In this document: positions 1 to 42,717 of the stretch, piece after piece
Position numbering within the stretch: position 1 is the first letter of the stretch
How the letters are laid out: each line of letters starts with the position of its first letter
Position numbers and translations under genes: made by a program
Notes under the pieces: generated by a model
Seen by the model: the letters and a program-made list of their open reading frames with translations, nothing else
Database searches by the model: none
What the model was told of the DNA's origin: nothing
DNA from: a virus
Length of the DNA stretch: 42,717 bases
Strand: one strand, 5' to 3'
Virus record (IMG/VR): IMGVR_UViG_3300045965_000114
Coordinates: 1-42,717 of that record

Positions 1-105
1 GCTCTGGATCTTGCGCACCTGATGCAGCACGTCGGCCACGTCGAGCTCGTCGCGCTGGCGGGCAATCGCTTGCGATTCTCGGAGGGCGATTTCGGTGGCA
101 CTCAT
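1..105 (-). CDS. N-terminal fragment of phage recombination-type protein (cut by window edge)
   Basis: The frame opens at an ATG (105-103), has a TGATG/ATGA-type overlap with the next gene, and runs off position 1 after exactly 35 codons. The visible residues end in VLHQVRKIQ. In a recurrent phage family this stretch precedes the segment (V/A)Mxx(V/M)M and then HYGxIPGT. The HYGTIPGT part is seen at the far right end of the window on the same strand and in a compatible phase. I infer that this is the first part of the gene at 41875-42717, split by where the genome was opened. Its role, probably ssDNA annealing or recombination, is uncertain. Confidence 0.7.
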   Translation of the reverse strand, partial: MSATEIALRESQAIARQRDELDVADVLHQVRKIQS

Positions 106-245
106 GTCTGCTCCCCATAGTTGCGATTCAAGCGGTAGCCGCATTTCTTACACACGTACCGCGTCTCCACGGCGCCGCCCCGGTTGACGGTGATGCGCTC
201 CGTGAGCGACCGGCAGACAGGACACGTCTTGGTGTCGTTATTCAT
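102..245 (-). CDS. Small zinc-ribbon protein, 47 aa
   Basis: The protein has two CxxC knuckles, CPVC near residue 8 and CKKC near residue 32, about 20 residues apart, as in a four-Cys zinc ribbon. The ATG at 245 overlaps the upstream stop as ATGA, and the stop overlaps the following ATG the same way, which fixes this start over longer in-frame extensions. A role in nucleic-acid or protein binding is an inference from the fold. No specific function can be assigned. Confidence 0.7.
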   Translation of the reverse strand: MNNDTKTCPVCRSLTERITVNRGGAVETRYVCKKCGYRLNRNYGEQT

Positions 246-421
246 TCCGTGACCCTGCCGGGGCACTCTTCCATCGCCGCCCACTGGTCGCCGTGGATCG
301 GCCGCTCGCACTTGCGACACAGCGGCAGTGGATCGCCGCGGCTGAAATCAATCTCGTGCAACCGCGCCAGCCGCGCGAAGTGCAGCGCGAGCTCATGGCT
401 GGGGATCTCAAACGTGCTCAA
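242..421 (-). CDS. Small Cys-rich hypothetical protein, 59 aa, TTG start
   Basis: A longer reading to 472 is possible. A TTG at 421 overlaps the previous stop as TTGA and has a GGGAGGG Shine-Dalgarno sequence just upstream, so I prefer it. The product has one CRKC pair and a further Cys near the C-terminus, giving a possible partial zinc site. It lies in a run of four tiny coupled Cys-rich genes. The function is unknown. Confidence 0.6.
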   Translation of the reverse strand: MSTFEIPSHELALHFARLARLHEIDFSRGDPLPLCRKCERPIHGDQWAAMEECPGRVTE

Positions 422-594
422 CTCACCCTCCCGGCAATCTCGACCATCGTCGTCAGCCAGCAGTCCGCGCACAGCACCTCGGCGTACTCGCCGCCGAACA
501 TCACCCGTCGAAGGGCGGGCGGATCGCCGCAGCGCTCACAGCTCGGCAGCGTATCGAGGCACGCGCAGGGGCAGCGACCGTCGCCGAGGCTCAT
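418..594 (-). CDS. Small Cys-rich hypothetical protein, 58 aa
   Basis: The start is set by an ATGA overlap at 594 with the preceding gene. The product has CPCAC near the N-terminus, CERC near residue 17 and CADC near residue 41, which suggests metal binding (a zinc-ribbon-like CxxC...CxxC arrangement). It is the third member of the tiny Cys-rich gene run. The function is unknown. Confidence 0.6.
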   Translation of the reverse strand: MSLGDGRCPCACLDTLPSCERCGDPPALRRVMFGGEYAEVLCADCWLTTMVEIAGRVS

Positions 595-872
595 GCCCGC
601 CTCCGCGACCGCGCCCGGCTCGCCATCTTCCGCTGGTGATTCAGGTGCGTGATGCAGATCGCCGCCCCCGGCGCCCGCCGCTTCGGGCAGTCGCTCACGC
701 TGCATTGCGTGGGCGGTTTCTCAGCCTGCAACGGGGCCGGGGTCCCGACGCGCAAGGTGTGCGCCGTCGCGTGGCACGTGTAGAGCGTAAAGGTCGTCGT
801 GTCGAGAATGGGGCTCATGAGCGAGCCGTCAATCCCGCAGCGGCGAGCCATGCTAAGATTCATCTGAGCCAT
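591..872 (-). CDS. Hypothetical Cys-containing protein, 93 aa
   Basis: The ATG at 872 has a strong GGAGGGG ribosome-binding site five bases upstream. This makes it the lead gene of the four small coupled Cys-rich genes that run to position 102. A CSVSDC motif, later Cys and His residues (CITHLNH) and a basic C-terminal tail of Arg and Lys are visible. Possibly a small zinc-binding, nucleic-acid-binding protein. No family is recognised. Confidence 0.65.
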   Translation of the reverse strand: MAQMNLSMARRCGIDGSLMSPILDTTTFTLYTCHATAHTLRVGTPAPLQAEKPPTQCSVSDCPKRRAPGAAICITHLNHQRKMASRARSRRRA

Positions 873-923
873 TTCGACCCCTCCAGGTCTGAATGGTGGT
901 TGGTCACAAGGCGCCCGGCACGC

Positions 924-1025
924 TCACCACGTCGCCGGGCGCCGCGTTGTCTGCGCACAGAGCGGACACGTCGTCACCGGCGCGGGATTCACCTTCGCGG
1001 GCGGCGGGCCGTGCGGGAGTCTCAC
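924..1025 (-). CDS. Possible 33-aa CPLC-containing peptide
   Basis: The interval between 873 and 1059 holds one short GTG-initiated frame with a CPLC knuckle and several prolines. A GAAGG sequence sits directly before the GTG. It is too short to support well. Otherwise the interval is GC-rich and shows no convincing gene. Confidence 0.25.
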   Translation of the reverse strand: MRLPHGPPPAKVNPAPVTTCPLCAQTTRRPATW

Positions 1026-1059
1026 CCTTCGCTCGTGACACGTCGTGCCACGCTCCGTG

Positions 1060-1239
1060 TTACGCCGTGACACGGGTGTGCGCTTTCATCTGTTCCTGCG
1101 CCTCTGAGAAGCTGTGCCCCGTGAGCAGACATTCCCGTGCATACGTCGTCCAGCCGAGCCCGCGACGCCGTGCGGCATTGGCGAGCATCTCGATCTCCGA
1201 AGGCTTCAGGCGAATCGTTCGCGCTTCGCGGGATTCCAT
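1060..1239 (-). CDS. Ribbon-helix-helix-like small protein, 59 aa
   Basis: The product begins MESREARTIRLKPSEIEML. A short basic strand followed by a helix resembles Arc/MobC-type ribbon-helix-helix proteins, and a second helix with the motif GLGWTTYARECLL follows. The ATG at 1239 is chosen; a GTG at 1272, two bases after the upstream stop, would add about 11 residues. It is co-directional with the CI/Cro-like gene at 1275-1478 and could be an accessory regulator. The fold call is inference. Confidence 0.6.
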   Translation of the reverse strand: MESREARTIRLKPSEIEMLANAARRRGLGWTTYARECLLTGHSFSEAQEQMKAHTRVTA

Positions 1240-1274
1240 CGGCGTAGGGGGCTTGTGGCCGTTGTACTGCACGC

Positions 1275-1478
1275 CTAGACCGCCTTGCGCTGGTGGCGGG
1301 CGAACAAGCGATCGATGCGGCCCCACACGACCGCTGACGTTATCTGTCCCCGAAGGACCTTTGAGACCAAGCCCGGATCTTTCCGTATCCGCCGGGCGAG
1401 CTCGTTCTGCGACCACCCCAATTCGCGCAGGCGCGCATGGACATCCTCGCGAGTAAGGTTTACTGTTGTGCTCAACAT
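1275..1478 (-). CDS. Cro/CI-type helix-turn-helix regulator, 67 aa
   Basis: After a short lead, residues about 9-50 form a classic Xre/Cro HTH: LRELGWSQNELARRI, then a recognition segment containing DPGLVSKVLRG. It is divergently transcribed from the YdaS/Cro-like gene at 1530 across a short spacer with dyad symmetry, the arrangement of a lysogeny switch. Starts at 1478 and 1490 are both possible; I use the one closest to the domain. It lacks a C-terminal self-cleavage domain, so it is not a lambda-CI-type LexA-like repressor. Which arm is repressor and which is Cro cannot be decided from sequence. Confidence 0.75.
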   Translation of the reverse strand: MLSTTVNLTREDVHARLRELGWSQNELARRIRKDPGLVSKVLRGQITSAVVWGRIDRLFARHQRKAV

Positions 1479-1529
1479 GGAGTGCAACATACATCTACCA
1501 TTGGTATACGTCAAGGGATTTTCTATCGA
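1479..1529. promoter_or_regulatory. Divergent regulatory spacer with operator-like dyads
   Basis: This AT-richer spacer separates the two divergent DNA-binding genes. A near-perfect dyad TACCA-T-TGGTA lies at 1496-1506. The hexamer CAACAT occurs at 1473-1478 and 1485-1490, and GTTG/CAAC arms lie at 1465-1476. TATACG next to the dyad could serve as a -10 element toward the plus-strand gene. These are candidate operators; no promoter has been demonstrated. Confidence 0.5.
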
Positions 1530-1760
1530 ATGGCTAAGGCCCCGAAATCACTACCAAAGATAGACAGATTTGCGGAGGCCGCCGCACGAGCCAATGTCCC
1601 GGTGGAGGTCTTTCGACTCTGGGCGCTGAGGTCACTCCGAGGCGTGAACCCGAAACAGTGGTCACACTGGGAAACCGGACTGAAGCCAATTCCGGAGCGC
1701 TACATCATCGACTTCCTGCTCGCGTCTCTCGAGGATGAGCGCAAGCGGCGACCGGGCTGA
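1530..1760 (+). CDS. Cro/YdaS-like DNA-binding protein, 76 aa
   Basis: One of only two convincing plus-strand genes. The segment QWSHWETGLKPIPERYII resembles the end of the recognition helix and the following turn of YdaS/Cro-type antirepressors (W-x-x-G-x-x-x-I-P-x-x-R). A short AAGGGA sits about 11 bases before the ATG, a weak ribosome-binding site. Its divergent placement against the HTH gene at 1275-1478 suggests the pair sets the lysis-lysogeny decision. It is alone on its transcript and followed by a terminator-like hairpin. Confidence 0.65.
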   Translation: MAKAPKSLPKIDRFAEAAARANVPVEVFRLWALRSLRGVNPKQWSHWETGLKPIPERYIIDFLLASLEDERKRRPG

Positions 1761-1764
1761 CGGT

Positions 1765-1792
1765 GCGCCGGCCCCTAGCAAAGGCCCGGCGC
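1765..1792. terminator. Hairpin between convergent genes
   Basis: GCGCCGG at 1765-1771 pairs with CCGGCGC at 1786-1792, a 7-bp GC stem with a 14-nt loop. It sits between the end of the plus-strand gene at 1760 and the end of the minus-strand gene at 1855. There is no clear T-run, so it would be a weak or factor-assisted bidirectional terminator. Confidence 0.45.
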
Positions 1793-1854
1793 CCACATAC
1801 CAAGCTGTCGCCTAGCCGGCGAAGAGAGATCTTGGCCCGATGGTTTCGTGCGCG

Positions 1855-2196
1855 CTAGCCGCCAGGCTTGGCGGGCACTCCGTTCGGCTTCTTCCGAGAG
1901 AGAAACTCCCCGATGGTGAACGACCCCGCGTAGCTCGCCGCGAAGACGAGGCACCCCTTGATAAACGGCGGCACCCCCGCCACGGTCTCAGGCGACAGAC
2001 CGAAGAGACCGCCGAGGATCGGAATGAAATGGCCGATCACAGCCCCCGACACGCCCCCCACGATGAGCTCGACGCGCGTCCGCCGATTGAAGCCGAATTG
2101 GAGCGTCGGGCTCAGGGCGAGACGGCAGGCCGTCCCGCCGGCCCCGGCGACCAGATAGAACAAATACAGAAAGTTGGGGTTGAGGCAGATTTCCAT
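1855..2196 (-). CDS. Small membrane protein, 113 aa (holin candidate)
   Basis: Three hydrophobic stretches are visible: residues about 7-30, a Gly-rich segment 45-70 containing GGVSGAVIGHFIPILGG, and 75-98. A short basic C-terminal tail (RKKPNG) follows. The ATG at 2196 lies five bases after the upstream stop. It is the last gene of the virion train, the position where holins are often found, and has the size and topology of one. No endolysin accompanies it, so the holin assignment is inference only. Confidence 0.6.
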   Translation of the reverse strand: MEICLNPNFLYLFYLVAGAGGTACRLALSPTLQFGFNRRTRVELIVGGVSGAVIGHFIPILGGLFGLSPETVAGVPPFIKGCLVFAASYAGSFTIGEFLSRKKPNGVPAKPGG

Positions 2197-2200
2197 GTCA

Positions 2201-2545
2201 TCACCAGCCGGGATGCGCCATCGCGATCCAGCGAAAGACACGATCCCCGGCGACGGGGGTATCCGCGTGCAACCGTACTCGAGCCGACGAGGTAATCGTG
2301 ACCGCCGTCACCTTTTCGGCCGGTAGGTCGATGTCCTGGCGTCCCGACTGGAGTGCCTGGAACCCATGCGGCCCGCCGTCCTGAAGGTCTGGATGAACTT
2401 CCACGATGACCAGCTCGGGCAGATCCAGCGGCGCCCAGATGTAGGCGCACAGCATCCGCCATGCGGAGGGTTCAAACAGCGACACCTCGTTGGAGTTGAA
2501 CTGGCCCGAGGGAATCGTGATGAGGCAGTCGCGTGAGTCACTCAT
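2201..2545 (-). CDS. Hypothetical protein of tail/appendage cluster, 114 aa
   Basis: The start at 2545 overlaps the upstream stop as ATGA. The soluble, beta-rich-looking sequence includes LITIPSGQFNSNEVSLFEP and ends WIAMAHPGW. It follows the repeat-bearing appendage protein and precedes the small membrane protein, so a minor structural or appendage role is likely. No family is recognised. Confidence 0.65.
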   Translation of the reverse strand: MSDSRDCLITIPSGQFNSNEVSLFEPSAWRMLCAYIWAPLDLPELVIVEVHPDLQDGGPHGFQALQSGRQDIDLPAEKVTAVTITSSARVRLHADTPVAGDRVFRWIAMAHPGW

Positions 2546-3675
2546 CCCCGGATCACCCGCAGGATGCCCGCGCCCCCGATGCCCCCGCCGCCCGCCGCGC
2601 CGCCGACCGCCGTCATGCGCAACGCCTGATCCACTTCGACCACAAGCCCGAGCACCACGACCTTCGTCGACCGCATCGGCTGCGCCAACGCGCTCTCGCT
2701 GGTCAACCCGAACGTCCGCGACTTCAGCCGGGAGAACGATTGCGCGCTTGATGTCTCGCTGGCCTGCCCGAAGGCCAGGGCCTTGCGGGACGTGAACGGC
2801 TGTGCCAGATCGGTCTCGAGGAGTTGGCCGAATGCCTTGGCCTTGCTGCGTGTAAACGCTTGGGCGACATCAGTCTCAGTGACCTGGCCGAGTGCTCCGA
2901 TGAGACCTACGGACGGCACGAAATAGCGCCGCACCACCTTGGGACGGAGGAAGGCGTAGGGCTTAACGTGAAGCTGCTTGACTTCTCCGTCAGCGAGAAT
3001 ACGAGACCAGATGTAGAGCGATTCACACGCCCCATCCATTTGCACCCCACCGTCATCGCGCCGCCCAACCCGAATGGTGGCCCCAGAACCAAACGGCGTA
3101 ATGGTGGAATCCATCGTGGCCGCTTCGGCCACACCATCCAGATAAAATCTTGCGGTGGTCGTGCTGGCCATTTGACTCACGCCATAGGACTGAAAGACGC
3201 CAAGCGTGCTCGCCATCGTGGTCGCGGCTTGGGCCACGCTTCCGCCATTGTTCGCCCTGATCAGTGCCATCTTTTGCGCCGAACTACCATCAGTGCGAAA
3301 GTCGAACGGAACGTTTATATTGCCCCCGCCCGTATGCTTTCCTGCGAAGTGCCGATAATTTCCGCTTGCGTCAATGACGCCACGCCAGAGAATCGTGATG
3401 TCGCCAAGAAAGCCAGCGTCCGCAACGGCATACTCGACGCACGATGACGACGCCGCGGGGAGTGCAACACACAGCCCATTGGCTCTCGCCGCCCATGACG
3501 CGCCACCCTGGAAAACCCCGGCGATGCCCCGGACAAGATCGTGGGCCGAACCATTCGCGAGCATACAGAACGCGAGCTTGTTCGATAGTGGATGGCCCCA
3601 ATCAATCTCCACCGACCCAAACGGCGGCTTCCGCCGTCGATCCGGCCAGAGAAGTGATCGAGCGGTCTTAGGCAA
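2542..3675 (-). CDS. LamG-like tail appendage protein with five 20-aa repeats, 377 aa
   Basis: Residues about 25-245 read as a concanavalin/LamG-like beta-sandwich, of the type used for glycan binding in phage tail proteins. The markers are FYLDG, TIRVGRRDDGG and the late SLYIWSRILADGEVKQL. Residues about 261-360 consist of five consecutive 20-residue units of the form (A/T/V)(F/L)G(Q/L)xx(E)(T/S)xxAQxF, decaying toward the C-terminus. A Gly-rich tail follows. The start is a TTG at 3675 with GAAGG upstream; it overlaps the previous stop by eight bases. Host-receptor or surface-sugar binding is likely but inferred. Confidence 0.7.
   Translation of the reverse strand: MPKTARSLLWPDRRRKPPFGSVEIDWGHPLSNKLAFCMLANGSAHDLVRGIAGVFQGGASWAARANGLCVALPAASSSCVEYAVADAGFLGDITILWRGVIDASGNYRHFAGKHTGGGNINVPFDFRTDGSSAQKMALIRANNGGSVAQAATTMASTLGVFQSYGVSQMASTTTARFYLDGVAEAATMDSTITPFGSGATIRVGRRDDGGVQMDGACESLYIWSRILADGEVKQLHVKPYAFLRPKVVRRYFVPSVGLIGALGQVTETDVAQAFTRSKAKAFGQLLETDLAQPFTSRKALAFGQASETSSAQSFSRLKSRTFGLTSESALAQPMRSTKVVVLGLVVEVDQALRMTAVGGAAGGGGIGGAGILRVIRG
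2596..2895. repeat. Five degenerate 60-nt coding repeats
   Basis: These encode the five in-register 20-residue units of the appendage protein. Units 1-3 are the best conserved, sharing GQ, ET, AQ and F positions. Units 4 and 5 have drifted (GL in place of GQ, and loss of AQ in unit 5). The steady period and graded decay suggest expansion by unequal exchange followed by divergence. Confidence 0.8.
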
Positions 3676-4114
3676 CGCCTTCGTCGGTGACGCGAGCGGC
3701 CTTCAGGATGTTGCCGCTCGACGGCAAGGCGACGCCGGCCTTGTTGCGCAGGGAGAGTTTGAGCTTCATCGGCAGGATCGGCGCGATGACCGGGGCCGGG
3801 CGTTGCGCCGTGGCTGCCGTGGTATCGAGGCCGAAGGTCGCGAGTAGCCCCGTGGTTTGGAGCGCCTTGCCGTGGTCCGAGTAGTTGGTGCCGTCCGCTG
3901 CATACTCGGCCCACACATCGACGTAAGCCCCAGCGGTTGGCGAGAGCGAGGCGAGAATCAATTCCAGCATGATGAACGGGTAGCGGGTGCCGGTGGAATT
4001 GTCGATGGCGGACGACGCGGCAGAGAACGAGCCGTCAGCGAGCGAATTCAGTTCGGTGGTCAGAACGGAGGCTAGACTTTCCGGGGCCGCCCAATCGAAG
4101 GTGGTCGTCGCCAT
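3668..4114 (-). CDS. Hypothetical virion-region protein, 148 aa
   Basis: The beta-rich sequence includes PFIMLELILASLSPTAGAYVDVWAEY and a C-terminal segment LKLSLRNKAGVALPSSGN. Soluble, with no membrane segment or signal. It directly precedes the LamG-like appendage gene, with a small overlap, and is probably a tail or appendage partner. No named family is recognised. Confidence 0.65.
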   Translation of the reverse strand: MATTTFDWAAPESLASVLTTELNSLADGSFSAASSAIDNSTGTRYPFIMLELILASLSPTAGAYVDVWAEYAADGTNYSDHGKALQTTGLLATFGLDTTAATAQRPAPVIAPILPMKLKLSLRNKAGVALPSSGNILKAARVTDEGVA

Positions 4115-4116
4115 GT

Positions 4117-4482
4117 TTACGCCACCCCGCCGAGCACCCAGGCCGTCCCGTTCCAGGTGGACCCGTAGCGATTCCAGGGATTGTTGGTCGTCACGTCATC
4201 CTGAAAGGCTTGCCACCGGAGTTGGAGTTCGGCTTGGTACTGCGGCATCGACCACCCCGTCTGCCCGTTGATCGTGTCGACCTTCTCCGTGACCGACCCG
4301 TTGACGATTTGCGCATTGTCGGCCGCAATCGCGTCCTTCCACGCCGACACGGTGCCGGCGGGTTGCGCATAGAACGACTGGCGCGACGGCGGCACGTCGG
4401 CCCAGAGCACATAGCGAAAGATCTTCTGCTCGTCGGCCGCTCGGCCTTTGTCGAGAATGATCACGCGGAAGCGTGCCGCCAT
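4117..4482 (-). CDS. Hypothetical virion-region protein, 121 aa
   Basis: The ATG at 4482 follows an AAGGAG ribosome-binding site. The sequence begins with a hydrophobic strand (RFRVIILDKG) and ends in an aromatic-rich NRYGSTWNGTAWVLGG segment of a kind common in phage surface proteins. It sits two bases upstream of the next gene in the appendage cluster. The function is unknown. Confidence 0.65.
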   Translation of the reverse strand: MAARFRVIILDKGRAADEQKIFRYVLWADVPPSRQSFYAQPAGTVSAWKDAIAADNAQIVNGSVTEKVDTINGQTGWSMPQYQAELQLRWQAFQDDVTTNNPWNRYGSTWNGTAWVLGGVA

Positions 4483-4494
4483 CTCTCGGCTCCT

Positions 4495-4965
4495 TTAACT
4501 CGCGCGATAGAAGCCCGCCGCGTTCACTTGGGCGGTAATGTCGGAGCCGTCTGGGGTGACTTCGAAATCATGGAGCGTCATCGGTACAATGCTCGAATCG
4601 GCGCTGAACGCCGGGTTGTAGCAGATGATCAAATCCGTCCACGCCGTGCCCCCGACGACCGCGGTCCATGTCTGATCCGGGATGTCCAAATCGACGCGGT
4701 CGTTGGCGTCGTCAGGGGAAAACGCCACAAGATCAGCCGCCGCCAAGGTCTTGCGCGCGTAATTGGTATTGGTGACTTCAGCCGATCCACCACCACCGGG
4801 CAGACATTGTGCGAGCGTATCGAAATCCCGAAATTGAGCATCCGTCGTCGTTCCAGCGTTGACGACGACAATCGTGAGTCGAGATGTCGACGGGTCGCCG
4901 CTCTTGACCCGCTGGTAGTAGCCCGCCACCGATCCCTTCGCGATGTTCGGGATAAGATCCGCCAT
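4495..4965 (-). CDS. Hypothetical virion-region protein, 156 aa
   Basis: The ATG at 4965 shares a base with the previous stop (TGATG). This is favoured over an in-frame start six codons upstream. The protein is soluble with many Asp and Thr residues, including DANDRVDLDIPDQTW, and beta-strand-like segments. It is one of a set of medium-sized genes beside the appendage protein, so a minor structural role is likely. Confidence 0.65.
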   Translation of the reverse strand: MADLIPNIAKGSVAGYYQRVKSGDPSTSRLTIVVVNAGTTTDAQFRDFDTLAQCLPGGGGSAEVTNTNYARKTLAAADLVAFSPDDANDRVDLDIPDQTWTAVVGGTAWTDLIICYNPAFSADSSIVPMTLHDFEVTPDGSDITAQVNAAGFYRAS

Positions 4966-5327
4966 CAATTCTCCAGTTCGCACGCAAAGAACGAGTCTTT
5001 GCGATAGCCCGACGGGTTGTTCCGATCCGGCGACGGCGTCCCTTGATGCCGCTCGGCGACATGCGCCTCGGCCGCCCGGCTGTCGTCCAGCGCCCGGTTA
5101 CAGTGGCAGCAGTAGTAGCCGGGCGGCAGCACGATCCGGTACGTCAGCGTTTGATTGTCGCCGCGCACGATGACTTTCCCGCGCTCCATCGTGAGCCACC
5201 CTTCGGAGACCCCCTTCTCGATTAACCGGGGGGAGAAGTTCTGCGTGGGGTCCGACTCCAGCACGGTCACGCCGCGCACGATGGGCGGATTGGTCAGGGG
5301 CTGGCGATACAGGCGCTTGAGCCTCAC
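4965..5327 (-). CDS. C2H2-type zinc-finger-containing hypothetical protein, 120 aa
   Basis: Residues about 70-95 contain YYCCHCNRALDD followed by AEAHVAERH, a C-x2-C...H-x4-H arrangement like a single zinc finger. The N-terminal half is strand-rich (TLTYRIVLPPG). It is ATGA-coupled to the coiled-coil gene upstream. A structural role with a zinc-stabilised tip or a nucleic-acid contact are both possible. Confidence 0.65.
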   Translation of the reverse strand: MRLKRLYRQPLTNPPIVRGVTVLESDPTQNFSPRLIEKGVSEGWLTMERGKVIVRGDNQTLTYRIVLPPGYYCCHCNRALDDSRAAEAHVAERHQGTPSPDRNNPSGYRKDSFFACELEN

Positions 5328-5776
5328 GACTTGGCGGCCTCACTCAAGGCTGCCGCCATCCGGTCGGCGCGCTCGGCCGCTTTCGCCGCCCGCCGCTCGT
5401 GCTCCTCGATCACGGTGCGGAGCTCGGTCAGGTGGCGCTGCGCCTCGGCGGCTTCGGTCTTCAGCGTCGCTAGGCGCTTCTCGATGGCCTGCACCGTCGC
5501 AGTAGCCTCGGTGGCCCGCTGCTGCTCGGCGATCACGCACACCTCAGTGTCCCTGGTGACGCGGATGGATTCATCCTTGGCCGCCTGGGTGGCCGCCAGG
5601 GATCGCTCCTCGCGCTCCTTCAGCCCGGCGATGTTGCGCTCGAGGGTCAACTGCTGCTCCTCGAGCGTGTCGAGGATCGCCGCGCCCGCTTGGGCGGCTT
5701 TCAGGATGCGCGTGAGCGTCGGGGCCATCGACTCGAGCTGGGCCAGAGCGGTGCGAAACTCAGCGGATCGTGGCAT
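5324..5776 (-). CDS. Coiled-coil protein, 150 aa
   Basis: The ATG at 5776 has an AGGAG site five to six bases upstream, favoured over longer in-frame readings. Residues about 40-145 are almost entirely heptad-like helix rich in Glu, Ala, Arg and Leu (for example LEEQQLTLERNIAGLKEREE and AEAQRHLTELRTVIEEHERR). Probably a rod or trimeric stalk component next to the appendage proteins, or an assembly factor. Confidence 0.7.
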   Translation of the reverse strand: MPRSAEFRTALAQLESMAPTLTRILKAAQAGAAILDTLEEQQLTLERNIAGLKEREERSLAATQAAKDESIRVTRDTEVCVIAEQQRATEATATVQAIEKRLATLKTEAAEAQRHLTELRTVIEEHERRAAKAAERADRMAAALSEAAKS

Positions 5777-5816
5777 CGGGGTCTCCTGTGCTACGTTCCT
5801 CAAGTAGGAGGGAACG

Positions 5817-6023
5817 ATGAATCCTCTGGCGTGGCTGCTCGCGACGATCACCGGATCGATCGCCTTCTGGAGTCTCATCACGTGCGATTCGTGGCTTGAT
5901 GCCGTCGCGTGGGCCGTCGTGCTGCTGCTGGCCATCGCCACGGGACACGAGGAAATCCGCATATCCCGCCGACTGCATCAGCGCCACTCTTCCAGCGGCG
6001 GCGACGCCGCGCGCATGCCCTGA
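5817..6023 (+). CDS. Two-TM small membrane protein on the opposite strand, 68 aa
   Basis: The ATG is preceded by AGGAGGGA with four-base spacing, among the best ribosome-binding sites in the window. Two hydrophobic helices (about residues 3-22 and 28-45, the latter including AVVLLLAIATG) are followed by a basic tail. It fills a 201-nt gap in the otherwise continuous minus-strand train, and its end overlaps the 3' end of the convergent gene by 46 nt. The size and topology resemble a class II holin or a superinfection-exclusion protein; neither can be proven. Confidence 0.6.
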   Translation: MNPLAWLLATITGSIAFWSLITCDSWLDAVAWAVVLLLAIATGHEEIRISRRLHQRHSSSGGDAARMP

Positions 6024-7264
6024 CCGGCCGTATACAGTAGCCGATTCAGCGCCTGCGGGTTGCGCCCCACAAACGCCATATTGGCGATGACTTCGGGGGT
6101 CAACGCGCCAGCCGCCGCTCCGACGCCCAATCCAAGTCCGCCGCCGATGGTCATGGCGCCGCCCGCCGATCCGAAGCCACCCCCGAGCGCGCCGAGCGTG
6201 CGCCCCATGGCGTTGTAGGCCATGTCGGGCGGCAGACCACGGAAGCGTTGAACGAATTGATCGATGACCCTGACGCCCTCGGGGCCGAGGTTGGCGGTCA
6301 ACTGCTTGCGCGTTTCGGGCTGTCGTGAAAGGCGCATCAGCGTCGCGACATTCAGCGCCGGCACTTCGGCGCCTGACGTAATCCGTACCGTCGTCGCCTT
6401 GTCGATCAGCGAGCCGACGAGCGAGGCCCCAAGATCCTGCTTGAACGCAGTCGCGGCCTGACGCGCGAGGTCGGCTCCCACGCCGCCCGATGCCGCGGCC
6501 GACTCGAGATCCTTGACGATGCCGCCGTAGATCCCGCTGAGCTCGGCCGGCGCGTTGCGCAAGAGTGGCCCGATATCTCGGCGGACGGCTTCAAGTTCGA
6601 CCAAGGGAATCTCGCCCGTTGGCGTCATCTTGGCCTGCAGATTGTCGATGGTCGTCCGCACCGCCTGGGCCTTGGGATTGGCCGGTGTCGCGGGGAGCGT
6701 GATCCCGCTGATGACGCTCTGAATGTTCTTCGACGGGATCATGTCGCCGCCGGCAGCGCGAGCTGAGCGCGCCAGTTGGCCTACATCGACCGACGGTCGA
6801 AGGCTCTCGACGGCTTCCTGCCCCGCTTGTCCCGCGGCACCCTGCGCCCGTTCAAAGAGGGTGGGCGTCAGCCGTTGCGCGGTGCGCACGCCTCCCCGGA
6901 CCAATCGCCCAGCCGCGCCCATCACGGGCGGTATCGCCCCGGCGACCGCAATGGATTCGGGATCTAATTCTTTCCGATCGCCCATGACGTTCTCGGCGCC
7001 CTGCGCAAGATATTCGCCCGCAGCCGACGCGGCACCCGAAACGAGCGGGTGCGGAATCAGTCCCGGCGCGACCCGCAGGGCCGCCGCCTGACCTTCTAGA
7101 CGGGGCTTCTCGCCCGCAAGAGTTGAGGAGACGTACTCCCCGACGGGATCAATGACGCCGCCGATCTGGCGCAGCGTTTCCATGATCCCGCCCCCGCCGC
7201 CTTCCGAGGGTTTCGGCTGGCCCTGTGGCGGCTTGATGCCGAGGAGTTCATAGGCGTTCGGCAT
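5978..7264 (-). CDS. Probable internal virion / DNA-ejection protein, 428 aa
   Basis: The ATG at 7264 overlaps the upstream stop (TGATG); a GTG one codon earlier is also possible. The sequence has a Gly/Pro-rich N-terminus, an Ala-rich helical middle (about residues 120-330), and a Gly/Ala-rich hydrophobic C-terminal segment (about 360-400, GGGFGSAGGAMTIGGG). Such Ala/Gly-rich amphipathic proteins beside the nozzle gene in short-tailed phages are typically ejected pilot proteins that form a channel. No named family is recognised, so the role is inferred from composition and position. Confidence 0.6.
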   Translation of the reverse strand: MPNAYELLGIKPPQGQPKPSEGGGGGIMETLRQIGGVIDPVGEYVSSTLAGEKPRLEGQAAALRVAPGLIPHPLVSGAASAAGEYLAQGAENVMGDRKELDPESIAVAGAIPPVMGAAGRLVRGGVRTAQRLTPTLFERAQGAAGQAGQEAVESLRPSVDVGQLARSARAAGGDMIPSKNIQSVISGITLPATPANPKAQAVRTTIDNLQAKMTPTGEIPLVELEAVRRDIGPLLRNAPAELSGIYGGIVKDLESAAASGGVGADLARQAATAFKQDLGASLVGSLIDKATTVRITSGAEVPALNVATLMRLSRQPETRKQLTANLGPEGVRVIDQFVQRFRGLPPDMAYNAMGRTLGALGGGFGSAGGAMTIGGGLGLGVGAAAGALTPEVIANMAFVGRNPQALNRLLYTAGQGMRAASPPLEEWR

Positions 7265-9318
7265 CACTTCACCTCAAGCAATGGGTCAAAGCCACGTTGC
7301 TGCAGGAGATCGATCGTCTTCTGCGGGTCGCCCTTGGCATCACGCCGCGCCCGCGCGAAATCCTCCTTGGTCGCGCTCTTCAGGGCCTGGGATGGCGCGG
7401 CAGCGCCTTGCTCGGCACCGCCCTCCATCTTCTGAATCATCGCCTGCACCTTGGCGTCGATGTAGGTGCGCGCCTCGTCAAGCGACTGACTCCCGAGGAT
7501 GACGCGCTTTTGTGCCTCGGTAGCCGTCTCAAGCAAAATGCGCAGCATACCGATCTTCGCGTCACGGATCGTCGCTGTATCCCCGAAGCCCGGCAGCGAG
7601 CTCGTGATGCGGATGATGTCTCGATCCGTCAGGACGCCACGCTCACCGCCGATCGCACGCGAGAGTACGCCGTTAAATGATTGCTTGGAGTCGAGATACA
7701 TCGCGGCGAGCGGATTCGTTTTCGCGAGCGCGCCGCCCTGGAGCACCGCTTGTTGCCGCACTGCACCCAGCGCCGTCTTCGCCTGAATGAGCGGCTTCGT
7801 CATTGAGTCGACGCCAGAAATGATGGCACGCGCTTGATCGAGCCCGGCGAGCTGCTCGCGCATCTGCGGCGTGACTTCTCGCGCGCCGGCTGCAATCGCC
7901 TGCGCTCGCGTCATGCCAGTCGGGACCGATTGGCCGTTGGGCATCAGTAGGTTAGAGGCTTCCTTCGGCTCCATCGGCAGCGCCCGCTCGGCGCCAGTTC
8001 GGGCAGTGACGCCTGCCGCCGCCTCGGCCGCCGTCCGCTCGGCCGCCTGCCGCGTCTTAAGGCGGGCTGCCTCGCTCTGGACATCGAGATAGTCGAGACC
8101 TTGCCCGCCGGATGGAGCAGCTGGCGGTGCCGGAATCACGCCTGACTGCGTCGGCGAATACGATGGCGCCGGCGCGGGCGTGCGCGGCTGGGCGGGTGCG
8201 TTCTGCGGGGCGCCCGATTGCGGCATCGGCCGCAACGGCTGCTCACCGCGTCGGCCAAACATCTGATAGAGGCGACTCATGTAGACGGCTTGGTCCGCTG
8301 GATCGGATGGGCGGGCGGCGATGAGCCCCGTTAACTGGCGATACCGCGGGTCATTGCGCTCGACGTTGAACGAGTCCGCGATGCCCTCGATCTCCGATTG
8401 CTTATCAGTCGGTGCGGCCTCGCCCTGCGGCACCCACTTCCCGACTCGGCCGGTGGCGGGATCGCGCTGCTGTACGAATTTGTACGTCCGCCCGTCCGGC
8501 CCGCGCATCTCGGTCGTGCCAAATTCGATCGAGCCCGGAGCCTCGTGGAAGGACGGCTCGCCGCGAGCATTGAGCGTCATGCTCTGGCGCGGGGTTGGCG
8601 TAAGGGTCTCGGGTAGCTCGGACGTCGGCGCTTGCCCCGTCGGTGCCGCTGGCGCTGGTACGGCAGGCGACGGCACGGGCGGCGGAACACTCGGACCAGG
8701 ACCGGCAGGCGGCTGACCGCCCGTAAACCGCTCGGCCATCCTGTTCCGCTGTTCTGGAGTGAAGAACCCCGGTCGCCCGCCGCCGAGCCGAGTGCCCGAG
8801 GGCATCTTGCTCACGTCGTAGACGACCGACTCCTCTTGGTCGGTGTCGGGGTTGTACTCCTTGATCACCTGATAGTGCGGCCTCGCCCCGATCATCCCCG
8901 ACAGCAGCCCCGCGGCTTCTCGGCCGTATCCAGGCCCGCCAGTCATCGCTCGCACTAGGCCCGTCTGCGCTGGCCCGAGAACATCCGAAAGCCGCTGCTG
9001 GCGAGTCGGTATCTTTGCCGGCTCCGCAGCATCGGTGCCGCCGCCGGTTGCAGTTGGCGTGAAGGCCCCGGCGTCGGGGATCTGCTCGCCGGTCGGCTGC
9101 TCGAGCAGGTTCGACAACCGCATCCCGAGCGCCTGCTCGTTCGCTTCCTGGCGACCGATCAGGCGGGCCTGAAGTTGGGTTTGAACAGCAGAGGTCAATC
9201 CGGCGAGGCCCCGAGCTCCAGCTGGGTGAAGAGAAGCGGCCGCGCCCGCTGCCAAGGGCAGGGCGTAGGCCACGATCTTCTCGGGGATGCTGGCGTCGGG
9301 GGCTGCGAGTCCGCTCAT
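7264..9318 (-). CDS. Large probable internal virion protein with disordered Pro-rich middle, 684 aa
   Basis: The start at 9318 overlaps the previous stop as ATGA. The N-terminal 70 residues are helical with a hydrophobic patch. Residues about 67-70 (RLSN) and 109-112 (RLSD) carry the short motif shared with four other proteins of this phage. A long Pro/Ala/Gln-rich, likely disordered stretch spans about 190-400, and a helical C-terminal domain follows (TLGAVRQQAVLQG-like region and a conserved-looking ITSSLPGFGDTATIRDAKI). Probably an ejectosome or pilot component. No lytic-transglycosylase motif is seen. Confidence 0.6.
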   Translation of the reverse strand: MSGLAAPDASIPEKIVAYALPLAAGAAASLHPAGARGLAGLTSAVQTQLQARLIGRQEANEQALGMRLSNLLEQPTGEQIPDAGAFTPTATGGGTDAAEPAKIPTRQQRLSDVLGPAQTGLVRAMTGGPGYGREAAGLLSGMIGARPHYQVIKEYNPDTDQEESVVYDVSKMPSGTRLGGGRPGFFTPEQRNRMAERFTGGQPPAGPGPSVPPPVPSPAVPAPAAPTGQAPTSELPETLTPTPRQSMTLNARGEPSFHEAPGSIEFGTTEMRGPDGRTYKFVQQRDPATGRVGKWVPQGEAAPTDKQSEIEGIADSFNVERNDPRYRQLTGLIAARPSDPADQAVYMSRLYQMFGRRGEQPLRPMPQSGAPQNAPAQPRTPAPAPSYSPTQSGVIPAPPAAPSGGQGLDYLDVQSEAARLKTRQAAERTAAEAAAGVTARTGAERALPMEPKEASNLLMPNGQSVPTGMTRAQAIAAGAREVTPQMREQLAGLDQARAIISGVDSMTKPLIQAKTALGAVRQQAVLQGGALAKTNPLAAMYLDSKQSFNGVLSRAIGGERGVLTDRDIIRITSSLPGFGDTATIRDAKIGMLRILLETATEAQKRVILGSQSLDEARTYIDAKVQAMIQKMEGGAEQGAAAPSQALKSATKEDFARARRDAKGDPQKTIDLLQQRGFDPLLEVK

Positions 9319-9800
9319 CGCCTCGGCTTTCCGTAGAGAGAGCGCCCCGGCGGTGCCTCTCGATCGGGGTACACCTGGGGCTTCGATCTTGGGCTCGGGA
9401 TCGGGTACATTCCGGCCTTCGTCGAGCCCGACTCCCAAATCACCGGCCCCATGTAAACGCTCGGGTCAGGTGTTCGCCTAGATAGGGCGTTGATCTCCGA
9501 GAGGGTCATGGAGTCCGACTGTGTCGTGTCGACGCCGTCGATAAATCGGCGCGGGTGATCGGGATCTTTAAACTGAGAAGGCCAGTGATAGAGGCCGTCC
9601 GATGGATCAATCGCTGGGCTGACGCCAGACTTGTAGGCACCTCGATAATCGTACTGGTGGCGCGGGTCGTCAGGATTGGGATCGATGCCCGCCGTGTCAG
9701 CCCATCCCCGATACCACTGCTGGAAGGCTTGCTCTTCGCGCGGATCGAGCTTCGTCCTCTGACGCTCAACGACGTCGCTTAAACGCAGATCGTCGGGCAT
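9315..9800 (-). CDS. Hypothetical virion-region protein with RLSD motif, 161 aa
   Basis: It begins PDDLRLSDVVERQR, so the shared RLSD motif is at the extreme N-terminus. Residues about 25-100 contain a dense aromatic/Asp/His pattern (QWYRGWADTAGIDPNPDDPRH, then DYRGAYKSG and FKDPDHPRRF) that I recognise as recurrent in uncharacterised short-tailed-phage proteins. The ATG at 9800 shares a base with the previous stop, and a GTG one codon earlier is possible. A virion role is probable; the mechanism is unknown. Confidence 0.65.
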   Translation of the reverse strand: MPDDLRLSDVVERQRTKLDPREEQAFQQWYRGWADTAGIDPNPDDPRHQYDYRGAYKSGVSPAIDPSDGLYHWPSQFKDPDHPRRFIDGVDTTQSDSMTLSEINALSRRTPDPSVYMGPVIWESGSTKAGMYPIPSPRSKPQVYPDREAPPGRSLYGKPRR

Positions 9801-10069
9801 CACATCCCCATGATCATGCGCAGCGTCATCTCGTCGTCGGGCTGCTGGCGCTGCTGGCCGAGGATGTCACTGAGCCTCAAATCTGCGGCCTGCGGGGCGC
9901 TACCGGCCGTAGATCCGAAGCCGGCGGTCGTGGGAGTGTAGGGAGCCGCCCCCGCGGCTCTTTGCGCCAAGGGCGACGGGGGGCCGCCGTGGGCGCTCTT
10001 GGCGACGCCACCGGCGATTCCGCCGACGGCGCTCAGCAGCCCCGAGAGGACACCGGCCGTGATCCCCAT
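9800..10069 (-). CDS. Small virion-region protein with Gly-rich helix and RLSD tail, 89 aa
   Basis: The N-terminus is a glycine-zipper-like amphipathic segment (VLSGLLSAVGGIAGGVAKS). A disordered linker follows, then DLRLSDILGQQRQQ at residues about 64-76 and a Met-rich end. The layout, a membrane-active N-terminus plus a docking-like tail, suits a minor ejection protein or peptide cargo. TAATG coupling to the GNAT gene upstream fixes the start. The function is inferred. Confidence 0.6.
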   Translation of the reverse strand: MGITAGVLSGLLSAVGGIAGGVAKSAHGGPPSPLAQRAAGAAPYTPTTAGFGSTAGSAPQAADLRLSDILGQQRQQPDDEMTLRMIMGM

Positions 10070-10536
10070 TACCGATCTCCTATCGACCCGCCGACCATGA
10101 CTGCGTCCGTGCCACGTGGAAACGCGAACGGCACGCGCAGGGGGAGCTCGGTGAACCCTTGGCCCCGCAAGATCGCCAGCATGGGCGTGTTGTCGGGCTG
10201 GGTGGCTCCGAGAAAGCGCGTGCAGCCCACGTCCCGACCGTAGCGCAGTCGCTCGTCGGCTAGCACCCGACCGTACCCCTGCCCCTGGAAGCGTGGCAAA
10301 ACCGCCACATCCACGCCGTACAGCACGAGCCCCCGGTCATCCGGGCCGATCGAGTAGGACGTAAACCCCAGCAGTGCCCCCTCGGCTTCTAGGACTAAGG
10401 TTGGGTGGGCATAGTAAAAGAGGCTTGAGCGCTCAGGCCATTCCGGATGTGCCGCCCGGTAGATCGTGCGCACCTTCGGCTCCTCGTCGGGCCGCATGGG
10501 GCGGATCGTGCCGTTATCGCCGGCCAAGGATGTCAC
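10069..10536 (-). CDS. GNAT-family N-acetyltransferase, 155 aa
   Basis: Residues about 10-20 give the first strand (TIRPMRPDEEP), and VLYGVDVAVLPRFQGQGYGR (about 71-90) contains the QxxGxG acetyl-CoA loop. The later CTRFLGATQPDNTPMLAI and GQGFTEL match the usual strand and C-terminal helix. Its full length is typical of the family. It would transfer an acetyl group from acetyl-CoA to an amine; the substrate is unknown. It lies inside the virion module, where T7-like phages also carry GNAT-fold internal proteins, so modification of a virion or host protein is one possibility. It overlaps the upstream gene by 23 nt. Confidence 0.85.
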   Translation of the reverse strand: MTSLAGDNGTIRPMRPDEEPKVRTIYRAAHPEWPERSSLFYYAHPTLVLEAEGALLGFTSYSIGPDDRGLVLYGVDVAVLPRFQGQGYGRVLADERLRYGRDVGCTRFLGATQPDNTPMLAILRGQGFTELPLRVPFAFPRGTDAVMVGGSIGDR

Positions 10537-10903
10537 TCAGGCGCATGCCGCCGCGGGCGGTCGGCTGATAGGGTCCAGCAACCCCAGCGGGCCGGGCCGC
10601 CAGAGGGGAGCCGCCAGGCCCCCCTCGAGATAGGTCGCTGTAGAGACCGCGTCCCATCCCGGCGACGCTGTTAGCGAAGTTCAACTGTGCCGAGAGGCGC
10701 TTGAGGTCGTCGTCGGACGACGAGGCCGTTCCAACTCCGGGCGTGATCTTGGCGGGAGGTGCGGAGCCACCAAACCCGCCCGCCTCGATTTCCCCGGCAT
10801 GCGAGGTGGGCGTAAAGCCAGCCCCGCCGCCCGACACCGCGGCTTGTATGCCGGGGTCTTCCGGTCCCTTGAAAGCCCCCATGATTGAGCCGAGCTCGCC
10901 CAT
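10514..10903 (-). CDS. Small Gly/Pro-rich virion-region protein ending in RLSD motif, 129 aa
   Basis: Mostly low-complexity Gly, Ala, Ser and Pro, with one helical patch (DDDLKRLSAQLNFANSVAG). It ends GGMRLSDILGRR, so the shared RLSD motif is here at the extreme C-terminus. The start at 10903 has an AGGGG sequence upstream, after a hairpin. A flexible linker or docking protein in the ejection complex is plausible. Confidence 0.6.
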   Translation of the reverse strand: MGELGSIMGAFKGPEDPGIQAAVSGGGAGFTPTSHAGEIEAGGFGGSAPPAKITPGVGTASSSDDDLKRLSAQLNFANSVAGMGRGLYSDLSRGGPGGSPLAARPAGVAGPYQPTARGGMRLSDILGRR

Positions 10904-10919
10904 CAGACGACCCCTATCC

Positions 10920-10941
10920 TTACAGGTTTATCCACCTGTAA
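10920..10941. promoter_or_regulatory. Hairpin spanning a stop codon
   Basis: TTACAGGT at 10920-10927 and ACCTGTAA at 10934-10941 form a perfect 8-bp stem with a six-base loop. The stop codon of the gene at 10928-11587 lies in the loop. This is one of the few gaps in the coupled gene train. It could modulate reinitiation at 10903 or act as an mRNA-processing site. Confidence 0.5.
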
Positions 10942-11587
10942 ATATGCCCTGTTTGCCGCGCGTGGTCGACTGCTGCCCGATGGCCGAGGGCAGGAGTTGC
11001 GCCCCCGCGGGGCCGAAGAGTCCCGTCTCGGCCAGGGCCTGCCGGCGAAGCAAGTCGGACTGCTCGGCTTCGTATCCCGCCTGCTCGACACCACGCTCAA
11101 GCCCGCCGCCCGAGAGAAGCGCCTGAAGCTGGGCGAGCGTCATCGCCTGCTCGTTCTGGTTGCCGCGTTCCTCACGGGCGAGTTCCGCTTCGATGGTCGG
11201 CGCCAGATACGCCGCCTCGGAAGCGGCGCGGGCGTTCGTCAGCGCCGTCGAGCGCCCGAGCCCGCTGACCGCGGCGGTGTTCTCCACGCCCGGCAGGACC
11301 GAGGTCTCATAGGCTTGCCGCGCGGCGGCTAGGGAGGGTGACGTGGACAAGTTCTCGCCAGTGACCCGACGCTTGCCGAGCACATTGAGCTGGGGGATCA
11401 GCGACAGCCCTTCCTGCTCGCGCGCCGAGAGTCCCGCCACCTTCATCGGCTTGGCCTCGAGGAACGGCTGCAGCGGGGCCGCATCCTGAAACTCGGCCCC
11501 CCGCGTGGCGGTCTGCCGCATGAGCGGGGCCATGTAGTCCGGGACTTGCGGCTCTTGCGTGGTCTTGGTGCGAGTTCCGCCGCCCAT
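10928..11587 (-). CDS. Probable internal virion protein, 219 aa
   Basis: Helical and rich in Ala, Glu, Gln and Leu. The middle (NARAASEAAYLAPTIEAELA) is coiled-coil-like, and the C-terminus TTRGKQGIFTGG resembles ends of short-tailed-phage injection proteins. The ATG at 11587 has an AAGGGGGAG site. It lies between a GNAT-like gene and the other ejection candidates. The role is assigned by composition and gene order. Confidence 0.6.
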   Translation of the reverse strand: MGGGTRTKTTQEPQVPDYMAPLMRQTATRGAEFQDAAPLQPFLEAKPMKVAGLSAREQEGLSLIPQLNVLGKRRVTGENLSTSPSLAAARQAYETSVLPGVENTAAVSGLGRSTALTNARAASEAAYLAPTIEAELAREERGNQNEQAMTLAQLQALLSGGGLERGVEQAGYEAEQSDLLRRQALAETGLFGPAGAQLLPSAIGQQSTTRGKQGIFTGG

Positions 11588-11596
11588 CGCTCCCCC

Positions 11597-12070
11597 TTAC
11601 AGTGCTCGGTCGCAGACCATGTGCGTCGGATGGAAGCCGTAGAGCCGCTGGAACAAACGCGCGCGCGCCAGGCCCCGATCATCCTTGTGCAGCGTCAGGA
11701 TGCGCATCACGCTCGCGCCCTTGCTGCGCGCCCACGCCGAGATGTCGTCGAAGGCCCGCACCACCTGTGCGCGATCGAGCGGCACGTCACTCTCGTATTG
11801 GACGATCGTCGCGAAGATGGTCCCGCACCAGTCGTCAAGCGTCACGAGGCAATGCCCGATCAGTTCGCCGTCCTGCACGGCCACCCACGCGCGAACATGC
11901 TGCCGCGCCTCGGGAACGACAAAGTTCTCCATCACCCGTTGCGTGATCTGCTCCTCGGACGTATCGGTATCGTGCTTTTTACAAAACGCTGCGACGCGGT
12001 AGAGCAGATTGGGCATATGAGCCCAGCTCACTACCTCGGTCCGATCCATCGCCTGAATACGCATGCTCAT
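11597..12070 (-). CDS. Divergent GNAT-fold-like protein, 157 aa
   Basis: The order of elements suits a divergent GNAT: helix start, AWVAVQDGELIGHCLVTLDDW (strands 2-4), then a helix ARSKGASVMRILTLHKDD and a C-terminal LFQRLYGFHPTHMV. The usual Q/RxxGxG/A loop is not evident, so catalysis may be lost. Position in the virion module recalls the T7 gp13-type GNAT-like internal protein. The start at 12070 is set by ATGA overlap with the HNH gene. Confidence 0.55.
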   Translation of the reverse strand: MSMRIQAMDRTEVVSWAHMPNLLYRVAAFCKKHDTDTSEEQITQRVMENFVVPEARQHVRAWVAVQDGELIGHCLVTLDDWCGTIFATIVQYESDVPLDRAQVVRAFDDISAWARSKGASVMRILTLHKDDRGLARARLFQRLYGFHPTHMVCDRAL

Positions 12071-12519
12071 TGCCGCGCGGCGTCTCGTCGCCGACGCATG
12101 TCTCTTTCGCATGTCCGACACCGGCGTGCGTGGCCATAGGGCTTCACTTCGAGACGGGTATTCTCGTCGGTGTGCGGGTGTCCGCGCCGACACATCGTCC
12201 TTGCCATCACACCGCGTCGGACATTTTCTTGGTGAGAGACGGGCTCCAAGTGACTCGGGTTGACGCAAGCATGGACGCGACAGAGGTGATCAAGCGTCAG
12301 ATGCTCCGCGATCGCTCCGCGATACCATACGAAGGAGACACGATGCGCGAGGCGCTTTTCTCTGTGCCTAAAATTTAGGACGCCGTAACCATCATTGTGC
12401 TGCGGGCCGGTCCAAAGCCAACAGCCGCATTCCGGCACGGGCTCGACGCGACGCCAGAATTCCGCTTCGAGCGCGGGTGTCATCGCTGGAATTGGGCGGG
12501 CTATCCCAGTGGCAGCCAT
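12067..12519 (-). CDS. HNH homing endonuclease (HNH_3 type), 150 aa
   Basis: Diagnostic order: CGCWLWTG, GYGVLNF, RLAHRVSFVWYRG, LTLDHLCRVHACVNPSHLEP, then ENVRRG and a C-terminal CRRGHP...CRTC zinc knuckle. The DH and N..H residues are the metal-binding HNH site. One of three related copies in this window. It is ATGA-coupled to the downstream gene and overlaps the upstream gene by 19 nt, so it sits in the train without disrupting either neighbour. An internal ATG at 12483 is an alternative start. It would nick or cut homologous phage DNA lacking it. Confidence 0.9.
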   Translation of the reverse strand: MAATGIARPIPAMTPALEAEFWRRVEPVPECGCWLWTGPQHNDGYGVLNFRHREKRLAHRVSFVWYRGAIAEHLTLDHLCRVHACVNPSHLEPVSHQENVRRGVMARTMCRRGHPHTDENTRLEVKPYGHARRCRTCERDMRRRRDAARQ

Positions 12520-12791
12520 GTGGTCCCGTCACTACCTTGGAAGCGTTGGTTCGGCACCGCGTCGCTTACCAAGATGACGCAGCCAATCCAATCCGCCGCG
12601 GGCGGGCGCGTCGCAGTTGTATAGACGGCCAACGGCAGCGGGTTCTCCATCCGCTCGCTCCCGTCCTTCGGAATGCAGCGGTTGAGCCGGAACCCGATGG
12701 CGTTGAACAAGGGCGTCAGGTAGGCGGCCAGCGTGCTCAACTGCGGGAAGCCCGCCGTCGGGAGCGTGGGGCTCTCCAAAACCTGGCGCAC
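12501..12791 (-). CDS. Small tail-associated protein, 96 aa
   Basis: The GTG at 12791 lies one base after the nozzle gene's stop. The C-terminal half (CVILVSDAVPNQRFQGSDGTTWLPL) has the Gly-Trp pattern common in tail-tip and appendage proteins. No hydrophobic segment. Position between the nozzle candidate and the ejection genes suggests a minor tail component. Confidence 0.6.
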   Translation of the reverse strand: MRQVLESPTLPTAGFPQLSTLAAYLTPLFNAIGFRLNRCIPKDGSERMENPLPLAVYTTATRPPAADWIGCVILVSDAVPNQRFQGSDGTTWLPLG

Positions 12792-12792
12792 G

Positions 12793-14325
12793 TTAGCGAT
12801 AGCCCCGCCGCGGGACGGTCACATGCGAGCCATCCCATTCGATCGCTTGCGTCGCATCCGCTTCCACGCGCAGCGAAGCCGCCTGCGTCGACAACCGATG
12901 CCCGGTGTAGTACGGGCCACCGTTGGCGAGGTCGAGTTCGTTCTCCGTCCCGGTCGGGTCATCCTCCAGCACGCGCTCCTCGCCGTAGTCGCTGGACCCC
13001 AGCCGCACGCGGATCTTCTGCGTCCCGCCGCTCGTCTTGAAGAAGTGCTGCACGTCGGTGATGGTCGCGAACCGATCGCCCTCGCTGAGCCGCTGCAATC
13101 CCGTCTCGAAATAGGCCGGGATCGACGCGCCGGCATCGGTGAGCCCCGCGTCGTGATACGCCTGCCCCGTGATGTTGCCGATGACGAACCGCGGCACGAG
13201 CGTGTCCATTTCCGCGAGCGTCATCCCGAGATCACCGATGGGCACCCCAAGATCCCCGATGGTCAGCCCGCTGGGGATCGAGAGGCGCATGCCGCACGTC
13301 GGGGAGAGCCCATTCCAGCGGATGGGGTAGCACTGGCCACCCGGAAACGCGATCACTACGCCGCGCGTCGGCTCCGTCCCGCCGATCGCGGTATAGACCA
13401 CGTAGAGCAGTTGTTGATCGGAGTCCCACGCGACCCACGAGCGCGGCAGGCGATCAGTCGTGATCGTCTTGGCGATCTGGCGCTGCACGGCTAGGCCGAG
13501 CGAGCGCGGCACCGTCCCGTCGAAGATGTACACGGCCGAGTCGTTGCCAAGGTAGGCGTGCGTGCCCTCGCCGATCGGCACCACCGCTTGACTCGAGACT
13601 GGCCCCTTGACTTGGCGGCGGAAGTCGAAGCGGAACGGCACGAGGCCATCCTGCGCGATGGCGATGGCGATGGCCTGATCGAGATAGATCGCGCCCTGGA
13701 GAAACCCGAGCTCCTGCATCGCAATGATTTCGCCGGGCACCTCGCCGAGCACCTTGACGAGCACCGAGCCCCAGCCCGTGTCGAAGTCTGACAGCGCTGA
13801 GACGTCGATCGCGACGGGCGACTGCGTGCCACCCGAGGAGAGATTGCCGAGGATCACGCGATCCGCCACGACCATCATGCAGCGCGCGATCGGGGGGGAG
13901 CCGCCGATGGCCGAGTAGGTGGCCGCGGCCCCGTCCCACTTCATCGGCGCGTCCTTGCCGTTCACGCCGAGCAGATGCGTGGAGCCCGCTTTCGAGAACG
14001 GCCGAAACACCTGCAACTGCGTCGCCGAGGCGGTCAGCGCCGTGCCCGCGAGGTCAACCCACGCATTCGTGCCAGCGTTGTAGCGCCACCAGGACGACAC
14101 GGTGCCCATGACGACGCGTGTCGTCAGATCGTGATGCGTGTACTGAATCAGCGCCGTCGGGCGCTGCGCGGTGTTGGAGGCGAAGGCTGTCTGACCGGGG
14201 CGCACGCGAAACTTGCCGCTGCGACGCAGCCAGTTTTCAGCCTCCCGCAAGGCATTCGCCGGCACCTCGAATTCGTCGAGGTCGGGGCGCACACCGTCGG
14301 TCGGCACTGAGAGCAGGGGGGCCAT
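12793..14325 (-). CDS. Putative tail nozzle / stabilisation protein, 510 aa
   Basis: Beta-rich throughout and repetitive like a propeller or barrel. Visible elements include TALIQYTHHDLTTRVVMGT, VADRVILGNL, AYLGNDSAVYIFDG, DQQLLYVVYTAIGG and a C-terminal domain ending EWDGSHVTV. The N-terminus PTDGVRPDLDEFEVP resembles nozzle-type proteins that start by listing parameters of a sensor-like beta structure. Size and gene order (adaptor, fibre, then this) suit the P22 gp10-like or podoviral nozzle at the end of the short tail. The assignment is by pattern and order. Confidence 0.65.
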   Translation of the reverse strand: MAPLLSVPTDGVRPDLDEFEVPANALREAENWLRRSGKFRVRPGQTAFASNTAQRPTALIQYTHHDLTTRVVMGTVSSWWRYNAGTNAWVDLAGTALTASATQLQVFRPFSKAGSTHLLGVNGKDAPMKWDGAAATYSAIGGSPPIARCMMVVADRVILGNLSSGGTQSPVAIDVSALSDFDTGWGSVLVKVLGEVPGEIIAMQELGFLQGAIYLDQAIAIAIAQDGLVPFRFDFRRQVKGPVSSQAVVPIGEGTHAYLGNDSAVYIFDGTVPRSLGLAVQRQIAKTITTDRLPRSWVAWDSDQQLLYVVYTAIGGTEPTRGVVIAFPGGQCYPIRWNGLSPTCGMRLSIPSGLTIGDLGVPIGDLGMTLAEMDTLVPRFVIGNITGQAYHDAGLTDAGASIPAYFETGLQRLSEGDRFATITDVQHFFKTSGGTQKIRVRLGSSDYGEERVLEDDPTGTENELDLANGGPYYTGHRLSTQAASLRVEADATQAIEWDGSHVTVPRRGYR

Positions 14326-14612
14326 CAGGGCGGCTCCGGAAGCGCGCGGCGATGCGCCAGCGCCGCCGCCATGAGCACCGTGCGTTCGCCGAGACTAGAC
14401 ACTTCGGTCGCGACCTTGTCGACGCTCGCCTGCACGCGCCCGTGTTCGCCCGCGGCATAGCGAGTGATCTGGTACTGAAACACGATCAAGCACCCTGCCT
14501 CGATCCGCTCCGTGCGTGTCTGGGAATTCTCGAATGACTCAAGCCCCCAGAACATGCACTCGTCGCCGATGCACTTCTCGCCGAGCAGGAACGGACAGCG
14601 CTTGCGGTCCAT
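14325..14612 (-). CDS. Small Cys-containing protein, 95 aa
   Basis: Starts MDRKRCPFLLGEKCIGDECM, where C-x7-C-x4-C near the N-terminus suggests a metal site. The rest is a helix with a few hydrophobics and ends LPEPP. TAATG coupling with the fibre gene sets the start at 14612. This CPF..EKC..EC pattern recurs in phages next to tail genes, but no function is known to me. Confidence 0.6.
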   Translation of the reverse strand: MDRKRCPFLLGEKCIGDECMFWGLESFENSQTRTERIEAGCLIVFQYQITRYAAGEHGRVQASVDKVATEVSSLGERTVLMAAALAHRRALPEPP

Positions 14613-15274
14613 TACGTCTTGGACCCGACGATGAAATCGACGTACTTCGGGCGCCACGACCCCGCGCTCGTCACCGTCGGCGCCGCATCGTTGGTGGCTT
14701 GCGACGGGATGTCATGCACGTGGGGGCTCAACGAAAAGGTAAAGCCGCCCGCGACGACGCCGATCGGCACGGAGGGATTACTATCGTTGCCCGTAAACGC
14801 CGCGAAGGTCTGATGCGTGTGCGACACCGTCCCGAGTCCTGAGATCGTCCACGACCCGCCGGTGCCCGGCACCTCACCGTTGAGCCGCAGGATCGGGACC
14901 GACTCGGTATTGGTGGCGTCCACGACGCGGGTCCAGCCGGTCGGCACCGCTTCTTGCTGGAATCCGACCTTGTTCGTCCCGCCGCCGGGAATGACGACGA
15001 GGTCATGCGCGAGCGTGCCGTCGTGGAATTTCAGGCGCGCGCCGTTGCGCCGGATGTGACCCGCCGTCGCCGGATCAGCGGCGGCATCTGACAGAATGAT
15101 CGTCTTGATGCCGCCTGCGACCACCTCGAGCCACGCGGCGGTCAGATCGGTATCGACAGGAGCGCCGAAGAGATCGGCGAGCGCCTTCTCTAGATTCCCA
15201 AGCTCGTCGTCGATAGACGAGCCGAGTGAGGAGTTTGTGAGACGTGCGGTCTTGATTCGAACAGGTAATGTCAT
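14612..15274 (-). CDS. Tail fibre/collar-like protein, 220 aa
   Basis: The C-terminal half has HTHQTF and HVHDIPS histidine pairs and ends SWRPKYVDFIVG. This is the pattern of phage collar/fibre tips, where His pairs hold metal ions in a trimer. The segment VGFQQEAVPTGWTRV is the usual lead-in of that domain. The N-terminal 70 residues would attach to the virion. The start at 15274 is fixed by ATGA overlap with the HNH gene. Likely receptor binding. Confidence 0.75.
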   Translation of the reverse strand: MTLPVRIKTARLTNSSLGSSIDDELGNLEKALADLFGAPVDTDLTAAWLEVVAGGIKTIILSDAAADPATAGHIRRNGARLKFHDGTLAHDLVVIPGGGTNKVGFQQEAVPTGWTRVVDATNTESVPILRLNGEVPGTGGSWTISGLGTVSHTHQTFAAFTGNDSNPSVPIGVVAGGFTFSLSPHVHDIPSQATNDAAPTVTSAGSWRPKYVDFIVGSKT

Positions 15275-15705
15275 AACGATTTCTTTCGGGCGGCCCGAAG
15301 CCGACGTTGGTAGCGTCTGACCGCAGCATTGAGGCACATACGGCACCGACGATTACCGTTTGAACGACGGTAGGTGTTCTTCGGCGTGAACGGATGCCCA
15401 TAGATGCAATGTGTCTTGGCAGCATTTACTGCCGTGACGGTTGCGCCCCTCAGTGTGTTAATCCCGTGTGCGACAGGCTCCAAATGGCCTGGGTTTACAC
15501 AGCAGCGCACGCGGCACAAATGATCAATCGTTAGACCTTCTGGGATCGGGCCGACTAGCGACTGATAGATCACCCTATGCGCTAGCCTCGTACCAGGCAT
15601 GCGGTCTGTTCGGCCATATCCGTCTTGGTCTCTCGCGCCAATCCAGATCCAACAGCCCGAATTGGGCTCGGGTTCTATACGGTGTTCTATGCGCTCTGTC
15701 ATCAT
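15271..15705 (-). CDS. HNH homing endonuclease (HNH_3 type), 144 aa
   Basis: Same layout as 12067-12519: EPNSGCWIWIGARDQDGYG, RLAHRVIYQSL, LTIDHLCRVRCCVNPGHLEP, then a zinc knuckle CIYGHP...CRMC. The DH and N..H residues of the HNH site are intact. ATGA overlaps on both sides place it seamlessly between the adaptor and fibre genes. The MM start offers two adjacent ATGs. A mobile intron-like passenger targeting a tail locus is the likely role. Confidence 0.9.
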   Translation of the reverse strand: MMTERIEHRIEPEPNSGCWIWIGARDQDGYGRTDRMPGTRLAHRVIYQSLVGPIPEGLTIDHLCRVRCCVNPGHLEPVAHGINTLRGATVTAVNAAKTHCIYGHPFTPKNTYRRSNGNRRCRMCLNAAVRRYQRRLRAARKKSL

Positions 15706-16331
15706 CCCGGTTCTTGACTCACCGGCCGCCGACCGGCCGACTTCGCCCGCGAGTGCTCGCGCACCAACTGATCCTCAAGCTCTCGACCACGAGCCGCCCA
15801 CACCGGGATGCGCTCATCCTCGATCCCGTAGCGGGCGGTATCCCCCAGCGCCTTGAACAAGACCACCTCCCACGCATTGATGGTGAGGGCGTTCTCGTCG
15901 CCATCGGCCGACAGGTCAGGCAGGTAGCGGTAATAGGACCGATGAATCGTGAGCACCTGATCCGGTGTCTTGCCGAGGTACAGATTGCCGCCCCACGTTG
16001 TGAAGTGGCGCGGTTTGCCCGTTTTCGTCGCGTCGGGATACACGTCGTCGAATTCGTCGAGGAGCAGAAACGTGATGTTCTGCACGCCCTGCGAATCAGG
16101 GTCCACGTAGAACATTTCATAGGGGCGACTAAATCCCGTCGGCAGGGCGTAGGTGTTCGTCGCCGCGACGGTGTCGAAGGTGTCGAGCATCTCGTTGTAG
16201 CTCAGGTCCCACTGCCGACACAGTTCTTTCTGCGCGATGTTGAGGATGTCCGTCCGGACACTATGCGCGATGCGTTTGGCATTCGCCCCGATCCAGTCGC
16301 CCATTCGATTGCGGAGCTCCAGATGGGTCAT
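15702..16331 (-). CDS. Putative head-tail adaptor protein, 209 aa
   Basis: Helical N-terminus (LRNRMGDWIGANAKRI, then VRTDILNIAQKELCRQ), a segment YALPTGFSRPYEMFYVDPD with the typical adaptor beta turn, and ADGDENALTINAWEVVLFKA followed by a helical tail. This profile suits podoviral adaptor/head-completion proteins (P22 gp4-like or Phage_adaptor-type) that bind the portal. GGGAAGG precedes the ATG. Its place between the capsid/portal block and the nozzle gene agrees. Confidence 0.65.
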   Translation of the reverse strand: MTHLELRNRMGDWIGANAKRIAHSVRTDILNIAQKELCRQWDLSYNEMLDTFDTVAATNTYALPTGFSRPYEMFYVDPDSQGVQNITFLLLDEFDDVYPDATKTGKPRHFTTWGGNLYLGKTPDQVLTIHRSYYRYLPDLSADGDENALTINAWEVVLFKALGDTARYGIEDERIPVWAARGRELEDQLVREHSRAKSAGRRPVSQEPG

Positions 16332-16510
16332 GCTAGAATCCTTCCCGCCGGGCGCATCCGCGAAATTCGGATGCTAGGACAGTCGTCGGCGCAGACCACG
16401 CAGACGCTGTCTTGAGGACCATGGCGGCGGTCGCTGCCCATGACACGGCGGGGTTGATGTTGCGCCGTGACGCGGCTTCTACCGCCGATCCTCGCCGGCA
16501 CCACAGTCAC
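16328..16510 (-). CDS. Small basic protein with CVVCADDC motif, 60 aa
   Basis: A GTG at 16510 overlaps the previous stop as GTGA, and the stop overlaps the next ATG as ATGA, continuing the coupling chain. Residues about 36-43 read CVVCADDC. The rest is Arg-rich. The coupling on both sides is the main support. The function is unknown. Confidence 0.45.
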   Translation of the reverse strand: MTVVPARIGGRSRVTAQHQPRRVMGSDRRHGPQDSVCVVCADDCPSIRISRMRPAGRILA

Positions 16511-16608
16511 GGACCCTCCCAGAGCCACTTGCGCAGAAAGCGCACGAGGCGACGCCACCAAGGCAGGGGCGGGGACGGGGCTGGAGTCGAGAGGTCGGCG
16601 ACGCTCAT
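16507..16608 (-). CDS. Trp/Arg-rich cationic peptide, 33 aa
   Basis: The ATG at 16608 overlaps the upstream stop as ATGA. After an N-terminal Pro-rich stretch, the peptide ends PWWRRLVRFLRKWLWEGP, carrying four Trp and five basic residues in a stretch that would be an amphipathic helix, similar in composition to membrane-active host-defence peptides. It is below the length most gene finders report. A membrane-disrupting or lysis peptide, or simply a membrane-anchoring one, is inferred. Confidence 0.5.
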   Translation of the reverse strand: MSVADLSTPAPSPPLPWWRRLVRFLRKWLWEGP

Positions 16609-16799
16609 CCGCCTCTGGCTTTCTTGAAAGCTATCGCGCGTTTCATCTTCTCTTTGCGCTCGGCGCTCACGTTCGCTCGCGTCACGGTGCTCGGCACGTT
16701 CGTATGTGTCTCCCGCATCGCGGCCTCAAGCCTCGCCTTTGGCGGCTTCTTCATCCCGTCGCCCTGCCGCGCCCGCGAGCCCGAGAGCTTCGGCGGCAT
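16605..16799 (-). CDS. Tiny basic protein of the MPP[KR] family, 64 aa
   Basis: Starts MPPKLSGSRARQGDG, and the body is rich in Lys, Arg and Ala (ERKEKMKRAIAFKKARGG at the end). Its first base overlaps the previous gene's stop. It shares the MPP[KR] beginning and a basic, disordered character with the genes at 16799, 17023 and 17683. A DNA- or RNA-binding or structural decoration role is speculative. Confidence 0.6.
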   Translation of the reverse strand: MPPKLSGSRARQGDGMKKPPKARLEAAMRETHTNVPSTVTRANVSAERKEKMKRAIAFKKARGG

Positions 16800-17023
16800 C
16801 AGTCGTCGCAGTCCTGCAGATCATGGATCGTGGCCCGCACCGGGTTGGCCAGCTTCGACTTCTCGTTGTCCAGATTCGCCGCGGCCTTCGGGGGGCCAGC
16901 CTTCGGCGGCTCGGGCGAGGTCTGCGGCCCGGTCGCGACATTGGGCGCCTTGGGGCTCGGGGGCTGCACGGGGGTATTCGGGAGATCCTTCCCCGTCGCC
17001 CGCTGCCCGACCTTCGGGGGCAC
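16799..17023 (-). CDS. Tiny Pro-rich protein of the MPP[KR] family, 74 aa
   Basis: Starts MPPKVGQRATGKDLPNTP. The middle is Pro/Ala-rich and likely disordered (SPKAPNVATGPQTSPEPPKA). The end is acidic-helical with NPVRATIHDLQDCDD. It is coupled by a one-base overlap to the genes on both sides. The second of four paralogue-like small proteins in this stretch. Confidence 0.6.
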   Translation of the reverse strand: MPPKVGQRATGKDLPNTPVQPPSPKAPNVATGPQTSPEPPKAGPPKAAANLDNEKSKLANPVRATIHDLQDCDD

Positions 17024-17160
17024 TAGCCCTGCCCCGGCCGCTTTAGGCCCTTCGGCCCGCCCGTCGTCTTACCCTTGATGGGCGCCGCGTGATGCGGATC
17101 CTTCGTGGAGCCCTTCTGCGTGCCCCCCATGTGACGAATGCTGGAAACTTTCGGCGGCAT
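17023..17160 (-). CDS. Tiny basic protein of the MPP[KR] family, 45 aa, overlapping another frame
   Basis: Begins MPPKVSSIRHMGGTQ and continues Lys/Gly-rich to the end. The first 92 nt share DNA with the 3' end of the gene at 17069-17686 in another frame, an unusually long overlap. I accept it because its N-terminus matches the MPPK pattern and its stop is coupled to the next gene. If it proves to be a shadow frame, only one gene is lost. Confidence 0.5.
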   Translation of the reverse strand: MPPKVSSIRHMGGTQKGSTKDPHHAAPIKGKTTGGPKGLKRPGQG

Positions 17161-17686
17161 GTTCCATGACTCCTTCCTGAATGTGGGCCGGGTTGATGTG
17201 CAGCGCTGGCGGATCATGTCGATGCGGGCGCATCGGCTCGAGCTTCCCGTGCAACCACGCATCGAGACTGCGCCAGTCATAGATGTCATTGCGCGGATAG
17301 CTCGCCCAGAGATCCGGGTGGCGCTCGATGAACTTCGCCGAGAACTTGACGCAGCCGAGATTTTTCTCGTTCACGGCGCCATGCACGATCAGCGGGAGCG
17401 CGCACCAGGACTCGGGACACTCCCACAACTGCGTGAGGGCACCCGGCCAAGGGGCCACGTCCGCCTCAAGATTGATGAACGGACGCTTCCACGCCCAGAG
17501 CTCGCGCAGCGAGTCGCCGTAAGCGTGCTTCTGCTCGGGCGGGCAGTAGACGCAGAGAATGAACATTTCTAGCGGCACCGGCCGATAGTGCGGGTCGTTG
17601 GTCCGGAGGTGGAGGCGCTCCTGGGCGAGCGCCATCTCCGTCGCCTTTTCGATCCGGCCGGGGTGGTGGACGACGACGCGGATCAT
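17069..17686 (-). CDS. Hypothetical protein, possibly glycosyltransferase-like, 205 aa
   Basis: The middle contains FINLEADVAPW and LWECPESWCALP, then GAVNEKNLGCVKFSAKFI. An LEAD acidic motif followed by a C-E-S-W-C stretch is reminiscent of small GT-A nucleotide-sugar-binding proteins in phages, where DxD-like acids hold a metal. The C-terminal 60 residues are His/Gly-rich and look disordered (PHRHDPPALHINPAHIQ). The start at 17686 is coupled by ATGA. The match is suggestive only. Confidence 0.5.
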   Translation of the reverse strand: MIRVVVHHPGRIEKATEMALAQERLHLRTNDPHYRPVPLEMFILCVYCPPEQKHAYGDSLRELWAWKRPFINLEADVAPWPGALTQLWECPESWCALPLIVHGAVNEKNLGCVKFSAKFIERHPDLWASYPRNDIYDWRSLDAWLHGKLEPMRPHRHDPPALHINPAHIQEGVMEHAAESFQHSSHGGHAEGLHEGSASRGAHQG

Positions 17687-17871
17687 TTGCCGCGCGTCCG
17701 CTTGAGCCGCTCGGATGCCATCTCCGGAGAAATCTTCTGCCGCTTGGCGACCGCCGCCGCCGTGCTCTTGAAATTCGGGTGCCGCATCGACGAGGGCGTG
17801 ACCGCCTTGGGCCGGGCGCCGCGCCCCTCCCCGACGCTCGTGACCCGCGAGCCGGTCACTCTGGGCGGCAT
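17683..17871 (-). CDS. Tiny basic protein of the MPP[KR] family, 62 aa
   Basis: Begins MPPRVTGSRVTSVGEGRGAR. The C-terminal half is Lys/Arg/Ser-rich (FKSTAAAVAKRQKISPE, then ASERLKRTRGK). ATGA overlaps the next gene. The fourth member of the MPP[KR] set and the only one with MPPR. A possible assembly or nucleic-acid-binding role is unproven. Confidence 0.6.
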   Translation of the reverse strand: MPPRVTGSRVTSVGEGRGARPKAVTPSSMRHPNFKSTAAAVAKRQKISPEMASERLKRTRGK

Positions 17872-17872
17872 C

Positions 17873-18136
17873 TCAGCGGCTACCCCGGCCGCCGTGCCGC
17901 ACGCGCGGCGTGGTCGACTCCTCAGGTTCCTCGGGCGGGGCCGCTGGTGCCTCGGCTGGCGGTGCCCCGGCATCGGCATCCGGCAGATCGCGCGGATGGA
18001 TGTGGACGCCAAACCAGTCGTTTTTCTCGATCAGCGCGATCACCTCGGGGTCATCCGTCTCGAACGAGCCCTCGCGGAAGTGGACGCTGGCCCCGATCGT
18101 GAGACTGGGAAACCGATTGCAGACGTACGCCTTCAT
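17873..18136 (-). CDS. Hypothetical capsid-cluster protein, 87 aa
   Basis: Starts MKAYVCNRFPSLTIGASVHF; a similar MKAY..NRFPSLTI beginning recurs in small proteins beside phage capsid genes. The N-terminal half is beta-rich and includes GSFETDDPEVIALIEKNDWFG. The C-terminal 35 residues are Pro/Ala/Glu-rich and disordered. The start at 18136 is ATGA-coupled. Possibly a capsid-decoration or head-completion protein. Confidence 0.6.
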   Translation of the reverse strand: MKAYVCNRFPSLTIGASVHFREGSFETDDPEVIALIEKNDWFGVHIHPRDLPDADAGAPPAEAPAAPPEEPEESTTPRVRHGGRGSR

Positions 18137-18465
18137 AACCCCACCACCCAGAAGCGCACGACGCGCGTGTTGAGATCCGCCGCGGCGATCTCCTGAAAGA
18201 GCGCCGCCGTGTTGCTCTTGAACGCGAGCAGCTTGCACGTGGTGGTATCCGCGCCGGGGACAAAGCCAAACGTCGCCCCGGCCGCGGCGACTTGCGGCCC
18301 CATGGCCGTCATCCCGAGAATCCCGCTCAGCTTGACGTCCGAAGCATTGATCGTCCAGCCAGCCGTGACGTAGCTGCTGTCAAACGTGATGTCGATGATG
18401 GCAAAACGGATGCCGCCCGACTTCTGGATGTTCACCCGCTTCACGTCGGTAAAGGTCAGCGCCAT
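18133..18465 (-). CDS. Capsid-associated small protein, 110 aa
   Basis: Beta-rich sequence with FAIIDITFDSSYVTAGWT and a C-terminal strand VVRFWVVGL. GAGGAG lies six bases before the ATG. It follows the major capsid gene directly after two tandem hairpins, where capsid-decoration proteins often lie. No family is recognised. Confidence 0.6.
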   Translation of the reverse strand: MALTFTDVKRVNIQKSGGIRFAIIDITFDSSYVTAGWTINASDVKLSGILGMTAMGPQVAAAGATFGFVPGADTTTCKLLAFKSNTAALFQEIAAADLNTRVVRFWVVGL

Positions 18466-18476
18466 GTGAATCTCCT

Positions 18477-18515
18477 CGCCCCCGAAGGGGCGGGGGCGGC
18501 CCGAAGACCGCCCCC
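18477..18515. terminator. Two adjacent GC hairpins downstream of the capsid gene
   Basis: CGCCCC at 18477-18482 pairs with GGGGCG at 18487-18492. On the minus strand this loop is TTCG, closed by a C-G pair, an especially stable tetraloop. GGGGGCGG at 18492-18499 pairs with CCGCCCCC at 18508-18515, an 8-bp stem. They lie directly downstream of the capsid gene stop. They may stabilise the capsid mRNA or act as a partial terminator; no T-run follows. Confidence 0.55.
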
Positions 18516-18531
18516 GAGGATTAACTACAAG

Positions 18532-19701
18532 CTACGGGACAAACGCTGTCATGCTCTTCGCGACCCCGTGCGCGTTCTCGTGCTGCAACTCGTAGCCCGC
18601 TTCCGTGAGCCACTCGTCCTTGCGCGCGTCGTCGCCGGGGTTCTGGCGATTGTCCTTGTAGTCGGTGTCGCGGTTCCGCAGGTAGCGGTACACGACAAAC
18701 TTCGGATCGACCACGATCCCCCAGGTGTGGAACGTGGCGTTTTCCGAGAACAGCGGATGCTGCATCACCTGGAGCGAGCCGTACGGTGTGATCCACTCCG
18801 ACATCTTCTGGCCGTAGGTGGTACTGGTCGGCGTCGCGGTGATCGTGTAGTGCGCCCGTGCGATCTTGTTCAGCACGTTGAGCGCCCGCGAGCCGCAGAG
18901 AAACGCCTTTTCGCTCGACCCGCGCTTGAAGATGTTTTCGAGGAAGGCTTCCCACGTGTCGATGGTCACGGTGCCTGCGAAGTCCGTGACGTTGGTCGTG
19001 CAGAACGAGATGTGGCCCTTGGTGGTGCGCTGCGGCTGCGCACCGCTCGTGTCCTCCACGCCGGTGCCGAAGATGAACGACTTTTCCATCTCCATCGCGT
19101 GCAGCTCGAGCGTCTCGCGCTGGTATTCCTTCATCGGGCCGGCGTCGTCCCAGCGCATCCGGGTCTGCTGCGCCGTGCCGGTCAAGTCCAGAACGTTGCG
19201 GAAAATCTGCGTGTAATTGTTGACGACGGTCGGATCGTAGGTGATCGCCGTCGGGAGCGAGGCGCCTTCCAGGTGCGAGGTGCCGATGATCAGGAGGCCG
19301 TCGCCGTCGTTCATCGCGGCGGCGGTCACGCCCTTGCCGCGCACGGCGGCAAACGAGTTGTAGGGCGCGGTCGGATCGGCCGAGACCCAGATCACTTCGA
19401 GGGTCCGCTCGTTGATGAGCGCGTGGCCCTTGCGCAGGATGTTCGACGCGCCCGAGCCCGCCGACTCGATCGTGGTGTCGGTGGAGGTCTGGGCACCCGA
19501 CACGAGCACGCGCTGCGTCGGGAGACCCTTCAGGAAAACTTTGAACTCTGGATCGTCAGTCTGCTCCTCTTTCAACCGCGACATCAGCGCGGTGAGAGGG
19601 GCTTTCGTGTTGGGTTCGAGCAGAATGATGGCCTGTCGATAATTCTTCGGTCGGTCATCGCTGGAAAAATTGCCGGTGCCACGCATGCCGAGAACGGCCA
19701 T
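18532..19701 (-). CDS. Major capsid protein (DUF5309 / SU10-like), 389 aa
   Basis: The N-terminus MAVLGMRGTGNFSSDDRPKN and the following NTKAPLTALMSRL pattern are typical of the DUF5309/SU10 HK97-fold family, with which the protein length agrees. Central segments include TYDPTVVNNYTQIFRNV, and the C-terminal region includes GIVVDPKFVVYRYLRNRDTDYKDN. Good AGAGGA ribosome-binding site four bases before the ATG. A scaffold gene precedes it and two hairpins follow. The protein forms the icosahedral shell. Confidence 0.85.
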   Translation of the reverse strand: MAVLGMRGTGNFSSDDRPKNYRQAIILLEPNTKAPLTALMSRLKEEQTDDPEFKVFLKGLPTQRVLVSGAQTSTDTTIESAGSGASNILRKGHALINERTLEVIWVSADPTAPYNSFAAVRGKGVTAAAMNDGDGLLIIGTSHLEGASLPTAITYDPTVVNNYTQIFRNVLDLTGTAQQTRMRWDDAGPMKEYQRETLELHAMEMEKSFIFGTGVEDTSGAQPQRTTKGHISFCTTNVTDFAGTVTIDTWEAFLENIFKRGSSEKAFLCGSRALNVLNKIARAHYTITATPTSTTYGQKMSEWITPYGSLQVMQHPLFSENATFHTWGIVVDPKFVVYRYLRNRDTDYKDNRQNPGDDARKDEWLTEAGYELQHENAHGVAKSMTAFVP

Positions 19702-19710
19702 TGGTGTCCT

Positions 19711-20700
19711 CTATCGCCTCGGCAGAAAGTCCTCGGTGAGCGTCTGGAGAAGCGTCGCTTCCGCGGCCGGGGCGGGCGTCGGGCGTGAGCCCTTGCCGTC
19801 GCTGCCGGCGCGGAGCCGCTGATTTTGACGCTCGATCCGTTCACGTTCCGCTGTCGCCTGCGCCGCCGTCAGCACCGTCTCGTGATTGAATGCGACCCAC
19901 TGCCGCTTGAGGTAGTCCGGCGTCAGTTGGGTGACGAGCGGATTGCCCGATTCGATCAGGAAGTCCAGGAACCCCTGCCGCTTCTCGGCGTCGAGGAGCG
20001 GCTTGAAGAAATCGCCCGAGCCCGCGAGCGTGTCGAGCGTCGCCGTCAACTGTGTCTTGTGGCCGTTGGCTTCGGCCTTGCGCGTCTGCCCCGTGTGGAG
20101 CTCGCTGAAGGAGCCGAAGCGCCGGTTGAGGTCGTACATCTGGTCGCGGTGCCAGAGCATCTGCGCGACGGCGTTCGGATACAGTTGGGCGAAGTCCTCT
20201 TCGATCCACCCGTTCTTGACCGCCTCGTTGATCTGGGGCGCGTAGTGGGCGACGAGCTGGGCTTGATGGGCGCGCGGGTCGATCGGCTGTTGCGGCTGCG
20301 GCGGCGTCTGCTCCTGCTGACGCTGCTGCTCGAGCATTTCGATGTACTTCTTTTGCAGCGTCGGAAATTGCTCGTAGGTTTGCAGGAGCGCCTGCTGGAG
20401 CACCTCGTTCTCGAGCACTTCCTGGAACGTGTATTCCTTGCCGCGGATCTTGATCTTCTGGGGTTCGGGCTTGACTGCCGTCGGAGCAGGCTCAGGGCTT
20501 GGCACCGGCTCGGGGGCCGGCGATGGGGAAGGCTCCGGAGCCGGACGCTCCGACGGCAGATAATCGCTCGTCAGGTCGCTTAACCGCGAGGGGGCTGCCG
20601 ATGGCGCAGACGCAGCGGGCGCGCTCGGAGCCGAGGGCGCTGCCGCTGCTGTCGGTGGTGCGCTGCTGGGTGCTGCTGTCGGTGTCGTCTCGTCTGCCAT
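19711..20700 (-). CDS. Capsid scaffolding protein, 329 aa
   Basis: Ala/Ser/Pro-rich N-terminus, then RLSDLTSDYLP at residues about 39-49. A Pro/Glu linker (to about 80) follows, then a helical core with KIKIRGKEYTFQEVLEN and EQFPTLQKKYIEMLEQQRQQ, and a mixed helical C-terminus ending LLQTLTEDFLPRR, which echoes the N-terminal LTSDYLP. High charge and position immediately before the capsid gene are typical of scaffold proteins, which guide shell assembly and leave the head. GAGGC precedes the ATG. No protease domain is seen. Confidence 0.75.
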   Translation of the reverse strand: MADETTPTAAPSSAPPTAAAAPSAPSAPAASAPSAAPSRLSDLTSDYLPSERPAPEPSPSPAPEPVPSPEPAPTAVKPEPQKIKIRGKEYTFQEVLENEVLQQALLQTYEQFPTLQKKYIEMLEQQRQQEQTPPQPQQPIDPRAHQAQLVAHYAPQINEAVKNGWIEEDFAQLYPNAVAQMLWHRDQMYDLNRRFGSFSELHTGQTRKAEANGHKTQLTATLDTLAGSGDFFKPLLDAEKRQGFLDFLIESGNPLVTQLTPDYLKRQWVAFNHETVLTAAQATAERERIERQNQRLRAGSDGKGSRPTPAPAAEATLLQTLTEDFLPRR

Positions 20701-20834
20701 GTGTTCGCCTCGGCCGCTCCCGCTCTGCAGGTCGGCGGCATCGAACCATCGGCTCCCGGTTCCGGAACCAGGTCAGCCCGAGCCCACGTGCGCGCCAGAT
20801 CGCCTCTCGGTCCCGGCAGCGCACGCCGGAGGGG

Positions 20835-21314
20835 TCAATCGATCGCGTGAGTCATCAAGCGCTGGCGGGCTGCTGCCGCCGCCAACGCGGCACTCTCCTC
20901 GTCTTGAAAGTTCTCTCGGTACGCTATGCGGCCATTGAGTCGAACCTGTGCGCACCATGTATGTCGATCACGCCGGTGATAAACGCCGCGATAGCGGGAA
21001 TTCCCATTCAACTGGGAAGGCCGATTTTGGGCGTTCTGCAGGGTAGTGACGAGACGCAGATTCGAGCGCCGATTGTCGAGGCCGTCGCGATTGATATGGT
21101 CGACTTCCATGCCTTCCGGCGCGTCTAAAATCAGCCGGTGCATCAGCACCCGTCGTCCCTGCTGGTCAGTTCCGGCGTATTTCGTCTGGTTTTTGGGGTT
21201 GGGCCGGAGGAGTCGCCAGCTATAGCCCTGTACCAAGTCAAGATCGGCAGCGTCCACGATGGCGATGCCGACTTGTCCGGTCCTGCCGTACAGCGGTATC
21301 TCTCGGTGCTCCAC
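20835..21314 (-). CDS. HNH endonuclease with AP2-like DNA-binding domain, 159 aa
   Basis: Residues about 60-100 carry the HNH core: MHRLILDAPEGMEVDHINRD, NRRSNLRLVTTLQNAQNR. After this, SRYRGVYHRRDRHTWCAQVR to the end is an AP2/ERF-like beta-sheet. The GTG at 21314 has an AAGGGGG site. It lies just upstream of the scaffold gene. Probably a homing endonuclease, distinct from the three HNH_3 paralogues. Confidence 0.9.
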   Translation of the reverse strand: MEHREIPLYGRTGQVGIAIVDAADLDLVQGYSWRLLRPNPKNQTKYAGTDQQGRRVLMHRLILDAPEGMEVDHINRDGLDNRRSNLRLVTTLQNAQNRPSQLNGNSRYRGVYHRRDRHTWCAQVRLNGRIAYRENFQDEESAALAAAAARQRLMTHAID

Positions 21315-21334
21315 GACGCCCCCTTAAACGACAA

Positions 21335-21370
21335 GAGCCGCCGACAGGGCTTTGGCCCCATCGGCGGCTC
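21335..21370. terminator. Extended hairpin with nested GGGC/GCCC stem
   Basis: GAGCCGCCGA at 21335-21344 pairs perfectly with TCGGCGGCTC at 21361-21370, and GGGC/GCCC at 347-350/355-358 extends it inward. On the minus strand TTGTCGTTT follows. It lies in the largest quiet interval (21315-21473), between the two-gene unit at 21474-21883 and the HNH gene. A terminator, or a processing or attenuator element, is likely. The rest of the interval also has a CTAGGA...TCCTAG inverted repeat and no convincing gene. Confidence 0.6.
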
Positions 21371-21473
21371 CGAATGCCGGATGACCGCTACTTATGAATC
21401 CTAGAGGCCCGGTGGGGTGACTAGCCCCTCCGGTCGGTCGTCAACCGCCCCTAGGACATTGCTAAAACGGGCG

Positions 21474-21674
21474 CTATCCTAGCACGATCTCGTCGCCCTT
21501 CTCTTGGGCGCTCAACGTCACCTTCTGCTCAAACGTCAGCCCGAGCGGCTCGCCGACGCGCAGATGGATCACGAAGTTGCCCGTGCGACCCGCCCGGACT
21601 GCGGCCGCGTACTCGTCGAGGATGCGGCGCGGGATCGCGACCGTGACCGCGCAGGGAATCGTGACCATCGCCAT
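21474..21674 (-). CDS. Small hypothetical protein, 66 aa
   Basis: Starts MAMVTIPCAVTVAIPRRILD, with beta-strand-like alternation to VTLSAQEKGDEIVL at the end. TGATG-type coupling to the membrane protein upstream sets the start. It could be an accessory capsid or head protein, or a cytoplasmic partner of the membrane protein. No family is recognised. Confidence 0.6.
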   Translation of the reverse strand: MAMVTIPCAVTVAIPRRILDEYAAAVRAGRTGNFVIHLRVGEPLGLTFEQKVTLSAQEKGDEIVLG

Positions 21675-21883
21675 CACGGTTTCCACGGCGGCAGCACATT
21701 CACGAGCCAGTACACGACCACCAAGAGGCAGAGCAGCCCCGCGATGACTTGGAGCCCCGTCGTCACGATCGGTGGGGCACCGCCCGCCGCCGCCATCTTC
21801 GCGAGCGCCCAATACACGACCCCGATGACCACGATGGCGAGGACCACCCAGATCAGCCCGACGATGAGCGATTGAATGGGCAT
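21674..21883 (-). CDS. Two-TM small membrane protein, 69 aa
   Basis: Two long hydrophobic helices: about residues 3-28 (LIVGLIWVVLAIVVIGVVYW) and 38-62 (VIAGLLCLLVVVYWLV), with a short loop. GGGAGG lies six bases before the ATG. It resembles a class II holin or a small membrane protein found near capsid genes. With no endolysin beside it, the assignment stays open. Confidence 0.65.
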   Translation of the reverse strand: MPIQSLIVGLIWVVLAIVVIGVVYWALAKMAAAGGAPPIVTTGLQVIAGLLCLLVVVYWLVNVLPPWKP

Positions 21884-21896
21884 CGTTAGCCTCCCG

Positions 21897-22145
21897 TCAC
21901 CGCGTCACCGTGACGCGCAGGGGTAGCATCTTGTCCGACCCGTTGGGCATTTCCGCGAACACCCCATAGTCCGAGAGCCCCTCCGGGGGCTCCACCGTCA
22001 CCGAGGTCCCGGTCGTCACCGCGACGATCTGCCAATTCGCATTCAGGCTCTCGCCGGGGCAGCGATTCTTGTGCGTGCAGCGACCGACGCGATATCGCAC
22101 AGCTTCGGCGATAGGCGTCCAATCCAGGACGCACCCGCCATCGCC
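21897..22145 (-). pseudogene. In-frame continuation after a TGA: second half of an Fn3-like domain
   Basis: Immediately downstream and in the same frame as 22146-22583, 82 codons continue GDGGCVLDWTPIAEAVRYRV, then NANWQIVAVTTGTSVTVEPP, an Fn3-like beta-sandwich. The preceding gene ends ATGVTFQ, which is the start of the same domain, and the intervening codon is TGA where TGG would encode Trp. So this is readthrough product, a nonsense-split gene, a recent assembly error, or a separate gene from a GTG at 22100. A competing ATGA-linked start at 22149 opens an Arg-rich frame that does not look like protein. Confidence 0.5.
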
Positions 22146-22583
22146 TCATTGGAACGTCACGCCGGTCGCAGGCGACGGGGTCGTACAGGCCGGATCTGCC
22201 GAGCCGTTCGCGAGTTTCGTGCGGTCGACCGTGGGCGACGGGGCCTGGACCTGGACCGAGCTTTTCCCGCTGGTGGTGCGCGAAACGAGCGTGCCCGTGA
22301 AGGTCGCGACCGTACACGGCAGCACGGTCTGATTGGCCGTCTTGACGGCGATGGTGCCGCCGCCCTGCGGCTTGCTCGCGGGAATGGTCATCGTTTGCGA
22401 GGGGCCGCCCGTGCGCTGGTAGGTGAAGACGTGGTCTTGGAGGTCGGTCAACGGTTGGCCGCCGACGTAGGTCGTCGACTCGACAAAGACGAGGTCGAGC
22501 GTGCAGGTGTCGCCCGTACACGTGTAGGCGGCGGCCGGCGTCACGGCAAGGGCCAGCAGCAAGAGCGCAATGAGCAGCCTCAT
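22146..22583 (-). CDS. Signal-peptide-bearing protein ending at TGA within Fn3-like domain, 145 aa
   Basis: N-terminus MRLLIALLLLALAVTPAAA is a clear Sec signal with an AxA cleavage pattern. The mature part is beta-rich with Cys pairs (CTGDTCTLDL; VLPCTVATF). The last residues SPATGVTFQ are the opening of an Fn3-like domain that continues in frame after the TGA. It is ATGA-coupled to the gene upstream. One of seven signal-peptide genes in this phage. Export to the host envelope is inferred. Confidence 0.7.
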   Translation of the reverse strand: MRLLIALLLLALAVTPAAAYTCTGDTCTLDLVFVESTTYVGGQPLTDLQDHVFTYQRTGGPSQTMTIPASKPQGGGTIAVKTANQTVLPCTVATFTGTLVSRTTSGKSSVQVQAPSPTVDRTKLANGSADPACTTPSPATGVTFQ

Positions 22584-22885
22584 GCCAGCCCCCTCTCGAT
22601 CCTCTGGCGCTGCGCCTTCAGACCGTCGTAGCGACCAAGCAGCGCGAGGTCGGCCCCGAAGCGGTCAACGATTTCTGCGATGCGGCCGACCATGACGAGG
22701 GCTTGGAAATCTTGCCGCTCGCTGGTTGGCGCTTGCAAAATATCCGCGATCCTGGCGAGCGCCTCGAGCATCTCGTCGGCATACTCCTTGGACTCGGTTC
22801 GCGCCCGCATGCGCTCGTACACGCTGCGCCCCGTCGCGAGCTCGCGATCAATCTCGGCCAGGCGATGCTCGAGCGCCGTCGTCAT
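22580..22885 (-). CDS. Helical hypothetical protein, 101 aa
   Basis: Mostly alpha helix with charged residues, e.g. HRLAEIDRELATGRSVYERM and LARIADILQAPTSERQDF, which would form a coiled coil or helical bundle. The ATG at 22885 is ATGA-coupled to the HNH gene upstream, and the stop overlaps the signal-peptide gene's ATG. Located between portal and scaffold genes, so an assembly-related role is possible. Confidence 0.6.
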   Translation of the reverse strand: MTTALEHRLAEIDRELATGRSVYERMRARTESKEYADEMLEALARIADILQAPTSERQDFQALVMVGRIAEIVDRFGADLALLGRYDGLKAQRQRIERGLA

Positions 22886-23343
22886 CCTGTCTTCTCTCGG
22901 GTTGCCTCGTGCGGGCATGAGCCCCAAAACGTGCGGGCGAGATGACAGTTAAAGCAGAGGAGCCGAAATCCCTCGCGCGGAAAGTTGTGCTTTTTGAGCC
23001 ATCGGAGCACCGCAGCCGTATCGTTTTTGCTGGCTCCGATCTCGCGCCGATGAGCAGCACCGTCCGAGTTGACGTGATCTACGCTGAGAAACTCCGGCGT
23101 GGTTTCACCACAGCATGCGCACGCATCGCCATACGCAGCGAGCACTTCACGGCGCAGCACCCGGTGGCGATTGAGCGCGGCAGCCCTCGCTTTATCTTGG
23201 TGCCGGTAATACCACGCGACCGATTTGGCGCGATTGCACGCCTTGCACGCCCACCGCGAGCCACCGCGTTTGCCTGTCCGATCGTAAGTCTGATATTGCT
23301 CGGGCTGCAATGGCCCATGCAGGCGACAGACCGGGGGTTTCAT
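22882..23343 (-). CDS. HNH endonuclease with N-terminal zinc ribbon, 153 aa
   Basis: Two Cys pairs precede the core: near residues 6-7 (CRLHG) and WACKACNRAK. Then YGDACACCGETTPEFLSVDH, NSDGAAHR and CFNCHLARTF form a HNH-type zinc-bound nuclease. The ATG at 23343 overlaps the portal gene's stop as ATGA. It sits between portal and the following gene, a favoured homing site. Not a copy of the HNH_3 paralogues. Confidence 0.85.
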   Translation of the reverse strand: MKPPVCRLHGPLQPEQYQTYDRTGKRGGSRWACKACNRAKSVAWYYRHQDKARAAALNRHRVLRREVLAAYGDACACCGETTPEFLSVDHVNSDGAAHRREIGASKNDTAAVLRWLKKHNFPREGFRLLCFNCHLARTFWGSCPHEATREKTG

Positions 23344-25493
23344 TGCAAATCGGCTCCAGGGACGAGTGGCGTTTGCCGCCCCGCCCCACGAATGGCACCA
23401 TTGGCGGCCACTTCCGCCTGATTCGCCGGGATCATATTGCCCGCTTGCACCGCCGCCATCACGGCGGGGTCGGGCACGACGGATAGATAGAATGATTGAA
23501 TGTTCTTCACACCCATCGCGCGGGCAGCCTCGTTGAACACCTCGCGCACGTCGAGCACCTTGCCGTCCGGCCCCGGCTGCATCAGTTGCGGAATCCTCGC
23601 GGCGCCCTCGAGGATCTGCACCCAGACCTGCGCGAAGCGCGCGGGATCGGGGGGCGTCGTTCCGGAGTTCGGCACGTAGTCGAACGAGCCGCCGAGATCC
23701 GAGGGCTTGATGAGCAGGCGGTCGATCCCGCCCATTTCGCGCGCCATGTCGCCGGCGATCCGCACGAATTGATCGAGCTCGGTGAATTGCTGGCGATTGG
23801 AGATCGAGCGATAGGCCAGCGGCGTGAGGGCCTGCGCGTCCAGGAGCTTCGCGGTCATCGCCAAGCGCGCGGACGACCCCGCGATGACTTGCTGCACCTC
23901 GCCGAGCGTGCGCTCGTCGTCGGTGGTCTGACTCATCTGCGGGTCCGACGTAGCGGCTAGCCGCTGCGCCATGTCGAACAGCGCGTTGGTCGTCTGCAAA
24001 TGCCCCTTGGTCACGTCGACCCACGGCAATTGCTTCATCGCCGCCTCGATGGTGAGGCGACCCTCCATGACGGCCTTTTCCAAGGCGGCCGACCCACGAA
24101 TATGCCGCGATGGTCCTGGCTGTAAGAGATCTGCCTCTTCGACCAACGACGGCAGATAGATCACCGCGTCGTTGAGATGCTTGCGCACGTTCTCGATGTG
24201 CGAGTTCACGAGCCAATTGATCGTGCGCTGAATCCCCTCGAGGTTTTCGAGTTGGCCGGGATTGAACGACGCATGCTCGTCGGGCACGCTCTCACCGACC
24301 GAGTAGGAGAATTGCCCGTGCGCGTAGCCGTCCGGATGCGCGCGGACAATCACCGTCTCGTCGACCCACGCGAAGCACCAGATTTCCGGGCGCTCGCTCG
24401 GGCCGAGCTTCCACTCCTTCGGGATCAGCTTCACTTGCATGGAGTCCAGCCCGTAGAAGCCGCGATCGTCGCCTTCGGGCGCCTCGCGCAACTGGAAGTC
24501 GCCCATGTCGAAGCGATTGCGGCCGGTGCGCGTCTGCCCGTGCCCGGAGGCTTTTTGCAGATACTCCGTGTTGAAGTAGATGCCGCCGTTGGCCGTCGAG
24601 CGCTCTTTTAGGTGCATGGCGCCGCGATAGATCCGATGCCCGATAAACTCGCCTTGCTGCACCTGGGACACGGGAGCGCGCGGATCGGGCCAGAAGTGAA
24701 ACGGATCGACGGACTCCCAACGGTTGAACTCGCGAGTCACGCCCCACGTCTGGCGCGGGCGCAAGAGCGCGCCGAGACCCATGTACTCGAGTTGCTGGGC
24801 CATCGCCTGGATCTGGGGCGGCGGGGATTGCATCTTCCAGCCCTGCTCGACTTCCCAGCAGTCGTGAATGACGCCGATCCCGTACTTTTCCGCGTCCTGA
24901 CACATGGCATAGAGCGTGGTGAAGGCCGACATTTGCTGGAGGTCGTAGCCGAGCAGCGCTTCCATGAGCTTCGCAGACTTCACGTCCTCTGGCCCGCGCC
25001 CCTCGAGCTGGATCATCGGCTCGCGCGCCCCGAAGATCGTCATCAGTTGCGTCAGGCGCACGGTGAGAATCGCCAGCGACATCGGGACGACGATGGCCCG
25101 CTCGAACGGCATCTCGGCCTTGGTCGGGTCCGTCGAGCCGTCGCCGCGTTTCGCGCGCCGTGAGAGGTCAATGAACATCCGGCAGTGCTCGTCGACTTCA
25201 TCCCAGCGTTCGTACCGCTTGCCGATGTGGCGTTGCGAGAGCTCGCGCCGCGAGTTGAGTCGCGAGAGGATCTGCTGGTGCATCGGACTGCCGTAGCGCA
25301 GGAGTTCCTCGATCGGCGTCTGCTCCGCGCCCACCGTCGCGCCGCTTGGCTGGCCCTGGCCCGGCCGATAGACGATGGGCGGCCCCGAGCCGCCGGACCC
25401 GCCGCCCTGATCGGTGACGAGGGAGCCGACGCTGGTATCGCCGACGATGGGGACGACGCCGCCGCCCGAGCCGGGCAGAAGGGGAAGGGGCAT
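23340..25493 (-). CDS. Portal protein, 717 aa
   Basis: The Gly/Pro-rich N-terminal 60 residues are probably disordered. The portal core begins RYGSPMHQQILSRLNSRREL and continues through ERWDEVDEHCRMFIDLSRR, IVVPMSLAILTVRLTQLMTI, CQDAEKYGIGVIHDCWEVEQ and VDPFHFWPDPRAPVS. C-terminal helices follow (SVVPDPAVMAAVQAG). The gene order portal, scaffold, capsid is standard. It forms the 12-fold vertex ring through which DNA is packaged and ejected. Confidence 0.85.
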   Translation of the reverse strand: MPLPLLPGSGGGVVPIVGDTSVGSLVTDQGGGSGGSGPPIVYRPGQGQPSGATVGAEQTPIEELLRYGSPMHQQILSRLNSRRELSQRHIGKRYERWDEVDEHCRMFIDLSRRAKRGDGSTDPTKAEMPFERAIVVPMSLAILTVRLTQLMTIFGAREPMIQLEGRGPEDVKSAKLMEALLGYDLQQMSAFTTLYAMCQDAEKYGIGVIHDCWEVEQGWKMQSPPPQIQAMAQQLEYMGLGALLRPRQTWGVTREFNRWESVDPFHFWPDPRAPVSQVQQGEFIGHRIYRGAMHLKERSTANGGIYFNTEYLQKASGHGQTRTGRNRFDMGDFQLREAPEGDDRGFYGLDSMQVKLIPKEWKLGPSERPEIWCFAWVDETVIVRAHPDGYAHGQFSYSVGESVPDEHASFNPGQLENLEGIQRTINWLVNSHIENVRKHLNDAVIYLPSLVEEADLLQPGPSRHIRGSAALEKAVMEGRLTIEAAMKQLPWVDVTKGHLQTTNALFDMAQRLAATSDPQMSQTTDDERTLGEVQQVIAGSSARLAMTAKLLDAQALTPLAYRSISNRQQFTELDQFVRIAGDMAREMGGIDRLLIKPSDLGGSFDYVPNSGTTPPDPARFAQVWVQILEGAARIPQLMQPGPDGKVLDVREVFNEAARAMGVKNIQSFYLSVVPDPAVMAAVQAGNMIPANQAEVAANGAIRGAGRQTPLVPGADLQ

Positions 25494-25891
25494 TAGCGTG
25501 TCGCCTCCGCTTTGACCCAGATGCGCTTGTCGAGGTCGGGCGTCCAGCCAGCGCGAATGTCGTCGGCGGTCAGACCCACGTCCGCGCCCGCTGCGACGAT
25601 GGCCGCGTTGAGTTCCGCGTTCTTCACGTCCTGATCGCGACGTGTGAGTTGCGTTTGCACGCGCAGCGCCTCTTGCTGCGCCGAGAGTTTCAAGAGCGCC
25701 TGCTCGAACAACTGGCGCTCCGCGTAGAGTTTGCCGAGGCGCAGCACGTCGAGTTCGCTGATCGCTTTCGGCGTCTCGCGACCGGGATCGGCCTTCTGCG
25801 CGTAGCCGCCCGTCGCGGCGAGGAGCAGGATGAACCCGATCAGCGCCGCGTAGCCGAGGACGTAGAGCGCGAGCTGGCGGCGCAGCCTCAT
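25493..25891 (-). CDS. N-anchored helical protein, 132 aa
   Basis: Begins with a basic stretch and hydrophobic run MRLRRQLALYVLGYAALIGF (residues 1-30) that ends in GGYAQ, either a signal anchor or a cleavable signal. The rest is a long charged helix (LAERQLFEQALLKLSAQQEA-like) with a coiled-coil character. TAATG coupling to the portal gene, ATGA at 25891. It belongs to the signal-peptide block. Confidence 0.6.
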   Translation of the reverse strand: MRLRRQLALYVLGYAALIGFILLLAATGGYAQKADPGRETPKAISELDVLRLGKLYAERQLFEQALLKLSAQQEALRVQTQLTRRDQDVKNAELNAAIVAAGADVGLTADDIRAGWTPDLDKRIWVKAEATR

Positions 25892-27978
25892 GGCGTCGGA
25901 AACCGCGAGCCGAAGCGCCCGATGTTCGCCGGGCTCACCGCCCCGCCGCAGCACGTGCCGCCGCCGAAATTCTCGAGCGTCATCGGCTGCGTGCCGCCAA
26001 AGCCAATCATGCTCGGCGCCACAATGGGAAAGTTGTTGTCGATGACGCTCGCGATGCGATACCAGTTACCGTCCGTATATTTCCAGTACACGGTGATGGT
26101 CTGGAGCGCGCTCACGCGAACCCCGTAACTCTGCCCATCGGCGACGTCAGCCCCCAGATCCACATCGGGAATCACCGTGCTGAGGGCGCCCGCCCCATCG
26201 GCCCGCATCACCCGGAGCTTGGCGTTGGCCCCCGCCGCGCGCGTGAGCATCAGCCGATACTGGTTGTTGTCCGTGGTATCGGTCGCGCCAAAGACCAGAA
26301 TCGTCGACGGCCCGCCCAGCCCGGGGATCGTCGGCACCGTCCCGAAGACTTCGTGCGGACCCGTGGCCGTCGCCGCCGTGTGGAGGTTGCGCGCAAACGA
26401 GGCGGGCGCCGCGGCCTGATTGCTGACGATCGACCAGAGCGCCCCGATGGTGGCCGTGTAGGTCGCCCCGACCGGGCCGTTGGCGCGATCGAATGTGTCG
26501 AGCACGAGGGTCGAGGGGAAATCGGTCACCACCGGGAAATCCGGGGTGAAGGTGCCCGCGCGATTACACGCCGCCGGGATCGGGCCGTAGCGGCTCGCGA
26601 TCTCGCTCGTCACCGTCGCGGCCTCGTACCCGGCGCCCGCGCCGCCCTGGAGCGCCGTGCCGCCCGTGCCGGCCGTCCGCGCCCGCGCCAAGGCCGCTTT
26701 GATGCGCGTGTCCATGCGCCAGGGCCAGAGCGCCTGCGTGGCGGTCGACGAGCCGAGCACGCCGTTCGTGTATTCGTAGCAGTTGCGCGCGCCGTTCGCG
26801 GCGCCCAGCGTGCCCGTATAGAAGTTGGGACAGCTATTGATGTCGGTGCAGTCGTTCGCCGGGATGCCGTTGGTGATCGTAAAGGCCGACCCGAACGCGC
26901 CGGTCACGGCGGACGCATTACCGGATGCTTGGCGAAGCCCCGTAATCCGATCCACGGTTTTCGCCGTGCAGGCGGCCCCGCAGCCAAAGGAAAACGGTTG
27001 CCCGCCACTGCCCGTCTGGGAGCGCGCATCCGAGAAAATGTCACGATACTCACGCGGCCCCCCCGTGCCGGTGCTATCCGAATCGTAGACGAATGCGATG
27101 TCGGTGGCCGTATTCGTGCCAGTAAATCCGGCGTAGCCGTAGAGAATCATGCCGTAGAACTTATCGAGCGTGTCGGTGAAGCCCCGCTGAATCAGCCCGC
27201 CAAACAGCGGGCGCGTCACGCCAAAGGTCTGCTGCTCCGGGTCCCAGACGGTAATGACATTCTCATAGATGTTGCCGCCGCTGCCGTTGCCCGCCGCCCC
27301 GAAGTAGGACGCCTGCAAGGTCATCCCGTCCTGCGACGGATCGCTATTGCCCTCGTAGCGAATCCAGACCCGCCGAAACCGATTATTCGTCGTGGAGCCG
27401 CCGGAATTATACGTGTTCATCGTGTTGCGGCCGGTGCCGACGATGGCGACGTCTTCGACCGTCAGGTTCGCGTTGCTGATCCACGTCACGACGTGACAGC
27501 AGGGGCCGGACCCACTCGGCTTTTTCGTGTTGGAGAACGTCACCCGCTGCACGGTGAGATTCGTGGTCAGCCGCGCGCCTTGCCCGTCGAGGGAGTTGCC
27601 CGAATCAAACCCTTGGAAGGTGAGATAGCTGCTGTTCTCGAGCCAGAATCCTGTGCGCACGAATTCGCCGTCGAAGACCACCCCGCCGTCGTTCCGGGCT
27701 TTGACGGTGAGGACGGCGCCCGCCGTGCACGTCTTGTTGCTGAACCACGGATAGATCGTGTAGTTGGCGCCCTTGTAGATGCCGTCACCCGCGCCGGTCC
27801 CGAGCAATTCGATCGTATCCCCGCAGGCCGCCAGGCTTGCCGCGCGACGGACAGAACAGGGCGCGGCATCCGTACAGGCTCCCGCCGTATCGTTGCCCGT
27901 CGGGGCCGCGACCAGCGTCGCGGCCCCGACGGGCAACGATACGGCGAGCAGCAGCGCGAGGAGCAGCCCGAGGATCAT
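25888..27978 (-). CDS. Exported beta-helix (tailspike/polysaccharide-lyase-like) protein, 696 aa
   Basis: MILGLLLALLLAVSLPVGAA is a Sec signal. The mature part (to about 430) is Asn/Gly/Thr-rich with short repeated strands such as NLTVQRVTFSN, NLTVEDVAIVGTG and FRRVWIRYEG, the pattern of a right-handed parallel beta-helix. The C-terminal 200 residues form a second beta-sandwich (WYRIASVIDNNFPIV, GYGVRVSAL-like). A tailspike-like role is likely, but a signal peptide is odd for a virion protein. ATGA coupling fixes the start at 27978. A long inverted repeat lies in codons 12-33. Confidence 0.7.
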   Translation of the reverse strand: MILGLLLALLLAVSLPVGAATLVAAPTGNDTAGACTDAAPCSVRRAASLAACGDTIELLGTGAGDGIYKGANYTIYPWFSNKTCTAGAVLTVKARNDGGVVFDGEFVRTGFWLENSSYLTFQGFDSGNSLDGQGARLTTNLTVQRVTFSNTKKPSGSGPCCHVVTWISNANLTVEDVAIVGTGRNTMNTYNSGGSTTNNRFRRVWIRYEGNSDPSQDGMTLQASYFGAAGNGSGGNIYENVITVWDPEQQTFGVTRPLFGGLIQRGFTDTLDKFYGMILYGYAGFTGTNTATDIAFVYDSDSTGTGGPREYRDIFSDARSQTGSGGQPFSFGCGAACTAKTVDRITGLRQASGNASAVTGAFGSAFTITNGIPANDCTDINSCPNFYTGTLGAANGARNCYEYTNGVLGSSTATQALWPWRMDTRIKAALARARTAGTGGTALQGGAGAGYEAATVTSEIASRYGPIPAACNRAGTFTPDFPVVTDFPSTLVLDTFDRANGPVGATYTATIGALWSIVSNQAAAPASFARNLHTAATATGPHEVFGTVPTIPGLGGPSTILVFGATDTTDNNQYRLMLTRAAGANAKLRVMRADGAGALSTVIPDVDLGADVADGQSYGVRVSALQTITVYWKYTDGNWYRIASVIDNNFPIVAPSMIGFGGTQPMTLENFGGGTCCGGAVSPANIGRFGSRFPTP
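27881..27944. repeat. 30-bp perfect inverted repeat with 4-nt loop
   Basis: Arms at 27881-27910 and 27915-27944 are perfectly complementary, flanking the loop CAGC (27911-27914). Arms begin CGCCGTATCG at the left and end CGATACGGCG at the right. It lies 33 nt inside the beta-helix gene, covering the end of the signal peptide. The mRNA would form a 64-nt hairpin. Confidence 0.9.
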
Positions 27979-28733
27979 TCGATCACTTTGGGATCCGACC
28001 CGCACCCGACGCAGCGCTGCCGCACGCCGACCGCCGTCGCTTCTTTCCACGTGGAGATCCCGGAGACCGCGCGCGTGGCGACGTTCGTCGTCCACGTGTA
28101 GGCGTACGTCCCGGTCGCGGCCACGACCCGGCTTCCGGTGATGAGGCCCTCAGTATCGCCATCGCTCGCGATATTGGTCCGCTCCGTCCAGCCCGCGCCG
28201 GTATCGGTCGTGAACGTCGAGGCGTCCGTCGTACTCCCGAACCCAAGCAGGAGCTCATTCGCCTGCGCCGTCGTCGCGGTGCTCGTCGAGGAGTGCGCGG
28301 TGCAGCAACTCACCGCGTCGATCCCGGTTTGGGTCTGATCCAGCGGGGATGCGGCCGCGCCGCTCACCTCCAGCACGCTGATCGTGGCGTAGACGCCGGC
28401 ACTCGCGTGATTGGACGTGAAGGTGTGCGTCGCGCCCCCCGTGCCGCCCGCGGTGGCATACTGCATGGCGAAGGCGCTTCCGGAGGCAAATTCAGCAATG
28501 ACGAGGCCGTACGGATTGCTGTGGCTATCCGTGATCGACGTATGGTCGCCCGTCGTGCAGCAAAACCCGACACTGACCACGAACAGATGGCCGGTCGTCG
28601 ACGCGATCGATGGCGTCGTGCAGCTCGCCGAAGGCTCGCTCGAGCAATTCGTTTCCTGCACGACGGCGATCGCCGCCTGCGCGGGCCACGCCGCGAGTAG
28701 GACCAGGAGCACGACGGCGCCGAGGAGTCTCAT
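27975..28733 (-). CDS. Exported hypothetical protein, 252 aa
   Basis: Clear Sec signal MRLLGAVVLLVLLAAWPAQA. The mature part is Thr/Ser/Gly-rich with several CC and C pairs and beta-rich segments: GHLFVVSVGFCCTTGDHTS, SVLEVSGAAASPLDQT, TTAQANELLLGFGS and a C-terminal cap RQRCVGCGSD. Reads like an Ig/jelly-roll-type surface protein. ATGA overlaps join it to its neighbours. Surface or periplasmic display is inferred. Confidence 0.65.
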   Translation of the reverse strand: MRLLGAVVLLVLLAAWPAQAAIAVVQETNCSSEPSASCTTPSIASTTGHLFVVSVGFCCTTGDHTSITDSHSNPYGLVIAEFASGSAFAMQYATAGGTGGATHTFTSNHASAGVYATISVLEVSGAAASPLDQTQTGIDAVSCCTAHSSTSTATTAQANELLLGFGSTTDASTFTTDTGAGWTERTNIASDGDTEGLITGSRVVAATGTYAYTWTTNVATRAVSGISTWKEATAVGVRQRCVGCGSDPKVIE

Positions 28734-29182
28734 CGCGTGATCGACGTCACCACCAGCGCGAAGCGCACGGTGCCCCCGATGGTCGCCTTGCCGCGGAGCC
28801 GCCGATTGGGATTCGTGGCGTCCCGCCAGAACGGCCCGCCGCCAAACGTGGCCATCTCGCGGGTTTGCGTCGTGCCGGTTTTCTTGTCGAGCACCTTCGG
28901 CCCGGCCGGGCGCGTAAACGATCCCACCGGCCGCCAACTGTTCCCCCCGTCCAAGGACCCCTCGAGGGCGGCGGTCATCAGCGGAAGCGGCCCCGTCGCC
29001 TCGGTGAGATCCATGCGCGCCTCGAGACCGATCACGTTCGTGGACACCGTCACCGGCGAAAAACTGTAGTCGCCGGCCCCGCGCGTCTGCATCGGCAGCG
29101 CCGTCTGCGGCGGGAGCTTCGCGGCGTCGGCCGGGACCACGGTCGCGGCGAGGAGCCCGAGCGCCACGACCCAGCGACGCAC
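28730..29182 (-). CDS. Exported small beta protein, 150 aa
   Basis: GTG start at 29182. The N-terminus RRWVVALGLLAATVVPADA is a Sec signal. The mature part is beta-rich with LEGSLDGGNSWRPVGSF and FALVVTSITR. One of the consecutive signal-peptide genes between terminase and portal. The function is unknown. Confidence 0.65.
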   Translation of the reverse strand: MRRWVVALGLLAATVVPADAAKLPPQTALPMQTRGAGDYSFSPVTVSTNVIGLEARMDLTEATGPLPLMTAALEGSLDGGNSWRPVGSFTRPAGPKVLDKKTGTTQTREMATFGGGPFWRDATNPNRRLRGKATIGGTVRFALVVTSITR

Positions 29183-29185
29183 GCG

Positions 29186-30385
29186 CTACTCTTTCGTCTT
29201 GTAGCCGCTCACGGTGACGGCCAACGTCGTCACCCCCGTGTCGGCCTTGAAGCCAAACGCCTTGTTGGTCGACCCGCAGATGGGCGTCGTGAACCGCCCC
29301 TGGTTGCCGCCTTTATTCGGCGCGCTCAACGCCTCGGTCAAATCCGCAGGCGTCCCGCCCACGTCGTCGCGAAAGCGAAACGTCGTGTCGGTCGCCGACG
29401 AATTACTCACCGCCCAATCCGTCACGCAGAAACTCACGCCCGCCCCGAGCGCCGCCACCAGCGACGTATCCGCCGTGCCCGTCGCCGTCGCCTTGCCTTT
29501 CGTCCAGTCGCCCTTCGGCGCATTCACCTGCATGATCTGCTGCCCCGCCGCCGCGTACGTCGCCCGCATCCCCGTCCCGTTCGATCCCAGCGTCATCGTC
29601 GACGGCGTCAGCACGACCGCCCCGTAATTCAGCGCCACCGTCTGCGCCACCGCCGCGGAGCCGAGCGTCAGGTTCCCGTTCTCCGTCACCGTGACCGAGC
29701 CGTTGTCCACCGTGACGTGAATCGAGCGCGCCGAGGAATCGCCGACCGGCATCGTGTTCGTGCCGTCCGACGGCATGAGGGGACGGACAACCAACCCCAC
29801 GTCGGACGCGCCGACGAGCCCCGTGCGCCCACGCAGCGCCACGAGGTTCGTGCCGTCGGTGACGCCAATCGGCGTCCCCGTCGAGGGGAAGGCCGCGCCG
29901 AACGACGGCGACGGGGTTGACGAGCATCCCGAATCGCAGATCACGTGCCCGATGACATTCGTGCCGCTCGGCAATGACGTCGTGATCGTCGTCTGCACCG
30001 GCGTCATCGACGCCACGCCTTGAATCGTGATGACGTCCGCCGACGCCGTGCCCGCCGTGCCGAGCGCCGGTTGCTTCGCTGCCGTCGCCGCGCCCGCCGG
30101 CAACGCCGTGCTCGAGACCGTCACGTTGATCGACCCCGTCGCGTCGACCGTGATGCAGCGATCCGCCGTGGTCTTGTCGCAGATCGTGAGCGCCTGCTGG
30201 TGCGCCCCGCCGCCCGGCGTGTAGGTCTTGAACGTCGGCGAGCCGAGCGTCTGCCCGCTCGCGCTGGTCATGATGTCCGCCCACGCCGACGAGCACATGC
30301 CAAGCGAGAGCACCGCAAGGGCGAGGATCCCCGTCGCGATCAGGCCGAGACCCGCGTGAAACCACCCGCGCTCACTCATGGGCAT
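29186..30385 (-). CDS. Exported Thr/Ala/Gly-rich protein, 399 aa
   Basis: Residues 3-37 are SERGWFHAGLGLIATGILAL plus AVLSLGMCSSAWA, a signal or anchor. The mature part has repeated strand patterns (SVTVTENGNLTLGSAAV, TVALNYGAVVLTPSTMTL), typical of beta-sandwich or beta-helix appendage domains. A second ATG at 30379 is possible. Cys pairs at CDKTTADRC and CDSGC suggest disulfides outside the cytosol. Possibly an adhesin-like or appendage partner. Confidence 0.65.
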   Translation of the reverse strand: MPMSERGWFHAGLGLIATGILALAVLSLGMCSSAWADIMTSASGQTLGSPTFKTYTPGGGAHQQALTICDKTTADRCITVDATGSINVTVSSTALPAGAATAAKQPALGTAGTASADVITIQGVASMTPVQTTITTSLPSGTNVIGHVICDSGCSSTPSPSFGAAFPSTGTPIGVTDGTNLVALRGRTGLVGASDVGLVVRPLMPSDGTNTMPVGDSSARSIHVTVDNGSVTVTENGNLTLGSAAVAQTVALNYGAVVLTPSTMTLGSNGTGMRATYAAAGQQIMQVNAPKGDWTKGKATATGTADTSLVAALGAGVSFCVTDWAVSNSSATDTTFRFRDDVGGTPADLTEALSAPNKGGNQGRFTTPICGSTNKAFGFKADTGVTTLAVTVSGYKTKE

Positions 30386-30386
30386 C

Positions 30387-30872
30387 TCAGGGGGCGGTAA
30401 ACCCGATGATCGCGCCCCGCGCCAGATTCGTCGCCGCCCCGATCACGCACAACGCATTGCCGCTGACCAGCCGGATCGGGAGGTTGAACGTGATTTGCAA
30501 CGGCGTCGACGCGCTCCCCGGATACACGTTCGTCAGCGTCGGCGACGCCACCCCCGGCTGCGGAAACACCCCGAGCGTCGACGTGCCGCAATTCGTCCCC
30601 GTCCCCTGCCGCAACGCAAAACTTCCCGCCGTGCTCGTCGAGCTCACCAGCACGATCATCGTCACGTAATGCGCCGACCCGCTCGCCGGCGCCGCGACAA
30701 TCTCCGTCAGCGTCGCCCCGATGTCCCCCACGTTCGCCGCGAAGCGGTTGGGATGATCGAGGATCGTGCGTCCCGTCTGCGCGTCGGTGGTCGGAACGCC
30801 CAACGCACACGCGCCCAGGAGTAGCGCTATCAGGACGCGGCCAACCCGCGTTGAGCGTCCCGTCTCTCTCAT
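30387..30872 (-). CDS. Exported small beta protein, 161 aa
   Basis: Starts MRETGRSTRVGRVLIALLLG, with a basic n-region, hydrophobic stretch ACALGVPTTDA and a likely cleavage, a Sec signal. The mature part is beta-rich, with HYVTMIVLVSSTSTAGSFAL and LCVIGAATNLARGAII. ATGA-coupled at 30872. Two Cys (CGTSTLG, LCVI) could pair. The function is unknown. Confidence 0.65.
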   Translation of the reverse strand: MRETGRSTRVGRVLIALLLGACALGVPTTDAQTGRTILDHPNRFAANVGDIGATLTEIVAAPASGSAHYVTMIVLVSSTSTAGSFALRQGTGTNCGTSTLGVFPQPGVASPTLTNVYPGSASTPLQITFNLPIRLVSGNALCVIGAATNLARGAIIGFTAP

Positions 30873-31180
30873 GCGAGCAGCCTCCGTCGCTCCGCGTCGC
30901 AACTCGAACACCAGGCCGGCATGAGTCCGTCCGCCTGCGCGAGCGTCGCCTGACCGCAGTGCAAACACCGCCCGCCCCCCGGCAGGGCGCGCGACACTCG
31001 CGCCGGCGTCGCGTCCGCCAACATCCGGTCGGCGGCCATTGCCAGCGCCTCCAGTCCATACCGCGCAAGACACGCCGGGCAGGCGCGAGCCCCAGGCCAC
31101 ACCGACTTCGGCAGTCGCACCAGCCCCGCCGCGCCGCCACACGACACACACGCCACCCGCGTCAGTTGGTCGATTCTCAT
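30869..31180 (-). CDS. Zinc-ribbon protein, 103 aa
   Basis: Three CxxC pairs: CVSCGG near residue 11, CPACLARYG near 34, then GRCLHCGQ and AWCSSCDAE. This would hold one or two zinc ribbons. ATGA-coupled to the HNH gene upstream and to the exported gene downstream. Zinc-ribbon proteins near homing endonucleases may bind nucleic acid. The function is unknown. Confidence 0.65.
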   Translation of the reverse strand: MRIDQLTRVACVSCGGAAGLVRLPKSVWPGARACPACLARYGLEALAMAADRMLADATPARVSRALPGGGRCLHCGQATLAQADGLMPAWCSSCDAERRRLLA

Positions 31181-31641
31181 CGGGACGCCCAGCGACGGCG
31201 ATCGTACGCGCTGCGACACGCTCGACACTTGCGGCGTCCTTGCGCGTCTCGCCACGTATTCGTGTCGTCGTACGGATGGCCCTGGGGACATGCGTGTTTG
31301 AGCATGTTGAGCGCCGTCGGGCTGCCGCTGCGCCGATTGTTCTCCGCCGCCGTCACGGCTTCGAGATGCGCCGGATTACAACACCAGCGCACGCGGCAGC
31401 GATGATCGACCATGTGGCCCGGCGGGATCGGCCCATGCGTCAGGACATACATGAGGCGATGGGCGAGTCCCCGCAGGCCCGTATGGGGGCCGCCGAAGTG
31501 GCCGTAGCCTTGGCGGTCACGAAATCCCAACCACAGCCAGCAGCCCGTGTTCGGCTCCGGTTCGATATACTTCCGCAGGCGCTCGCCAAGGGGGCGCATC
31601 GGACGACGCACCCCGCTCGGAATGACCAACTCGCCGATCAC
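31177..31641 (-). CDS. HNH homing endonuclease (HNH_3 type), 154 aa
   Basis: Third copy of the family: EPEPNTGCWLWLGFRDRQGY, RGLAHRLMYVLTHG, HMVDHRCRVRWCCNPAHLEA, ENNRRSGS, and a zinc knuckle CPQGHPYDD...CRACR. The HNH residues are intact. ATGA on both sides. It interrupts the region between the terminase and the exported-protein block. Confidence 0.9.
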   Translation of the reverse strand: MIGELVIPSGVRRPMRPLGERLRKYIEPEPNTGCWLWLGFRDRQGYGHFGGPHTGLRGLAHRLMYVLTHGPIPPGHMVDHRCRVRWCCNPAHLEAVTAAENNRRSGSPTALNMLKHACPQGHPYDDTNTWRDAQGRRKCRACRSAYDRRRWASR

Positions 31642-31763
31642 GCGCTCGCCCCTCCCGTACCTACAGGTGGCGGATTCACCGGAACCGTCCGCGGCGCCTT
31701 CGGCCCCCGCCGCTGCGCGGATTTCTTCACTTTCCGCGCCGGCCCCTTCTTGCGCTTGCTCAT
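31638..31763 (-). CDS. Tiny Lys/Arg-rich protein, 41 aa
   Basis: Begins MSKRKKGPARKVKKSAQRRG and ends in Pro/Gly. Very basic (pI well above 10 by inspection), so nucleic-acid binding is likely. ATGA coupled with both neighbours, which is the main evidence for translation. Confidence 0.55.
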   Translation of the reverse strand: MSKRKKGPARKVKKSAQRRGPKAPRTVPVNPPPVGTGGASA

Positions 31764-31978
31764 TCCTCCGCTCCCAACAACTCCATCACCCGCGCTCGCA
31801 CCGTCTTCAGCTCCGCGCACGTCAGCCCCTGACACCGCGTCGCCACATCGAGCGCCACGCGCTCCAGATCCGCGCGCTTCTTCCACGCCGCTTCCGCTTC
31901 ACGAATCCGGGTCTCCGTCGGCGTCTCGTGAATCCGCCCGCCGCCGTCTGTCCGCCGCTCGAACTCTCGGACGGCCAC
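31760..31978 (-). CDS. Helical hypothetical protein, 72 aa, GTG start
   Basis: The GTG at 31978 shares a base with the terminase stop (TAGTG). The product is a charged helix (RIREAEAAWKKRADLERVAL, then CQGLTCAELKTVRARVMELL). A short coiled-coil partner of the terminase or portal is conceivable. Not otherwise recognisable. Confidence 0.55.
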   Translation of the reverse strand: MAVREFERRTDGGGRIHETPTETRIREAEAAWKKRADLERVALDVATRCQGLTCAELKTVRARVMELLGAEE

Positions 31979-33405
31979 TAGATCATCCCCAACAACTTCG
32001 CCCGCCCCTTGCCGTCGCGCGCGTAGGCCCGCGGCCCCCTGGGCTTCGCCGGCGCCTCCAGGGCGAGGGGCGCCATGTCTGCGATCACGTAGGCACTCGC
32101 GTCGCCGATGTCGGCCCAAGGGGGACACGGCTTCTTCGGCTCTTCTTTGCGAACCGAGCCGTCGTAGTGGACGGCATAGTGCCACATTCCACGCCACGCC
32201 CGAATCAACAACCCCGCGCCGGGATCCACCGTCACCAGCGGCTGCCCCTCGTCCAGCGACGCCAGCGCCACCAGCAGCGGGTCCCGCCGCCACGCAAACG
32301 GCACGTTCTGCGACGGCGCATACGACCCCGGCAGCAAGTGCTGCATCGACCGCACCGGGTTCGTCGTCACGTCGTCCTGCGACGCCGTGTCCATCGCCTG
32401 GTCGTACCGCACCCGAATCAGCTCGGGCCGATTCAACACCCACGGCGCGTGCTCCCCCAGCCACGGAATCAGCGTGTACCGCACGTGCTGCACCATCCCC
32501 GACTGCTTCGACGTCAACGCCGCCAGAATGCGAATGCGTCGCCCGTCGCGATCCGCAATCACCGACGCCGGCTGCAGTCCCCCGTCTTGCCCGATGTACA
32601 GCCGCCGCCCCTCGACGGGCACGAGCGGTTCACGACTCACGTGCACTTTCTCGTTGAACCCATCGGCCACCGGTCGACCAGGAATCAAAGTTCCCGGCAG
32701 CCCCTCGAGAAGCCGCCGCCGCATCACCGGGTCCGTGATCCCCTCCGCCATCACCGCCTGCTGCGCCTTCGTCACCCGCTCCAACGCCGGAATCTCGAAC
32801 ACGACGGCGTCCGCACGCTTCTTCGCCATCCACCGCTGCCAACTCCAGAAATCCTCGTCCGGATAGTTCGACGTCGACAGCGCCACGTTCGCGTGCGTCC
32901 CCAACCGCAGCGACGACCGCCCCATCCCCCAGTGGTTCTCCGTCATGCCGAGCGCGCCCAGCTCCGCCGCCGGCGCCGACTCCTCGAACCACATGCAATG
33001 CGCTTCCGTCCGCAGCCGGTTCAGCCCGTCGTGATCGCCGGCCCCGAACAACCGCAGATCCACCAGCCGAGTCCCGTGCACCGCGAACGTCGCCACGTGC
33101 CCTTGATCGCTCAACGTCCAGCAGCCACGCCACCCCGGCGCCCGCAGCGTGTCGTGCGTCTTGCTCTTGTGCGACTCGAACGTCCCCGTCACCCCCAGCC
33201 ACTTCACCGGCAACGGATGCCCCGCCGCGTGATGCCGCTCCGCGTGCGCAATCATCGCGATGAGCGCGCCCCACGTTTTCCCCTCGCCCCGAGGGCCGAA
33301 CACCACGACTTCCGGTTTCGTGCCGTATGCGACGGCCTTGACGAATTCGGCCACCGTGCGCGTCGGCACCAGGCGCAGCGTCTCGCTCGGCGTCGTGGCC
33401 GTCAT
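31978..33405 (-). CDS. terL: Large terminase subunit (packaging ATPase-nuclease), 475 aa
   Basis: Walker A at residues about 36-46 (FGPRGEGKTWG) and Walker B near 136-142 (HCMWFEE, with the catalytic Glu pair). The C-terminal RNase-H-like nuclease begins at LYIGQDGGLQPASVI (Asp near 274) and continues through RYDQAMDTA and the ending DASAYVIAD. The ATG at 33405 is set by ATGA with the small gene upstream; a GTG at 33420 with a GGGGGTGA site is an alternative. It cuts concatemeric DNA and pumps it through the portal. Confidence 0.9.
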   Translation of the reverse strand: MTATTPSETLRLVPTRTVAEFVKAVAYGTKPEVVVFGPRGEGKTWGALIAMIAHAERHHAAGHPLPVKWLGVTGTFESHKSKTHDTLRAPGWRGCWTLSDQGHVATFAVHGTRLVDLRLFGAGDHDGLNRLRTEAHCMWFEESAPAAELGALGMTENHWGMGRSSLRLGTHANVALSTSNYPDEDFWSWQRWMAKKRADAVVFEIPALERVTKAQQAVMAEGITDPVMRRRLLEGLPGTLIPGRPVADGFNEKVHVSREPLVPVEGRRLYIGQDGGLQPASVIADRDGRRIRILAALTSKQSGMVQHVRYTLIPWLGEHAPWVLNRPELIRVRYDQAMDTASQDDVTTNPVRSMQHLLPGSYAPSQNVPFAWRRDPLLVALASLDEGQPLVTVDPGAGLLIRAWRGMWHYAVHYDGSVRKEEPKKPCPPWADIGDASAYVIADMAPLALEAPAKPRGPRAYARDGKGRAKLLGMI

Positions 33406-33590
33406 GGCGTTTTGACGCACTGCGATTTCACCCCCGCGCGTACGTGCGTACACGGAGGCGTGCGCGTCGGAGTACTACTCCGAGCAGTACTAGGCGGAAT
33501 CCTCGGAGTATCCCCGAGACTCTGCGTATCGAAATCGCCTGTATTCAGGCGGGAATTGTTGCCGCTGTCCGTGCGCTGTCCGCAGATCAT
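33402..33590 (-). CDS. Possible 62-aa protein upstream of terminase
   Basis: The ATG at 33590 overlaps the upstream stop and the stop overlaps the terminase ATG (both ATGA), so a ribosome would pass from one to the other. The sequence is Thr/Ser/Pro-rich with no recognisable fold, and much of it lies on DNA with inverted repeats. It may be a translational bridge with little structural content. Confidence 0.4.
   Translation of the reverse strand: MICGQRTDSGNNSRLNTGDFDTQSLGDTPRIPPSTARSSTPTRTPPCTHVRAGVKSQCVKTP
33476..33551. promoter_or_regulatory. Paired inverted repeats upstream of terminase
   Basis: TACTCCGAG at 33476-33484 is complementary to CTCGGAGTA at 33502-33510, with a 17-nt spacer. 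CGCCTG at 33536-33541 pairs with CAGGCG at 33546-33551 around TATT. AGTACT occurs twice nearby. These lie within the small ORF before the terminase start and may be packaging- or regulator-binding sites. Confidence 0.45.
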
Positions 33591-33766
33591 GGGCGCCCCG
33601 GCCTCGACAAGTCCTCAAGTCCGAGGGCGCGCAGTCGTCGATACCACGGGCACTCGGGGTCGTCGCACCCATGCGGGCACCCCAGCCGGACAAACTCGGC
33701 GACCAGGGCACTGATGGCGCGCAGCGTCGCCTCGAGGTCGTCGCGTGTCAGACCATCAAGCGCCAT
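33587..33766 (-). CDS. Small protein with CPHGCDDPEC motif, 59 aa
   Basis: A helix (LTRDDLEATLRAISALVAEF) is followed by CPHGCDDPECPWYRRL, where three Cys and a His in a short loop suggest a metal-bound tip. The ATG at 33766 is used; a GTG three codons upstream is possible. It precedes terminase and could be an accessory packaging factor; unproven. Confidence 0.55.
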   Translation of the reverse strand: MALDGLTRDDLEATLRAISALVAEFVRLGCPHGCDDPECPWYRRLRALGLEDLSRPGRP

Positions 33767-33777
33767 AGGGCTCACAC

Positions 33778-33796
33778 GTTATATAAGATATATAAC
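33778..33796. promoter_or_regulatory. AT-rich perfect inverted repeat
   Basis: GTTATATA at 33778-33785 and TATATAAC at 33789-33796 flank AGA. This is one of the most AT-rich stretches in a GC-rich genome, filling most of the gap between the genes ending at 33797 and starting at 33766. It could be an operator, a promoter core or a melting site. Confidence 0.5.
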
Positions 33797-34108
33797 TCAT
33801 GCGTCGTCTCGCGGCATCTCGATCAGCGACGGCGCGCTCGGCGCTTGCGCCGGCGGAATCACGATCTCCACCCGCACCGGCTGCGTCGGATCGCTCACGT
33901 CGTGCGGGCGCTTGTAGCGCACGTCCGCGAGCTCCAGCGTGACTTCGCACGCGCGAATCGCGATGGACTCGCTCTTGGACTTTCTCGCGCGGCGCAAGCG
34001 TTCGATCGCATCGCGCGTGTCCTCGACGAATCGAAAACCCGCGGCGTCGAGCAAGCGCTCACGCGAGACGCCAGAGATCAGGTGCTGGCGAAACTCTTCG
34101 ATCGGCAT
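33797..34108 (-). CDS. Possible small terminase subunit, 103 aa
   Basis: Starts MPIEEFRQHLISGVSRERLL, with a helical N-terminus, a basic helix (RLRRARKSKSESIAIRACEV) and a Pro-rich C-terminus (PPAQAPSAPSLIEMPRDD). It lies close upstream of terL, the usual TerS position. The size is on the low side. No clear HTH is visible; the TerS call rests on position. Confidence 0.4.
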   Translation of the reverse strand: MPIEEFRQHLISGVSRERLLDAAGFRFVEDTRDAIERLRRARKSKSESIAIRACEVTLELADVRYKRPHDVSDPTQPVRVEIVIPPAQAPSAPSLIEMPRDDA

Positions 34109-34167
34109 CGTAAGCAGCGTGTGGCGGGGGGTCCGGCGCGATTGCACGCGCTGGAGTGTAAGCGCGG

Positions 34168-34188
34168 GTTCAGCGCGTGTTCAGCGCG
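34168..34188. repeat. Two tandem GTTCAGCGCG repeats
   Basis: GTTCAGCGCG at 34168-34177 and 34179-34188, spaced 11 bp, one helical turn. They sit in the gap (34109-34228) between the HTH gene and the TerS candidate. This arrangement suits binding of a protein to successive sites on the same face of the helix, e.g. an operator or pac site. The rest of the gap shows nothing further. Confidence 0.5.
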
Positions 34189-34228
34189 GGGACGGTCGTC
34201 TGTCCGAGATACGTGTCCATCGAACCTA

Positions 34229-34483
34229 CTACCGGTTGTGGGAGCGGACCACGGATGGGCGTGAAGAATTTGCTTGACGAATCAGCGTGGCTTGGACGGC
34301 CAGTATTTCGCTTTGGAGCAGGACACGGAATTTGCGGTGCCCCCGGCCGAGGTAGCGATAGCGGCGCGGGAAGTGATTGGCGTACCGGTACAGCCACTTT
34401 TGCAGGGCGCCGACGGAGGACATAGGCACGAGGTCGGCGGCTTGGCGGAGCGTGTAGATCGGTTCGAGCGGCTCGACGGTCAT
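34229..34483 (-). CDS. Winged-HTH/excisionase-like protein, 84 aa
   Basis: Starts MTVEPLEPIYTLRQAADLVP. The segment YTLRQAADLVPMSSVGALQK resembles the opening helix-turn-helix of the MerR/excisionase HTH_17 fold. The remaining residues have HFPRRYRYLGRGHRKFRVLL, a basic strand pair as in the wing. ATGA-coupled to the replication-like gene. Transcription regulation or a role at replication is possible. Confidence 0.55.
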   Translation of the reverse strand: MTVEPLEPIYTLRQAADLVPMSSVGALQKWLYRYANHFPRRYRYLGRGHRKFRVLLQSEILAVQATLIRQANSSRPSVVRSHNR

Positions 34484-35160
34484 GGGGCGGGGCGCGGGGC
34501 GAGTTTGTCGTGGAGTTTGGCCCAGAGTTCGTCGTCGCTGCTGGGACGCTGGTAGCGGGTGGCGACGGGGGAGCATTCAAGGCAGCCGAGGACGCCGTGA
34601 GGCTGGCAGCCGTTCGGGTCCCGGCTCGGGGTCCGGTCCGAATCGGTGGCGTGAGCCAACGGTCGGGGTTCATCGGTAGGTGGGAGAGGTAGGTGGGTCG
34701 GGATAGGTGGGACGGGTCGGGTCGGGGGTTCGCGGGGTGCTTCGGGTTTGCTTCGATCATGTTGAAGCACGGTGGTTCGCGGGTCTGAAGCGGGCTGCTT
34801 CGTGGAAGAGCGTGATTCTCCGGACTTCAGTCCTCCGAGGCGACCGCTCTCGGCCTTGACGCGACGCTCTTCGAGGACCTTCGCTCGGCTCGGCTGATAG
34901 TCGAGGTAGTCGTGGATAACGATACCTCTCGGGGTTCGCTCGGCACTCCCTTGGGTCACCAAGAGGGTGAGGAGGCGCTTGAGTCGGGCCCCGGTGACCC
35001 CTGGGAAGACGTGCTCAAGGTCCTTGGTGGCGATGAATCCGTCGGTCAGGTAGCGGTTGCAGTAGCACAGGGCGGCGTGCCACCAGCCATAGGCTTCGAC
35101 GCCGGCCCGCGCGAACTTGGGGTGATTCGGGGCGTTGTCGTCGGTCTTGACCCAAGTCAC
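34480..35160 (-). CDS. Replication-initiation/replisome-organiser-like protein, 226 aa
   Basis: The N-terminal 100 residues read as a winged-helix: TWVKTDDNAPNHPKFARAGV, AALCYCNRYLTDGFI, VFPGVTGARLKRLLTLLV. A basic linker and a Pro-rich disordered region (130-190) follow, with the C-terminal segment SSDDELWAKLHDKL resembling a helicase-loader tip. A GTG at 35160 with a GGAG site is chosen over a TTG ten codons earlier. Initiation of phage DNA replication is the inferred role. Confidence 0.6.
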   Translation of the reverse strand: MTWVKTDDNAPNHPKFARAGVEAYGWWHAALCYCNRYLTDGFIATKDLEHVFPGVTGARLKRLLTLLVTQGSAERTPRGIVIHDYLDYQPSRAKVLEERRVKAESGRLGGLKSGESRSSTKQPASDPRTTVLQHDRSKPEAPREPPTRPVPPIPTHLPLPPTDEPRPLAHATDSDRTPSRDPNGCQPHGVLGCLECSPVATRYQRPSSDDELWAKLHDKLAPRPAP

Positions 35161-35267
35161 GGCGAGCTCCGGCAGGATCTCCCGCCCCAACTCTTGCGAG
35201 CTGTCCGCATGCCCTTGCTCCCGCCACGAGCCGGGACGACGACGAGGACGCGCTTACCGTCAAGCAT
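35157..35267 (-). CDS. 36-aa fragment resembling start of a cytidylyltransferase (NeuA-type)
   Basis: Sequence KRVLVVVPARGGSKGM matches the N-terminal nucleotide-binding loop (PARGGSKG) of CMP-sugar cytidylyltransferases, then diverges within 15 residues and stops. GTGA overlap couples it to the next gene. It is far too short to be an enzyme, so it is a remnant or a chance match. Probably a captured gene that has decayed. Confidence 0.4.
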   Translation of the reverse strand: MLDGKRVLVVVPARGGSKGMRTARKSWGGRSCRSSP

Positions 35268-35277
35268 GTCTTCGGTC

Positions 35278-35565
35278 TCACTTCTCATCGCCCGCGCCTT
35301 TCGGGGGAAGGAGCCCAGCCATGCCCTGGGCGAGAATGTCGAGTCGCCGGGCTAAGTCGTCCGCCCGCCGCTTCTCTCTCACCGCAATAGCATCAGCAGC
35401 ATCGAACGCCTGGACGGCGCCTCGCAGCTTGGACTCCACCTCCCCCAGCCGCGCCTCCAGCCAGCGGCGGTAGCAGTGGCAGGGCGTACCGGCCAAGCGA
35501 TCAATGACCATCTCGTGCTCACAGTCCCCATCGTGGCGGTTGGCCCACTGGTCGGTGAAGGTCAT
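35278..35565 (-). CDS. Hypothetical protein with CEHE and CHCYRRW motifs, 95 aa
   Basis: N-terminal half holds CEHEMVIDRLAGTPCHCYRR, then a charged coiled coil (LGEVESKLRGAVQAFDAADA, continuing to residue about 80). His and Cys residues could bind a metal. The ATG at 35565 overlaps the methyltransferase stop. Function unknown. Confidence 0.55.
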   Translation of the reverse strand: MTFTDQWANRHDGDCEHEMVIDRLAGTPCHCYRRWLEARLGEVESKLRGAVQAFDAADAIAVREKRRADDLARRLDILAQGMAGLLPPKGAGDEK

Positions 35566-36203
35566 GGCACAACCCTCAAGCATGTGAACCGGAGTTCTGT
35601 AGCGCCTGAATCAGTTGCCTTCCCGATGAACTCGGTGTAGGCGGGCGGGATGGCCTGGGAGAGCTCGTCGCGATTCATCCAGTCGATGCCCATAACCTCC
35701 CGCCACTCGGCCACGCCGTGATAGATATGCCCGCCGTGCCCGAACACGCTGATGATGTTGTCGTCGTCGTGGGCGCAGGGCGGCAGCAACACGAGCGGCT
35801 TATGGAAGCCGAGCTCAAACCAGCGATGGCGCTTCAGCCTCGGCTCTCCGAAGTTGGAGCCGCAGAGCACCACGTCGGCCAGCATGGGAGCGCCAGGCAC
35901 GTTCTCGATAATCCACGGGCGCAGGGTCACCCCAAGAGCCCATCGGGTCGGCGTCAGCAGGTCGGGATGCTCTCGGCCATGGATGACCCTGGCTGTCGTG
36001 AACGCTTGGCACGGCGGGCTCGCGTGGATCGCGTCGAACTCATGCCCGTGCGCCTTGACGTACTCGAGCGCATCGCCCTGGACGAACGTGAAGGGATACC
36101 GCGGCTGGGGCTTGATGTCCACGCCGACGATTTCATCGAAGCCCGCGCGGTGATAGCCCATCGCCGCGCCGCCCGCGCCACAGAAGGCGTCGAGGAGTCT
36201 CAC
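35562..36203 (-). CDS. C5-cytosine DNA methyltransferase, 213 aa
   Basis: Motif I LDAFCGAGG (residues about 4-12), motif IV SPPCQAF with catalytic Cys near 65, motif VI ENVPG near 100-104, motif VIII RHRWFE near 125-130. It adds a methyl group to C5 of cytosine from S-adenosylmethionine. At 213 residues it is clearly shorter than the usual 300-400 and has little space for a target-recognition domain, so sequence specificity may come from a partner or be minimal. ATGA-coupled on both sides. Likely shields phage DNA from host restriction. Confidence 0.9.
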   Translation of the reverse strand: MRLLDAFCGAGGAAMGYHRAGFDEIVGVDIKPQPRYPFTFVQGDALEYVKAHGHEFDAIHASPPCQAFTTARVIHGREHPDLLTPTRWALGVTLRPWIIENVPGAPMLADVVLCGSNFGEPRLKRHRWFELGFHKPLVLLPPCAHDDDNIISVFGHGGHIYHGVAEWREVMGIDWMNRDELSQAIPPAYTEFIGKATDSGATELRFTCLRVVP

Positions 36204-36673
36204 GCTCGCGTCCGTCTCGCAAATTCCGCGATCAAAAGGGCATCCGCGCGCCCGTCGTGCTTCTTGAGGTGGAGCTCGATCTGGGGGAAGAGGGCTTGCG
36301 CCTTGAAGCGGGCGGCGTCCTTGTCCTTGCCCTGGCCGTCGAGCATGGTTTTTTTCCAGCGTTGGGGCGTCACGTACTCATAGGGGATGGCAAGCGCGGC
36401 GAGCATGCCTTCCCACAGCCCACAGCCGACACCTAAAGTGTGCATAGATCTCACGCCTTGTTTTGGCATGGCGTGGACGCGCTCGATGAGGGCGAGCGCG
36501 TCGCGGGTGATCGGGCGCAGGCGCTCGGCCATCACGGTCGCGTGGTACTGGCGCTTGAGGCCGCGGCCCTTGATAACGAGCGTCGGCGTGTCGTAGACGA
36601 GCACCGTATTCTCCGTGAGGCCGAGGACGGCCATCGCGCCATCAAGTCCTGGATCCACACCCAGATAGATCAT
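36200..36673 (-). CDS. RuvC-like Holliday-junction resolvase, 157 aa
   Basis: Begins [19 protein letters not shown] with catalytic Asp near residue 7. Later acids include Glu near 64 (ALALIERV) and Asp 140/144 in [18 protein letters not shown]. The four-acid RNase-H-like set is complete. It would cut branched recombination or packaging intermediates. The ATG at 36673 overlaps the HNH gene stop as ATGA. Confidence 0.85.
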
Positions 36674-37188
36674 GATGCGATCTTCGTCCGGAAAGTCCCG
36701 TTCGCTCTCCTGGGCAGCGGAGGACGGTTCTGCATCTGCTCGCTGCGCGTCGCCCACCGACAGTTCTGCGGCGAGTACGGGCCATTGTTATCGATTCGGT
36801 CCAGTGAGTGCCCCGTCGGCCGCGGCCCCATGTCGGCGTAGAAGTTCTCGAACGTCTGCCAGCGGTCGCAAACCGTAATGCCGCGCGCGCCGTAATACTG
36901 GTACGAAATGTGAGACGACGCTGCACACCGCTTCCGCATGCCGAGCCAGGTTTGATACTCAGGAGAGCCGTTGCCAGAACCCACACGGCCATGGCGTCGA
37001 TTGCCCGACCGGGTGCCAAGACCATGGTTCTTCATCAGCCGCCACACGATTTTCTGTGTCAGACCGACTGCCAACGCGATCGCGGCCTGCGAAAGTCCCT
37101 CAGCGTAGTGGCGCCGCACCGCCGCCACCAGCGACGCTGGATATGACTTCGGCTCCATCGGACGACGGGCATATACCCCCTTGGGCAC
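36670..37188 (-). CDS. Homing-endonuclease-like protein with HTH, 172 aa
   Basis: N-terminal half holds an HTH-like segment ([20 protein letters not shown], ...[17 protein letters not shown]). The C-terminal half, [54 protein letters not shown], is a HNH-like nuclease core found in phage mobile endonucleases. Strong AAGGAGG ribosome-binding site before the ATG. It splits the replication/recombination block. Confidence 0.8.
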
Positions 37189-37215
37189 TGGCGCCTCCTT
37201 CCAGGTCTCACGTCG

Positions 37216-37338
37216 TCATGGGCAGCAGGGCCACGAGAAGAGGACAAACACGGCCACGAGCCCGAGATAGGTCAGCGCGCCGACGGTCACGAGCCACGCG
37301 ACGGCGAGGAGCGACCACTGCACGACGGGGCGATTCAT
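37216..37338 (-). CDS. Tiny membrane protein, 40 aa
   Basis: MNRPVVQWSLLAVAWLVTVG followed by ALTYLGLVAVFVLFSWPCCP is almost entirely hydrophobic, one long or two short helices. The ATG overlaps the preceding stop as ATGA. Too short for usual gene tables. Possible lysis or host-membrane peptide. Confidence 0.5.
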   Translation of the reverse strand: MNRPVVQWSLLAVAWLVTVGALTYLGLVAVFVLFSWPCCP

Positions 37339-37424
37339 CGCGGCAGCACCATGCGGCGACCGAGCCACCACGCGCCGAGGAGAATCCCGATCGCCACGAC
37401 CCCCGCCGCCACGCTAGAGAGCAT
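37335..37424 (-). CDS. Tiny membrane peptide, 29 aa
   Basis: MLSSVAAGVVAIGILLGAWW followed by a basic tail LGRRMVLPR: a single transmembrane helix with positive end. Overlaps upstream gene by 11 nt and is ATGA-coupled to the next. A membrane-active small peptide; function unproven. Confidence 0.45.
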   Translation of the reverse strand: MLSSVAAGVVAIGILLGAWWLGRRMVLPR

Positions 37425-37782
37425 GGAGCGCGCTCACCAGCGGGAGGCTGCGAATCTCCACCTCAACGACGTGCGCCGCTGCCGACCGGATGACCGGCGC
37501 CCAGCACGGCTGTTTCTGGCGAGGCAGGTGTTTCCACTCCTCGTCATGGATGCGGGCCAGAGTCAGCAACCACTGCCCCTGGGGCGAAAACTCGGCGCGC
37601 TCAGCGTGCAGGCGATCGACCCCGGTGACGCGATTGTGGATCACGCCGGGTTGCGCCGCGGGCAGGATCAGGCAGAAGGTCCGACCCGACCGGGCCGGGC
37701 TCTCACCGGGGCCGAGCGGCGTCGCCCAGACCAAGAACGTGTGACAGTGATCGTAGCAGTGATAGGACCCAATGGAATTCAT
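37414..37782 (-). CDS. Hypothetical soluble protein, 122 aa
   Basis: The ATG at 37782 has an AGGAG site eight bases upstream. The sequence is mixed, with CYDHCHTFLVW at the N-terminus, RTFCLILPAAQPGVIHNRVTG and a C-terminal HVVEVEIRSLPL. Its first 80 nt overlap the gene upstream. No endolysin signature (no Glu-x8-Asp/Cys-x5-Thr motif or amidase His) is visible. Unknown. Confidence 0.5.
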   Translation of the reverse strand: MNSIGSYHCYDHCHTFLVWATPLGPGESPARSGRTFCLILPAAQPGVIHNRVTGVDRLHAERAEFSPQGQWLLTLARIHDEEWKHLPRQKQPCWAPVIRSAAAHVVEVEIRSLPLVSALHAL

Positions 37783-37987
37783 CGCGTTGCTCCTGTCGCT
37801 TCGCCGCGTCGTACATGAGCTTCGTGGAACACGGCGCGCAGAATCGCTGGTCGCCCATGCCAGGGAGTCGCCAGAGTTTCTCGCCATTCGTTTTGCCGCA
37901 GACCGCGCAGGACGGGGGTGCGCAGACGGTGACGAAGGCCGAGACGGCCGCCACTGCGAGGAGGTTGGAGAACGGGAAGATCAGCAT
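37703..37987 (-). CDS. Membrane-anchored zinc-ribbon protein, 94 aa
   Basis: N-terminus MLIFPFSNLLAVAAVSAFVT is a hydrophobic anchor. CAVCGKTNG and CAPCSTKL (about 20 apart) form a zinc ribbon. The C-terminal helix includes HWVLSLLRSLSHVLGL. Overlaps the next gene by 80 nt. May act at the membrane; unknown. Confidence 0.5.
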   Translation of the reverse strand: MLIFPFSNLLAVAAVSAFVTVCAPPSCAVCGKTNGEKLWRLPGMGDQRFCAPCSTKLMYDAAKRQEQRDEFHWVLSLLRSLSHVLGLGDAARPR

Positions 37988-38163
37988 CACGGGACCTGAT
38001 AGCAGAGCGACGTGTACGGCGTGACGTTGTCCCGCGTCGTCATGTAGTGAACGCGGGCCGCATTGCAAGCCTTCAAGCTCGGGAACGGGCCGGGGGTGGC
38101 ATCGTGAGCGGGATCGCCCGTAAAGCTATAACTGACGAATAGGACGACAAACGCGAACGCCAT
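37987..38163 (-). CDS. Small exported or anchored protein, 58 aa
   Basis: MAFAFVVLFVSYSFTGDPAH starts with a hydrophobic stretch, followed by a soluble part with two Cys (ACNAARVHYMT, LCYQVP). TGATG coupling with the 28-aa peptide and the next gene. Below the usual length cut-off. Unknown. Confidence 0.5.
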   Translation of the reverse strand: MAFAFVVLFVSYSFTGDPAHDATPGPFPSLKACNAARVHYMTTRDNVTPYTSLCYQVP

Positions 38164-38249
38164 CACACCGCTCCGGTCTTGGGGATCGTGTCGAGCCAGC
38201 GGGCGAGGCGAGCGCCCAGCCAGCGACCGAGCGCCCGCATCATCGCCAT
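38163..38249 (-). CDS. Cationic amphipathic peptide, 28 aa
   Basis: Sequence MAMMRALGRWLGARLARWLD followed by TIPKTGAV: four Arg and two Trp spaced on one face of a helix. TAATG at 38249 and TGATG at 38163 couple it to both neighbours. May be a membrane-active or lysis peptide; length and coupling are the only evidence. Confidence 0.4.
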   Translation of the reverse strand: MAMMRALGRWLGARLARWLDTIPKTGAV

Positions 38250-38512
38250 TACCGCCCGCGAAATTCCTGCTTCACCAACGCCATGAGTTGCTTCTGCGTC
38301 AGGTCCGGGGTCTCCCGATGCCGGGATTCGGCCCACCGGATTTTCTCGAGTTCGAGTTTGGCGTCCTGCACCGCCTGCTCGGCGGCGAGCCGCATTTTGT
38401 AGAGGCGGGCCGCGATCGTGCCCCGTCTGGGCGGCCCAAACCTCTTCTCCAGGTCTGCCCGTTCCGCGTCGACCTTCCTTTTCTCTTCGATTTCGGGAGT
38501 CGCTCCGCTCAT
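38249..38512 (-). CDS. Helical hypothetical protein, 87 aa
   Basis: Strong GGAGGT site five bases before the ATG. Charged helix through most of the length (EEKRKVDAERADLEKRFG, LAAEQAVQDAKLELEKIRW), ending LTQKQLMALVKQEFRG. Likely dimeric coiled coil. It is the lead gene of the small-peptide train at 38.5-37.2 kb. Confidence 0.6.
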   Translation of the reverse strand: MSGATPEIEEKRKVDAERADLEKRFGPPRRGTIAARLYKMRLAAEQAVQDAKLELEKIRWAESRHRETPDLTQKQLMALVKQEFRGR

Positions 38513-38533
38513 GACGGACCTCCGCGTGAGGGG

Positions 38534-38716
38534 TTAACTGCACAGATCGGGCGGGCCATAGGTCGCGTAGACGGGCCGCCCCTCGAGAACCGCGATCCGC
38601 TGGGCGCATTCGATGAGCCGCTGCCGGCGACGCTCGGCGAGCTCCGTAAGCGCCTTGACTTCTTCGCGCAGCGCCGCAATGGTCGCGAGCAAGTCGTCAC
38701 GCTCCGTGTGGGTCAT
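38534..38716 (-). CDS. Coiled-coil small protein, 60 aa
   Basis: MTHTERDDLLATIAALREEV and ELAERRRQRLIECAQRIAVL form a heptad helix, followed by a YATYGPPDLC tail. GGGAG sits six bases before the ATG. Probably an early-region regulator or structural helix; unknown. Confidence 0.6.
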   Translation of the reverse strand: MTHTERDDLLATIAALREEVKALTELAERRRQRLIECAQRIAVLEGRPVYATYGPPDLCS

Positions 38717-38764
38717 GGCAGCTCCCGTGCGGGGTGGGGGGTGATTCGCGAACGAGGAGCCAGA

Positions 38765-38783
38765 CTGTCCGTGTCTGTCCGTG
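38765..38783. repeat. Two CTGTCCGTG repeats (integrase arm-site candidates)
   Basis: CTGTCCGTG at 38765-38773 and 38775-38783, 10 bp apart, followed by the 38809-38837 hairpin. TGTCCG recurs at 38971 and 38997 and twice near 33567-33580. Repeats of this kind beside an integrase can be arm-type binding sites. Confidence 0.4.
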
Positions 38784-38808
38784 AACGGGGGGATGAAGCG
38801 ACCCCGGA

Positions 38809-38837
38809 GGCCACCGTACTAGTCATCGGCGGTGGCC
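38809..38837. terminator. Hairpin at end of integrase operon
   Basis: GGCCACCG at 38809-38816 pairs with CGGTGGCC at 38830-38837, an 8-bp stem with a 13-nt loop containing ACTAGT. It lies about 80 nt below the stop of the GIY-YIG gene. A terminator or part of an attachment-site region. Confidence 0.5.
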
Positions 38838-38912
38838 CCCAAGGCACTGAAAGTACGTCAGAGACGACTAGCGGATTATTTCCTCGCTCTCTACTGCAAA
38901 ATGCGCGGATGG

Positions 38913-39578
38913 TCATATTGCCGCACTTTTTTCTTGAGAGATGTCACTGATTTCACCAGGTTCCGTAGAGTGTCCGTTGTTGCTCTGTACGTCCGCTGTC
39001 CGCCACTTGGTGTTCAGTTGGGGCCTCAAAGAGCGTATGGCATGGACTTCAAAGGTCGCTGCGTCCTTCTCAGTGCCGAACGTCCAGAGCAGCAGATGAT
39101 CATCGTCCTTGATCACCACTGATCCCTCTGGCCTGATCGCTGCGTCAAGGCGGTGATGATTGGCGGCGCATGGACGGGAGATGCCGACAGCGCTCCGGCC
39201 GATGTAGAGGGCTCGCCCCTGGCGGAAGTAGCCATAGACGACATACCCGAACATGCGGCGCAGCTCGGGAGGTTCAAACACAACGGGAGTCGGCCCCCCG
39301 AGCATCAGCGCGGTATGAATCACCGCCCAGTCGTGGGGCGTATAGGACGCTTTCGGCTGTCGAAGCCTCAGTGCTTGGGGATCACCGAGGCCGCGGTACG
39401 ACAACGCCCGGACCTTTAACTTCAGGGCTTCCCGAGCGTCCTCCTCCGTACAATCGGATGGGCGTTTTCTGAGTAACTTCGCGACTGACTCACGCCGCTC
39501 CTTTTTGTTCGCGTAGTAGGCGATGAACCAGGTCCCGCTCTCTCGATGACGGAAGATGCGCCCGCTACCACGTTTCAC
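38913..39578 (-). CDS. Integrase arm-domain/GIY-YIG nuclease fusion, 221 aa
   Basis: Residues about 5-60 (GSGRIFRHRESGTWFIAYY, then RESVAKLL and TEEDAREALKL) match, residue by residue, the arm-binding domain of the integrase next door (GFGRVFKRRNGGYAIAYY, RESVARAL, TEQDAKALLEQ). A linker is followed at about 111-190 by GYVVYGYFRQGRALYIGRS, HHR near 141-143, and FEVHAIRSLRPQLN with the catalytic Glu near 177, a GIY-YIG nuclease. The ATG at 39578 overlaps the integrase stop as ATGA. It would cut DNA near sites that the arm domain recognises; the target is unproven. The ends after about 190 look disordered. Confidence 0.85.
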   Translation of the reverse strand: MKRGSGRIFRHRESGTWFIAYYANKKERRESVAKLLRKRPSDCTEEDAREALKLKVRALSYRGLGDPQALRLRQPKASYTPHDWAVIHTALMLGGPTPVVFEPPELRRMFGYVVYGYFRQGRALYIGRSAVGISRPCAANHHRLDAAIRPEGSVVIKDDDHLLLWTFGTEKDAATFEVHAIRSLRPQLNTKWRTADVQSNNGHSTEPGEISDISQEKSAAI

Positions 39579-40654
39579 GCCTTCTGTGCCTCCCTGTGCT
39601 CCTGGAGGCGTTCAAGGGTCTTCGCGAGCGTCTTTCGGTCGACTATGGCGTAGCGATAGAAGACCGACATGGAGCGATGCCCGGTCACCTTCGCGGCGAC
39701 GTGCGGGTCTACGCCGGCGTCGATCATGTCTCGAGCCGCAGAGCGTCGGAGGTCATGCGGCACGCGCCCGACCACGCCCGCGGCCGCGCACGCCTGACGC
39801 CAAACGTGCCGATAATCCACGATTGGCTTGCCGTTCCTGTGGAAAACCCATGGGCATTCCGCGGCCGCGACCTTCCTAGCGAGCCACCGTCGCTCTATAA
39901 GCCACGTCAGGTCCCCGACCAAGGGGAGGACACGCCCCTCCCCGTTCTTCGTGTCCTGGAGGCGAATCTCGCCCCGTACACGGTCCACCTGAGTCCAGGT
40001 GAGCCCCTTCGCCTCCCCGCCCCGCCAGCCGGTCAGGTGCTCGAATTCGACGAGGTCGGCGACGGCTTCCGTGGTCGGCTTCTTCCGGAGCTCGGCGATG
40101 ACGGCGCGCGCCTGGTCGGGTTCGAAGAAGCCTTGGCGGGCGTTCTGGACCCGGATACTCGGGAAGTACGGCAGGGTCGCAATCAGGCGCTCTTTGTGGG
40201 CCAGGCGCATCGCGGCCCGGAGGTTGGCGATCCGGAGGGCGACGGTGCCGGGCTTGTAGCCTTTGTCTAGTAGCCGCTGGCTCCACCGCTTGAGCAGCGG
40301 CGAGGTCAGATTGCGGACTGGCGTCTTGGCCCCGAGCTCGCCCGCGATCATGCGCGACTGGATCTCCAGCCACTTGATGCCCTTCTTGCCGGCGAGCTTC
40401 ATCGTTTCGATACGGTTGTTGAGGACGTCGGCGAGGGTGTCGAGGGGCGTGGTGATGAGGGTGCCTTGGCGGCGTTCGCCGAGGCGTTGCTCGAGCAGGG
40501 CTTTCGCGTCCTGCTCGGTGACTTCGTGGGCTTGGCGGCCGAGGGCGCGGGCGACGGACTCGCGCATCTCGACGCCGTCAAGATAGTAGGCGATCGCGTA
40601 ACCGCCATTTCTTCGTTTGAACACCCGTCCGAAACCGCGCAACCTTGCTTTCAT
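39575..40654 (-). CDS. int: Tyrosine integrase, 359 aa
   Basis: Arm-binding domain at residues about 1-65, core-binding domain 65-165, catalytic domain 175-340. Catalytic set: Arg 211 (TGWRGGEAKGL), Lys near 236 (DTKNGEG), His 300-Arg 303 (HDLRRSAA), His 326 (TGHRS), Tyr 335 (FYRYAIV). It recombines attP with a host attB by strand exchange. TAATG coupling with the Mom-like gene upstream and ATGA with the GIY-YIG gene downstream. The phage is therefore temperate. Confidence 0.95.
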   Translation of the reverse strand: MKARLRGFGRVFKRRNGGYAIAYYLDGVEMRESVARALGRQAHEVTEQDAKALLEQRLGERRQGTLITTPLDTLADVLNNRIETMKLAGKKGIKWLEIQSRMIAGELGAKTPVRNLTSPLLKRWSQRLLDKGYKPGTVALRIANLRAAMRLAHKERLIATLPYFPSIRVQNARQGFFEPDQARAVIAELRKKPTTEAVADLVEFEHLTGWRGGEAKGLTWTQVDRVRGEIRLQDTKNGEGRVLPLVGDLTWLIERRWLARKVAAAECPWVFHRNGKPIVDYRHVWRQACAAAGVVGRVPHDLRRSAARDMIDAGVDPHVAAKVTGHRSMSVFYRYAIVDRKTLAKTLERLQEHREAQKA

Positions 40655-41217
40655 TAAGTCCCCCTCTCCCCCGCTTTGGTTTGTGACGCTGGGCCGGGGG
40701 CGGGGGCGCTCCCGTGAGAGTGAGATCGGCCGATCCCACTCGACCCAGCGGTGCGACTATCTTTAATGCGCAGCAATTCCGGGCGGTCAGCATCATCGCG
40801 GAGTACATATATCCAGCGGTCCTTCACGGCTTGTGGCCCACTGCCCCAATCGCCGTTACCAGTTGGCGGCGGGAACAAGCGATGCCACGTCGGAGCCCAT
40901 TGCCAATTACAGGCTTTATAGAGCGCCCCCGTGTGTCCCTGGCTTGGGTCGCTGTAACTCACGAGGGTCGTTAGGTCCGGCCGCGCCTTCGTGATCCATC
41001 GACGCCATCGGGCAAATTGTTGAGAGCCGCCGTTCTTCGTCCCGACCAAACACCAACGCACCAGCTCGAGCCAGCGATCATGTGGAAGCCGACGCGACGT
41101 AGGCGCAGCCCACACCATCACGCCAAATTCATCTTGCCAAGCGATCCCGCGATCGGTCGGGCCGAGATAGTGATTGCGATCCAAGAACTCGGCGACTCGA
41201 CGAACGGGAACAATCAT
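40654..41217 (-). CDS. Mom-like DNA-modification protein, 187 aa
   Basis: RNHYLGPTDRGIAWQDEFGV near residues 14-33, a helix WLELVRWCLVG, and the key segment TLVSYSDPSQGHTGALYKAC (about 84-103), a pattern that recurs in phage Mom-like adenine-modification proteins and relatives of the GNAT fold. WAPTWHRLFPPP follows. The tail (about 150-187) is Ser/Gly-rich. It would add a carbamoylmethyl-type group to adenine or act on another substrate; the call is by pattern. It sits just upstream of int and is coupled by ATGA to the HTH gene. Confidence 0.6.
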   Translation of the reverse strand: MIVPVRRVAEFLDRNHYLGPTDRGIAWQDEFGVMVWAAPTSRRLPHDRWLELVRWCLVGTKNGGSQQFARWRRWITKARPDLTTLVSYSDPSQGHTGALYKACNWQWAPTWHRLFPPPTGNGDWGSGPQAVKDRWIYVLRDDADRPELLRIKDSRTAGSSGIGRSHSHGSAPAPGPASQTKAGERGT

Positions 41218-41570
41218 CGCTTCAGCCACGGATACGCCGGCCGCTCCTCTTCTATTGCTCGAAATTCGGGCCGCTGCTGCCACGCCTCGATGGCCTTGCG
41301 CGACCAGGCGAGGCGGCGGGTGCCGGTTGGGAGGGTCAAGGCTTTGAAGGTTGAGCGGGCTCCGCGTGCGAGCGTGCGCGGCGCGATCCCTACGAGCCTA
41401 GCCGCTTCGCTAGTCGTGAGCGTCTCGGCCAGCGCGCGCTCCATCGCGACCGACGGACGCGGCTCGCCCATCAGGGCCAACGCACACGCCATCAGCGTCC
41501 TCACGAGAACATCACGCGGTACGCCCCGCGCCAGCTCGGGATTCGTCGCGACGGCGTCGAGGGTGATCAC
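41214..41570 (-). CDS. HTH_17 / excisionase-like DNA-binding protein, 118 aa
   Basis: LTTSEAARLVGIAPRTLARG (about residues 51-70) followed by a strand region TLPTGTRRLAWSRKAIEAWQ is the standard MerR/excisionase-like HTH with wing. The N-terminal 50 residues are helical. Position two genes upstream of int suits a recombination-directionality factor or regulator; not proven. ATGA overlaps on both sides. Confidence 0.65.
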   Translation of the reverse strand: MITLDAVATNPELARGVPRDVLVRTLMACALALMGEPRPSVAMERALAETLTTSEAARLVGIAPRTLARGARSTFKALTLPTGTRRLAWSRKAIEAWQQRPEFRAIEEERPAYPWLKR

Positions 41571-41878
41571 TTGCTGAAATGGAGTTCAAGCCAGAGCATG
41601 TATCGCGCCACTTGCTTCCCACATCCCGTGCGCGCAATGAACGCATCGACGGCGTCCTGATCCAGACACTCAGGCGCGAACCGATGGCGCTGGTTCTTCA
41701 GGAGTCGGCGGCCCGTCCAGGGATCGGTGCATTGGCAGGACCACGTCGTCTGCACCGGCAACGGCCCCACCACGGGCTCGTGGTATGGGCGCGGCGTCTT
41801 CGGACCAGCGCACCCGCAGTAGTGGATAAGATGTCTGGCCTTATCGAAGACACACGCGCAGTCGATCGCGACGGTCAC
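41567..41878 (-). CDS. Cys-rich hypothetical protein, 103 aa, GTG start
   Basis: A GTG at 41878 overlaps the previous stop as GTGA, which I prefer to the longer frame. Cys-containing pairs include CACVF, HYCGCAGP, CQCTDPW and CLDQ; these could form a zinc site. The C-terminal half, DAFIARTGCGKQVARYMLWL, is helical. Possibly an accessory of recombination or replication. Unknown. Confidence 0.55.
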   Translation of the reverse strand: MTVAIDCACVFDKARHLIHYCGCAGPKTPRPYHEPVVGPLPVQTTWSCQCTDPWTGRRLLKNQRHRFAPECLDQDAVDAFIARTGCGKQVARYMLWLELHFSK

Positions 41879-42717
41879 GCCCCAAACCTCGACAGCAGAA
41901 ACTTGCTCATATCCGTGAGCGCTGCCACGTCGCACTTCCGGGGGTCCGCGTCAGGCGAGCCGAGGTAGGTCTGTTTGTAGGTCTTCACGTCGTCAGCCGT
42001 GATCTTCTTACGGGCCAGCTCGCGCTTGATGATGTCCCCGATCTCCCGCACGAGCTGATCCTTGAGGGCGACATCCTCGGGCACGCGAAACAGTGACTCA
42101 TCTTGGGCGAGCTCATCCGGATCGGAGGGCATCGGCGCGACGGGGACGGCCTGCGACCTATCGCCGCCCCTCGGCCCGCCGCTCTTCACATCAGGGAGAT
42201 CGGTGTCCTCGAGGTCCTGCGTGAAAATGTCGCTGGCCGCCGTGACATTGAGCACCGCCGCGACCAGTGCCCGCTTGTTGGCGATCTTCTTGACCGTGTT
42301 GTAGCAGTCGGCGAGGTCCGGATTCGGCACGCGGTCAACCGATTGCCCTTCGATGGCCGCCGCGCCATCCTTCCACTTCGCGCCGCAGCCGCCCTTCTTG
42401 GCGAAGCACACCCAGCCGCCGCCATACTCGGCCCGGCCCTTGATGATGGCATCCTGACCGCATTCCGGGCACAGTCGCGCGCCCTTGCGGTAGGCATACT
42501 TCGATTCCTTCGTGGAACACATCCCCTCACCGGAACCCATGCGCTGCCCGCTCGGAATGTGATAGAGCGTACATTTGCTATCAATGGTCAGGTGGGCACC
42601 GTCGTAGGTCTTGGTGCTCTCATACTCAGGATCGAAACGGAAGGTCAGCAACAGCTTCTCGGCGCCAGGCTTCAGCAGCGTCGGCTTCTGCGTGCCCGGA
42701 ATGGTCCCGTAGTGCTC
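41875..42717 (-). CDS. Recombination-type phage protein, 3' part (cut by window edge), 280 aa visible
   Basis: First visible residues EHYGTIPGTQKPTLLKPGAE, then KLLLTFRFDPEYE, continuing with a zinc ribbon CPECGQD...GGWVCFAKKGGCGAKW, and NKRALVAAVLNVTAASDIFT followed by QDLED. The HYGxIPGT...KPGAEKL beginning and the ASDIFTQDLED part recur together in phage proteins placed beside replication and recombination genes, where ssDNA annealing has been suggested. The start lies outside the window; I infer that it is at 105 (see first entry). Function uncertain. Confidence 0.65.
   Translation of the reverse strand, partial: EHYGTIPGTQKPTLLKPGAEKLLLTFRFDPEYESTKTYDGAHLTIDSKCTLYHIPSGQRMGSGEGMCSTKESKYAYRKGARLCPECGQDAIIKGRAEYGGGWVCFAKKGGCGAKWKDGAAAIEGQSVDRVPNPDLADCYNTVKKIANKRALVAAVLNVTAASDIFTQDLEDTDLPDVKSGGPRGGDRSQAVPVAPMPSDPDELAQDESLFRVPEDVALKDQLVREIGDIIKRELARKKITADDVKTYKQTYLGSPDADPRKCDVAALTDMSKFLLSRFGA

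Follow-up and report, generated by a model that had tools for sequence, protein, structure and literature searches.

Gene organization at the integrase locus

The window, i.e. the whole stretch of DNA that was analysed, is a 42.7-kb virus record. Its terminase, portal and head genes indicate that it is of the tailed-phage type. On the minus strand we found a string of genes in which an HTH or excisionase-like gene (41214..41570; phrog_66, E = 1.8e-5) is followed by a Mom-like DNA modification gene (40654..41283; PF25680, E = 1.8e-12), a gene for a 359-aa tyrosine integrase (39575..40654; PF00589, E = 1.8e-21) and the fusion gene that is the subject of this study (38913..39578). The integrase is the sole PF00589 match in the record. 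The fusion gene has a GTG start and encodes a 221-aa protein in which an integrase-type arm-binding domain is joined to a predicted GIY-YIG nuclease domain.

An earlier note on this DNA had placed this open reading frame in an operon with the integrase gene and had described the two as ATGA-coupled. The reading frame is present and its operon position was upheld, as it lies directly behind the integrase gene and overlaps the integrase stop codon. The 4-nt overlap also stood (39575..39578, minus strand), but it reads GTGA; the ATGA version was seen in a relative, L009. Translation of the integrase and of the fusion protein is likely coupled via the GTGA overlap.

The Mom-like gene in turn overlaps the start of the integrase gene, and the presence of Mom in an integration gene string seems unusual. 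Elsewhere on the minus strand of the window (36200–37188), an ORF for an HNH endonuclease-like protein (172 aa with an HTH-like N-terminus; phrog_3377, E = 9e-40) overlaps one for a RuvC-like Holliday junction resolvase (phrog_1770, E = 2e-33).

The N-terminal domain resembles that of the adjacent integrase

In tyrosine integrases of this type the N-terminal domain binds the arm repeats that flank the att core. The first 60 or so residues of the fusion protein had been described as resembling this domain of the adjacent integrase, and sequence comparison bore this out. The closest relative that we found for the N-terminal arm-binding-like domain (residues 1–60; 39399..39578, minus strand) was the arm-binding-type N-terminal domain of the neighbouring integrase (40475..40654, minus strand). 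BLASTP aligned fusion residues 3–56 with integrase residues 6–58, with identity at 23 of 54 positions (43%, E = 8e-10). The alignment had a shuffle z of 19.1, and its score was reached by 0 of 500 shuffles. When the whole record was scanned in six frames, the adjacent integrase was the sole other match. The fusion protein and its integrase also have a longer middle segment in common (VAKLLRKRPSDCTEEDA / VARALGRQAHEVTEQDA), which is missing from the other integrases examined.

When four fusion N-terminal domains were compared profile to profile with seven integrase N-terminal domains, the probability was 97.5 and the E-value 7e-12. A Pfam Arm-DNA-bind match was obtained for the L009 member only (PF14657, E = 0.0014), under the curated cut-off. 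An AlphaFold model based on 12 sequences predicted strands at residues 6–10, 17–23 and 26–31 and a helix at residues 45–60, i.e. a beta3-alpha N-terminal domain. The pLDDT of this domain was mostly above 90, with 10-residue block means of 79–97 over residues 1–60. An AP2 repeat protein was among the leading PDB fold matches to the model, each of which was weak by itself, and the BFVD fold matches included an integrase DNA-binding-domain protein. The earlier note had made its reading depend on a fold shared by the two N-terminal domains, and the beta3-alpha fold is predicted for both.

A recent nucleotide-level duplication of the integrase 5' end was rejected. DNA identity within the window is confined to short patches, and any copying of the integrase 5' end must therefore be old.

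The C-terminal domain is a predicted GIY-YIG nuclease domain

A linker of mostly low model confidence (residues 61–102; 39273..39398, minus strand) connects the N-terminal domain to the GIY-YIG domain (residues 103–190; 39009..39272, minus strand). As a single sequence, the fusion protein had no GIY-YIG match in Pfam, PHROG or NCBIfam. Six of its residues, Y115, Y125, R135, H141, E177 and N189, are invariant in all eight relatives, and thus the complete active site, on which the earlier reading had also been made to depend, was found. R135 is located 8 residues after the YIG glycine and N189 is located 12 residues after E177, the metal-binding Glu, again in eight of eight, with the UvrC-like spacing of Y-10-R and E-12-N. 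A GIY-YIG domain nicks or cuts DNA at the place to which a linked domain directs it, and the invariance of the catalytic positions across eight divergent relatives argues that activity is kept.

The family profile matched UvrC GIY-YIG structures with an E-value of 1.6e-6 when it contained three members and of 7e-8 when it contained eight. The N-terminal GIY-YIG domain of UvrC was the closest solved structure both by profile (E = 7e-8) and by fold, with equal spacing of Y, Y, R, E and N; however, UvrC is a repair enzyme of about 600–700 aa that has no arm domain. A four-row nuclease profile was also run on 47 bacterial genomes, all from one small phylum, and it retrieved long ORFs, mostly UvrC-sized, from 15 of them.

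In the AlphaFold model from the 12-sequence alignment the C-terminal domain is GIY-YIG-like, with a pLDDT of mostly 58–86 by 10-residue block. AF2 on the fusion sequence alone gave a pLDDT of 40. Its PDB fold neighbours were UvrC, AP2 and Hpy188I. All of the top seven Foldseek matches in the PDB were UvrC GIY-YIG domains, with probabilities of 0.77–0.97 and E-values of only 0.1–0.3; these model-based matches are supportive but not decisive alone. The claim of a GIY-YIG nuclease was sustained by the profile match to UvrC and the retained catalytic positions, but not in the detail of the first motif, which is V-V-Y115 rather than GY, followed by Y125-I-G. We conclude that the C-terminal domain is a divergent GIY-YIG nuclease domain, a prediction confirmed through its relatives.

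The fusion recurs behind tyrosine recombinase genes

An alignment of related integrases led to 15 viral loci, two of which (L009 and L011) had similar ORFs downstream. Motif-based scans added L020, L026/L030, L033, L035 and L059. No relative of the fusion was retrieved by scanning viral contigs and bacterial genomes with the single protein or by tblastn in phages and plasmids; all fusion relatives were found through integrase or motif searches, and a final scan with a further alignment retrieved no additional fusion. A two-domain protein encoded directly behind a tyrosine recombinase was present in four records. These are the window, L009 (integrase 414–1493, fusion from 1490, with an ATGA overlap), L011 (integrase 4007–5071, fusion from 5082, with 10 nt between the genes) and L056/L033 (recombinase to 1086, adjacent fusion ORF from 1087). 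A search for other fusions had been proposed together with the original reading, and similar proteins beside recombinases were found in three other viral contigs, which come from environmental phages. Annotation misses this family because it is rare and goes undetected by standard profiles.

The relatives L020, L026, L035 and L059 have no N-terminal domain, and their four records contain no PF00589 match. PF00589 was present in the records of 4/4 fusions versus 0/4 of these relatives (one-sided chance 1 in 70), a count in which L009 and L011 had first been found via their integrases before being re-found by a nuclease-based scan, and in which some records are fragments. The nuclease gene was absent beside the integrases of L008, L013 and L014, which are 62–63% identical to the L011 integrase. 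The gene is therefore optional, and its patchy presence beside related integrases is as expected of an HEG-like gene.

A pattern match in L023 was rejected as a chance YIGRSAVG within an unrelated long ORF. A match in phage Clover (E = 0.1) was rejected too; it has a GIY-YIG-like end but a different N-terminus. Other arrangements were seen in the records examined. L057 contains an ATPase-like ORF with an apparent intein-like insert (7114–9171) as well as a stand-alone GIY-YIG relative, and in L003, a phage contig, two different tyrosine recombinases are encoded back to back (3509–5669).

Likeness to the own integrase and ancestry of the N-terminal domains

The N-terminal domain of the window fusion scored 108 with its own integrase, at most 57 with other fusions and at most 49 with other integrases. 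For the N-terminal domain of the L011 fusion the score was 118 with its own integrase, and no other domain exceeded 82. The arm domain of the own integrase was the best match among the domains compared in these two of the four fusions. The N-terminal domain of the L009 fusion is of the arm type, yet unlike that of its own integrase, and the recombinase next to the L056 fusion has no visible arm domain. Aiming at the sites of the own integrase is therefore not general.

A tree of the N-terminal domains paired the window and L011 fusions with their own integrases at modest support values (the window pair had 89/76). This tree did not reject a single origin for the four fusion N-terminal domains (AU p = 0.16), and independent borrowing is therefore not proven; tests of independent origins gave AU p-values of 0.11–0.16. 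The linker residues RGLGxPxxL occur in both the window and the L056 fusion, an indication that the fusion goes back to a common ancestor. The window N-terminal domain may have been matched to its integrase later, after this common origin.

Attachment-site context

Neither an attP nor an arm-site array nor a rival target was located in the window. The sole candidate repeat is a 9-mer that recurs at 10-bp spacing (38765–38783) downstream of the fusion gene, where CACGGACAG occurs twice, 10 bp apart (about 38763–38783). It was rejected as an arm array, as such repeats were present in 19 of 122 tiles and the one-mismatch motif was at chance level. A tRNA remnant that could form an att core was not found near the window fusion gene.

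In L056, a tRNA T-arm sequence (CCGGGTTCGACTCTCGG) is present between the recombinase and the fusion domain. It was not called by the covariance search, and its identification as an att core is for that reason only suggestive. This T-arm-like sequence lies inside the only standard-start frame of the fusion ORF (1087–1240; GTG at 1087, after the recombinase stop codon). If it were the att core, integration would part the start codon from the domains. In L007, a nuclease-less relative, a tRNA 3' half (4928–5005; weak tRNA-Sec match, E = 0.03) directly follows an integrase of the same family and is likely the att core.

Relation to known nucleases

Odn, the origin-directed nuclease of vibriophage ICP1, is composed of a RepA_N N-terminus that is 42% identical to its target's initiator and a C-terminal GIY-YIG-type domain, and it binds and cuts the matching replication origin (PMC8263062). 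To call the layout unmatched among known proteins would be too strong, since Odn likewise has an N-terminal DNA-binding domain and a C-terminal GIY-YIG-type domain (PMC8263062). As in Odn (PMC8263062, PMC10448857), an N-terminal domain that resembles the DNA-binding domain of a mobile-element protein (42% RepA_N identity in Odn, 43% integrase identity here) is combined with a C-terminal nuclease of the GIY-YIG superfamily. However, the Odn domain is derived from a rival's replication initiator, whereas the arm domain described here matches the integrase encoded in its own operon. By profile the nuclease part of the fusion resembles UvrC, and it gave no T5orf172 family match. A donor from a rival element, as in Odn, was not found: the best match among the domains compared was the own integrase, and no rival was found in the collections searched.

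Tsy transposons carry a GIY-YIG nuclease gene in a tyrosine-recombinase operon, and this nuclease is non-essential but can raise transposition (PMC10293859). The window resembles Tsy in that the gene for a GIY-YIG nuclease shares an operon with those for a tyrosine recombinase and an HTH protein, and in that the nuclease is accessory and patchy. It differs in that Tsy has TnsF, a second tyrosine-recombinase protein, whereas the window has one PF00589 match; the window is a tailed phage, and the sections of the Tsy report cited here mention no arm-domain fusion (PMC10293859). HNH-AP2 homing endonucleases of phages and protists (Magnani 2004 in PMC10448857) similarly combine an AP2-like domain with a nuclease in phages. 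In these enzymes, however, HNH is N-terminal and AP2 C-terminal, with no tie to integrases.

Homing endonucleases of the I-TevI/Seg type also have a GIY-YIG catalytic domain and a separate DNA-binding part. In these enzymes the catalytic domain is N-terminal and a NUMOD, zinc-finger or HTH binding part is C-terminal, whereas the order is reversed in the fusion, for which Pfam returned no NUMOD match. A full-text literature search that combined the Pfam name of the arm domain with GIY-YIG retrieved no paper, the word integrase is absent from a survey of the GIY-YIG superfamily (PMC1564403), and no published description of an integrase-arm/GIY-YIG fusion was found. The components and the chimera principle are known; the use of a targeting domain derived from an integrase, within an integrase operon, appears to be new.

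A candidate attachment-site-directed nuclease

From this analysis we conclude that the fusion protein probably cuts or nicks DNA at or near phage attachment sites. We give an even chance to the explanation that it is a chimeric site-directed nuclease used most likely against the att/int regions of relatives that share its arm sites, leading to their destruction or to homing. The protein would have arisen by fusion of two parts, a GIY-YIG domain like those encoded on their own in phage records that lack an integrase and an AP2-like arm-binding domain of the integrase type. We infer that the N-terminal domain binds arm sites and would position the nuclease at the arm-type repeats on either side of the attachment core, and that the GIY-YIG domain would then nick or cut the DNA near these repeats. 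Synthesis from the integrase transcript, with coupled translation, would let it act while the integration and excision proteins are being made. Its targets would be co-infecting or resident relatives with common arm sites, the att/int regions of which would be destroyed. Alternatively, the int-nuclease cassette would be copied into these regions by homing. Such a nuclease would endanger its own phage unless the phage's own sites were protected.

A fairly unlikely alternative is that the fusion is an accessory factor of its own recombination system. Nicks at arm sites would then release supercoils, take the intasome apart or bias the reaction towards one direction, and a non-essential protein would thereby make integration or excision more efficient. 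The strongest point for such a role is the resemblance of the N-terminal domain to that of the own integrase. The operon position is as in Tsy, with coupled translation likely in the window, and the absence of the gene beside many related integrases would fit an optional factor. In Tsy, deletion of the nuclease impaired transposition, but the nuclease was not essential (PMC10293859). However, the window has no second recombinase equivalent to TnsF, the L056 nuclease is paired with a recombinase that lacks an arm domain, the Tsy nuclease may be unrelated to this one, and cleavage may not be what counts in Tsy. A competitive or homing role is favoured over an accessory one, given that members of the nuclease lineage also occur by themselves in phages without an integrase and that the lineage is patchily distributed.

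We consider it improbable that the fusion is an ordinary free-standing homing endonuclease located behind int by chance, with its AP2-like domain binding a homing site of its own (e.g. within int). The likeness to the integrase domain would then reflect local duplication or gene conversion rather than common binding sites. In phages, HNH homing endonucleases are known to be combined with AP2-type domains, and nuclease genes are located at boundaries of genetic exchange (PMC10448857). The patchy distribution of the family and the occurrence of GIY-only relatives without int are also compatible with this explanation. However, 4/4 of the members bearing the N-terminal domain were found directly behind a recombinase and none elsewhere, and the segment shared by the window pair suggests that binding specificity has been under selection or was copied recently.

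It is very improbable that the protein is a decoy or regulator, i.e. a non-cutting competitor for arm sites that tunes the integrase and keeps the nuclease fold as a scaffold. I-TevI can repress transcription, and the binding domain in common with the integrase and the co-expression of the two proteins would suit such a role, but the catalytic positions are invariant across eight divergent relatives. Hardly credible is a restriction-like pair in which Mom modification protects the phage while the nuclease cuts unmodified DNA: although the Mom-like gene lies directly upstream of int, GIY-YIG restriction enzymes exist and Hpy188I was among the fold matches, 0/3 of the other fusion records had a Mom match and the specificity domain is of the integrase type, not the restriction type.

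For the preferred explanation, a nuclease directed at attachment sites, we tentatively suggest, at somewhat short of an even chance, that the fusions constitute a class of their own. In such a class the arm domain of the own integrase would be combined with a homing-type GIY-YIG domain, and one regulatory unit would both join and break att DNA, in contests between prophages over att specificity that they share or in steering integration and excision. If this is true, the principle of Odn, in which a borrowed DNA-binding domain directs the nuclease, would apply to integration sites as well as to replication origins. Such a class would also provide a handle on the question raised by Tsy, i.e. 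the task of a GIY-YIG nuclease in a tyrosine-recombinase operon, and prophages with related integrases could be tested directly for competition over arm sites.
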